A DNA stretch of 38,067 nucleotides from the NCBI GenBank assembly GCA_902788785.1, contig CADALT010000028.1, positions 1 to 38,067 of the forward strand, in the 5' to 3' direction. A program made the translations under genes and the position numbers. Under the pieces are notes generated by a model, which saw only the letters and a list, made by a program, of their open reading frames with translations, was not told where the DNA came from and did not search any database. How positions within the stretch are numbered: position 1 is the stretch's first letter; each line of letters opens with the position of its first letter. Source of the stretch: an uncultured Ruminococcus sp. (lineage in GTDB: Bacteria; Bacillota; Clostridia; Oscillospirales; Ruminococcaceae). Below are positions 1 to 38,067 of this stretch, piece after piece.

Positions 1-2
1 GA

Positions 3-98
3 CCATTGATTAATAAAAAATTGAAATTGATGTCAGAATTAACAGAGCATACCTTGGCAAATGAAATAGAAGCTCCACATGAGATTTTAAGAAAATAG
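3..98 (+). CDS. 3' end of an unidentified CDS (partial)
   Basis: An open frame enters from the left edge and runs 31 codons to a TAG at 96-98. The other two plus-strand frames stop within the first 13 bases. The visible tail is hydrophilic and mixed-charge, ending in ILRK. The stretch is AT-rich compared with the rest of the window. No family can be recognised from so short a piece, and it could also be chance open frame. Confidence 0.3.
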   Translation, partial: PLINKKLKLMSELTEHTLANEIEAPHEILRK

Positions 99-143
99 GC
101 AAGTCAAATTCTGATTTAGCTTAGCAACATAAATATGCACAAT

Positions 144-173
144 GCCCCTGAGTGCTTTGTAACACTCAGGGGC
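144..173 (-). terminator. Stem-loop between convergent transcripts, likely terminator
   Basis: A perfect 11-bp stem (GCCCCTGAGTG with its complement) encloses an 8-nt loop. It lies between the end of the partial plus-strand frame and the end of the khpA operon on the minus strand, so it could serve both. There is no strong U-tract on either side, which weakens the intrinsic-terminator call. Confidence 0.55.
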
Positions 174-229
174 AAAACTTCTATATAGGTATCTGTCTTA
201 TGACCACAGGACTTTATTTACTTTAGAAG

Positions 230-463
230 TCAGTCTATCTCGACCATTATCTTCTGATCTATTCTGGAAGCTGCGGCTCTCATAACAACTCTGATAGCCT
301 TGGCGATCCTACCCTGCTTGCCGATAACTCTTCCCATATCATCGGGAGCGACGTGCAGGTGGTATACTACCACACCTTCCTCATTAGGTTCATCTACTGT
401 TACCTGTACAGCGGACTTATCGTCCACCAGATCGGCAGCGATGCCCTCGAGCAATTCTTTCAT
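230..463 (-). CDS. khpA: KH-domain RNA-binding protein KhpA (YlqC family)
   Basis: A 77-residue single KH domain. The GKQG loop, within IGKQGRIAKAIRVV, is the GXXG RNA-binding signature, followed by the expected RAAAS helix. KhpA proteins bind RNA, usually with KhpB, and affect cell division and envelope regulation in Firmicutes; that role is family knowledge. I chose the ATG at 463 rather than the upstream one at 487 because AGGAGG sits 7-8 nt before it and the upstream eight codons read through that ribosome site. It is the last gene of the ylxM-ffh-rpsP operon. The usual next genes rimM and trmD do not follow. Confidence 0.93.
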   Translation of the reverse strand: MKELLEGIAADLVDDKSAVQVTVDEPNEEGVVVYHLHVAPDDMGRVIGKQGRIAKAIRVVMRAAASRIDQKIMVEID

Positions 464-606
464 GATATTTCCTCCTTTACCTCCCACAAGAGTTATACTA
501 AACGCTATCGTAGGAGAGCATGGCGCTTTCCCGCAGCAGCGTTCAGTATAAACAGACAGGACGGATGTGGGATATGGTGTCCTGCCGTTCGGAGCAAGTT
601 TGCTTA

Positions 607-849
607 TTACAGAGTGCCGTTCTTCTTCAGGATAGCCTTAACGGTATCTGTAGGCTGTGCGCCCTTAGCGATCCAGCTCTTTACCTTCTCGTCGTCAACC
701 TTTACCAGGGAAGGCTCCTTAGTGGGGTCATAGTAACCCAGCTCCTCGATAAATCTGCCATCTCTGGGATATCTGGAATCAGCAACAACAAGTCTGTAGA
801 AAGGAGCCTTCTTAGCGCCCATTCTTCTCAGTCTGATCTTTACTGCCAT
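607..849 (-). CDS. rpsP: 30S ribosomal protein S16
   Basis: An 80-residue protein that begins [11 protein letters not shown] and contains the S16 hallmarks [14 protein letters not shown] and [13 protein letters not shown]. The length is normal for bacterial S16. It is a small-subunit assembly protein that binds 16S rRNA. The start is preceded by a GGAGG-type site (gtatatggaggtg on the minus strand). The order ffh ... rpsP-khpA is the conserved Firmicute arrangement, here interrupted upstream by small membrane protein genes. Confidence 0.97.
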
Positions 850-928
850 TTTTATTTCACCTCCATATACTTTCCTTGTAAACGAATTTTTCGTTTTTTA
901 TATTCAAGCGGGGAACCGCATTGAAAAC

Positions 929-1126
929 TCAGCCAAATATAGCAAGCAACAAACCAATGACGATAATGAACACGCCAAGACCCATATAGAATATTCTCGC
1001 ACCGTTCCTGCCAAACAGCTTGACGATCCAACTTGCCTTACTGCTGTTCATGAACCAGTCATAATCCTTATATGCACAGAAGAAAGCAAATATTCCGCCC
1101 AACAAGCCTATCAGCGCCGTGATCAT
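929..1126 (-). CDS. Small two-helix membrane protein, Imm17-like
   Basis: A 65-residue protein with two hydrophobic helices (about residues 3-20 and 44-64). They flank a basic/aromatic middle, YDWFMNSSKASWIVKLFG, then RNGARIFY. The DWF...KLFGRNGARIFY pattern resembles the Imm17 family of small membrane proteins, by recall only. I prefer the ATG at 1126, with TGAGG 7 nt upstream, over the GTG at 1132, which abuts that site. It is the third of three small membrane genes between ffh and rpsP. Its function is unknown: it could be a membrane or insertion-associated protein, or an immunity-like protein. Confidence 0.7.
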   Translation of the reverse strand: MITALIGLLGGIFAFFCAYKDYDWFMNSSKASWIVKLFGRNGARIFYMGLGVFIIVIGLLLAIFG

Positions 1127-1135
1127 ATCCACACC

Positions 1136-1347
1136 TCAATTATGAAGAAATACTATTATACTCAGCACTATCAGTGCTATGCCGCAAAAGAATGAATAAC
1201 CTCTTGCGCCCGCTTCGCCGTAAGCTCTTATTTGGTTTGGCGCTGTGCTCTTCTTGAACTCCAGTGCCGTGTTTTTTTGGAGAGCGACAGATAGATCGTA
1301 TACACTCCGAAGCCCAACACTATAAAGCCCATCATGATATTATTCAC
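1136..1347 (-). pseudogene. Frameshifted small membrane protein (A7 run)
   Basis: Reading from GTG at 1347 (GAGG 9 nt upstream) gives MNNIMMGFIVLGFGVYTIYL, a membrane helix. The frame then reaches a run of seven A's (T's at about 1272-1278 on the plus strand) and soon stops. In the -1 frame from that run, the coding continues ALEFKKSTAPNQIRAYGEAG and ends in a second helix, GIALIVLSIIVFLHN, stopping at 1136-1138. The joined product is about 67 residues with two helices, the same size and topology as both neighbours. It may be a decayed gene, a phase-variable tract, a sequencing indel, or a programmed -1 frameshift on A-AAA-AAC. Confidence 0.6.
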
Positions 1348-1358
1348 AATAAAAGACC

Positions 1359-1556
1359 TCACATATTCATAAAGAGCGCTATGCTGAACACTATCAGCAG
1401 TACACCGATGATGCCGTACACTATCCTTGTACCTATATGACCCAGCTTATCGTCGGTATTCTTCGTTTTGACTATGGCGAAGAACCATTTTGCGTCGATA
1501 AAGCTGCACCAGATAACAAGTCCGCCCAGCACCATGAAGATAAGTGCGAGATACAT
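1359..1556 (-). CDS. Small two-helix membrane protein, paralogue of its neighbours
   Basis: A 65-residue protein with helix 1 at about residues 2-18 and helix 2 at about 47-64, separated by a charged loop (KTKNTDDKLGHIGTR). FIDAKWFF and GTRIVYGIIG line up loosely with YDYDWFM and GARIFYMGLG of the gene ending at 929, so the two appear to be diverged paralogues. It starts 3 nt after the ffh stop, so it is almost certainly co-translated with ffh. The molecular role is unknown. Its position in an SRP operon makes a link with membrane protein insertion possible, but that is only inference. Confidence 0.7.
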   Translation of the reverse strand: MYLALIFMVLGGLVIWCSFIDAKWFFAIVKTKNTDDKLGHIGTRIVYGIIGVLLIVFSIALFMNM

Positions 1557-1559
1557 ATT

Positions 1560-2933
1560 TTACTTAGGGAGTTTATTTGAGCCGAGGGTCCTCAGCATAC
1601 TTGCACGCTTGCGTCTTGCGCTCTTGCTATGGAGAGCACCGCCGCCGATACCGAACTGTTTCATCATCTTCTTCATCTGATCGTACTGTTTAAGAAGCTG
1701 ATTTACGTCGGACACCTGAGTGCCGCTGCCCGCAGCGATCCTTCTCTTGCGCTTTGGGTCGATAAGTGAGGGTTTTGCACGTTCTGCCTTGGTCATGGAA
1801 TTTATCATAGCCTCGGTCTTTCTCAGTGCAGCCTCGCCCATTTCCATATCCTCATCGGATATCTGACCTGCGCCGGGAAGCATCTGGATGATGGACTTTA
1901 CAGAGCCCATTTTCTGTATCTGTTTCATCTGTTCCAGCAGATCGTTGAGATCGAAGCCTTCTTCCTGCATTTTCTTTGCAAGTCTTTCAGCTTCCTCCTC
2001 GTCCACTGTCTGAGTAGCTTTTTCTATCAGGGTGAGCATATCGCCCATGCCCAGTATTCTCGAAGCCATTCTCTCGGGGTGGAAAGGCTCGAACTCATCG
2101 AGTTTTTCGCCCATGCCCACGAACTTGATAGGCTTACCTGTAACAGCCAGCACGGAAAGTGCCGCACCGCCACGGGTATCGGAATCGAGCTTTGTCAGTA
2201 TAACGGAGTCGATGCCCAGCGCCTCATCGAAGCTGGAAGCGACCTTTACCGCATCCTGACCGATCATGGCATCGACAACGAGCATGATCTCATTGGGTTC
2301 GGCTATCTTCTTGATATCCTTGAGCTCGTCCATCAGCTCTTCATCGATATGCAGACGGCCTGCGGTATCTATGATGACCAGGTCATTACCGTAGTCCTTG
2401 GCGTGCTTCATACCCTCTTTAACGATCTTTCTGGGATCTATCTGACCCATCTCGAACACGGGTACATCAGCTTTTTCTGCAACTATTTTCAGCTGATCTA
2501 TAGCGGCAGGTCTGTAGACGTCGGCTGCGATGAGCAGAGGTCTGTTGCCCTGTCTTTTGAACATCTTAGCGAGCTTAGCCGCATGAGTTGTTTTACCCGA
2601 ACCTTGCAGACCGCACATCATGATAACGCATGGTGGTTTATTCGGGAAATTTATCTTAGAGTTCGCCTCGCCCATAAGCTTGATGAGCTCTTCATTAACT
2701 ATTTTTATGACCTGCTGTGCGGGGGTCAGGCTTTTAAGCACATCCTCGCCAACACTTCTTTCGGTAACAGCGGCAACGAAGTCCTTAACGACTTTATAGC
2801 TTACATCAGCTTCCAGAAGCGCCATCTTTACCTCACGCATAGCCTCCTTAACATCAGCCTCGGTGAGCTTGCCTCTCGATTTAAGCTTTTTGAATACGCC
2901 GCCCAGCTTTTCGGAAAGTCCCTCAAAAGCCAT
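1560..2933 (-). CDS. ffh: Signal recognition particle GTPase Ffh (SRP54)
   Basis: A 457-residue protein with all Ffh domains. The N-domain four-helix bundle covers about residues 1-90. The G domain has P-loop GLQGSGKTT (about 108-116), DTAGRLH and TKLDSDTRGG. The Met-rich M domain follows from about 300 (MQEEGFDLNDLLEQMKQIQKMG, then the RRKRIAAGSGT RNA-binding helix-turn-helix). With 4.5S/scRNA it binds signal sequences on nascent chains and docks with FtsY at the membrane. It follows ylxM closely, as in other Firmicutes. The ATG is preceded by GGAGGTTG. Confidence 0.98.
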   Translation of the reverse strand: MAFEGLSEKLGGVFKKLKSRGKLTEADVKEAMREVKMALLEADVSYKVVKDFVAAVTERSVGEDVLKSLTPAQQVIKIVNEELIKLMGEANSKINFPNKPPCVIMMCGLQGSGKTTHAAKLAKMFKRQGNRPLLIAADVYRPAAIDQLKIVAEKADVPVFEMGQIDPRKIVKEGMKHAKDYGNDLVIIDTAGRLHIDEELMDELKDIKKIAEPNEIMLVVDAMIGQDAVKVASSFDEALGIDSVILTKLDSDTRGGAALSVLAVTGKPIKFVGMGEKLDEFEPFHPERMASRILGMGDMLTLIEKATQTVDEEEAERLAKKMQEEGFDLNDLLEQMKQIQKMGSVKSIIQMLPGAGQISDEDMEMGEAALRKTEAMINSMTKAERAKPSLIDPKRKRRIAAGSGTQVSDVNQLLKQYDQMKKMMKQFGIGGGALHSKSARRKRASMLRTLGSNKLPK

Positions 2934-2981
2934 AACACAACCTCCTGTTCGGTAATATCTATCCTACGGAGATGCTGCGGC

Positions 2982-3386
2982 TCATTCGCCGTCAGCTTCC
3001 TCTATCAATCCTTCGGTATCGAAGTCAGCCAGCTTGCTGTCCAGATTTTCCAGCAACACGATGGTCTTTTCAGCGATGGGTCTCGAAAGACTTATGCGCT
3101 TGCACTCATTAAAAATATCCAGTGCCTGCGACTTATATTCTTTCAGTTCCTCCACGTAAGCCTCCTGCGCTTTCAAAAGACCCAGCTTCTGTTCGTAATC
3201 CGCCAGAGCCTTTTCGCAGTGCTTCACTGCATCGTGGACACCCTGCCTTGATATGCTGCACTGCTGTGCGATCTCCCCAAGGCTAAGGTCATCATTATAA
3301 TACATATTCATGATATTGCGCTGCTTTTCGGTCAGCAGACAGCCGTACAGATCAAGCAGACTGTACATTTCAAAATTCTTCGCCAA
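2982..3386 (-). CDS. ylxM: YlxM/UPF0122 helix-turn-helix protein
   Basis: A 134-residue protein. The N-terminus resembles sigma region 4: LTEKQRNIMNMYYNDDLSLG, then EIAQQCSISRQGVHDAVK as the helix-turn-helix, followed by a long coiled helix. This is the UPF0122 protein that precedes ffh in Firmicutes and is reported to stimulate SRP. The start is a TTG at 3386 with AGGCGG about 9 nt upstream; an in-frame ATG at 3368 is the alternative. It is the first gene of the operon, downstream of the promoter at 3463-3491. Confidence 0.9.
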   Translation of the reverse strand: MAKNFEMYSLLDLYGCLLTEKQRNIMNMYYNDDLSLGEIAQQCSISRQGVHDAVKHCEKALADYEQKLGLLKAQEAYVEELKEYKSQALDIFNECKRISLSRPIAEKTIVLLENLDSKLADFDTEGLIEEADGE

Positions 3387-3432
3387 CCAGGATCACCGCC
3401 TATCAGAATAATCTCACGCTTTTTCGATATAC

Positions 3433-3491
3433 TGTAAAGTTAACACACTTTACAACATACTCATTATATACTATATCTCCCCGATTGTCAA
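3433..3491 (-). promoter_or_regulatory. Promoter of the ylxM-ffh-rpsP-khpA operon, with an inverted repeat
   Basis: On the minus strand, TTGACA (3486-3491) is followed by a 17-nt spacer and TATAAT (3463-3468), a full consensus sigma-A promoter. Just downstream, around the expected transcript start, lies an inverted repeat TGTAAAG-N8-CTTTACA (3433-3454) that could be an operator or a leader hairpin. The rest of the gap to the plus-strand gene at 3746 is AT-rich, with several TATAAT-like words near 3680-3698. I could not fix a plus-strand promoter there. Confidence 0.85.
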
Positions 3492-3745
3492 GAGGGTACG
3501 AAGAAAAACATAAAAATTTACAAAAATCTCTGAATTTTTCACGCCGCATATGATAAGATGGCATGATTTACAAAGCATAAACATCGGCATTGGATATGGA
3601 ACGTCGAAAAAGTACCGTTTTATGGGTCTGAAATTAAAAAGTTAACAATTTCTTATATAATTATTCCAAAATTTATGTTATAATATTTTGATATAATTAT
3701 GAAGTAATGATAAACAAAAGATATGCGCAAGGGAGGTATCAACTA

Positions 3746-4711
3746 ATGCTTAGCTGCATGATTAAAAACGACAGATATGAAATAAAGCTCCCGTCGCTGA
3801 CTTACGGCACGGCGACTTTCGACAGGCACGACAATGACGAACAATATTTTTCTTTTTTGGACAAATATGTTGAGCTTGGCGGCTGGTGCATCGACACAGC
3901 AAGGGTCTACTGCGACTGGGTAGAGGGCGGCAGCGATGCAAGCGAAATGGCTGTGGGCAGATGGCTCGAGAGCCGTGGATGCCGTGACAAGATGGTCATT
4001 GCCACAAAGGGCGGACACCCCGACCTTGAGACAGGCGAGCCGAGACTTGACAAGGCAAGCCTTGAGCATGATCTGGCAAAGAGTCTTGAATGTCTCAAAA
4101 CAGACTATGTTGATATATACTTCCCTCACCGTGACTGCACGGATATCCCTGTTGAGGAGATAATGCCCGTGCTGGACGGTTTCTACAGAGACGGCAGGAT
4201 ACATTTTATAGGTGTATCGAACTGGACGAGTGCACGCATAGAAGAGGCGAACCGTTTTGCGAAAGCAAACGGGCTCGAACCCATCAGGGTCAGCCAGATA
4301 AACTATTCGCTGGCACACGCAAGTTCGGGTATACTGGGGGACGATACGCTGGTATGCATGGATCTTAAAGAGTTCACATGGTACCGCAAGAACAACTTCC
4401 CTGTTATGGCATTCTCGCCGCAGGCAAAGGGATTTTTTGCCAAACTTGCAAGGGGTGACAGTGCAAGCAACCTTCCCGAGAGCCAGTTTGCTTCGACCGC
4501 AAATCTTGCAAGGCTGGCGAGGGTAAAGCAGCTTTGCAAGCAGACAGGTGCATCTCCTGCGGTGGTACCGCTGGGGTATCTCAACAGTCAGCCATTCTTC
4601 GTATCATCGGTATTCGCTGTTACCAAGCTTTGGCAGCTGCAAGAGGATATGGATGCGCAGGATCTGGTTTATGATGAGAAAACGCTGGCTTTTCTCGACA
4701 ACAGGATATGA
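3746..4711 (+). CDS. Aldo/keto reductase
   Basis: A 321-residue (beta/alpha)8 NAD(P)H-dependent oxidoreductase. The AKR catalytic tetrad is visible in order: Asp in CIDTARVY, Tyr in the same segment, Lys in VIATKGG and His in IYFPHRDC. GVSNW and the late PVMAFSPQAKGFF segment are also typical. The substrate cannot be told from sequence. I chose the ATG at 3746 because GGGAGG lies 9 nt before it; the frame is open back to 3707 but without a better ribosome site. It stands alone, about 60 nt before a lipoprotein gene with its own ribosome binding site. Confidence 0.9.
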   Translation: MLSCMIKNDRYEIKLPSLTYGTATFDRHDNDEQYFSFLDKYVELGGWCIDTARVYCDWVEGGSDASEMAVGRWLESRGCRDKMVIATKGGHPDLETGEPRLDKASLEHDLAKSLECLKTDYVDIYFPHRDCTDIPVEEIMPVLDGFYRDGRIHFIGVSNWTSARIEEANRFAKANGLEPIRVSQINYSLAHASSGILGDDTLVCMDLKEFTWYRKNNFPVMAFSPQAKGFFAKLARGDSASNLPESQFASTANLARLARVKQLCKQTGASPAVVPLGYLNSQPFFVSSVFAVTKLWQLQEDMDAQDLVYDEKTLAFLDNRI

Positions 4712-4772
4712 GCCCACAAACATAAATAATGTGGGTATACATATAACGAAGAAACTAACGGAGGTTTTCAAA

Positions 4773-5582
4773 ATGAGCAAAAACATCAAGACAATTATTG
4801 CAGCTGTGCTTTGCGCAGCATCTATCATGAGCATGGCAGCTTGCGGCAACACAGCTGAGGGCAGCACGACTGACACCACAAAGGCAGCAGGTGCCGCTGA
4901 GACTACAGCTGAGGCAGCCGAGACTACTGTTGCAGAGGAAAGCAAGGCTGAGGAGACCGCAGCCGAGACTACAGCAGCTGCTGAGGAGAGCAAGGCAGAA
5001 GAAACCACTGCCGCAGCCGAGGAAAGCAAAGCCGAGGAAACTACAGCCGCAGCACCCGCAGGCAGCGAGGATATGTTCCTTGACCCCAAGGCTCCCCAGA
5101 AGGTCGGCGAGTGGATCAAGTCCTGCGCACACAACACCACCAGCGACAGCGATGAATACATCGAGTGGAGAGTAGTCAGTGCAGGTGAAGAGGCCGCTGC
5201 TGAGGTAGAGAAGTATAACAGCGAGGGTCACATCTGGACACTGACTGAGCCAGAGCAGGACTTCATCAAGTATTACAAGGTAGTATACGAAGTAAAATAT
5301 CCCGAGGATCTGGAAGTCAGCGACACAGGTCTGTACATCGGCGATGTTGACCTTTATGCAGAAAATCCCGAAGGCGGCGGATTTGAGCGTGGCGGTGTAG
5401 CTTACATCGGTCTGGGTCAGTGCTTCACAGTATCGCAGGATATTGAAAAGCCAATGCCCGGCGACACTGTTACTTACACAGCAGTTTACACCATGACCGA
5501 CAACGATCCCGATTATGTATTCAGATACAGCTTCAAGGACAAGGACGGTCAGATGAAGGAATCCTTCTCCGCCCACAAATAA
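4773..5582 (+). CDS. Secreted lipoprotein with Ala/Glu/Thr-rich repeat linker
   Basis: A 269-residue protein. A lipoprotein signal peptide ends in SMAAC (lipobox Cys at about residue 26). A low-complexity linker of about 75 residues follows, with repeated ETTAAAEESKAEE blocks. The folded domain (about 105-269) begins DMFLDPKAPQKVGEW and looks all-beta (VYEVKYPEDLEV, GDTVTYTAVYTM). It is probably anchored outside the membrane by lipidation, with the linker spanning the wall. The family is not recognised; an immunoglobulin-like telokin/DUF4352 fold is a guess. The start is set by GGAGG 8 nt upstream. Confidence 0.85.
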   Translation: MSKNIKTIIAAVLCAASIMSMAACGNTAEGSTTDTTKAAGAAETTAEAAETTVAEESKAEETAAETTAAAEESKAEETTAAAEESKAEETTAAAPAGSEDMFLDPKAPQKVGEWIKSCAHNTTSDSDEYIEWRVVSAGEEAAAEVEKYNSEGHIWTLTEPEQDFIKYYKVVYEVKYPEDLEVSDTGLYIGDVDLYAENPEGGGFERGGVAYIGLGQCFTVSQDIEKPMPGDTVTYTAVYTMTDNDPDYVFRYSFKDKDGQMKESFSAHK

Positions 5583-5750
5583 CCCTAGCCCGGGTCGGCA
5601 ATTCGTCACGCAGTTTTGCTTAATAGATTAAACAGGCGCTCGAAGCGTCAACAAACGTCAGCTCTGCTGATGTTTGCTGATGCTGTTCACGACATTGCTT
5701 TGAAGCAAAGGGAGTTTACCCTAGCCCGGGTCGGCAATTTTATAACACGC
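5583..5750 (+). repeat. Two copies of the CCCTAGCCCGGGTCG repeat family
   Basis: CCCTAGCCCGGGTCG begins at 5583, directly after the lipoprotein stop codon, and again at 5719. The first copy continues with a cgTCACGcagttttgcttaatag stretch and aaacaggcgctcg, the same ordered blocks as in the 95-bp tandem array at 24196. Between the copies is a different insert containing an 11-bp hairpin (5652-5662 with 5666-5676). This is a dispersed repeat family placed 3' of genes. No coding content is seen. Confidence 0.75.
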
Positions 5751-5754
5751 AAAA

Positions 5755-5785
5755 CACCCGATACGGCGATATGCTGTATCGGGTG
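5755..5785 (-). terminator. Strong stem-loop, possible terminator
   Basis: CACCCGATAC pairs with GTATCGGGTG, and an internal GC pair extends the stem around an ATATC loop. On the minus strand TTTT follows (5754-5751), so it fits a backup terminator of the minus-strand RNA array. On the plus strand it could end the lipoprotein transcript. Confidence 0.6.
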
Positions 5786-5932
5786 ATCTATTTGCAAAAA
5801 CGTCAGCGTGATATCGTATAATGCAGGGCTGTTTCGAGGTGCATTGCACCACTCTGCTGCGGCATCACGGCAGGGACGCTGATACATTATTATATGTTAA
5901 CGCAAGCTGCGTGGTCACTAAGGCAAATGAAA

Positions 5933-5958
5933 GAGCCGCCGAACGAATTCAGCGGCTC
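5933..5958 (-). terminator. Stem-loop at the 3' end of the array RNA
   Basis: A 7-bp GC-rich stem (GAGCCGC/GCGGCTC) with a 12-nt loop. On the minus strand it is followed by UUUCAUUU. It is the first strong hairpin after the last repeat remnant, so it is the probable end of the array transcript. Confidence 0.55.
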
Positions 5959-6149
5959 ATTATTATCTTATCTGACCATTGGCTCCTGACAGTCGCCTGT
6001 CTGAAAGCCTAATATATGAAAGTATATTTTCGGACTCACGCCCTTCATAGATCTAAAAACGAGTTTTGATAATCTATATTATATTTCCATTGGAATTAGT
6101 TTCCTTTCGGTAGAATTTATCGTAGGAAAAAACTTAACTTCTCATCGGA

Positions 6150-6364
6150 CTTATTACCTTTCAATATATTTTTATCCTGTCCGCTTAATGCGGCAAAACT
6201 TTCAAGCCATCGGTTCAATTACCTTTCTTTAGATTAACGCTAATGCGTCATAATAAACGGGATGCACCCTTTGCTCGGATGCAGAGCTGCTATACCCTTT
6301 GGACTCACTCCTAACTCTCAAATATCAAGCAGTCTGATGTGCATTACCATAATGCAACACTCCC
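6150..6364 (-). repeat. Array unit 5
   Basis: This unit contains the palindrome TGCATTATGGTAATGCA, a ten-residue ORF, GGAGTGAGTCC, hairpin A (UGCAUCC at 6283-6277 with GGGUGCA at 6269-6263), hairpin B (GACGC-AUUA-GCGUU, 6249-6236) and the mini-ORF AUG-GCU-UGA at 6210-6202 behind GAAAGG. Two remnants follow with the same site-start spacing but no hairpins: Met-Arg-Ser-stop at 6145-6134 and Met-Glu-Ile-stop at 6090-6079. Confidence 0.7.
6318..6350 (-). CDS. Decapeptide ORF of unit 5 (MVMHIRLLDI)
   Basis: ATG with GGGAG about 9 nt upstream encodes ten residues and stops with TGA. Compared with the copies at 6721 and 6931 the peptide is nearly the same, while codons for Arg, both Leu and Ile change silently. 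That is the pattern expected if the peptide itself is kept. The same bases also form a palindrome, so the RNA alone could be conserved instead. Confidence 0.4.
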   Translation of the reverse strand: MVMHIRLLDI

Positions 6365-6540
6365 TATATTTAATATGCGGCATCGCTGCCGACAGAAAAT
6401 TCGATTTTAAACCAACTTATGCCATTGGTACCTATTCCTTTCAATGTATTGACGCTCATGCGTCTAAAATGATCGGGGTGCTCCAACGCTTGGAGCTAAA
6501 ACTGTTACCATCTTTCGGGACTGCTCCCGCAAAGATATTC
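6365..6540 (-). repeat. Array unit 4 (most diverged)
   Basis: This unit lacks the decapeptide ORF. In its place is a GGGA-GCAG-UCCC hairpin and a different short frame. Hairpin A is GCUCCA-AGCGU-UGGAGC and hairpin B is GACGC-AUGA-GCGUC, both paired with bases unlike those of the other units. The mini-ORF AUG-GCA-UAA is at 6425-6417 with AAAGGA 10 nt upstream. Confidence 0.7.
6464..6511 (-). CDS. Possible 15-residue ORF of unit 4
   Basis: ATG at 6511 opens MVTVLAPSVGAPRSF and stops with TAG. It spans hairpin A of the unit and has no relative among the other units' peptides. The ribosome site is weak, so this is probably incidental. Confidence 0.15.
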   Translation of the reverse strand: MVTVLAPSVGAPRSF

Positions 6541-6767
6541 AGTATAATGATCTCTCGACCGTTTTACGCTTGCGGTCTTCACCGCCTAAATTCGGGATAA
6601 ATTCCAACTATGCCATTGGTACGATTTCCTTTCGCAAAATTTAACGTTAAACGTCATAAACGGGATGCTTCCCACGCTCGGAAGCTAAGCTTAACTGCCC
6701 TTTGGAACCACTCCTAACTCTCAGATATTCAGCAGTCTGTTATGCATTACCATGTGGCAACACTCCC
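6541..6767 (-). repeat. Array unit 3
   Basis: This unit carries the decapeptide ORF, a GGAGTGGTTCC element, hairpin A GCUUCC-GAGCGUG-GGAAGC, hairpin B ACGU-UUA-ACGU, and the mini-ORF AUG-GCA-UAG at 6616-6608 behind AAAGGA. It is the longest unit, with an extra hairpin-forming stretch (ggcggtgaagaccgc) after the mini-ORF. Confidence 0.7.
6721..6753 (-). CDS. Decapeptide ORF of unit 3 (MVMHNRLLNI)
   Basis: Ten codons and TGA, with GGGAG about 9 nt before the ATG. It differs from the unit 2 copy at Arg (AGA/AGG), Leu (CTG/TTA and CTG/TTG) and Ile (ATC/ATT) without changing the residues. Here the overlapping palindrome is partly broken, which favours the peptide over the hairpin as the conserved entity. 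Confidence 0.4.
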   Translation of the reverse strand: MVMHNRLLNI

Positions 6768-6977
6768 ATAATATGATCTCGGTATCAAACCGTTTGAGTC
6801 GGATAAAATTTACCTCATGCCATTGGTACGTTTTCCTTTCGCAATATTTACGCAAATGCGTTTAAATGTCGGGATGCTTCCTCTCGCTCGGAAGCTAAGC
6901 TATATTGTACTTGGGACTCACTCCTAACTCTCAAATATTCAATAACCTGTTCTGCATCAACATAATGCATCACTCCC
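6768..6977 (-). repeat. Array unit 2
   Basis: Order of parts: palindrome (TGCAT/ATGCA arms only), decapeptide ORF, GGAGTGAGTCC, hairpin A GCUUCC-GAGCGAGA-GGAAGC, hairpin B ACGC-AUUU-GCGU, then AAAGGA and the mini-ORF AUG-GCA-UGA at 6823-6815. Confidence 0.7.
6931..6963 (-). CDS. Decapeptide ORF of unit 2 (MLMQNRLLNI)
   Basis: Ten codons and TGA preceded by GGGAG. The last six residues, NRLLNI, equal those of unit 3 despite four silent codon differences. Residues 2 and 4 differ (Leu and Gln). Confidence 0.4.
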   Translation of the reverse strand: MLMQNRLLNI

Positions 6978-7166
6978 ATTTTGATATTGTAGGATCAAAA
7001 ACCAACTATGCCATTGGTACCTATTCCTTTCAAATAGATTTGCGCTTTGCGCTGTGTCGGAATGCTTTCTGTCGCTCGAAAGCTAAGCTGCGTAGAACTT
7101 CGGACTCACTCCCCTCTATTTCATATTCAGATCACGTATATGCATTACCATAATGCATCACTCCTG
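6978..7166 (-). repeat. Array unit 1 (promoter-proximal)
   Basis: It begins with AGGAG and the perfect palindrome TGCATTATGGTAATGCA. Then come an 11-residue ORF, GGAGTGAGTCCG, hairpin A GCUUUC-GAGCGACA-GAAAGC (7083-7064), hairpin B GCGC-AAA-GCGC, and AAAGGA with the mini-ORF AUG-GCA-UAG at 7014-7006. Confidence 0.7.
7116..7151 (-). CDS. Short ORF of unit 1 (MVMHIRDLNMK)
   Basis: ATG with AGGAG upstream encodes eleven residues ending in TAG. The N-terminus MVMHIR matches the unit 5 copy; the C-terminus has diverged. Confidence 0.35.
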   Translation of the reverse strand: MVMHIRDLNMK

Positions 7167-7371
7167 TAAAATCTTTTCATCGCCCGCCTCTCCTCAGATA
7201 CGGCTGCACACCGGCCCTTTGACATGACGGGTAATATTCAATTTTAAGGTTGAGTATTCGTCTTGCAAAAACGTATTGATGGATCAGTCCCGTGACCCGT
7301 TGCTGCTTGCTTTGAAATACCGTTCATCGTTTGGATCTGTCAGCCATCGCTGAGCAACTATCCCTGAAGGT

Positions 7372-7422
7372 TCAAGCTTCCCCCGAGTCCTGAATACTCA
7401 TCAGACTCTCAAATACATCCAT
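7372..7422 (-). CDS. Possible 16-residue leader ORF of the array RNA
   Basis: AAAGGA is followed 9 nt later by ATG and the frame MDVFESLMSIQDSGEA, ending in TGA. The site GGAGCGAGTCCGATGG matches the element that precedes the mini-ORFs in the units. It is located in the leader between the promoter and unit 1. Confidence 0.35.
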   Translation of the reverse strand: MDVFESLMSIQDSGEA

Positions 7423-7617
7423 CGGACTCGCTCCTTTCAGAATACTTACTAAGATCTAACGGAGTCTGCACCGCTTGCTGAGATGGGCTCTCGCCCCGGA
7501 CTGTTTACGGCACCTTCACTATAACCCGTTACGGATCTCACCTTTAAGGAACTCTCGGCTTTAATATTGAGGGGATACTCTCCCTCAACTTTATTTGCTT
7601 TCCCTTTCCTTGAATAT

Positions 7618-7646
7618 ACTATAACACATTTCTTGTCACTTGTCAA
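7618..7646 (-). promoter_or_regulatory. Promoter of the array RNA
   Basis: On the minus strand, TTGACA (7641-7646), a 17-nt spacer and TATAGT (7618-7623) predict a transcript starting near 7611. It stands back to back with the DUF1292 promoter, 59 nt between the two -35 boxes. Confidence 0.8.
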
Positions 7647-7705
7647 TAGTTTTTTTCAACATTTTTATAATTTTTATATTTAACATTACTTTTAGAAATT
7701 CTCGC

Positions 7706-7734
7706 TTGACTTCATGGGAATAATGTAGTATAAT
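7706..7734 (+). promoter_or_regulatory. Promoter of the DUF1292 gene
   Basis: TTGACT (7706-7711), a 17-nt spacer and TATAAT (7729-7734). The leader holds a GCGGCG/CGCCGC stem-loop (7744-7763) with a T-run several bases later, a weak attenuator-like shape ahead of the ribosome site. Confidence 0.85.
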
Positions 7735-7799
7735 ATAAATGTTGCGGCGGTCAATATCGCCGCAGACTTGTTTTTTTCGTTATGGAGGAGGTTTTCGGT

Positions 7800-8129
7800 A
7801 TGGACGAGCAGATGAATGAATATACCCCCGATCTTTATGAGCTGGTGGACGAGAGCGGCGAAAAGCGCACTTTCGAGCTGCTGGACTGCATGGATTTCGA
7901 GGATGAGCGGTATTATGCGCTGACACCCTATTTTGAAGAAGAGGACGCAGAGCAGATGCTGAGCGACCCTGCATTGCTGGTCATACTGAGGGCTGAGTAT
8001 GATGAGGAGACAGGCGAGGAGATACTGGCTTCAATAGACGATGAAGATCTTTTCGACCGTGTAGGTGCAGCCTTTGAGGAAAGGCTCGAGGAGATGTTCG
8101 ATTTCGAGGATGACGAGGAGGAGAACTGA
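7800..8129 (+). CDS. DUF1292 (YrzB-like) acidic protein
   Basis: A 109-residue, very acidic protein (tail FDFEDDEEEN) with the DUF1292 pattern: YELVDESGEKRTFELLDCMD, then FEDERYYALTPY, then LVILRAEYDEETGEEILASIDDEDLFDRVGAAFEE. The length suits this family of small Firmicute proteins of unknown function, often found near the Holliday-junction resolvase RuvX. Here it is monocistronic. GGAGGAGG lies 7 nt before the ATG at 7800; an ATG at 7782 overlaps that ribosome site and is rejected. Confidence 0.85.
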   Translation: MDEQMNEYTPDLYELVDESGEKRTFELLDCMDFEDERYYALTPYFEEEDAEQMLSDPALLVILRAEYDEETGEEILASIDDEDLFDRVGAAFEERLEEMFDFEDDEEEN

Positions 8130-8199
8130 TCCGTTTCGCCTTATCAATAATACAATAGTCTGTACAATTCCCACAGAGATTATTTGTGTACTTTACCGT

Positions 8200-8228
8200 T
8201 TGCAATATGGTGAATATTATGGTATAAT
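8200..8228 (+). promoter_or_regulatory. Promoter of the structured RNA
   Basis: TTGCAA (8200-8205), a 17-nt spacer and TATAAT (8223-8228) predict a start near 8235, just before the structured RNA and with no ORF following for 300 nt. Confidence 0.8.
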
Positions 8229-8234
8229 GTATAC

Positions 8235-8500
8235 AAGAAAAAGAGGATGAGTCCTCTTAAATAAAATAGTTTATGATTGCTACCTTGTACGATCAAGCAT
8301 AGTTCTTTTAAATCCAACACTTATTAAAAGGGATTCGCACTCTTCGGGCAGATTGAAGACCTCCCGCCCACACCGCATTTGCCGTGTGGTCTACGGACGA
8401 AGGGATCATGAAACTCCAAGGTCGTTTTACCCACCCTGCATTTATGCGGGTTTATCTTCTATGCGACGGCAAGGCGGCAATTTTTATATCTGAATTTTAA
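8235..8500 (+). ncRNA. Structured non-coding RNA, 6S-like, unclassified
   Basis: A transcript of about 265 nt with its own promoter and no ORF. A long-range closing helix joins ATTGCTACCTTG (8277-8288) to CAAGGCGGCAAT (about 8470-8481), stacked on GCATAG with CTATGC. Inside are a CTTTTAA/TTAAAAG hairpin, an extended stem GATTC..CTTC with GAAGGGATC capped by a CCACAC/GTGTGG hairpin, and a CCC-GCAT/ATGC-GGG hairpin on the 3' side. A closing stem, an open centre and an apical rod are the general shape of 6S RNA (ssrS). I cannot confirm this, and a riboswitch or another RNA remains possible because the alcohol dehydrogenase gene follows at once. Confidence 0.55.
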
Positions 8501-8502
8501 AG

Positions 8503-8546
8503 CTGCGGATGGGGATCATTTATTTCTGTCCGCAGTTTATTTTTTT
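8503..8546 (+). terminator. Strong intrinsic terminator before the dehydrogenase gene
   Basis: CTGCGGA (8503-8509) pairs with TCCGCAG (8529-8535), followed by TTTATTTTTTT. It ends the structured RNA. It finishes only about 2 nt before the GGAGG of the next gene, so that gene has no room for its own promoter after the terminator and may be expressed by read-through or antitermination. Confidence 0.85.
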
Positions 8547-8561
8547 ATGGAGGTAAGTTTT

Positions 8562-9668
8562 ATGCAGAAGACATTGGATATGGATAAACAGGTGCTGGAC
8601 GAGTATATAAAAAGCACGGGTGCAAAGAAGATACTGCTGGTCTGCGGAAAGAGTGCCGGCAAGCTTTCGATAGGCGAATATTTTGAAAGTCTTGAGGAAC
8701 GCACAGGTGTCGGTGTTGTGAAGTTCTCGGACTTTCATCCCAATCCAAGCTATGACTCTGTAGTGGAGGGCGTAAAGCTTTTCAAGGAGAAGGGCTGCGA
8801 TATGGTCGCTGCGGTAGGCGGCGGTTCTGCAATGGACGTGGCAAAGTGCATAAAGATGTATGTCACCATGGACGACAGCACGGAATACATCAAGCAGGAG
8901 ATAGTTCCCAATGACATGGAATTCCTGGCTGTGCCCACCACCGCAGGCACGGGCAGCGAGGCTACACGATATGCGATAATCTACTACAAGGGCGAGAAGG
9001 TCTCTGTTACAGACTACAGCTGCATACCCACCGCTGTGGTCTTTGACCCGTCTGTGCTGGATACTCTGCCCGAATACCACAAGAAAGCCACTATGATGGA
9101 TGCGCTGTGCCATGCAGTGGAGTCTTACTGGTCAACAGCTTCCACCGAGGAAAGCAGGGCTTTTGCAAGGGACGCCATAAAGCTTTTGTTAAAAGCCAAG
9201 GACGGCTATCTCAAAGGCACGGCAGAGGGTCACAGGGATATGCTGAAGGCGGCGAACATAGCAGGTGATGCCATAAACATCACAGGCACTACCGTCGGCC
9301 ATGCAATGTGCTACAAGCTGACCACAAAATACAACATTGCCCACGGCCATGCAACGGCACTGGTGAACAGGGCGCTGTTCCCGTATATGCTGGAAAATCT
9401 CGACAAATGCCAGGACAAGCGTGGACGTGCTTATCTGGACGAGATGTTCGCAGGGATTGCTGAAGCTATGGGCTGTGAGTCGGCACATTCGGCAGCCGAG
9501 AAATTCTATCAGCTGACAGAACAGCTGGAACTTTCTGTTCCCGTACCCGAAAAGGACGATCTGGACATACTCATCAACTCGGTGAACACGCAGCGTCTGA
9601 AAAGTACGCCCGTGGTACTGGATGTGGGCGACATCGAAAAGCTTTACAGGATAATACTCGGACTTTGA
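8562..9668 (+). CDS. Iron-containing alcohol dehydrogenase family protein
   Basis: A 368-residue group III dehydrogenase. The NAD-binding GGGSAMDVAKCI is at about residues 89-100 and the substrate/metal region has PTTAGTGSEAT. The metal ligands fit DALCHAVESYWS and the later GHAMCYKLTTKYNIAHGHATAL. The enzyme oxidises or reduces alcohols and aldehydes with NAD(P); the substrate is not predictable, though sugar-acid oxidase and phosphonate-related relatives exist. The start at 8562 follows GGAGG by 8 nt; the ATG at 8547 overlaps that site. A strong terminator sits immediately upstream. Confidence 0.9.
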   Translation: MQKTLDMDKQVLDEYIKSTGAKKILLVCGKSAGKLSIGEYFESLEERTGVGVVKFSDFHPNPSYDSVVEGVKLFKEKGCDMVAAVGGGSAMDVAKCIKMYVTMDDSTEYIKQEIVPNDMEFLAVPTTAGTGSEATRYAIIYYKGEKVSVTDYSCIPTAVVFDPSVLDTLPEYHKKATMMDALCHAVESYWSTASTEESRAFARDAIKLLLKAKDGYLKGTAEGHRDMLKAANIAGDAINITGTTVGHAMCYKLTTKYNIAHGHATALVNRALFPYMLENLDKCQDKRGRAYLDEMFAGIAEAMGCESAHSAAEKFYQLTEQLELSVPVPEKDDLDILINSVNTQRLKSTPVVLDVGDIEKLYRIILGL

Positions 9669-9682
9669 GTGAGACTATCGCA

Positions 9683-9961
9683 ACGAATGGATCCAGCGAA
9701 TATGTTCGTGAGATTTTTCCGCAGCCGGCGATATCGTCATAAGACACATGATGGGCGGTCATCTTGTATATCTCAACGGCAAGCTGATAGGCGACATTTT
9801 GATAATGAACTGTTTTTGAAAAGAACGCCGACATCGGACAGACTGCTTGCAAATTCAGAACTGCGATATCCGTACAAAGGTTCAAAGACACTGTGCTCGT
9901 TCTCGAACTGCTGAACGGTATGTATGCAGAGCTTCCCGAAAAGAGATCTGCAAGATCTTGA
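9683..9961 (+). pseudogene. Broken TfoX N-domain-like gene
   Basis: Reading across three frame changes gives a TfoX-like protein. SSEYVREI is followed, after a shift at the T-run, by FSAAGDIVIRHMMGGHLVYL then NGKLIGDI. After another shift comes FDNELFLKRTPTSDRLLANS then ELRYPYKGSK, and after a third TVLVLELLNGMYAELPEKRS, stop at 9959-9961. The KMMGGxxLYxxGKLIG, LPYKGSK and ELLxxxYxELP blocks are typical of the TfoX N-terminal domain. There is no intact start with a ribosome site. It looks like a decayed gene; sequencing indels are the other explanation. Confidence 0.7.
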
Positions 9962-9979
9962 TAAGAACGACAAATTTTA

Positions 9980-10013
9980 ATGCCCCTTAGCGTTATGATA
10001 TGCTAAGGGGCAT
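9980..10013. terminator. Bidirectional terminator between converging genes
   Basis: A 12-bp stem (ATGCCCCTTAGC/GCTAAGGGGCAT) with a 10-nt loop, flanked by A/T-rich sequence on both sides. It lies between the TfoX remnant and the convergent holB gene. Confidence 0.8.
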
Positions 10014-10046
10014 TACTTATTATATGGATACCTTATGTTTACAGTA

Positions 10047-11018
10047 TCAGAACAGCTGTGCGCAGAGACTGTTGCAGACCAGTGAAAGGCTGCAATTGGC
10101 ATCTATCATGCGCACGCTTTTTGTTATGGTGTCATAAAGCTGTGCGCCCGAGGACAGGGTAAGTCTGCCCGAGATGCTGTCGGATATTGCGCTGTCACAG
10201 CCCACAGCTTCGCCGCCTGCAAGATGTACGCAGGCATCACGCACAAGTTCGGAGAAGAGATACAGGCTCTCCCTGAGAAGGGGCTTTTTGCCCTCAGCCG
10301 CCGCAAGGGCTTTGAGCATCTCATACTCTTTGCCCGTAACGTAGGCTTTGCCCAGCTGTCTTGCCAGGTCGGCGGAATAGTAGAACTGCTCCTTTTCCAT
10401 ATAGCTTCGGCATCTGCCTATATTGCCCTTGCCCGCTTCGAGAGCTTCCGCTATCTCGCTGTAGTCACGGTCGGGGTAGGTATTTTGCAGATATTCTCCG
10501 CTTTCCTGCATGGTCACGGGTGCTACGCTCAGGCTGACACATCGGGAGATTATCGTGGTAAGGAAAGTCTCTCTGCTGCGTGCGGTGAGTATCAGGGCAG
10601 TATGGTCGGGCGGCTCCTCAATGAGTTTGAGCAGGATATTCTGCACCTGCACGGAGGTCTGCACCGACAGGTCGAAATCGGGTATTACATATATCTTTAT
10701 ATCGCCCTCGTTGGGTGCTACTGCCGCATCGGCTATTACCTGTTCTCTTATATCATCAACGAAATAGTTGCCTTTTTCGTTTGCCTGAACAAATATCAGG
10801 TCGGGGTGCGCACCACGCTCTATCAGGGTACAGGCTCTGCAATGGCCGCAGGGAGTTCCCGTATGCTCTTCGCACATGAGCTGTGCGGCGATGTACTTCG
10901 CAAGGGTCTTCTTGCCCAGACCCTTTTCGCCGTGTATTATGAGCGAGTGGGGCTCTCTGCCCTTTCGCACCATTTCAGCGGTCTGTTCGAGCACCCTCGT
11001 ATTACCGTAGAATTTCAT
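10047..11018 (-). CDS. holB: DNA polymerase III delta' subunit
   Basis: A 323-residue clamp-loader subunit: a AAA+ fold with the nucleotide-site remnant GEKGLGKKTLA (about residues 31-41) and the Cys-rich zinc module CGHCRAC, then the HPDL element. The later IIPDFD-like segment is YVIPDFDLSVQTSVQVQNIL, followed by IEEPPDHTALILTA and ISRCVSL as the sensor-like region. It works with HolA and DnaX to load the sliding clamp. The start follows the darA stop by 3 nt. The pair darA-holB is the Firmicute order around tmk/yaaQ/holB, although tmk is absent here. Confidence 0.93.
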   Translation of the reverse strand: MKFYGNTRVLEQTAEMVRKGREPHSLIIHGEKGLGKKTLAKYIAAQLMCEEHTGTPCGHCRACTLIERGAHPDLIFVQANEKGNYFVDDIREQVIADAAVAPNEGDIKIYVIPDFDLSVQTSVQVQNILLKLIEEPPDHTALILTARSRETFLTTIISRCVSLSVAPVTMQESGEYLQNTYPDRDYSEIAEALEAGKGNIGRCRSYMEKEQFYYSADLARQLGKAYVTGKEYEMLKALAAAEGKKPLLRESLYLFSELVRDACVHLAGGEAVGCDSAISDSISGRLTLSSGAQLYDTITKSVRMIDANCSLSLVCNSLCAQLF

Positions 11019-11021
11019 GGC

Positions 11022-11345
11022 TTATACCTGTTCAAAGCGCTCTATATCCGTCACGAAGATCGTTGCACCGCCTATGGAGACTTCCACGGGCACAGACTTG
11101 CCTGCGTCGTTCTCGTTTATCGCAGAGGACGGCACCAGCTGTTTGCGCTTTTTGGAATGTTCTTTGAGTACATCTATGACCATATCCACCTGCTCGTCCT
11201 CACAGCACACCATGAAAGTGGTGTTGCCTGCCATCAGGAAACCGCCTGTGGACGAAAGCTTGGTCGCCCTTATACCTGCCTTTTGCAGACCTTTATTGAC
11301 CGCATAGGAATCATCGTTATTGACTATCGCATATACAAGTTTCAT
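11022..11345 (-). CDS. darA: PII-like cyclic-di-AMP receptor DarA (PstA/YaaQ)
   Basis: A 107-residue protein of the DUF970 family. It begins MKLVYAIVNNDDS and carries the conserved TKLSSTGGFLMAGNTTFMV and, near the end, VPVEVSIGGATIFV. These trimeric PII-like proteins bind c-di-AMP. The downstream target is unknown in most species. GGAGG is 8 nt before the ATG. A promoter at 11391-11419 drives it together with holB. Confidence 0.95.
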   Translation of the reverse strand: MKLVYAIVNNDDSYAVNKGLQKAGIRATKLSSTGGFLMAGNTTFMVCCEDEQVDMVIDVLKEHSKKRKQLVPSSAINENDAGKSVPVEVSIGGATIFVTDIERFEQV

Positions 11346-11390
11346 TTTATATTACCTCCGTAAAAAATATGCTTAGGGTATATCATTAGA

Positions 11391-11419
11391 ATTATACCAT
11401 ATAAAAGGAGAAAAGTAAA
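11391..11419 (-). promoter_or_regulatory. Promoter of darA-holB
   Basis: On the minus strand, TTTACT (11414-11419), a 17-nt spacer and TATAAT (11391-11396). It begins right after the decarboxylase stop, giving darA-holB independent expression. Confidence 0.75.
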
Positions 11420-11425
11420 GCACGT

Positions 11426-12772
11426 TCACGGTATCAGCACCGAGATGGTATCTATGCCATACCTTTTTAATAATTTTATTATGTCTGCGGTTATCTCCTC
11501 GCCGCTGACCGCAATGGGAACAGAGGGCTGGCAGCAGGTGACTGTCATGCCGCAGATCCTGCCTTTGGCTTTATCAACAGGAACTTCCTCGCAGTCAGCG
11601 AACGCCGCTTGTCTTATAGGCAGGCGCACCACTGCACGGGGGACGGTATCGAATTTTATGGGGGCGCCCTGCTTTGGCGATATATGCGACATGGCGTCTT
11701 CAAGGTGCAGGAAGTCAGCTTCGGGATTGAAGGGAGTTACCATAAGCACCAGATAGTCTGGGTCGGTATACTCGGGCTCGATGCCGAAACTGCGCAGGCG
11801 GTCGCCGAGTTCATCACCCGTGATGCCGCACTCCCCTGCGGCTATGGTGAGCTTGCAGAGCTCTTCTCCGAAAAACTTCCAGCCCATAGCTTCAAGGCGC
11901 TGTTTGCAAAGCGAAGTGCGCAGTACGGTCTTTTCAAGCTCGGCTTTATATTCGCCCGAGAGATAAGCACTGCACAGGTCGATGGACTCCATTATAAGGT
12001 ACGAGGGACTTGTGGAGGCAAAGAGCGACATGAGTTTTTTTGCACAGCCCGAAAAAGCCGCAGGGGCAGACTTCGAGATATGCAGCAGTGCAGCACCCGT
12101 ATAACAGGGCAGGGTCTTGTGCGCCGAATCACAGCACATATCCGCACCGAGTGTCATGGGGTGCATATCCTCGTGCAGGAATTTAAGGTAAGCGCCGTGG
12201 GCATTATCCACTATAAGAGGTATACCGCTTTTATGGCAGACCTCGGATATGCCCTTAACATCGCTCATCGTACCGAGATAATCGGGAGATGTGATATAGA
12301 CACAGTCGGGAGTCCTGTCGGCAGATGTGATGGCTTCACGGATATCATCGGGAGTAACACCGCCCGAACACAGCGAACGGCTTTCCTCCTTGGGGTACAC
12401 CCAGCAGACATCTATATCTAATAGTATACACGCATTGATGAATGCCTTATGGACATTCCTGGGGGCTGCCACCAGCATACGTCTGCTGCGGTCGGGGCGG
12501 CAGTGTTCGGCTATGGCAAGCATGGTCTTGATGCACAGGCTCGAACCCTCGGCAGAATAGAGTGTCTTAGCCGCACCGAAAAGCTTAGCCGTCTGCGCCT
12601 CGCTCTCAGCTATGATGCCCTCGGCTTCAAACAAATAGTCCGCACCCCTTATCTCGGTCAGGTCGTATTCTTCAAGCCCGTGAAAGCGCACACCCTTATG
12701 CCCCGGCATATGGAAGCGCACAGTTTTGCTCTCGGCATATTTTTTTGCAAAATCGTAAATGGGAGTCTGCAT
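11426..12772 (-). CDS. Orn/Lys/Arg decarboxylase family PLP enzyme (YaaO-like)
   Basis: A 448-residue fold-type I PLP enzyme. Early RFHMPGHKG is typical. GADYLFEAEGII comes next, then SSLCIKTMLAI, the Asp/His pair IVDNAHGAYL, and the PLP lysine in CDSAHKTLPCYTGAA. The short C-terminal domain matches the small YaaO/cad-like group. It decarboxylates a basic amino acid in polyamine synthesis; the substrate is not resolved. I start at ATG 12772 (GGCGG upstream); the frame is open to 12847 but overlaps the upstream gene. It is close to darA-holB, as yaaO is in Bacillus. Confidence 0.9.
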   Translation of the reverse strand: MQTPIYDFAKKYAESKTVRFHMPGHKGVRFHGLEEYDLTEIRGADYLFEAEGIIAESEAQTAKLFGAAKTLYSAEGSSLCIKTMLAIAEHCRPDRSRRMLVAAPRNVHKAFINACILLDIDVCWVYPKEESRSLCSGGVTPDDIREAITSADRTPDCVYITSPDYLGTMSDVKGISEVCHKSGIPLIVDNAHGAYLKFLHEDMHPMTLGADMCCDSAHKTLPCYTGAALLHISKSAPAAFSGCAKKLMSLFASTSPSYLIMESIDLCSAYLSGEYKAELEKTVLRTSLCKQRLEAMGWKFFGEELCKLTIAAGECGITGDELGDRLRSFGIEPEYTDPDYLVLMVTPFNPEADFLHLEDAMSHISPKQGAPIKFDTVPRAVVRLPIRQAAFADCEEVPVDKAKGRICGMTVTCCQPSVPIAVSGEEITADIIKLLKRYGIDTISVLIP

Positions 12773-12785
12773 GGTATACCGCCTT

Positions 12786-13115
12786 TCATCCCAGTAGTTT
12801 TCCCAGGGCTTGCCTGCCCGCCGCAGCTGCCAGCCTGTGCCTGCCACGGTTTATGGTGCGTGACACGGTGGATTTATCCACGCCGAAACGCTCGGCTATC
12901 TGCGTGACGGTGAGCCCCTCTTTATAATATAGTATTATATAACATTTCTGTTTTTTCGTCAAATTATCATCAATAAGCATCCGAAGTACCTTCGGATAGT
13001 CAAAGCCGTCCGTTTCATCGGACTCCACAGACGATTTTGTCACTTCGTCTTCAAATCCGTTTTCGATCATAAGGGTCTCGGCTTCGAGATCATATGAGAG
13101 TCTTTTTTTGGTCAA
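12786..13115 (-). CDS. Small sigma-region-4-like HTH protein
   Basis: About 109 residues. An acidic N-terminus (TLMIENGFEDEV, VESDETDGFDY) is followed by a C-terminal helix-turn-helix of the sigma-70 region 4 type: LTKKQKCYIILYYKEGLTVT, then QIAERFGVDKSTVSRTINRG. There is no sigma region 2, so it is a DNA-binding regulator rather than a full sigma factor. I place the start at a TTG (13115) 11 nt after AGGAGG; another TTG at 13151 would add 12 residues but has no ribosome site. The decarboxylase gene follows 13 nt later, so it may regulate its own operon. Confidence 0.75.
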   Translation of the reverse strand: MTKKRLSYDLEAETLMIENGFEDEVTKSSVESDETDGFDYPKVLRMLIDDNLTKKQKCYIILYYKEGLTVTQIAERFGVDKSTVSRTINRGRHRLAAAAGRQALGKLLG

Positions 13116-13201
13116 GATGTTCGTTTCCTCCTGAAATTTCTCTGAAATCAAATTGTAACCAAATTGTAAATTTTCAAATAGGAACTTTTGTTCTTATTTT
13201 T

Positions 13202-13230
13202 AGTATACCATATATTGTGGTCAAAGTCAA
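13202..13230 (-). promoter_or_regulatory. Promoter of the HTH-decarboxylase operon
   Basis: TTGACT (13225-13230 on the minus strand), a 17-nt spacer and TATACT (13202-13207). The neighbouring sequence has repeated A/T blocks (AATTTGGTCAAATT and CCAAATTGTAAATT) that could hold an operator. Confidence 0.75.
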
Positions 13231-13301
13231 GAGCAGACCCAATTTTAAAAAAATTTGGTCAAATTGAGTGAAAAATATCGTACTGTTTGTGTAATTTACA
13301 C

Positions 13302-13330
13302 TTGATTTTTGCAGAAATGTGTGCTATAAT
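13302..13330 (+). promoter_or_regulatory. Promoter of the DUF896-WYL operon
   Basis: TTGATT (13302-13307), a 17-nt spacer and TATAAT (13325-13330). It opens an untranslated leader of about 250 nt. Confidence 0.8.
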
Positions 13331-13441
13331 AGGTCTTGCAATAACGGTTCTGGGAATTTTATCGGACAAGATACAGAGAACAAAAATATAAAAGTATATA
13401 CATATGTCCGAAACATTTTTCAAAGTTCCGCTACGCCATGT

Positions 13442-13487
13442 GGATATTGTGTAAGTCCGAATGGCAGTCGGGTATTGTGTAAGCCCG
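13442..13487 (+). promoter_or_regulatory. Duplicated hairpin motif in the DUF896 leader
   Basis: Two copies of the 11-nt loop TATTGTGTAAG are each closed by a short stem. The first stem is GGA/UCC (13442-13458); the second is CGGG/CCCG (13469-13487). The stem bases change while pairing is kept. This may be a protein- or RNA-binding site in the mRNA leader. Confidence 0.5.
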
Positions 13488-13590
13488 ATGATGCTTTATA
13501 ATTTTCGGAGGTCTTTTGCGCTGAACGGTTACAGAAAAATTACAATTGTTACAGATATAAGACATCCAAAAGGGAGCAGTGTAAAAATTT

Positions 13591-13812
13591 ATGGAGAAAA
13601 AAAAGCTTGACAGATTGTCTGAGCTCACAGCCATTTCAAGGCAGCGTGAACTGACGGAGAAGGAGAAGTCCGAGCGTGAGGCGCTGCGTATGGAGTACAG
13701 GCGGAGTATCGTTGCAAATTTTTCGGATACTCTTGAGCACACCACGATCGTTGAACCTGATGGTTCAAAAATCAAAGTTAAGGATATGAAGCGAAGCGGG
13801 GAGGATCAATAA
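13591..13812 (+). CDS. DUF896 (YnzC-like) small protein
   Basis: A 73-residue protein. LDRLSELTAISRQRELTEKE, KSEREALRMEYRR and LEHTTIVEPDGSKIKV are the DUF896 blocks. The fold is a helical hairpin with a short C-terminal strand. Members are small cytosolic Firmicute proteins, some under SOS control; the function is unknown. GGGAG lies about 13 nt before the ATG, which is a loose spacing. The WYL regulator starts 1 nt after its stop, so the two are co-translated. Confidence 0.85.
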   Translation: MEKKKLDRLSELTAISRQRELTEKEKSEREALRMEYRRSIVANFSDTLEHTTIVEPDGSKIKVKDMKRSGEDQ

Positions 13813-13813
13813 A

Positions 13814-14800
13814 GTGGCAGTAGTATCGAGACAGAAGCAGAAGCTTCTCACAATGAAGAAGCTGTTCGAGACAAGAACAGACGAAGATCATTCACTTACA
13901 GGTGCCAAACTGATCGAGATATTGGGCAGCATCGGCATCAAGGCAGAGCGCAAGACCATTTATGATGACATAAAGACGCTTTGCGACAGCGGCATGGACA
14001 TAGTAACCGTAAAGGACGGTCACTCCAATGCCTACTACCTGGGCGAGAGAGCGTTTCAGGACGAAGAGCTTTTCGTACTGGCTGACGCTGTAGCTTCAAG
14101 CAGGTTCCTGACGAAGAAGAAATCTCAGGAGCTCATCAAGAAGCTGCAGACACTTACCAGCGAGCACAAGGCTAATCAGCTGAGACGACTGATCTACGTG
14201 GATAACCGCACAAAGAACTTCAACGAGACCATATACTATACCATCAATACTATTCAGTCGGGTATATTCGATGAGAAGGAGATCAGGTTCAGGTATACAG
14301 AGTTCAACCCTGACAAGAAGCAGATACTCAAGCACGGCGGAGAGTTCTACACGGTATCGCCATACTCACTGGTATGGGAGAACGAGAACTACTATCTGGT
14401 GTGCTACTGCAACAAGCACGAGAAGATATGCAGATACAGGGTAGACAGAATGATAAGCGTAGAGCTTACTGATGAGAGCGTGCGCAAGCTGAGCGATGAG
14501 GAAAAGGCTGAGGTAACAAACCTCCAGTCGCTGTACGGAATGTTCGGCGGCAAGCTGGAGAGCGTTACTATGCAGTTCGACAATTCGCTGGCAAACGTTG
14601 TCATCGACAAGTTCGGCATGAACTGCCACCCCCACAGAAATTCCGAGACCACATTCACACTGACGGCTGATGTACAGATAGCGCCGACTTTCTGGGGCTG
14701 GTTCTTCCAGTTCGGGAACAAGGCAAGGGTACTGGCACCTGACAGCGTGATAGATCAGGCTAAGGAATATCTGGACGAGATAGCTAAAAGCTACGAATAA
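13814..14800 (+). CDS. WYL-domain transcriptional regulator
   Basis: A 328-residue protein. It has an N-terminal winged helix of the HTH_11 type (LTMKKLFETRTDEDHSLTGA, ERKTIYDDIKTLCDSGMDIV). A WYL domain from about residue 150 (IRFRYTEFNP, then YTVSPYSLVWENENYYLVCY, RYRVDRM) and a C-terminal extension (APTFWGWFFQFGNKARVLAP) follow. WYL proteins sense ligands, often nucleic acid or nucleotides, and act as repressors or activators. The GTG start at 13814 follows GGGGAGG by 9 nt. Confidence 0.92.
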   Translation: MAVVSRQKQKLLTMKKLFETRTDEDHSLTGAKLIEILGSIGIKAERKTIYDDIKTLCDSGMDIVTVKDGHSNAYYLGERAFQDEELFVLADAVASSRFLTKKKSQELIKKLQTLTSEHKANQLRRLIYVDNRTKNFNETIYYTINTIQSGIFDEKEIRFRYTEFNPDKKQILKHGGEFYTVSPYSLVWENENYYLVCYCNKHEKICRYRVDRMISVELTDESVRKLSDEEKAEVTNLQSLYGMFGGKLESVTMQFDNSLANVVIDKFGMNCHPHRNSETTFTLTADVQIAPTFWGWFFQFGNKARVLAPDSVIDQAKEYLDEIAKSYE

Positions 14801-14917
14801 CAGCAGGCACATTGGAGAGGTGCAGCGCTGTAACTTTTGGAGAGGGGAAAGCTGATATCAGGCAGCTGCTATGGCTTTCCACGGAGAAACGAGAGGAAAT
14901 ATATGAGAGCAAGTGAG

Positions 14918-14956
14918 CCTTCCGGCGTGAGGTAAAGCCTACCGGAAGGTTCTTTG
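14918..14956 (+). terminator. Terminator after the WYL gene
   Basis: CCTTCCGG (14918-14925) pairs with CCGGAAGG (14942-14949), then TTCTTTGT. The 117 nt between the WYL stop and the hairpin are purine-rich and show no ORF. Confidence 0.75.
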
Positions 14957-14994
14957 TCTATAAGAATTCTGTAAGAAAAGATGAGGAGATAAGT

Positions 14995-15408
14995 ATGCTG
15001 ACAGTTATCATTGGAGCAATAGCGTTGGTTTTGATAGTGATAGTGCTGCTTATGACGGTGGGTCTGGCTGCCGCAGCTATCGGCGGAATATTCGTTGCCA
15101 TTTCGGTGGCTGTGATAAAGGTCTTCATCATACCCAAGTTTGAGGCGAGAGAGCGCTACAGGCTGGCTTCGGACAACCTGCGGATAACTCCCGAAAAGCT
15201 GGAGGTGCGCTTTGACAGCTACAAGGGCGGATATGTAATAGACTGCTACTATACCGCACCCGACACGGGCAAGAAATTCGTATTTACATCTGAGCCCATG
15301 CCGAACGATCCTTCGGCATATCTTAACAGCGCCAACATCACCGTGGTGACCAACCGCATAGATTACTCGAACTACTATGTGGATATGGACGGAAAGGACA
15401 GGATATGA
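14995..15408 (+). CDS. Membrane-anchored protein of unknown function
   Basis: 137 residues. One very long or two adjacent hydrophobic helices (about residues 3-49) precede a soluble domain of about 85 residues with beta-strand character (LEVRFDSYKGGYVIDCYYTA, KKFVFTSEPMP, ANITVVTNRIDYSNYYVDMD). No family is recognised. The C-terminal domain most likely faces the outside or cytosol as a small beta sandwich. GAGGAG lies 6 nt before the ATG. The stop overlaps the RmlC-like start (ATGA), so the two are translationally coupled. Confidence 0.75.
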   Translation: MLTVIIGAIALVLIVIVLLMTVGLAAAAIGGIFVAISVAVIKVFIIPKFEARERYRLASDNLRITPEKLEVRFDSYKGGYVIDCYYTAPDTGKKFVFTSEPMPNDPSAYLNSANITVVTNRIDYSNYYVDMDGKDRI

Positions 15409-15938
15409 AAGTCACAAAGACCGAACTGCCCGAGGTATACATTATAGGATACGGTGACAGGAACAGCACGAACAGGGGCACTTCCCTGTCGGTATTCGAC
15501 AAAGGGGCGCTGGCAGACTGCGGGATAAGCTTCGATATGGTGTCGGCAAAGCTTTATCATTCCGACAAGGCAGGAACTGTCTACGGGATACATTTGCAGA
15601 AAGGCTGCGCAAAGATAGTATACTGTACAAAAGGCAGGGGCATGGACTATGCTGTTGACCTGCGGCGCAGTTCACCGAACTACCTTAAATGGGTAAGCGT
15701 AGAGATAAGTGCCGAAAACAGCAGGCAGCTGTACATTCCCGACGGGTTCGGGCACGCCTTCGTATCCCTTGAAGATAACACAGAGAACATAATGTGCTGC
15801 GACAGAGCTTTTTCAGCCTGTGAACGTGTGCGCATACGCTTTGACGATCCGACGGTGGGGATAATCTATCCCGATATAGCCCTGACCGCAGCGCCCCACG
15901 ATCTTGACGCTCCCCTGCTGGGAGAATCAAGCGAATAA
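15405..15938 (+). CDS. dTDP-4-dehydrorhamnose 3,5-epimerase-like protein (RmlC family)
   Basis: A 177-residue cupin. The RmlC pattern is visible: GTVYGIHLQ (active-site His), KIVYCTKGRGMDYAVDLRR, SPNYLKWVSVEIS, YIPDGFGHAFVSLED and FDDPTVGIIYP. RmlC makes dTDP-4-keto-rhamnose for polysaccharides. Here no other rhamnose genes are adjacent, and the canonical RGLH reads YGIH, so the substrate may be another nucleotide sugar. It shares an ATGA overlap with the preceding membrane protein gene and converges on rnpB. Confidence 0.85.
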   Translation: MKVTKTELPEVYIIGYGDRNSTNRGTSLSVFDKGALADCGISFDMVSAKLYHSDKAGTVYGIHLQKGCAKIVYCTKGRGMDYAVDLRRSSPNYLKWVSVEISAENSRQLYIPDGFGHAFVSLEDNTENIMCCDRAFSACERVRIRFDDPTVGIIYPDIALTAAPHDLDAPLLGESSE

Positions 15939-15964
15939 AAAATCGTCCCCGCAGTGCAGGGACG
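15936..15964 (-). terminator. Terminator of rnpB
   Basis: On the minus strand, CGTCCC pairs with GGGACG (15944-15964), followed by ATTTTTT. It directly follows the RNase P 3' end. Confidence 0.85.
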
Positions 15965-16312
15965 AATGAGCTTACCTGTAAGCCGAGTTTTGTCGTGTAC
16001 GGTAATCTATCTAGTCCGCAGATCGCTCTGCGGCTCAAGCCACCTACAACCTTGGGTCTGACGAGCAGCCATTGACCCTTCGGCTGCCATTGGTGTTGCA
16101 TCGGATAAGGTTTACATGGCAGCGGCATCTCTGCCGCTCCGGTGGGCTCTTACCCCGCCTTTCCACCCTTACCGCATAAAATGCGGCGGTATATCTCTGT
16201 TGCACTGGCTCGGAGGTCACCCTCGGCTGACGTTATCAGCTATCCTGCTCTGTGATGCTCGGACTTTCCTCATGAGCGTATGATCGCTCCCGCTACCGCA
16301 CGGTATGCTCAC
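15965..16312 (-). ncRNA. rnpB: RNase P RNA (type A)
   Basis: The catalytic RNA of the tRNA 5'-processing enzyme. Conserved blocks appear in order on the minus strand: GAGGAAAGUCCGAGC, ACAGAGCAGGAUAGCUGAUA, GGUAAGAGCCCACCG, the AUGUAAACC segment, CGAAGGGUCAAUGGC, AGAUAGAUUACCG and the 3' ACAAAACUCGGCUUACAGG. The ends pair as P1 (GAGC with GCUC). About 348 nt is normal. The layout fits the ancestral A type, used by many clostridia in place of the Bacillus B type. The ends are accurate to a few bases. Confidence 0.96.
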
Positions 16313-16319
16313 AAAAGAT

Positions 16320-16348
16320 ATGATAGCACATTTTTTTATTTTTGTCAA
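16320..16348 (-). promoter_or_regulatory. Promoter of rnpB
   Basis: TTGACA (16343-16348 on the minus strand), a 17-nt spacer and TATCAT (16320-16325), starting about 7 nt before the RNase P 5' end. It almost touches the ribosome site of the divergent DUF6304 gene. Confidence 0.85.
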
Positions 16349-16367
16349 ATAACGAAAGGAGACAGTC

Positions 16368-17162
16368 ATGCAGATAATAAAAGCACATTACAAAGACAGA
16401 TACCATGATACTTTTATAGAGATAGAGAACACTCAGGGCGAATACGCAAGCGATCCTTTTTCGTTCACCCTTGACGGGGTGCGCTTTGTGGGCACGAGCC
16501 TTACGGACTTCGAGCCGGCAGAGGGCAGCGATACAGAAAAAGCCTGCGAGAAGTTTGACATTTTCAAAAGCGGCGGTTTTGAACTCGACGTATTTGGTGC
16601 AGAGGGGCTTGGTGTATCTTACACCTATGAGCTGTGCCGCTATTCGCTGGAAGCCGATATGCCCGTCAGAGTCGTCCGCAGGAGCGATAACAGCGAATTG
16701 GAGGGGCAGTTGCGTATATCGTTCGAGTATAAAGAGCACGACCCCGAAAAGCCGCAGGGCAGGTACATCTGCGATAACGAGACCGTTTATCACGATGACC
16801 TTATAATACACTGCTTTGCCCTGATGGTCGATGGCAAAGAATACCCATGTTCAAACATGACCCCGGACTTTGAGACTGCACTCAGCGAGATAAGCAGGCT
16901 GATGGCTGATGAGTATTATCTCAAATGCTGCTTTACCTGCCAATATTCCGACTATTCGCCCTACGGGAACGATGATTTCGGTACGATGCAATGTTTCAAG
17001 GATCAGAAAGAGGAGTATCTCAAGGTAAATACAAAGATGGATTACTTTGAGCACCTGGACGAAAGCAAGTGTACGTACCGCCAGGAGACTTATCTCTGTG
17101 AGGAATATGCTGTGCGCAATAAAGCCGAGGGCTACCGTGGATATGTGGAGGGCGTTTACTAA
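16368..17162 (+). CDS. DUF6304 family protein
   Basis: A 264-residue protein. An N-terminal beta-rich half (TFIEIENTQGEYASDPFSFT) and a C-terminal block with paired cysteines (YLKCCFTCQYSDYSPYGNDD, FGTMQCFKDQKEEYLKV, QETYLCEEYAVR, GYRGYV) match my memory of DUF6304. These proteins are often found near polymorphic-toxin or immunity loci in gut Firmicutes. The Cys set could bind a metal. AAAGGAG is 9 nt before the ATG. No promoter is evident on this strand, and the upstream DNA is rnpB in antisense, so transcription may come from within that region. Confidence 0.75.
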   Translation: MQIIKAHYKDRYHDTFIEIENTQGEYASDPFSFTLDGVRFVGTSLTDFEPAEGSDTEKACEKFDIFKSGGFELDVFGAEGLGVSYTYELCRYSLEADMPVRVVRRSDNSELEGQLRISFEYKEHDPEKPQGRYICDNETVYHDDLIIHCFALMVDGKEYPCSNMTPDFETALSEISRLMADEYYLKCCFTCQYSDYSPYGNDDFGTMQCFKDQKEEYLKVNTKMDYFEHLDESKCTYRQETYLCEEYAVRNKAEGYRGYVEGVY

Positions 17163-17203
17163 TAATTACTAAAACCGCATTGGCTTTTACACTAAAATTT
17201 CAC

Positions 17204-17269
17204 TTGACATAAGATGCTGTGCGGTGTATAATTATAATGGTCTATCCAAAACAGGGTATGTGTACCCTG
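17204..17269 (+). promoter_or_regulatory. Promoter and leader hairpin of the 17326 lipoprotein gene
   Basis: TTGACA (17204-17209), a 17-nt spacer and TATAAT (17227-17232), a full consensus. The leader carries a perfect hairpin CAGGGTA-TGTG-TACCCTG (17252-17269) about 15 nt after the start point. Confidence 0.85.
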
Positions 17270-17325
17270 CGGCGGACTGTTACAGGACCTTAACGTGATA
17301 AGACACAGGAAAGGAACATACTTGC

Positions 17326-18264
17326 ATGAGGATCCATTGCTCCGCTTTACTGTCAGCCGCCATGGCGGCAGCGATCTGTCTTACGGGCTGCGGCTCAGCC
17401 AAGGCTGATGATGACAGCAGCACTGTTTTTGTACAGACAGCGGCGGATGATAATGTGACCGATGATATGACCGAGCCTATACCGACTTCTCTTGACGGGG
17501 AGTATATAATGAAGGCTTACAAGCTTTTAAAAAGCGAGCGCTATTCCGTAAAGATCACCTATACAGACCCCGACGGTTTTATGACAGACATATACCGTGT
17601 GGTCGATGGCGATAACTATTACGAGCAGCGCACGAACAGCCTGGGTGAGAGCGGCAGCATATGCATCGGTGAGAACAGCTATGATTATGACAAGCTCTGC
17701 GGCATATACCGCAGGCGTGACGAAGGCAGACCCGAGAGCCTTATAGAAACGGTCATCGACCAGGCTCTGCCTGCCACGGATATAAACAAGGACCCAAACG
17801 AGTCCGCAAAATATGCGGTGGAGGAATACACCTACACAGGCGACACCTATATCACCGTGATGGATTTCTATTTTGACAAAGTGACGGGACTGCCCGTAAA
17901 GTACACCACCCGATATGTTGTCGAGGAGGAGAACGGTGACGAGGGCATGACCGAGATAAGGACTATCAACGAGATCATCGCCGAGGACAGTGACAGCACT
18001 GTTACGGACGGCGAGACCGCAGAGATCGACAGATCGGTGTTTGACACCTCATTTATAGACAAGCTCACTGATTTCGACAGGCTTGGCAGCGAGCAAAAGC
18101 TCAGCTACTGCCGCACACTGTTCGCAAGGGTCGGTGTGACTCAGGAACAGCTGGATGAGCTGGATATCGACGATGACAGGATAAAAGGCATATCCTACGA
18201 CGAACTGACGGCACTGGTCTATAATTGCTGCACAACGGACATTTCGGAGGATGAGACCCGATAA
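17326..18264 (+). CDS. Lipoprotein of unknown function
   Basis: 312 residues with a lipoprotein signal ending in CLTGC (Cys at about residue 22). The mature part is acidic. Its middle (GEYIMKAYKLLKSERYSVKI, VVDGDNYYEQRTNSLGESG) looks like a beta-sheet domain of the LolA/LppX kind. The family is not recognised. AAAGGA is 10 nt before the ATG. The stop overlaps the start of the CBS protein gene (TAATG). Confidence 0.8.
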   Translation: MRIHCSALLSAAMAAAICLTGCGSAKADDDSSTVFVQTAADDNVTDDMTEPIPTSLDGEYIMKAYKLLKSERYSVKITYTDPDGFMTDIYRVVDGDNYYEQRTNSLGESGSICIGENSYDYDKLCGIYRRRDEGRPESLIETVIDQALPATDINKDPNESAKYAVEEYTYTGDTYITVMDFYFDKVTGLPVKYTTRYVVEEENGDEGMTEIRTINEIIAEDSDSTVTDGETAEIDRSVFDTSFIDKLTDFDRLGSEQKLSYCRTLFARVGVTQEQLDELDIDDDRIKGISYDELTALVYNCCTTDISEDETR

Positions 18265-18704
18265 TGAATATACTTAAATTACTGCACCCCAAAGCGTGCA
18301 TAGAATATCTCTACGATGACTGCACCGCAAGGCAGACTCTCGAAAAGATGAAGAACCACGGATATTCCGCCGTTCCCGTCATCGACCGTGAGGGCAGGTT
18401 CGTCAAGACCATATCCGAGGGAGATTTCCTGAGATTTATGGTGGAAAGAGGTATGTACGACCTGCGTGAGATGGAGACATATTCACTCAAGCAGATACCT
18501 GCAAAGGTCAGGATGAGACCTGTAAGCGTATCATCGACGGTGGAGGATCTGATACTTTTGAGCATGGATCAGAACTTTGTGCCTGTTATTGATGACAGAG
18601 GCATCTTCATCGGTATAGTTACCCGTAAGGACATACTGGCTTATTGCTACAAGGTATTAAAGAACAGCGATAATGTATCGGACAGCGATGAAAGGGATGT
18701 CTGA
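18264..18704 (+). CDS. CBS-domain pair protein
   Basis: 146 residues forming two CBS motifs: HGYSAVPVIDREGRFVKTIS and DQNFVPVIDDRGIFIGIVT. CBS pairs bind adenine nucleotides and usually regulate a partner. Stand-alone copies in Firmicutes include the CbpA/B c-di-AMP sensors, so such a role is possible but untested. Translation is coupled to the upstream lipoprotein gene by a TAATG overlap. The carboxypeptidase gene follows after 43 nt. Confidence 0.9.
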   Translation: MNILKLLHPKACIEYLYDDCTARQTLEKMKNHGYSAVPVIDREGRFVKTISEGDFLRFMVERGMYDLREMETYSLKQIPAKVRMRPVSVSSTVEDLILLSMDQNFVPVIDDRGIFIGIVTRKDILAYCYKVLKNSDNVSDSDERDV

Positions 18705-18747
18705 CAATAATATAAGGAATATATAACGAAAGGATCGGTAAGGAAAA

Positions 18748-19929
18748 ATGTTGAAGACTAACCGTAAAGGCGGTGCGGCGATAGTCGCAGTGCTTATCAT
18801 GATCATAATCGTGGCTGTGGGCTGCGCACTGATGGTGGTGACAGGCAGAAATACTATCAGACCCAATGAAAACGTGACGGCTGTAATGCCCGAGGGCTAT
18901 GATACGGAGCCTGCTGAGCCCGAAAAGGAGCCTACTCCCGAGGAGACTGTTGAGGTGGAGATACCCGAAGTAAAGCCTTCGATGCTGCCTGCCATCTCGG
19001 ATCAGTACGAGACCATAAACCTTAAAGATGCTACTTTCAGCACAGCTGTACTGCTGGACTGCGAGACCAATGAGATCATCGCAGGCTTGAAGTACGACAA
19101 GAAGATATATCCCGCTTCGCTGACAAAGCTGATGACTCTGCTGGTTGCTGCGGAGAACATCACTGATCTGAAAGCAAAGTACAAGTTCACTGACAGCGAT
19201 ATCGACCCCCTGATAGATGAGAACGCCAGCCGTGCAGGCTTTGCCGCAGGTGATGAGGTAACTATGGAAGACCTGATGTATGCGGCTATACTCCCCAGCG
19301 GTGCTGACGGCACACTGGGTCTTGCAAAGGCTATCGCAGGCAGCGAGGAAGAGTTCGTAAAGATGATGAACGCAAAGGTCGCTGAACTGGGTCTTATGGA
19401 CACAAACTTCGTAAATGCCAGCGGTCTGCATGACAAGAACCACTACTCTTCCGCACAGGATATTGCAGTTATCACAAAGGCTTGCCTGGATAACGAGATA
19501 TGCAGAAAGGTACTGTGCGCAGAGGAATACACCACCAGCGCTACAGAAGAATTTGAGGACGGTATAGACCTTGAGAGCATTTTCCATTCAAGATTCGGCG
19601 GCTACTTCATCGACGCTGACCAGAACGGCGAAGAGGATGCTGTAGTCAAGGGCGGTAAGACAGGCTTCACCGATGAGGCTATGTTCACACTTTCCACTGT
19701 TGTAGAGTACAACGGCAAGGAGTATATCTGCGTTACTACAAAGAGCGAATCCGATACAGCAGCTACAGAGGATACCATACTGGTATACGAGAACTATCTG
19801 CCGGGTGCTGTGGGCACACCCCAGACAAGCGACAGCAGCAGCCAGGATGAAAACAGCGACTCAGTCATAGATCTGGGCGGCAGCAGCTCATCTTCCGCTG
19901 ATGACAGCAGTTCTTCACAGGCTGCATGA
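18748..19929 (+). CDS. D-alanyl-D-alanine carboxypeptidase, S11 family
   Basis: A 393-residue penicillin-binding protein of the DacA/DacF type. A membrane helix covers about residues 11-31, followed by a Pro/Glu-rich linker. The catalytic domain has the SxxK motif in PASLTKLMT and KTG in KGGKTGFTD. The second motif reads SGADG rather than the usual SGN, a visible deviation, though SGA occurs in some clostridial members. The tail is Ser/Asp-rich low complexity. The enzyme trims the terminal D-Ala of peptidoglycan stem peptides. Anchoring appears N-terminal instead of by the usual C-terminal amphipathic helix. Confidence 0.9.
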   Translation: MLKTNRKGGAAIVAVLIMIIIVAVGCALMVVTGRNTIRPNENVTAVMPEGYDTEPAEPEKEPTPEETVEVEIPEVKPSMLPAISDQYETINLKDATFSTAVLLDCETNEIIAGLKYDKKIYPASLTKLMTLLVAAENITDLKAKYKFTDSDIDPLIDENASRAGFAAGDEVTMEDLMYAAILPSGADGTLGLAKAIAGSEEEFVKMMNAKVAELGLMDTNFVNASGLHDKNHYSSAQDIAVITKACLDNEICRKVLCAEEYTTSATEEFEDGIDLESIFHSRFGGYFIDADQNGEEDAVVKGGKTGFTDEAMFTLSTVVEYNGKEYICVTTKSESDTAATEDTILVYENYLPGAVGTPQTSDSSSQDENSDSVIDLGGSSSSSADDSSSSQAA

Positions 19930-19940
19930 TAATTGAAAAC

Positions 19941-19977
19941 AAGTGCACTGTTCTGTTTCGGGACAGTGCACTTTTTT
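19941..19977 (+). terminator. Terminator after the carboxypeptidase gene
   Basis: An 11-bp stem (AAGTGCACTGT with ACAGTGCACTT), followed by TTTTTT. Confidence 0.92.
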
Positions 19978-19999
19978 AATATTCAGCAACTTTATTTTC

Positions 20000-20028
20000 T
20001 TTACTTTTACTATATTCTATGGTATAAT
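20000..20028 (+). promoter_or_regulatory. Promoter of the ABC transporter pair
   Basis: TTTACT (20000-20005), a 17-nt spacer and TATAAT (20023-20028). The start codon follows about 35 nt after the predicted transcript start. Confidence 0.7.
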
Positions 20029-20069
20029 ATCTAAAACTGAAATTTACAATTCATGGCAGGAGTGTTGAT

Positions 20070-20774
20070 ATGAGCGCATTCGTTGAATTTAAAAATGTCC
20101 GTAAGACCTACAAGACAGGCGAGGTAGAGATACACGCTTTACGTGATGCAAGCTTTGAGATAGAAAAGGGCGAGTTCTGTGTGATAGTCGGCGCATCGGG
20201 TGCAGGCAAGACCACGATACTCAATATCCTGGGCGGAATGGATACGCTGACCTCGGGCAGTGTAAAGCTTGACGGCAAGGAGATATCCACGCTGGGCAAA
20301 AAAGACCTGACCGCTTACAGGCGATACGATATAGGCTTTGTTTTCCAGTTCTATAATCTGGTGCAGAACCTGACAGCCAAAGAGAACGTGGAGCTGGCAG
20401 CCCAGATATGCAAGGATCCGCTGGACGCTGAACAGGTGCTGAAACAGGTGGGGCTGGGCGAGCGCATGAAGAACTTTCCTGCACAGCTTTCGGGCGGAGA
20501 ACAGCAGCGTGTGGCTATCGCAAGGGCGCTGGCAAAGAATCCCAAGCTGCTGCTTTGCGACGAACCTACAGGTGCGCTGGACTACAATACGGGCAAGGCT
20601 GTGCTGAAGCTTTTGCAGGATACCTGCCGCAAAAACGGCATGACAGTCGTGGTAATAACCCACAACTCCGCACTGGCAGCAATGGCTGACCGAATCATAA
20701 CGGTAAAAAGCGGCACGGTGGAAAGCATGGTGCTCAACAAGGACATAGTGGATGTTGAAGATATAGAATGGTGA
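20070..20774 (+). CDS. ABC transporter ATP-binding protein (MacB/LolD type)
   Basis: A 234-residue ATPase with Walker [10 protein letters not shown] (about residues 38-46), Q-loop FQFYNLV, signature [15 protein letters not shown] and Walker [13 protein letters not shown], then the H-loop VITHN. It belongs to the class of ATPases that pair with FtsX/MacB-type permeases. The permease gene starts 5 nt after its stop, so the two make one transporter. AGGAG precedes the ATG by about 8 nt. Confidence 0.96.
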
Positions 20775-20779
20775 TATAG

Positions 20780-23700
20780 ATGAGATCAAAAATGACAGCA
20801 TCCGCACTGCGTGAGATACGCAGTTCCTTCGGGCGGTTCATGGCTATACTTTCCATAATCGCTCTGGGTGTGGGATTTTTTACGGGCGTAAGGATAACTA
20901 CGCCTGCGATGGTAAACACTGTGGGCGGATTTATGACAGACCACGAGCTTTTCGACTACCGCATAATCTCGACCTTAGGTTGGGAGGATAAGGACGTTGA
21001 TAAACTTAAAGAACGTGAGGATGTGCGTGCGGCAGAGGGCGCTTACGCACTGGACTTGCTATGCCTTGACGAGGAGGGCGAGGAGCACGTTTTCAAGACA
21101 CACTCGCTGACAGATGACGTGAACAGACCCGACATACTGGAAGGCAGGCTGCCGAAAGATGCAGGGGAATGTGTGATAGACGGCAAGACCGCTTTCAAGG
21201 TGGGTGACAAGCTGACCGTCAGCGAGACCGAGAACACCGAAGATGCGCTCGACGGCTTCAAGCCCCGTGAACTTACGGTGGTGGGCAGGATATACTCCCC
21301 TGCCTATGTGCATTTTGAGCGTGGCACGACCTCGCTGGGCAGCGGTTCGGTGACGGGCTATATCTACCTGAACGAAGCGGATTTCGATATGGACGTATAC
21401 ACCGAGCTTTACATAAAGCTCGACCATGAACTTGATGTATATTCCGATGAATACAAGGACTATATGAGCGAGCGTGAGGGCAGCTGGGAAGAGGCTGCCG
21501 AAGCACAGGCTCAGGACAGGTATGAGAGGATAGTATCTGAGGCGGAGGAAGAACTGAACTCGGGCAGAGAAGAGCTGGACAGCGCCCGTGAAGAGGGCAG
21601 GCAGGAGCTTGACAGTGCCCGTGAGGAACTGGACAGCGCCAAGGAAGAACTTGACAGTGCCGCAGAAAAGCTGAAAGAAGCCGAGAAAGAGATAGCGGAC
21701 GGTGAAAAAGAGATAGCGGACAACGAGAAAAAGCTCTCGGACGCCAAGGCGCAGCTGGACAACGCAGGCAGCACTCTCGCAAGCGGCAAGGCACAGCTGG
21801 ACAGCGGCTGGGTACAGCTTGAAGCGGGCAGGAAAGAACTGGAGAAGAATGAGAAGGCTCTCACGGACGGTGAAAAGGAGCTCAAAACGGCGCAGAAGCA
21901 GATAGACGAGGGTCTTGCGCAGATAAAGACTGCCGAGAAACAGCTGGACGGTCAGCAGAAGGAACTGGAGGAACAGCAGACTGCTTTCATGAAAGAGAAC
22001 GGCGCATATTTCGAGATGATAGATATGCTGCCCACCGAGCAGGAAATGCAGCTAAACGGTGCAAAGGCACAGTTCGAGCAGGGGCTTGGACAGATAGAGG
22101 CTGCACGCAAGGAGCTGGGACAGAAAAAGGCTGAACTCAGTGCAGGTCAGAAAGAGCTGGACGGCAAGAAAAAGGAGCTTGATACCGCAAAGGAAAAGCT
22201 TAGTGCAGGCAGGGCTGAATACGAGAAAAATCTTGCGGCTTACTATGCATCTGCAGGGCAGTATGAGTCGGGCAGGGCGCAGTACAACAGCGGTCGGGCT
22301 GAATACAACAGCGGAAAGGCTCAGCTTGAGGACGGCAAAAGCGAGCTCGAAAAGGGCAGGCGTGAATATGAGGACGGAAAAGCCGAGTACGAAGACGGCA
22401 AGAAGAAATACGAGGACGGCGAGCAGGAATACGAAGACGGTCTGACTGAATTTGATGAAGAGATAGCCGATGCGGAAAAAGAACTGGCAGACGGTGAGCA
22501 GGAACTGCGTGACCTGGAAGCGCCCGACATATTCCTGCTGGACAGGAACACGAACATAGGCTATGCCTGCTTTAAAAACGACTCTGAGATAGTAGCGCAG
22601 GTGGCTAGGGTGTTCCCCATATTCTTCATACTGGTGGCGGCACTGGTATGCATGACGACAATGAGCAGAATGGTAGAAGAACGCAGGACGCTCATAGGCA
22701 CGCTGAAAGCTTTGGGCTATTCGGAGAGGGCGATAATGCGCAGGTTCACGTTCTACGCAGGCAGTGCGGCCATGATCGGCTGTGTGCTGGGCTACGGCGT
22801 GGGCACGGTACTTTTCCCGAGAGTCATCTGGATGACCTACAAGCTCATGTACATAGAGCTCGATATAAAATATCTTTTCGATGTGAAGCTTGCGGTGATA
22901 GCGGCGGCGGTATCGCTGTTGTGTTCGGTGGGAGCCGCATGGCTGTCATGCAGGTACGAGCTGGCAGAGACTGCGGCGGAGCTTATGCGTCCCAAAGCCC
23001 CGAAAGCAGGCAAAAGGGTACTGCTGGAGCACGTACCGTTCATATGGAACAGAATGAAATTTCTGCACAAGGTATCAGTCAGGAACATTTTCCGTTACAA
23101 GAAGAGACTGTTCATGATGATACTGGGCATAAGCGGCTGTACGGCGCTGCTGCTCACAGGTTTCGGCATAAAGGACTCGGTGGGCGATTTTGCGGTGGTA
23201 CAGTACGAGGAGATCGTGACGGCTGATGCGTCCGTAAGCTACAAGGCGGAGGACGACGGGACAGTTCCCGCCGAGCTCTCGCAGAAGCTTGGGGATATCG
23301 GTGCGGACTATGCCTGTGTATACTCAGCCTCGTGGGATCTTGTGAAGAAAGATCTGACAAAGAGCATGAGCGTGGTAGCTCCCGAAGATTTTTCACAGTT
23401 AGAGGGCAGCATGAACTTCATAGACACTGACGGCAGCAAGCTGACTGCCCCTGTGGGTGACGAAGCGCTGGTATCGGTCAGTGTGGCAGAAAGGTACAAT
23501 GTCAAAAAGGGTGACGAGATAGAACTGCGTGACGAAAACATGAGGACACTGCACTTCACGGTCAAGGACATATTCGACAATCATGTATACAACTATGTTT
23601 TTGTAAGTCATGATGAGGTCGAGCGGCAGCTGGGCGAGCGTGCGGACTTAAACGAGATGTATGTGAACTTTAAAAGCGGCAAGGACGTTCACGAGGCGCA

Positions 23701-24187
23701 GGCTGAGATAGGCAAGCTTGACAGTGTTACTAATGTTACGCTCTACGAAGATTTCAAAAAGCGCATGACCGACTCGATGAGCAGCCTTGACTATGTGGTG
23801 CTGCTGGTGATAGTGAGTGCGGCAGGACTTGCATTCATCGTGCTTTACAATCTGACGAACATAAACATCACCGAGCGTGAGCGTGAGATAGCCACCATAA
23901 AGGTGCTGGGATTTTTCAAGAACGAAACTGCGGCTTACGTGCTGAGGGAGAACATATTCCTGACAGCGCTGGGCATTGCGGTGGGACTTGGACTGGGCGT
24001 GATACTGCACAGGTTCGTAATGGCGCAGATAGTGGTGGATCTGGTAAGCTTCAAGGTGAGGATACTCCCCCGAAGCTACTTATTCAGCATCGCACTTACT
24101 TTCCTTTTCAATCTTGCGGTGAATTTCTTCATGGAAAGCAAGCTTGAAAAGATAAACATGGCAGAAAGCCTAAAATCCGTCGAATGA
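20780..24187 (+). CDS. FtsX-type ABC permease with large coiled-coil ectodomain
   Basis: 1135 residues. A first membrane helix (about 15-40) leads to an outside domain that includes a coiled coil of roughly 340 residues (about 245-590) made of near-repeats such as EELDSAREELDSA and YEDGKAEYEDGKKKYEDG. The first FtsX domain has three helices (about 610-725, VFPIFFILVAALVCMTTM onward). A second anchored outside domain and a final FtsX domain (from about 1000, SLDYVVLLVIVSAAGLAF) end the protein. Such permeases are mechanotransducing rather than simple pumps. The substrate is unknown; peptide or lipid efflux and envelope regulation are options. Confidence 0.9.
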   Translation: MRSKMTASALREIRSSFGRFMAILSIIALGVGFFTGVRITTPAMVNTVGGFMTDHELFDYRIISTLGWEDKDVDKLKEREDVRAAEGAYALDLLCLDEEGEEHVFKTHSLTDDVNRPDILEGRLPKDAGECVIDGKTAFKVGDKLTVSETENTEDALDGFKPRELTVVGRIYSPAYVHFERGTTSLGSGSVTGYIYLNEADFDMDVYTELYIKLDHELDVYSDEYKDYMSEREGSWEEAAEAQAQDRYERIVSEAEEELNSGREELDSAREEGRQELDSAREELDSAKEELDSAAEKLKEAEKEIADGEKEIADNEKKLSDAKAQLDNAGSTLASGKAQLDSGWVQLEAGRKELEKNEKALTDGEKELKTAQKQIDEGLAQIKTAEKQLDGQQKELEEQQTAFMKENGAYFEMIDMLPTEQEMQLNGAKAQFEQGLGQIEAARKELGQKKAELSAGQKELDGKKKELDTAKEKLSAGRAEYEKNLAAYYASAGQYESGRAQYNSGRAEYNSGKAQLEDGKSELEKGRREYEDGKAEYEDGKKKYEDGEQEYEDGLTEFDEEIADAEKELADGEQELRDLEAPDIFLLDRNTNIGYACFKNDSEIVAQVARVFPIFFILVAALVCMTTMSRMVEERRTLIGTLKALGYSERAIMRRFTFYAGSAAMIGCVLGYGVGTVLFPRVIWMTYKLMYIELDIKYLFDVKLAVIAAAVSLLCSVGAAWLSCRYELAETAAELMRPKAPKAGKRVLLEHVPFIWNRMKFLHKVSVRNIFRYKKRLFMMILGISGCTALLLTGFGIKDSVGDFAVVQYEEIVTADASVSYKAEDDGTVPAELSQKLGDIGADYACVYSASWDLVKKDLTKSMSVVAPEDFSQLEGSMNFIDTDGSKLTAPVGDEALVSVSVAERYNVKKGDEIELRDENMRTLHFTVKDIFDNHVYNYVFVSHDEVERQLGERADLNEMYVNFKSGKDVHEAQAEIGKLDSVTNVTLYEDFKKRMTDSMSSLDYVVLLVIVSAAGLAFIVLYNLTNINITEREREIATIKVLGFFKNETAAYVLRENIFLTALGIAVGLGLGVILHRFVMAQIVVDLVSFKVRILPRSYLFSIALTFLFNLAVNFFMESKLEKINMAESLKSVE

Positions 24188-24195
24188 CCCCCTAG

Positions 24196-24611
24196 CCCTA
24201 GCCCGGGTCGCCAAATCGTTACGTTGTTTTGCTTAATAGGAAAAACAGGCGCTCGGTAGCGGTCTATAGTTGGTCGCTATAGGTAGCTTACCCTAGCCCG
24301 GGTCGCCTTGTCGTTACGTTGTTTTGTTTGATAGAAAAAATAGGCGCTCGGCAGCGGTCAATAGTTTGGTATTATAGGTAGCTTACCCTAGCCCGGAACG
24401 CCTTGTCGTTACGTTGTTTTGTTTAATAGAAAAAATAGGCGCTCGGTAGCGTTCAATAGCATGGCACTATAGGTAGTTTACCCTAGCCCGGGTCGCCTTG
24501 TCGTTACGTTGTTTTGTTTAATAGGAAAAACAGGCGCTCGGTAGCGGTCTATAGTTGGTCGCTATAGGTAGCTTACCCTAGCCCGGGACGCCTTGTCGTT
24601 ACGTTTTTTGC
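24196..24611 (+). repeat. Exact 95-bp tandem repeat, about 4.4 copies
   Basis: CCCTAGCCCGGG-like starts lie at 24196, 24291, 24386, 24481 and 24576, exactly 95 bp apart; the last copy is cut off near 24611. Each unit has a CGTTACGTTGTTTTG block, an AAxAGGCGCTCGG block and a variable 20-nt segment around CTATAG. Copies 1 and 4 are nearly identical, while 2 and 3 differ mainly in the variable segment. No ORF or promoter is seen. The core recurs at 5583 and 5719. Confidence 0.92.
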
Positions 24612-24654
24612 TTTAAATATTTGGATCATAAATTAGAATAAGGAGGATATCCGT

Positions 24655-27420
24655 ATGGTTAAGCTTGATTGGAACGAATATCTTGAAAAAGCCGCACAGG
24701 TCAATGCAGAGGGTGCAGTGCTTGTGCGCAATGAGGGGGGACTTCCCCTTGATAGAAATAATGAGATAGCTGTGTTAGGCAGGATACAGCTGGATTACTA
24801 CAAAAGCGGCACAGGTTCGGGCGGCATGGTCAATGTGGACAAGGTCACAGGGGTAGTGGACGGTCTTATCGAGGCAGGCGCCAGGCTGAACGAAAAGCTT
24901 TTGCAGACCTACAAAAGCTGGGTCGAAGAACACCCTTTCGACCAGGGCGAAGGCTGGGGCGACGAGCCCTGGTGTCAGGAGGAGATGCCTTTGACCGACG
25001 AGTTGGCGGCTGAGGCGGCAAAGACCTCAGATGCGGCACTGGTAATAATAGGCAGAACAGCAGGTGAGGAGCAGGACAACAGCTACACCGAGGGTTCGTA
25101 TCTGCTGACCAAAAAAGAGCATGAAATGATGGCGGTGGTGCGCAGGAATTTCAAGAAAATGATAGTTCTGCTGAATGTGGGCAATATCATAGACATGGGC
25201 TTTGTGGACGAATTTTCGCCCGAGGCTGTGCTTTACCTGTGGCAGGGCGGAATGACAGGCGGCACAGGTGCGGCAAGGGTGATACTGGGTGATGTATCGC
25301 CAAGCGGCTGCCTGCCCGACACCATAGCTTACAATATATCCGATTATCCTTCGGACAAGTATTTCCACGACCGTGACCGAAATTTCTATGCGGAGGATAT
25401 TTTCGTGGGATACAGATATTTTGATACTTTCGCCAAGGACAAGGTGCGCTATCATTTCGGGTACGGGCTTTCGTATACGGATTTCGAGATGAAGATAAAA
25501 GACCGCCAAAAGACCGATGACGGTATGCGCTACACCATCACCGTGACGAACACAGGCAGGTGTGACGGCAAAAACGTGGTCATGCTGTTCTGCAAATACT
25601 GCGAAGTGCCCGATGAGTTCATCTCACTGCCCGACAAGGTGCTGTGCGGATTTGAAAAGACAAAGACCCTTTCACCGAACGAATCGCAGGACGTGGTGAT
25701 AGATGTTAAGATACGTGACCTTGCGGTATATGATGACAGCGGCATAACAGGGCACAAGAACTGTCTTGTACTGCCCGAGGGAGTAAGGTTCCTTATCTGC
25801 GCAGGGGGACTTGGCGACAAGGAGCTTTATCCCGTGGACGACTTTACTTCCGACTTTTTCTTTGATGCAGGCAAAGCAGTGCTGGAAGAACACGAGCAGG
25901 CTTTAGCGCCCGTGATGGAGTTTAAGAGAATGGCACGCAAAGGCAATGAGCTTGTGTTCGAGGACGTACCTACACTGCGTATAGACGAGGCACAGCGCAG
26001 GCTCTCTGATATCCCCGAGGAAATAGCTTATACAGGCGACAAGGGACTTAAATTCGCAGATGTGGCAAAGGGAAAATGCACGCTTGATGAATTCATAGCA
26101 CAGCTTAGTGATGATGACCTTAATTGTCTGGTGCGTGGCGAGGGTATGTGCTCGCCAAAGGTGACCGCAGGCACAGCGGCGGCATTCGGCGGTGTTTCAC
26201 AGCGGCTCAAAGAACTGGGCGTACCCTGCGGATGCTGTTCGGACGGACCCTCGGGCATGAGAATGGACGTGGGCACAAAGGCATTCAGCCTGCCCAACGG
26301 CACACTGATAGCTTCGACCTTCAACAAAGGGCTGATAACCGAGCTGTTCTCCATGCTGGGTCTGGAAATGCAGGCGAACAATGTGGACTGTCTGCTGGGA
26401 CCGGGCATGAACATACACCGACATCCACTCAACGGCAGGAACTTCGAGTATTTCTCCGAAGACCCTTATCTTACGGGAACAATGGCTGTGGCTGAACTCA
26501 AAGGTCTGCACAGCGCAGGTGTAGAGGGCACTATAAAGCATTTCTGCGGCAACAATCAGGAGACTAACAGACATTTCCTTGATGCGGCAGTAAGCGAAAG
26601 GGCGCTGAGGGAGATTTATCTCAGAGGTTTCGAGATGGCAGTGCGTGACGGCGGCGGACGTTCGGTAATGACCACATACGGCAAGGTAAACGACCTGTGG
26701 ACCGCAGGCAACCACGACCTGAACACCCGGATACTCCGCAAGGAATGGGGCTTTAACGGCTTTGTCATGACCGACTGGTGGGCTAACATCAACGACCGTG
26801 GCGCTGAGCCCGACAAGGAAAATCTCGCAGCTATGGTCAGAGCGCAGAACGATGTATACATGGTCTGTGCAGACGGTGAGAACAACAGCGACAACATCAA
26901 GGCGGCGCTGGCTGACGGCAGGCTGGCTAAAGCCGAGCTGCAGCGCAGTGCGAAAAACGTGCTGGATTTCCTGCTTTCGACCCACGCTATGGAGCGTATG
27001 ATGGGCGAGGATAAGAAGGTCGAGATACTGAACAAACCCGAGGACACCACCGACCCCGAGGCTGCAAGCAGAGTGTACACCGTGGACAGGGAGCTCACCA
27101 TCGACCTTTGCGATGTGAAGACTGCACGAAATGCCGAGCACAGCTTCACGCTGGATGTTACTTACCCCGGAGTATACAAGGTGACCCTCACCGCCAGCTC
27201 ACAGCAGAGCGAGCTGGCACAGATGCCCGTGACTGTATTCGGCTCGGGCACAGCCTGGGGCACATACACCTGGAACGGTACAGGCGGCAGACCTGTCAGC
27301 CATACGATAGAGCAGGTTTATATGTTCTCGAGATTTACGGTGCTGAGATTACACTTCGGGCTGGGCGGACTTGACCTTATCAGCATGAAGTTTGAAAAAA
27401 CCGCTGATATCCAAGAATAA
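24655..27420 (+). CDS. Beta-glucosidase-like glycoside hydrolase family 3, permuted order
   Basis: 921 residues with the two GH3 halves swapped. The alpha/beta sandwich domain comes first (AAQVNAEGAVLVRNEGGLPL, LVIIGRTAGEEQDNSYTEGS, acid/base region). A fibronectin-like domain follows (FGYGLSYTDFEM, ITVTNTGRCDGKNVVMLF). The TIM-barrel domain comes last, from about residue 480 (SDGPSGMRM, GPGMNIHRHPLNGRNFEYFS, KHFCGNNQETNRH), with nucleophile Asp707 in VMTDWWA. This order is described for R. albus and Butyrivibrio enzymes. It hydrolyses beta-linked oligosaccharides. No signal peptide is seen, so it is intracellular, acting on imported cellodextrins. AGGAGG precedes the ATG. Confidence 0.93.
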   Translation: MVKLDWNEYLEKAAQVNAEGAVLVRNEGGLPLDRNNEIAVLGRIQLDYYKSGTGSGGMVNVDKVTGVVDGLIEAGARLNEKLLQTYKSWVEEHPFDQGEGWGDEPWCQEEMPLTDELAAEAAKTSDAALVIIGRTAGEEQDNSYTEGSYLLTKKEHEMMAVVRRNFKKMIVLLNVGNIIDMGFVDEFSPEAVLYLWQGGMTGGTGAARVILGDVSPSGCLPDTIAYNISDYPSDKYFHDRDRNFYAEDIFVGYRYFDTFAKDKVRYHFGYGLSYTDFEMKIKDRQKTDDGMRYTITVTNTGRCDGKNVVMLFCKYCEVPDEFISLPDKVLCGFEKTKTLSPNESQDVVIDVKIRDLAVYDDSGITGHKNCLVLPEGVRFLICAGGLGDKELYPVDDFTSDFFFDAGKAVLEEHEQALAPVMEFKRMARKGNELVFEDVPTLRIDEAQRRLSDIPEEIAYTGDKGLKFADVAKGKCTLDEFIAQLSDDDLNCLVRGEGMCSPKVTAGTAAAFGGVSQRLKELGVPCGCCSDGPSGMRMDVGTKAFSLPNGTLIASTFNKGLITELFSMLGLEMQANNVDCLLGPGMNIHRHPLNGRNFEYFSEDPYLTGTMAVAELKGLHSAGVEGTIKHFCGNNQETNRHFLDAAVSERALREIYLRGFEMAVRDGGGRSVMTTYGKVNDLWTAGNHDLNTRILRKEWGFNGFVMTDWWANINDRGAEPDKENLAAMVRAQNDVYMVCADGENNSDNIKAALADGRLAKAELQRSAKNVLDFLLSTHAMERMMGEDKKVEILNKPEDTTDPEAASRVYTVDRELTIDLCDVKTARNAEHSFTLDVTYPGVYKVTLTASSQQSELAQMPVTVFGSGTAWGTYTWNGTGGRPVSHTIEQVYMFSRFTVLRLHFGLGGLDLISMKFEKTADIQE

Positions 27421-27425
27421 ACCGC

Positions 27426-27441
27426 CTGCGCTGTTGCGCAG
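27426..27441 (+). terminator. Weak terminator hairpin after the GH3 gene
   Basis: CTGCGC-TGTT-GCGCAG followed by CAATTAAATTG and TAATTTT. The stem is short and the U-tract interrupted. Confidence 0.45.
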
Positions 27442-27484
27442 CAATTAAATTGTAATTTTAGAACAAATATTTGATACAGCCATC

Positions 27485-27513
27485 TTTACTTTTGTATATT
27501 TTTATGTTATAAT
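27485..27513 (+). promoter_or_regulatory. Promoter of the mtnN-luxS-punA operon
   Basis: TTTACT (27485-27490), a 17-nt spacer and TATAAT (27508-27513). A second TATAAT lies 10 nt downstream. Confidence 0.7.
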
Positions 27514-27583
27514 ATATTTATAATGATCGAAAGAACTTACAGTATTTGAATGACAGATATTTTTACGGGACGGAGCTGATAAC

Positions 27584-28318
27584 GTGTTCAAAAACAGTAA
27601 TAAATTCACGGTGGGTGTCATAGGTGCTATGAAGCCCGAGATAGATGCATTGAAGCCCAAGCTTGAAAACGGCGGTATGGTGACAGTCAGCGGGATAGAG
27701 TTCGTTTACGGCGAGCTTTTCGGCATGAACGTGGTGGCTGCACAGTGCGGTGTGGGCAAGGTGTTCGCAGGCATTTGCGCAGAGGCTATGATACTGACTT
27801 TCAAGCCCGATGTAATAATAAACGCAGGTGTGGGCGGCTCGCTGACGGACAAGCTTGATATAGGCGATGCAGGCATAGCAAGTGCTGTTGTCCAGCACGA
27901 TATGGATACCACTCCGCTGGGTGATCCGAAGGGACTTATCTCGGGCATAAACAAGGTATACTTTGAGTGTTCGCAAAAGTATACAGCCTTGCTGGAGGAA
28001 GCGGCAGTGGCTCACGGCATACACTCTGAAAAGGGCGTTATCGCTTCGGGCGACTGTTTTGTGAACAGCGAAGAAAAGCGCAGCGAACTCAGGAACGAGT
28101 TTTCTGCCATAGTATGCGAGATGGAGGGCGGTGCGATAGGGCACGTATGCTTCGTCAACGGCACTGATTTCTGCATACTGAGGACCATTTCCGATAACGG
28201 AGATGAAAATTCAAACAACGACTATGCTCAGTCGCTGGCTAAAGCTGCAGCGGCAGAGCTGGAAATACTCGATGAGTTCTTAAAGAGACTCGCTGAGACA
28301 GTAAAGGAGGATACTTAA
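27584..28318 (+). CDS. mtnN: 5'-Methylthioadenosine/S-adenosylhomocysteine nucleosidase
   Basis: A 244-residue Pfs-type nucleosidase. GVIGAMKPEID carries the first catalytic Glu. NAGVGGSL forms the phosphorylase-like site, and VCEMEGGAIGHVC with RTISDNGD contains the second Glu and the Asp that protonates adenine. It cleaves S-adenosylhomocysteine to S-ribosylhomocysteine, the LuxS substrate, and luxS follows with no gap. The GTG start has GGAG 8-9 nt upstream. Confidence 0.95.
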   Translation: MFKNSNKFTVGVIGAMKPEIDALKPKLENGGMVTVSGIEFVYGELFGMNVVAAQCGVGKVFAGICAEAMILTFKPDVIINAGVGGSLTDKLDIGDAGIASAVVQHDMDTTPLGDPKGLISGINKVYFECSQKYTALLEEAAVAHGIHSEKGVIASGDCFVNSEEKRSELRNEFSAIVCEMEGGAIGHVCFVNGTDFCILRTISDNGDENSNNDYAQSLAKAAAAELEILDEFLKRLAETVKEDT

Positions 28319-28786
28319 ATGGAAAAGATAGCCAGCTTCACAGTCAACCACAACGACCTGCTGCCGGGACTTTATGTTTCAAGAAAAGATGCCAGCGGCG
28401 AATGCACGGTAACAACATTCGATATGCGCATGACTGCGCCTAACCGTGAGCCTGTTATGGATACGGCATCCATACACACCATCGAGCACCTGGGTGCGAC
28501 ATATCTGCGCAACTGCGCCGCAAAGAATTCCATAGTATATTTCGGACCAATGGGATGCAGGACAGGCTTCTATATCATCCTTTTCGGCGAGCTGGAGAGC
28601 GAGAACATATATGAACTGGTGGTGGATATGTGCCACTCGATACTCGACCACGAGGGCGAGATACCCGGTGCAAGACCCGAAGAATGCGGCAATTATTCTG
28701 ACCAGGACTTAGAGGGTGCCAAGCAGTATATACAGCGCTACGTAAACGACCTTATAGAGAACAAGCGCTTTACATATCCCGAATAA
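28319..28786 (+). CDS. luxS: S-ribosylhomocysteine lyase LuxS
   Basis: A 155-residue metalloenzyme. Zinc/iron ligands are seen in HTIEH (about residues 54-58) and the Cys of PEECGNY, and the catalytic Cys in GPMGCRTGFY. It converts S-ribosylhomocysteine to homocysteine and DPD, the precursor of autoinducer-2. Its AAGGAGG is inside the end of mtnN, so mtnN and luxS are made together, consistent with methyl-cycle recycling. Confidence 0.97.
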   Translation: MEKIASFTVNHNDLLPGLYVSRKDASGECTVTTFDMRMTAPNREPVMDTASIHTIEHLGATYLRNCAAKNSIVYFGPMGCRTGFYIILFGELESENIYELVVDMCHSILDHEGEIPGARPEECGNYSDQDLEGAKQYIQRYVNDLIENKRFTYPE

Positions 28787-28804
28787 TACGGAGGCGAACA
28801 TAAA

Positions 28805-29095
28805 ATGACACCACTGGGAAAACTTATGATGCTGCTCGTGGTCGTGATGATATTCGTACTGGGCACGGTCATTATCGGTGTGCTGGAAAAGGGCGTAAGA
28901 TCGGGCAGTATATCCCCTGCGGTAATGGCAGCGACAGTGACGGCATTCCTGATACTGGTGTTCGGCGGACTGATAGCATTCATAGCCGTAAAGATGAGGC
29001 AGTTCAGAGAACACAAGCGTGAGTCAAGTTCAGCAGATATACTCAACGAGATAATGGCAATGAAGGACACCGATAAAAAGGAGGATGAGCCGTGA
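28805..29095 (+). CDS. Small two-helix membrane protein
   Basis: 96 residues. Hydrophobic helices at about 7-28 and 43-64 are followed by a charged cytosolic tail (KMRQFREHKRESSSADILNE). No family is recognised. GGAGG is about 9 nt before the ATG. Its end overlaps the punA start (GTGA), placing it firmly inside this operon. A role in export or sensing of operon products is conceivable, but nothing in the sequence shows it. Confidence 0.75.
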   Translation: MTPLGKLMMLLVVVMIFVLGTVIIGVLEKGVRSGSISPAVMAATVTAFLILVFGGLIAFIAVKMRQFREHKRESSSADILNEIMAMKDTDKKEDEP

Positions 29096-29916
29096 GCGTA
29101 AACTATGAAAAGCTTGTAAATGCTTGCGGATATGTCCGTGAAAGGGCAGGCTGCTCGCCTAAGATCGGCATAGTGCTGGGCTCGGGGCTGGGCGGCTTTG
29201 CGGAAGAGGCAGAGATCATATCCTCGGTGAACTACAGCGATATACCCGACTTTCCACGTTCTACGGTAGAGGGGCACAAGGGCAGGTTCATCTTTGGCAA
29301 GGTGAGCGGTGTCGAGGTCGTCATGATGCAGGGCAGAGTACACTACTACGAGGGTTATCCCATGGAAGATGTGGTGATGCCCACAAGACTGATGGGTATG
29401 CTCGGGGTGGAAACACTGCTGCTGACAAACGCAGCAGGCGGCATAGACCGCAGCTTCAAGGCAGGCGACATCATGCTGATAACCGACCATATCGCTGCAT
29501 TCGTGCCTAACCCGCTGATCGGCAAAAACGATGACAGGCTGGGCGTAAGATTTCCCGATATGTCAGAGGTTTATGATATAACACTCAGGGAGAAGGCGCT
29601 GGCGGCAGCGTCGGAGCACGGCACAGAGCTAAAACAGGGCATTTATGCGCAGCTGACAGGTCCATCATATGAGACTCCTGCGGAGATACGTATGCTTGAA
29701 ACTATTGGAGCATCGGCAGTGGGTATGTCCACAGCCTGCGAAGCCATAGCGGCAAGGCATATGGGGCTTAAAGTCTGCGGACTCTCGCTGATATCAAATA
29801 TGGCGGCAGGCATAAACAGCACTCCCCTCTCCCACGAAGAAGTTCAGCAGGCGGCTGACGATGCAGCGGAGAGATTCACAGCGCTGGTAAAGGGCTTTAT
29901 AGGAAAGCTCGGCTGA
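29092..29916 (+). CDS. punA: Purine nucleoside phosphorylase, inosine/guanosine type
   Basis: 274 residues of the trimeric PNP family. Signatures are IGIVLGSGLGGF (phosphate), STVEGHKGRF, GRVHYYEGYP, LLLTNAAGGI, QLTGPSYETPAEIRML, VGMSTACEAIAARH and LISNMAAGI. It phosphorolyses inosine and guanosine in purine salvage. The start is a GTG overlapping the upstream stop, with GGATGAG before it. With mtnN it handles nucleoside by-products. Confidence 0.94.
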   Translation: MSVNYEKLVNACGYVRERAGCSPKIGIVLGSGLGGFAEEAEIISSVNYSDIPDFPRSTVEGHKGRFIFGKVSGVEVVMMQGRVHYYEGYPMEDVVMPTRLMGMLGVETLLLTNAAGGIDRSFKAGDIMLITDHIAAFVPNPLIGKNDDRLGVRFPDMSEVYDITLREKALAAASEHGTELKQGIYAQLTGPSYETPAEIRMLETIGASAVGMSTACEAIAARHMGLKVCGLSLISNMAAGINSTPLSHEEVQQAADDAAERFTALVKGFIGKLG

Positions 29917-29932
29917 TATAACGAACAGACCA

Positions 29933-29963
29933 CAGGACGGAGCAGGCTTCGTCCTGTTTTTTT
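29933..29963 (+). terminator. Terminator of the mtnN-punA operon
   Basis: CAGGACG (29933-29939) pairs with CGTCCTG (29950-29956), followed by seven T's. Confidence 0.92.
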
Positions 29964-29965
29964 CA

Positions 29966-30160
29966 AGGCAACACCGCACAGCCACCGACTAAAGCCTTTA
30001 CGCACCATCCACTTGCAGATTTTCCGTCATCTTTCCCAAATTTTCCTTGAAAGGCGTCAGCCTTCCTGCGTCAAATTTAGAAAACCTGACGAAAAATCTG
30101 AAACATCAGTTTCACTGATGTTGGGCGTATCCGGTACACAATGGTTGTGCGGTGTTGCCT
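29966..30160. mobile_element. MITE-like palindromic element
   Basis: 195 bp bounded by 18-bp inverted repeats, AGGCAACACCGCACAGCC on the left and GGTTGTGCGGTGTTGCCT on the right, with one mismatch. A second nested inverted pair lies inside (CAGATTTTCCGTCA with TGACGAAAAATCTG), then AAATTT and AAGGCGT/AGCCTT-type arms. The whole sequence can fold into one long hairpin. It has no ORF. It sits immediately after the punA terminator. A non-autonomous element or a large repetitive palindrome fits; no clear target duplication is visible. Confidence 0.75.
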
Positions 30161-30354
30161 CAATAAAACCTACCTAATGCATAGTAAAGCGCCGACATCG
30201 GGGGCGGTGTTAGTGCAGGGTGACGAAGTGCGAAATATTGACAAAAAAATGGGGGCAAAATTTCCGTCGATATGCAGTTAATGTGATCTTTGGGCGTTAT
30301 GTTTGATGAGCATGATGCATAGATGTTCACAAAAATTTTTCGCTGATGCAGGAT

Positions 30355-30383
30355 TTGATTTTTTTGCGAAAACGATGTATCAT
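30355..30383 (+). promoter_or_regulatory. Promoter of the ECF-S gene
   Basis: TTGATT (30355-30360), a 17-nt spacer and TATCAT (30378-30383). A perfect 10-bp palindrome GAAACGTTTC (30393-30402) follows and may be an operator. The rest of the 30161-30354 gap shows no ORF and no riboswitch I recognise. Confidence 0.65.
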
Positions 30384-30427
30384 CTTATCACAGAAACGTT
30401 TCGGATATATCGAAAGGAATGATACAC

Positions 30428-30997
30428 ATGACCAATGCGGCAGACAGAACACAGGCTTCTAAAAAACTAAGGCTCATCACTCTTACGGGAGTTTTCGCCT
30501 CACTCATATACATACTGACAGCATTCGTACACATACCCACAGGTGCAGGCTACACCCACGCAGGGGACGGGATAATTTTCCTGGCGGCAAGCCTGCTGCC
30601 TGCGCCCTATGCCATGGCGGCAGGAGCAATAGGCGGCGCACTGGCGGACGGACTGAGCGGGTTTGCGGTATGGATGCCTGCTACTATCATCATAAAGGCT
30701 GTCACCTGCCTGTTCTTTACAAGCAAGGGCGATAGGATAGTCACAAAGCGAAATCTGCTGGGGCTGATACCCTCGCTGATACTTTGCGTATGCGGCTACA
30801 GTTTATACCAGGGCATTTTCATGACCGAGCATTTTTCCGCTGCGACAATAAGCGCTGCCTTCGTGCAGACCCCTGCATACTGCATACAAACAGCAGCGAG
30901 CAGCGTACTCTACATACTGCTCGGAAAGGCTCTTGACGGTATACATTTCAAGCGTATGACCGCAGCATTGTCGGAAAAGCCGAAGGCTAAGGCTTAA
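30428..30997 (+). CDS. ECF transporter S component, unknown vitamin-type substrate
   Basis: A 189-residue protein with about six helices. The first includes LITLTGVFASLIYILTAFVH. PTGAGYTHAGDGIIFLAASL, then LPAPYAMAAGAIGGALADGL, is the pattern of ECF substrate-binding subunits of the TIGR04002/ThiW-like kind. It would work with the shared EcfAAT module, not present here. The ligand is not predictable. The ATG at 30428 has AAAGGA 9 nt upstream; the ATG at 30419 abuts that site. The gene is monocistronic. Confidence 0.82.
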   Translation: MTNAADRTQASKKLRLITLTGVFASLIYILTAFVHIPTGAGYTHAGDGIIFLAASLLPAPYAMAAGAIGGALADGLSGFAVWMPATIIIKAVTCLFFTSKGDRIVTKRNLLGLIPSLILCVCGYSLYQGIFMTEHFSAATISAAFVQTPAYCIQTAASSVLYILLGKALDGIHFKRMTAALSEKPKAKA

Positions 30998-31058
30998 CGT
31001 GATACGGCTGCATTAGGGGTTTGCCGATCATGCGCAGGACAAATTACTGATACAGACC

Positions 31059-31103
31059 ATGCTCTTTGGCGTTTTGATATGCCGAAGAGCATATTTTATT
31101 TTA
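31059..31103 (+). terminator. Terminator after the ECF-S gene
   Basis: ATGCTCTTTGGC pairs with GCCGAAGAGCAT (one mismatch), followed by ATTTTATTTTA. Confidence 0.85.
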
Positions 31104-31151
31104 TATCAAACGGCATAAATTTCCGGGCGTTCAGTGCTGACTATATATATA

Positions 31152-31180
31152 TTGACAAGCAAAGATATACGGTGTTAATA
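31152..31180 (+). promoter_or_regulatory. Promoter of the ECF sigma operon
   Basis: TTGACA (31152-31157) with TTAATA (31175-31180) at 17 nt, or TAATAT at 18 nt. The -10 is weak, as often at regulated promoters. No second, ECF-type autoregulatory promoter could be assigned. Confidence 0.6.
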
Positions 31181-31264
31181 TAGTAAATGAAAAAAATATT
31201 TTTACGCTGCAACTTTTTACAGGGCACGGGCGTTTTATATAGTGTAGAACAAAAGGAGGTGCAT

Positions 31265-31732
31265 ATGATGACAGATATAGAAGTGCAGTATCGTGAGCTG
31301 CTCGAAGAATATTCCGATACTGTCACCAGACTTTGCCTTATCCATACAGGAAACAAAGCGGACGCTGAGGACTGCTACCAGAACGTGTTCTTCAAGCTGT
31401 TCAAGGCGCTGAAAAAAGGAGACATTCCCAATCCTAAGGCATGGCTGCTCAGGGTAACGGTGAATGAGTGCAGAAGTCTGCTGCGCTATCATCTCAGACG
31501 AAAGACCCTGAGTCTCGATGAACTGATAACAGCCTCTGTAGACCCAACGGACAGAGACCTGTGGGCGGTAGTCATGGACCTCCCACCACGTTACAGGGAT
31601 GTGATATATCTGTTTTATTATGAACAGCTTAGCATCGACGGTATATGCGAAGCGACAGGCAGCAATCCTAACACGGTGAAGTCACAACTCAAGCGTGGAA
31701 GAGAAAAACTAAAAGGAATGCTTGAGGAGTGA
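31265..31732 (+). CDS. ECF-type RNA polymerase sigma factor
   Basis: A 155-residue sigma-70 family protein. Region 2 contains RLCLIHTGNKADAEDCYQNV, FFKLFKAL and PNPKAWLLRVTVNECRSLLR. Region 4 is LPPRYRDVIYLFYYEQLSID, then GICEATGSNPNTVKSQLKRG. AAGGAGG lies 5 nt before the first of two adjacent ATGs (31265, 31268); either may be used. The anti-sigma gene follows 31 nt later, so the pair should answer an extracellular or envelope signal. Confidence 0.92.
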   Translation: MMTDIEVQYRELLEEYSDTVTRLCLIHTGNKADAEDCYQNVFFKLFKALKKGDIPNPKAWLLRVTVNECRSLLRYHLRRKTLSLDELITASVDPTDRDLWAVVMDLPPRYRDVIYLFYYEQLSIDGICEATGSNPNTVKSQLKRGREKLKGMLEE

Positions 31733-31763
31733 CTGAGCCACGAACTTGCGAAAGGAGAATATC

Positions 31764-33434
31764 ATGAAGCAGTTCAGATTTTTAGATAATGTTAAGACTC
31801 CCGATGACTGGAAGCGCAGGGCATTAGATATAAAAGAAGCCGAAAAGCCAAAGCTCAGGGGTTGGCAGTACGGAACAGCTGTTGCCGCAGCCGCAGTTGT
31901 GGCAATAAGCGCAGGGATACTCCCGAACGTGATAAAAAAGGGCGGCATAACAAATTCGCCCTCATCATATATAGATGAAGCTCTCACAGATGATGAGAGC
32001 GTGACAGAACAGATACAGAATGACCTGCTGGCACAGCTTGAACAGGAATATGACGAGGTAGTCGTAGGCACTGTGATAAGTTCAGGTGAGACCGCAGACG
32101 GCAAGATGACCATAGCCCTCGCTGTCAGAAAAATCGATTATGACGGCGGCTCACTGGGCACGATGCTCGAAGCCGTAGCTGTGGACAATATAACAAAGTT
32201 GGGTTTCGGACCTGACGGACACAAACTCGTGACGGGCGATAAAGTCGCCATCGGGCTTGAAGAAATGCGAAATAATATAGACATCAAGCTAAACACAGAA
32301 AACGGTATACAGACCATGTATTTTAACGCTTTTGAAAATCTGCGTGAATTTGGTGCGGCAGCATATCTCGGAGACTCGGACGACACGGAATTTCTCAGGA
32401 TACTTGAAACAGCGAAGGCAGCCTCGAACGATGATTATTCTTATATAACGGGCAATCTGTTTTTATCATCAAAATTAGCAAAGGGCGGAACTGAACAAAA
32501 CGACCGTGAAAACAGGACCGCCTCTATCATAATGAACAATTTCCTGTCACAGCCATTTGGCGATCTGCACTGTACAGGTACGAGCTACGAGGATGACAGC
32601 GTTATAATAAGCGGTAAAAACAGAACGATAACCGATCTTGAAGACCCCGAGTATTTCAAGGACTCGATGTACAGCAGTATACCACAGCTTTTTGTTTTGG
32701 ACGTAACGAGCAAGACGGGCAGGATAGAAGATATCTCGCTTGACTGGGTCAACAACGAAAAAACTGCGGACATCGAAATGAAAATAGACGGAAAGTCCAT
32801 CTACGCACAGGCTGAGCTCTCCGATACGGAAGCCGTATATAAGTTCTCAAGAGTACGTTTTGTAAAGGATATGGATGACAGTTCAAAGGCATATCTGCTG
32901 ATAAATGCGGCATCCACAAAGTACAGCGAGGAACAGGAAATATGCGACATGACGATACAGGTCTCCGACAAGCCCTTCGGTACCGCCGCCAAAACAGGTG
33001 ATGACAGCAGCAAAAAGGACGATGAGATAAGTTCTGACAACAGCGGTATTACTTTTGAAAAGAGCGAGTCCTCCAAGAATTTCAAGATCATCGAAAAAGA
33101 CGGCAAGCAGTCCATAGTATTCGATAAGAGCGGTTTCGACGATGAGGAGCTCGGTGAACTTATAGCGTCAGCAGGAAAAGAAAACGTGACGATCAACGGA
33201 GATACTGTCACCATCAATATCAGCGATGCCTCGGGCTTCATGAGCGATAAGTTCGGCAGTGACGCAGATACAAATTTCGTAATAGGAAGCAATACACCTT
33301 TCGGTGATAACGGCGAAGAACCGTTCATCGAGTACCATACCTTCGACGGCACCATAGATGGCACCTACGAGCAAAGTGTAGATACCAAGATATACCGTGA
33401 CGGTGAACTCTCGGAAGAGTATACGATCCCCTGA
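31764..33434 (+). CDS. Membrane-anchored anti-sigma factor with large outside domain
   Basis: 556 residues. The short cytosolic N-terminus (FRFLDNVKTPDDWKRRALDI) resembles anti-sigma factors of the DUF4179 group that sequester ECF sigma factors. One membrane helix follows (about residues 33-52). The outside part of about 500 residues has two beta-rich regions and an acidic Ser/Lys linker around 410-440. AAAGGAG is 6 nt before the ATG. I infer release of the sigma factor on an envelope signal sensed by this ectodomain. No family is recognised for the ectodomain. Confidence 0.8.
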   Translation: MKQFRFLDNVKTPDDWKRRALDIKEAEKPKLRGWQYGTAVAAAAVVAISAGILPNVIKKGGITNSPSSYIDEALTDDESVTEQIQNDLLAQLEQEYDEVVVGTVISSGETADGKMTIALAVRKIDYDGGSLGTMLEAVAVDNITKLGFGPDGHKLVTGDKVAIGLEEMRNNIDIKLNTENGIQTMYFNAFENLREFGAAAYLGDSDDTEFLRILETAKAASNDDYSYITGNLFLSSKLAKGGTEQNDRENRTASIIMNNFLSQPFGDLHCTGTSYEDDSVIISGKNRTITDLEDPEYFKDSMYSSIPQLFVLDVTSKTGRIEDISLDWVNNEKTADIEMKIDGKSIYAQAELSDTEAVYKFSRVRFVKDMDDSSKAYLLINAASTKYSEEQEICDMTIQVSDKPFGTAAKTGDDSSKKDDEISSDNSGITFEKSESSKNFKIIEKDGKQSIVFDKSGFDDEELGELIASAGKENVTINGDTVTINISDASGFMSDKFGSDADTNFVIGSNTPFGDNGEEPFIEYHTFDGTIDGTYEQSVDTKIYRDGELSEEYTIP

Positions 33435-33544
33435 CGGCATATCCATGATCGGGATAACATCTTTAAACTTCTTCTTTTCCCACACTCCAAACAAAAAATG
33501 TGGGGACATATCAAGCGAAGATACCACGTTTGGTATGTATATTA

Positions 33545-33578
33545 AACACCCGAGCCCCTCGTGAGTTCGGGTGTTTTG
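33545..33578 (+). terminator. Terminator after the anti-sigma gene
   Basis: AACACCCGA pairs with TTCGGGTGTT around a 12-nt loop, followed by TTTTG. Confidence 0.88.
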
Positions 33579-33607
33579 TCATAATTGTAAAAAATGTGCG
33601 GATGCGC

Positions 33608-33636
33608 TTGACAAGGGGAAAAAGATGGTGTATAAT
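33608..33636 (+). promoter_or_regulatory. Promoter of the rpsL-rpsG-fusA operon
   Basis: A perfect TTGACA (33608-33613), a 17-nt spacer and TATAAT (33631-33636). Confidence 0.92.
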
Positions 33637-33692
33637 AATCGGGTACGCTGACAATAGGGTCAGTGTAACTATTTGACGAAAGGAGAGAAAAT

Positions 33693-34118
33693 ATGCCAAC
33701 CTTTAACCAGTTAGTAAGAAAGGGCAGAAATGTCCTGGCTGACAAGTCCACAGCACCTGCTCTTCAGAAGGGTTTCAATGCCAAGAAGAAGAGAGTCATC
33801 GATCAGAGCTGTCCTCAGAAGAGAGGCGTTTGCACTGTCGTAAGAACTGCTACACCTAAGAAGCCTAACTCCGCTATGAGAAAGGTAGCTAGGGTAAAGC
33901 TGACTAACGGCTACGAAGTAACTGCTTACATCCCAGGTATCGGTCATAACCTTCAGGAGCACTCTGTTGTTCTCATCAGAGGCGGAAGAGTAAAGGACCT
34001 CCCCGGTGTGAGATATCACATCATCCGTGGTACACTGGATGCACAGGGCGTTGCTAAGAGAATGCAGGCAAGATCCAAGTACGGTGCTAAGAAGCCTAAG
34101 GCAGGCGCAGCTAAGTAA
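33693..34118 (+). CDS. rpsL: 30S ribosomal protein S12
   Basis: 141 residues of the decoding-site protein, starting [32 protein letters not shown] holds the streptomycin-related Lys in the wild-type form, and [20 protein letters not shown] carries the second conserved loop. Length and order (rpsL, rpsG, fusA, tuf) are canonical. The ribosome site AAAGGAGAG is 6-8 nt upstream. The 212-nt gap to rpsG holds a CCACA/TGTGG hairpin and a lone TTGACA without a matching -10. Confidence 0.98.
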
Positions 34119-34330
34119 TTTCTCTTAAATAAGGGAAAAACAACATTTATGGAATAACTCATTGCCGCACGGTGTATTTTGACATCTGCGGAGACCACAG
34201 TTTTTGTGGAGTGATTGATATATATTTATATTGGTAACTCTGCATGGAACTGACGGGGCTGTGACGGACAGAAAGTTTGGTCACAGAGCGAGTACCTATG
34301 AATTCATTATTTGTGAAGGAGGGAATTAAA

Positions 34331-34801
34331 GTGCCAAGAAGAGGTAGAGTTACTAAGAGAGACGTGCTCCAGGATCCTGTATACAACAGCAAGCTGGTAA
34401 CACGTCTGGTAAACAACATCATGCTCGACGGTAAGAAGGGTGTTGCCCAGAAGATCGTTTACGGAGCATTTGAGATCGTAGAAGAGAAGACAGGCCGTCC
34501 TGCTCTCGAAGTCTTCGAGGAGGCTATGAACAACATCATGCCTGAGCTGGAGGTAAAGGCTCGCCGTGTCGGCGGTGCGACCTACCAGGTTCCTATGGAG
34601 GTAAGACCTGACAGACGCCAGACTCTGGGTCTGAGATGGATCACAAAGTATTCTCGTGAGAGACATGAGGATACCATGAAGGAAAAGCTTGCAGCTGAGA
34701 TCCTCGATGCTCTTAACGGTGTGGGCGGTTCATGCAAGAAGCGTGATGATACACACAAGATGGCTGAGGCTAACAAGGCCTTCGCTCATTACAGATGGTA
34801 A
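34331..34801 (+). CDS. rpsG: 30S ribosomal protein S7
   Basis: A 156-residue S7 that begins with [31 protein letters not shown] lies 7 nt upstream. The ORF is open to 34277 but the usual MPRRG start fixes the GTG. S7 nucleates assembly of the 30S head at the 3' domain of 16S rRNA. Conserved KVRRVGG-like ([20 protein letters not shown]) and AHYRW at the end are present. fusA starts 21 nt later. Confidence 0.98.
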
Positions 34802-34822
34802 GAGTATAGAGGAGGATATATC

Positions 34823-36928
34823 ATGGCAAGAGAAACTAAGCTCCAGGATTACCGTAATATCGGTATCATGGCTCATATCGACGCCGGTAAAACAACCACT
34901 ACTGAGCGTATCCTGTTCTATACCGGTGTAAACTATAAGATCGGTGAGACCCACGACGGTGCATCCACAATGGACTGGATGGCACAGGAGAAGGAGAGAG
35001 GTATTACCATCACTTCTGCTGCTACCACCTGCTACTGGACACCTACCTATGATACTGACGCTAAGAAGCGCTACAGACTCAATATCATAGATACTCCCGG
35101 TCACGTTGACTTCACTGTTGAAGTTGAGAGATCTCTGAGAGTTCTCGACGGCTCTGTAACCGTACTTTGTGCAAAGGGCGGCGTTGAGCCCCAGACCGAG
35201 ACTGTTTGGAGACAGGCTGATAACTATAAGGTTCCCAGAATGGTATACGTTAACAAGATGGATATCATGGGTGCCGATTTCTACAACGTACTGAATATGC
35301 TCCACGAGAGACTTCAGTGCAATGCCGTTCCTATCCAGCTGCCTATCGGCGCTGAGGATGATTTCAAGGGTATCATCGACCTGCTTGAAATGAAGGCATA
35401 TATCTATTATGATGATCTGGGCAAGGATATCAGATGCGAGGACATCCCCGCTGATATGCAGGAGAAGGCAGAGCAGTACAGAGCTGACCTGATCGAGCAC
35501 CTTGCTGAGGTAGATGATGACCTCGCAGAGAAGTTCTTCGCTGATGAGGAGATCACTATCGAAGAGATGAAGAAGGTAATCAGACGTTCTACCATCGACA
35601 ACACAATGGTGCCTGTAACTTGCGGTACTTCCTACAAGAACAAGGGCGTTCAGAAGCTGCTCGATGCTATCGTTGACTATATGCCTTCTCCTATCGACGT
35701 TCCCCACATCAAGGGCGTTAACCCCGAGACAGGTGAGGAGTGCGAAAGAATTTCCGGCGACGATCAGCCTTTCGCTGCTCTCGCATTCAAGATCGCTACA
35801 GACCCCTTCGTTGGTAAGCTCGCATATTTCAGAGTTTACTCGGGTACACTCAGCGCAGGTTCTGCCGTTTACAACTCCACCAAGGATAAGGAGGAGAGGA
35901 TCGGACGTATCGTTCAGATGCACTCCAACGACAGAAAAGAGATCAGCACCATCTATGCAGGTGATATCGGCGCTGCTATCGGTCTGAAGAATACTACTAC
36001 AGGTGATACTCTCTGTGATGAGAAGAACCCTGTTATACTGGAGTCCATGGAATTCCCCGAGCCTGTTATCCAGCTGGCTATCGAGCCTAAGACTAAGGCA
36101 GGTCAGGAGAAGATGGGCATTGCTCTCGCTAAGCTCGCTGAAGAAGATCCTACTTTCAGAACTTATACTTCTGAAGAGACAGGTCAGACTATCATCGCAG
36201 GTATGGGTGAGCTCCACCTGGAGATCATCGTTGACAGACTGCTCAGAGAGTTCAAGGTAGAGGCTAATGTAGGTGCTCCTCAGGTATCCTATAAGGAGAC
36301 CATCACCAAGGAAGCTAACGTTGATTACAAGTACGCTAAGCAGTCGGGTGGTAAGGGTCAGTATGGTCACGTTAAGATCAACGTTTACCCCAACGAGTCC
36401 GGCGCTGGTTACGAGTTCATCAACAAGGTTGTCGGCGGTTCTGTTCCTAAGGAGTACATTCCTGCTGTTGATGCAGGTATCAGGGGCGCTATGGAAAGCG
36501 GCGTACTCGCAGGCTTCCAGGTAGTTGACTGTAAGGTAGAGCTGTATGACGGTTCTTATCACGAGGTCGACTCTTCCGAAATGGCATTCAAGATCGCAGG
36601 TTCAATGGCGTTCAAGGAGGCTATGAAGAAGGCTGCTCCTATCATTCTGGAGCCTATCATGAAGGTAAGCGTTATCGCTCCTGATGATTATCTGGGTACC
36701 GTTATCGGTGACCTGAACTCCAGACGTGGTCAGATCCTCGGTCAGGAGCAGAGAACAGGTGCTGTTCAGGTTGACGCACTGGTTCCTCTGTCTGAGATGT
36801 TCGGCTACTCCAACGACCTGCGTTCCAAGACACAGGGCCGTGGTCAGTACGCTATGGAGCCTCACAGCTATACTCAGGTTCCTAAGTCCATCTCCGAGAA
36901 GATCATGACTTCCAGAGCTAAAGACTAA
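34823..36928 (+). CDS. fusA: Elongation factor G
   Basis: A 701-residue translocase GTPase. G1 is AHIDAGKTT (about residues 17-25), switch II region DTPGHVDFT, and G4 NKMD. Domain II follows (about 290-400), then domains III-V with [18 protein letters not shown]-like ([20 protein letters not shown]) and the C-terminal [20 protein letters not shown]. It moves tRNA and mRNA on the ribosome and helps recycling with RRF. GGAGG is 9 nt before the ATG. Confidence 0.99.
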
Positions 36929-36962
36929 TTTAGCAAAAAAGTAAAAAGTTTTGCAAAAACCC

Positions 36963-36991
36963 TTGCAAAATGCTTTAAAATTTGGTATAAT
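36963..36991 (+). promoter_or_regulatory. Promoter of tuf
   Basis: TTGCAA (36963-36968), a 17-nt spacer and TATAAT (36986-36991), giving tuf expression separate from fusA. The leader then has an extended hairpin (37008-37042: AAGCG outer arm and an inner GCGTTCAG/CTGAACGC stem). Confidence 0.85.
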
Positions 36992-37080
36992 AATACTACG
37001 GTATGTCAAGCGAGCGTTCAGTCTTTCTGAACGCAGGCGCTTGCACGGAATAATAATTTTATTTTAAGGAGGAAATTCCT

Positions 37081-38067
37081 ATGGCAAAGGCACATTTTGA
37101 AAGAACCAAGCCCCACGTTAACATTGGTACCATCGGTCACGTTGACCACGGTAAGACTACCCTGACAGCTGATGACATGATCGATAAGGCTCCCGAGGAG
37201 AGAGAGAGAGGTATCACAATCAATACCGCTCACGTTGAGTATGAGACTGATAAGAGACACTATGCTCACGTTGACTGCCCCGGCCACGCTGACTACGTTA
37301 AGAACATGATCACAGGTGCTGCTCAGATGGACGGCGCTATCCTGGTTTGTGCTGCTTCCGATGGCCCTATGGCTCAGACAAGAGAGCACATCCTGCTGGC
37401 TCGTCAGGTTGGCGTTCCTGCAATCGTTGTATTCATGAACAAGGCTGACCAGGTTGACGATCCTGAGCTGCTCGAGCTGGTTGAGATGGATATCAGAGAT
37501 CTGCTGAGCTCTTATGATTTCCCCGGCGACGAAACTCCTATCATCGTTGGTTCTGCACTGGCTGCTCTGGAAGCTCCCGATGACCTGAGCGATCCTGCTT
37601 ACAAGCCTATCATCGACCTGATGGATGCAGTTGATGAATACATTCCTACTCCTGAGAGAGATGACGCTAAGCCTTTCCTGATGCCTGTTGAGGATACAAT
37701 GACCATTTCCGGTCGTGGTACCGTTGTTACAGGTAGAGTTGAGAGAGGTGTTCTGAACACAGGTGAGACAGTTGAGATCGTTGGTCTGTCCGACGAGAAG
37801 CAGTCCACAGTTGTTACAGGTATCGAGATGTTCAGAAAGACTCTGGATTCCGCTATGGCTGGTGATAACATCGGCGCTCTGCTCCGTGGTATCACAAGAG
37901 ATCAGGTTGAGAGAGGTCAGGTTCTTTGTAAGCCCGGCTCCATCCACCCCCACACTAAGTTCAGCGGTCAGGTTTACGTTCTGAAGAAGGAAGAGGGCGG
38001 CCGTCATACTCCTTTCTTCAACAACTACAGACCTCAGTTCTATTTCAGAACAACTGACGTTACCGGT
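37081..38067 (+). CDS. tuf: Elongation factor Tu, 3' truncated by the window, internal gap
   Basis: 329 codons are present before the window ends. G1 (GHVDHGKT), G3 (DCPGHAD), G4 (NKAD) and domain II ([21 protein letters not shown]) are normal. EF-Tu carries aminoacyl-tRNA to the ribosome. Directly after TTLTA the sequence reads [17 protein letters not shown]. About 16 residues normally lying between these blocks (end of helix A and the loop to switch I) are absent, in frame. AAGGAGG lies 8 nt before the ATG. The gap may be an assembly or read artefact. Confidence 0.97.

Follow-up and report, generated by a model that had tools for sequence, protein, structure and literature searches.

Lambda bar is a two-codon minigene, and CsrB and RsmZ are sponge RNAs with repeated GGA motifs. 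6S RNA is about 190–210 nt long, is untranslated and binds RNA polymerase. In insects, tarsal-less (polished rice) is a single transcript, once thought to be non-coding, whose several tiny ORFs encode related peptides. Two-codon minigenes such as axe-txe mg2 have in common an SD, a start, one codon and a stop, and it is their translation that matters rather than the product (available sections of PMC8708949). Leader-peptide attenuators and uORF motifs are short conserved ORFs held in RNA structure, and the main texts of the two surveys that describe them do not contain the word Ruminococcus (PMC8632094; PMC11109978).

We analysed a stretch of 38,067 nt from an uncultured Ruminococcus sp. (GCA_902788785.1, contig CADALT010000028.1, positions 1–38,067 of the forward strand), which we call the window. 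The initial annotation had placed on its minus strand five tandem units behind a TTGACA-17-TATAGT promoter, with a stem-loop at the far end, and had proposed one RNA of about 1.7 kb, here called the array RNA. Both the promoter and the stem-loop were found again (Table 1), and the units do form a tandem array on the minus strand, with start-to-start spacings of 215, 191, 207 and 191. Only four of them are full length, however, the fourth in order having decayed. The array RNA is present at one place in its own genome.

Table 1. Features of the array RNA and its neighbours in the window
Feature	Coordinates	Strand	Remarks
Array RNA	5933..7611	-	About 1.68 kb; 5' end inferred from promoter; supported by BLAST matches and the kept promoter-units-terminator order
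Promoter region	7618..7690	-	Conserved A/T-rich upstream stretch, -35, TGTG, -10
-35 TTGACA	7646-7641	-	Spacer to -10 of 17
-10 TATAGT	7623-7618	-	Preceded by TGTG
5' micro-ORF	7372..7422	-	16 codons, MDVFESLMSIQDSGEA-stop; SD GAAAGGAG
Repeat unit 1	7002..7166	-	Full length; ORF A, hairpins, ORF B
ORF A, unit 1	7151-7116	-	MVMHIRDLNMK-stop
ORF B, unit 1	7014-7006	-	MA-stop
Repeat unit 2	6816..6978	-	Full length; ORF A, ORF B
ORF A, unit 2	6963-6931	-	MLMQNRLLNI-stop
ORF B, unit 2	6823-6815	-	MA-stop; stop extends one base beyond unit end
Repeat unit 3	6604..6768	-	Full length; ORF A, ORF B
ORF A, unit 3	6753-6721	-	MVMHNRLLNI-stop
ORF B, unit 3	6616-6608	-	MA-stop
Unit 4	6415..6560	-	Degenerate in first third; without hairpin P2 and usual ORF A
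SD-ATG, unit 4	6511	-	15 codons
ORF B, unit 4	6425-6417	-	MA-stop
Repeat unit 5	6203..6364	-	Full length; ORF A, ORF B
ORF A, unit 5	6350-6318	-	MVMHIRLLDI-stop
ORF B, unit 5	6210-6202	-	MA-stop; stop extends one base beyond unit end
Micro-ORF	6134..6145	-	MRS-stop; SD GAAAGG
Micro-ORF	6079..6090	-	MEI-stop; SD GAAAGG
Possible micro-ORF	5968..5979	-	MVR-stop; SD AGGAG, short spacing
Intrinsic terminator stem-loop	5933..5958	-	GC-rich stem, T-rich tail
DUF1292 gene	7800..8129	+	PF06949, E 4.7e-14; divergent from the RNA
6S RNA candidate	8274..8484	+	After DUF1292; RF00013, 40.4 bits, below gathering (46.4); E 6.8e-7

The promoter scores 11/12 plus TG in a consensus scan. The TGTG ahead of the -10 is presumably the extended -10 of Gram-positive promoters; a palindrome between the -35 and the -10 was considered as an operator and dropped as the less likely reading. 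A profile of the 5' region (about 90 nt) matches 28 of 29 genus loci, and the remaining locus begins inside the RNA. The promoter profile also matches before two tRNA genes in one relative, and a second look-alike (L153) precedes nothing that Rfam recognises; that the promoter may be of a stable-RNA kind is suggested by one tRNA example. A terminator-like hairpin past the last unit was accepted in 41 of 53 other loci, and the order of promoter, units and terminator is maintained across loci. Because all three are conserved, the prediction of a single long RNA from the promoter on the 7611 side is supported. Past the terminator in the window comes a gene on the plus strand and none on the strand of the RNA; no regulated main ORF, as lies behind a uORF or leader-peptide attenuator, is found downstream on the array transcript there.

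The region had been described as an RNA array without coding content, with frames of at most about 65 codons and with antisense or shadow frames as the only candidates. On the sense strand there is indeed no ATG, GTG or TTG frame of more than 44 aa, but there is an antisense ORF of 112 aa (6262-6600, plus strand), and 16 SD-led sense micro-ORFs of 2–16 codons within the 1.68 kb had been missed. No more than five such sites occur in each of 694 other same-length sliding stretches of the window; chance alone would give some 5 of the 16 sites, and two of the 16 overlap other micro-ORFs. Nearly every unit has two SD-led micro-ORFs, A of 10–13 codons and B of two (Met-Ala-stop), and the SD, ATG, single sense codon and stop of a two-codon minigene are present in all five units of the window. 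The first ORFs of relatives resemble the 5' micro-ORF (MDVxESLxSIQGSxxS type), the MRS tripeptide recurs in relatives (9 of 183 ORFs of three codons or fewer), and the relatives of MEI-stop vary at the third base of Ile and in the stop. Long sense ORFs do not recur from RNA to RNA, the longest sense frames differing between RNAs. Longer GTG-started frames through the unit were rejected, being open in some units only, and frames 1 and 2 have no coding signal.

There are 430 SD-ATG sites in 42 RNAs, which are related and so not independent, compared with 143 in dinucleotide shuffles and 6 in the reverse complement. The count left out 12 of 54 loci, including R. bicirculans (L041), for want of a recognised terminator or because of a contig end; taken singly, 12 of the 42 RNAs do not beat the best of 50 shuffles. 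ORFs end within 20 codons in 96% of cases (72% when shuffled), with peaks at 2–3 and 10–13 codons. For starts and stops we used 47 full-length genus units, hand-picked from 116 profile hits blind to the peptide and with near-identical loci omitted. ORF A has an ATG at the homologous column in 44 of these and a stop at codons 11–14 in 44/44, and stops in frame 2 of the same units are scattered from codon 3 to codon 60. ORF B, counted by start and stop with the SD outside the count, stops at codon 3 in 43 units and at codon 4 in the other four; the codon-3 stops are TAG (15), TGA (14) and TAA (14) in near-equal use. The synonymous share of single-base codon differences in ORF A is 0.69 in frame at codons 6–10 (0.11 and 0.25 in the other frames) and 0.54 at codons 2–10 (0.19 and 0.32). 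An earlier codon-position table for ORF A was biased, its set having been chosen by peptide ending, and these values come from the retest on peptide-blind units. Conserved starts, in-frame stops and synonymous bias, the marks of a translated micro-ORF array, are all present, and as comparative evidence they strongly support conserved translation of the micro-ORFs; the reading of an array without coding content is not borne out.

The units also contain covarying hairpins, which in a 30-row alignment support RNA structure and sit between the micro-ORFs. Of the five measures in the covariation test, one showed no rise over the shuffles, namely further pair types (23 compared with 25.8). RNAalifold gave 5 pairs on a mixed 47-row alignment, zero of them with changes on both sides, which we attribute to misaligned distant rows; the 30-row alignment was used instead. 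The placing of start codons in hairpin loops was not adopted as a general rule, the support being modest (mean stem 5.45, 4.82 shuffled; n=144). Start-to-start gaps peak most sharply at 50–59 nt (80/345, about a quarter of the gaps), with a broad second group at 105–149 nt (97/345). SD/anti-SD pairing is weaker in the micro-ORFs (median -6.9 kcal/mol, n=386) than in 19 hand-picked gene starts of the window (-10.7; P 0.00015). The spacing and SD analyses, like the peptide tally and the CCRATG count given below, leave out L034, an R. albus locus nearly identical to a second one that was kept.

A BLAST match to the array RNA was found in 27 of 29 genus genomes, its own included, and repeat units in 26; the two genomes without a match (G007 and G025) are 80% and 86% complete, and in G027 the contig stops shortly past the promoter with no unit visible. 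The unit profile finds units in 27 of 29 loci searched, including the window. More diverged forms are present in other genera of the family. In an order-level sample, R1 matched 3 of 295 under stricter filters, namely the genome itself and two of the same family, and neither promoter nor unit matched in 30 class-level 6S loci (the best 30 of 124 genomes with 6S). Wherever DUF1292 and the RNA promoter were both found outside the window (59 loci), the two were adjacent and divergent; in three further loci the promoter was present and the stretch examined gave no DUF1292 match. Of 11 genus loci scanned for 6S RNA, 10 gave a match at E<0.01.

Transcripts that lack a long ORF are classed as non-coding, and the array RNA carries a conserved chain of starts and stops. 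Our best explanation, to which we would give somewhat less than an even chance, is that it is a ribosome-docking array acting through engagement of ribosomes and not through peptides. We infer transcription of the RNA and initiation by ribosomes at its starts. Behind a promoter that looks strong, hairpins alternate with repeated modules of SD, start, few codons and stop, a layout that would allow ribosomes to start at about a dozen places simultaneously and to leave after a few codons; the array could in this way hold or buffer ribosomes, or report the number that are free. The same design is kept in relatives, which suggests that the array RNA may act by holding ribosomes. Among the 183 ORFs of three codons or fewer, 82 encode Met-Ala, more than any other product; Met-Ala is hardly a functional peptide, which favours engagement rather than product. 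The weak SD pairing argues against very strong capture of ribosomes, and the peptides of ORF A and ORF1 are conserved at the amino-acid level, which is more than pure docking needs. Highly expressed proteins carry Ala at position 2 more often than expected (available sections of PMC1397820).

The RNA might instead be a polycistronic mRNA for functional micropeptides, these being the first peptide (14–22 aa) and peptides of 10–13 aa that often end in LNI, with the two-codon ORFs as spacers or couplers. The synonymous bias of ORF A speaks for this, as does the recurrence across genomes of peptides of the MKMHxRLLNI, MHxxSFxEK and MDVxES types. We nevertheless think it unlikely: Met-Ala would make a poor signal, the micro-ORFs occupy only about 19% of the RNA and have covarying hairpins between them, and none of the seven neighbouring window proteins scanned matched a peptide transporter or receptor family. 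Those hairpins, outside the ORFs, would suit a structured RNA with another function, in which the micro-ORFs load ribosomes against RNases or Rho or steer folding; a two-codon minigene possibly raises mRNA stability in cis (PMC8708949, available sections). For protection, however, as many as a dozen sites, each stopping early and at an exact place, would hardly be necessary, and this reading seems to us quite unlikely.

Of the 212 SD-led CCRATG sites, 119 open a two-codon ORF, and toxicity of minigenes through release of peptidyl-tRNA has been reported (in the sections of PMC8708949 available). On such a model they would release fMet-Ala-tRNA, occupy the tRNA and peptidyl-tRNA hydrolase and brake translation. 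The second codon is variable, though (MA, MG, MV, MC, MR, MY, ME), many ORFs have 10–18 codons, and toxicity fits poorly with near-universal presence in genus genomes, making a tRNA trap improbable. Every unit has GGA motifs in or beside its hairpins, and a sponge had been among the functions first suggested. An untranslated RNA that sequesters a GGA/AAAGGA-binding protein, as CsrB and RsmZ do with CsrA, would leave in-frame stops with three alternative codons unexplained, and CsrA (PF02599) was detected in 0 of 29 genus genomes and in 3 of 14 control genomes. The CsrA sponge was dropped on this ground; the search concerned CsrA, and an untranslated RNA sequestering any such protein is a very slim prospect. 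A degraded coding gene or mobile-element end, which the initial annotation had raised against its own reading and which tandem copies with one decayed unit might recall, is contradicted by conservation of locus, promoter and gene neighbours, by covariation, by the single genomic place, and by the lack of any plasmid or phage match or recurring long sense ORF.

It had been thought that the RNA might already have a name. Rfam 15 gives zero matches on the window RNA at gathering thresholds and five, far below threshold, at E up to 10; there was no Rfam match on the array RNA in 34 further loci (20 + 10 + 4), and the literature searched held no precedent for a micro-ORF array RNA. The wider proposal is a doubtful one: a class of RNA, kept in the genus and in many genera of the family and encoded divergently from DUF1292 and 6S, would dock many ribosomes at once on its string of start-stop micro-ORFs and in this way buffer the capacity for translation or sense it. 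If confirmed, ribosome docking would be a new use of translation, for engagement and not for product, by a naturally occurring array of two-codon genes; it would possibly link control of RNA polymerase by 6S with control of ribosomes. R. albus and R. bicirculans are culturable commensals, making direct tests possible.

The likeness to tarsal-less (polished rice) lies in several tiny ORFs on one supposedly non-coding transcript; to our knowledge that case is eukaryotic, with functional peptides and no array of two-codon ORFs. Like OLE, ROOL, GOLLD and raiA, the array RNA is a large orphan RNA of bacteria, conserved and structured, but it matches no Rfam family and has a micro-ORF array. ROOL and GOLLD have been reported from prophages and phages (PMC12286853, available sections), whereas the array RNA is chromosomal with fixed neighbours. 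The minigenes described in the available sections of PMC8708949 are single or paired near another gene, in contrast with an array in its own terminated RNA that has longer micro-ORFs and covarying hairpins as well. Attenuators, as covered in the main texts of PMC8632094 and PMC11109978, share short conserved ORFs in RNA structure with the window RNA, which differs in having many ORFs per RNA and no regulated downstream gene. GGA repeats are common to CsrB/RsmZ and the array RNA, and the latter has in-frame starts and stops in a genus without detected CsrA. Finally, 6S RNA shows no sequence relation to the array RNA by cmscan but is its neighbour at the locus, and the suggested parallel is of an RNA that holds a core machine: the array RNA would be the translational counterpart of the adjoining 6S RNA, which holds RNA polymerase.

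The promoter upstream of the array and the stem-loop at its far end, both proposed in the initial annotation, were borne out, the promoter being TTGACA-17-TATAGT with a TG and the stem-loop a terminator. Minus-strand repeat units of about 165 nt each lie between 7611 and 5933. The array had been described as five like units in tandem; the repeats and their spacing (190-215 nt) hold, but four of the units are full, whereas the first third of the other one is decayed. Likewise, the statement that no frame exceeds about 65 codons is true of the sense strand, where none is longer than 44 aa, but not of the antisense strand, which has a frame of 112 aa. The search against Rfam that had been proposed was run and matched no family on the RNA at curated thresholds; a lax threshold gave five matches, all far below theirs. 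The features are listed in the table.

Features of the RNA gene and of the surrounding window
Feature	Position	Strand	Remark
Promoter, TTGACA-17-TATAGT with TG	7646..7618	-	seen in window sequence
Stem-loop terminator	5958..5933	-	seen in window sequence
112-aa frame	6262-6600		antisense to the RNA
6S RNA candidate	8274-8484	+	score just below Rfam gathering threshold
RNase P RNA class A	15963-16311	-	Rfam match; expected component of the genome
Large frame	20780-24187	+	resembles a membrane permease; its very long insert is charged, repetitive and coiled-coil-like; preceded by a frame resembling an ABC ATPase
22-nt repeat (ACCCTAGCCCGGGTCGGCAATT type)	5582-5603, 5718-5739, 24195-24216

The ACCCTAGCCCGGGTCGGCAATT-type sequence is a dispersed repeat. 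The genome has 38 copies of it when at most three mismatches are allowed, and these often form runs with a spacing of about 95 nt, as at G000:C30:40073-40569.

The view that the array has no coding content is not supported, because micro-ORFs led by a Shine-Dalgarno sequence (SD), with conserved starts and in-frame stops, are found throughout the units. In a typical unit an SD nine bases ahead of an ATG opens a frame of 10-13 codons (ORF A), and a second SD leads to ATG-GCN-stop (the Met-Ala site). A set of 42 genus and family RNAs contains 430 SD-ATG sites; dinucleotide shuffles contain 143, and the reverse strand has 6. RNA by RNA, the count is above that of every one of 50 shuffles in 30 cases but not in the other 12; the 19 from outside the genus together have 174 sites, compared with about 56 in shuffles. 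The window RNA has 16 SD sites with ORFs of 20 codons or fewer, where about five are expected by chance, and 694 other sliding stretches of the window have at most five (mean, one).

Among 47 full-length genus units, picked without regard to peptides, the first ATG is kept in 44, and in all 44 a stop follows at codons 11-14; in frame 2 from the same start place the stops are scattered from 3 to 60 codons. At the unit end there is a stop at codon 3 in 43 units (TAG, 15; TGA, 14; TAA, 14) and at codon 4 in the other four. In 41 RNAs, 212 ORFs open at a CCRATG behind an SD, and 155 of them have two or three codons; of the 92 that begin with ATG-GCN, 79 have a stop in third place. Five of the six matches to the Met-Ala site pattern in the genome lie in the RNA (a reversed control pattern gave two), and the site is nearly private to the RNA within its genome.

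Of the single-base codon differences in codons 6-10 of ORF A, 69% are synonymous in frame; read in the two alternative frames, 11% and 25% are. For codons 2-10 the values are 54%, 19% and 32%. Length changes in ORF A preserve the reading frame. The preference for third positions and the three interchangeable stops would not be expected from constraint on the RNA only, and these comparisons argue strongly that translation of the micro-ORFs is conserved.

The units are also structured. In a 29-pair structure, derived from the very 30 units on which it was scored, 94% of cells are standard pairs. Change on both sides is seen in 69 cells; shuffles give 22 and slid controls no more than 16. Further pair types are not raised (23, compared with 25.8 in shuffles). 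Eight of the ten pairs with change on both sides belong to helices 5 and 6. These helices sit between ORF A and the Met-Ala site, and their covariation is therefore not explicable by coding.

BLAST matched the RNA in 27 of 29 genus genomes, its own (where it is present at one place) included, and in all 20 with low contamination and a completeness of 90% or more; the weaker matches comprise the promoter and a few pieces only. A unit profile, which also detected units in genomes with a weak BLAST match, was positive in 26 of the 29 genomes and at 27 of 29 loci; units were found in genomes G004, G003, G005, G001 and G006. The promoter pattern occurs in named records, among them R. albus (8, KH2T6 and AR67), R. 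bicirculans (80/3) and Ruminococcus sp. FC2018. In one genome, G009, the RNA is at two places (L033 and L036) on different contigs with equal unit scores, perhaps through an assembly duplication, given that one of the two lies at the end of its contig. A covariance model of the unit, as the initial annotation had proposed, matched 30 of 297 family genomes, five of them in the genus and many of the others weakly scored. Independently, 22 of 25 family loci outside the genus have the promoter profile upstream on the same strand (E<0.001). Of 295 genomes sampled from the order, the only ones with the RNA were its own and two others of the family, and plasmid and phage records gave no match. In more distant family members the peptides differ and the grammar is kept: the first ORF has 14-22 codons, and it is joined by ORFs often ending in NI and by ORFs of two or three codons. 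Gaps from start to start, as raw counts, peak most sharply at 50-59 nt (80 of 345), and 97 of the 345 form a second, broad group at 105-149 nt. Genus units have a third SD-like motif, GGAGTGAGTCC (for example at 6924-6914 of the window), followed mostly by AAG where other modules show ATG, so a start may have been lost from one module in each unit. This site is possibly a silent docking site or a lost micro-ORF.

The DUF1292 gene is divergent from the RNA promoter in all 59 loci holding both, some of them from one genome (median gap, 142 nt); three further promoter loci had no DUF1292 match within the stretch examined. Among the 30 best-scoring 6S loci of 98 family genomes with a 6S match, DUF1292 was found in 26, and in all 26 the 6S RNA lies behind it on the same strand. 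Starting from 6S, the RNA promoter (E<0.001) was found in 13 of these 30 loci, always on the opposite strand; the 30 best class-level 6S loci had neither promoter nor unit. In the genus, 6S is present at E<0.01 in 10 of 11 loci. Like that of the window candidate, the scores often fall under the cut-off set by Rfam; in the 10 they are 33-43 bits, so annotation at that cut-off would miss them. Of two further matches to the promoter profile that were inspected, one, in a relative (L152 1663-1706), is ahead of two tRNA genes, which suggests a stable-RNA or common promoter type; the second has nothing known to Rfam behind it.

Promoter, terminator, hairpins, starts, stops, coding-type substitution and synteny are all read from the sequence. 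The RNA would be transcribed, ribosomes would initiate at the micro-ORF starts, and ribosome engagement itself may be the purpose of the RNA. The two-codon product is hardly a functional peptide; no same-strand gene lies behind the terminator in the window, so the RNA is not an attenuator there; and CsrA was found in none of the 29 genus genomes. On these grounds ribosome docking is the simplest purpose that a dozen start-stop sites could serve. Counting against it, the micro-ORF SD sites are weaker than those at 19 ordinary window gene starts (median -6.9 vs -10.7 kcal/mol). Additionally, peptide conservation in ORF A and in ORF1, the first micro-ORF of the RNA, points to a role for at least these peptides or for their decoding. 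For these two reasons we propose a ribosome docking array tentatively, as a reading that may well prove wrong.

A full-text literature search, with most subscription papers and bioRxiv outside its scope, found no start-stop ORF array described in a bacterial RNA, and the word Ruminococcus is absent from the main text of structured-RNA surveys of 26 and 50 genomes (PMC8632094, PMC11109978). The large ornate RNAs OLE, ROOL and GOLLD gave no Rfam match on this RNA, and their setting, as far as it is described in PMC12286853, differs. Highly expressed proteins favour Ala at position 2 (PMC1397820). Two-codon minigenes are known as single elements beside other genes; one of those in axe-txe acts in cis, possibly through raised mRNA stability (PMC8708949).
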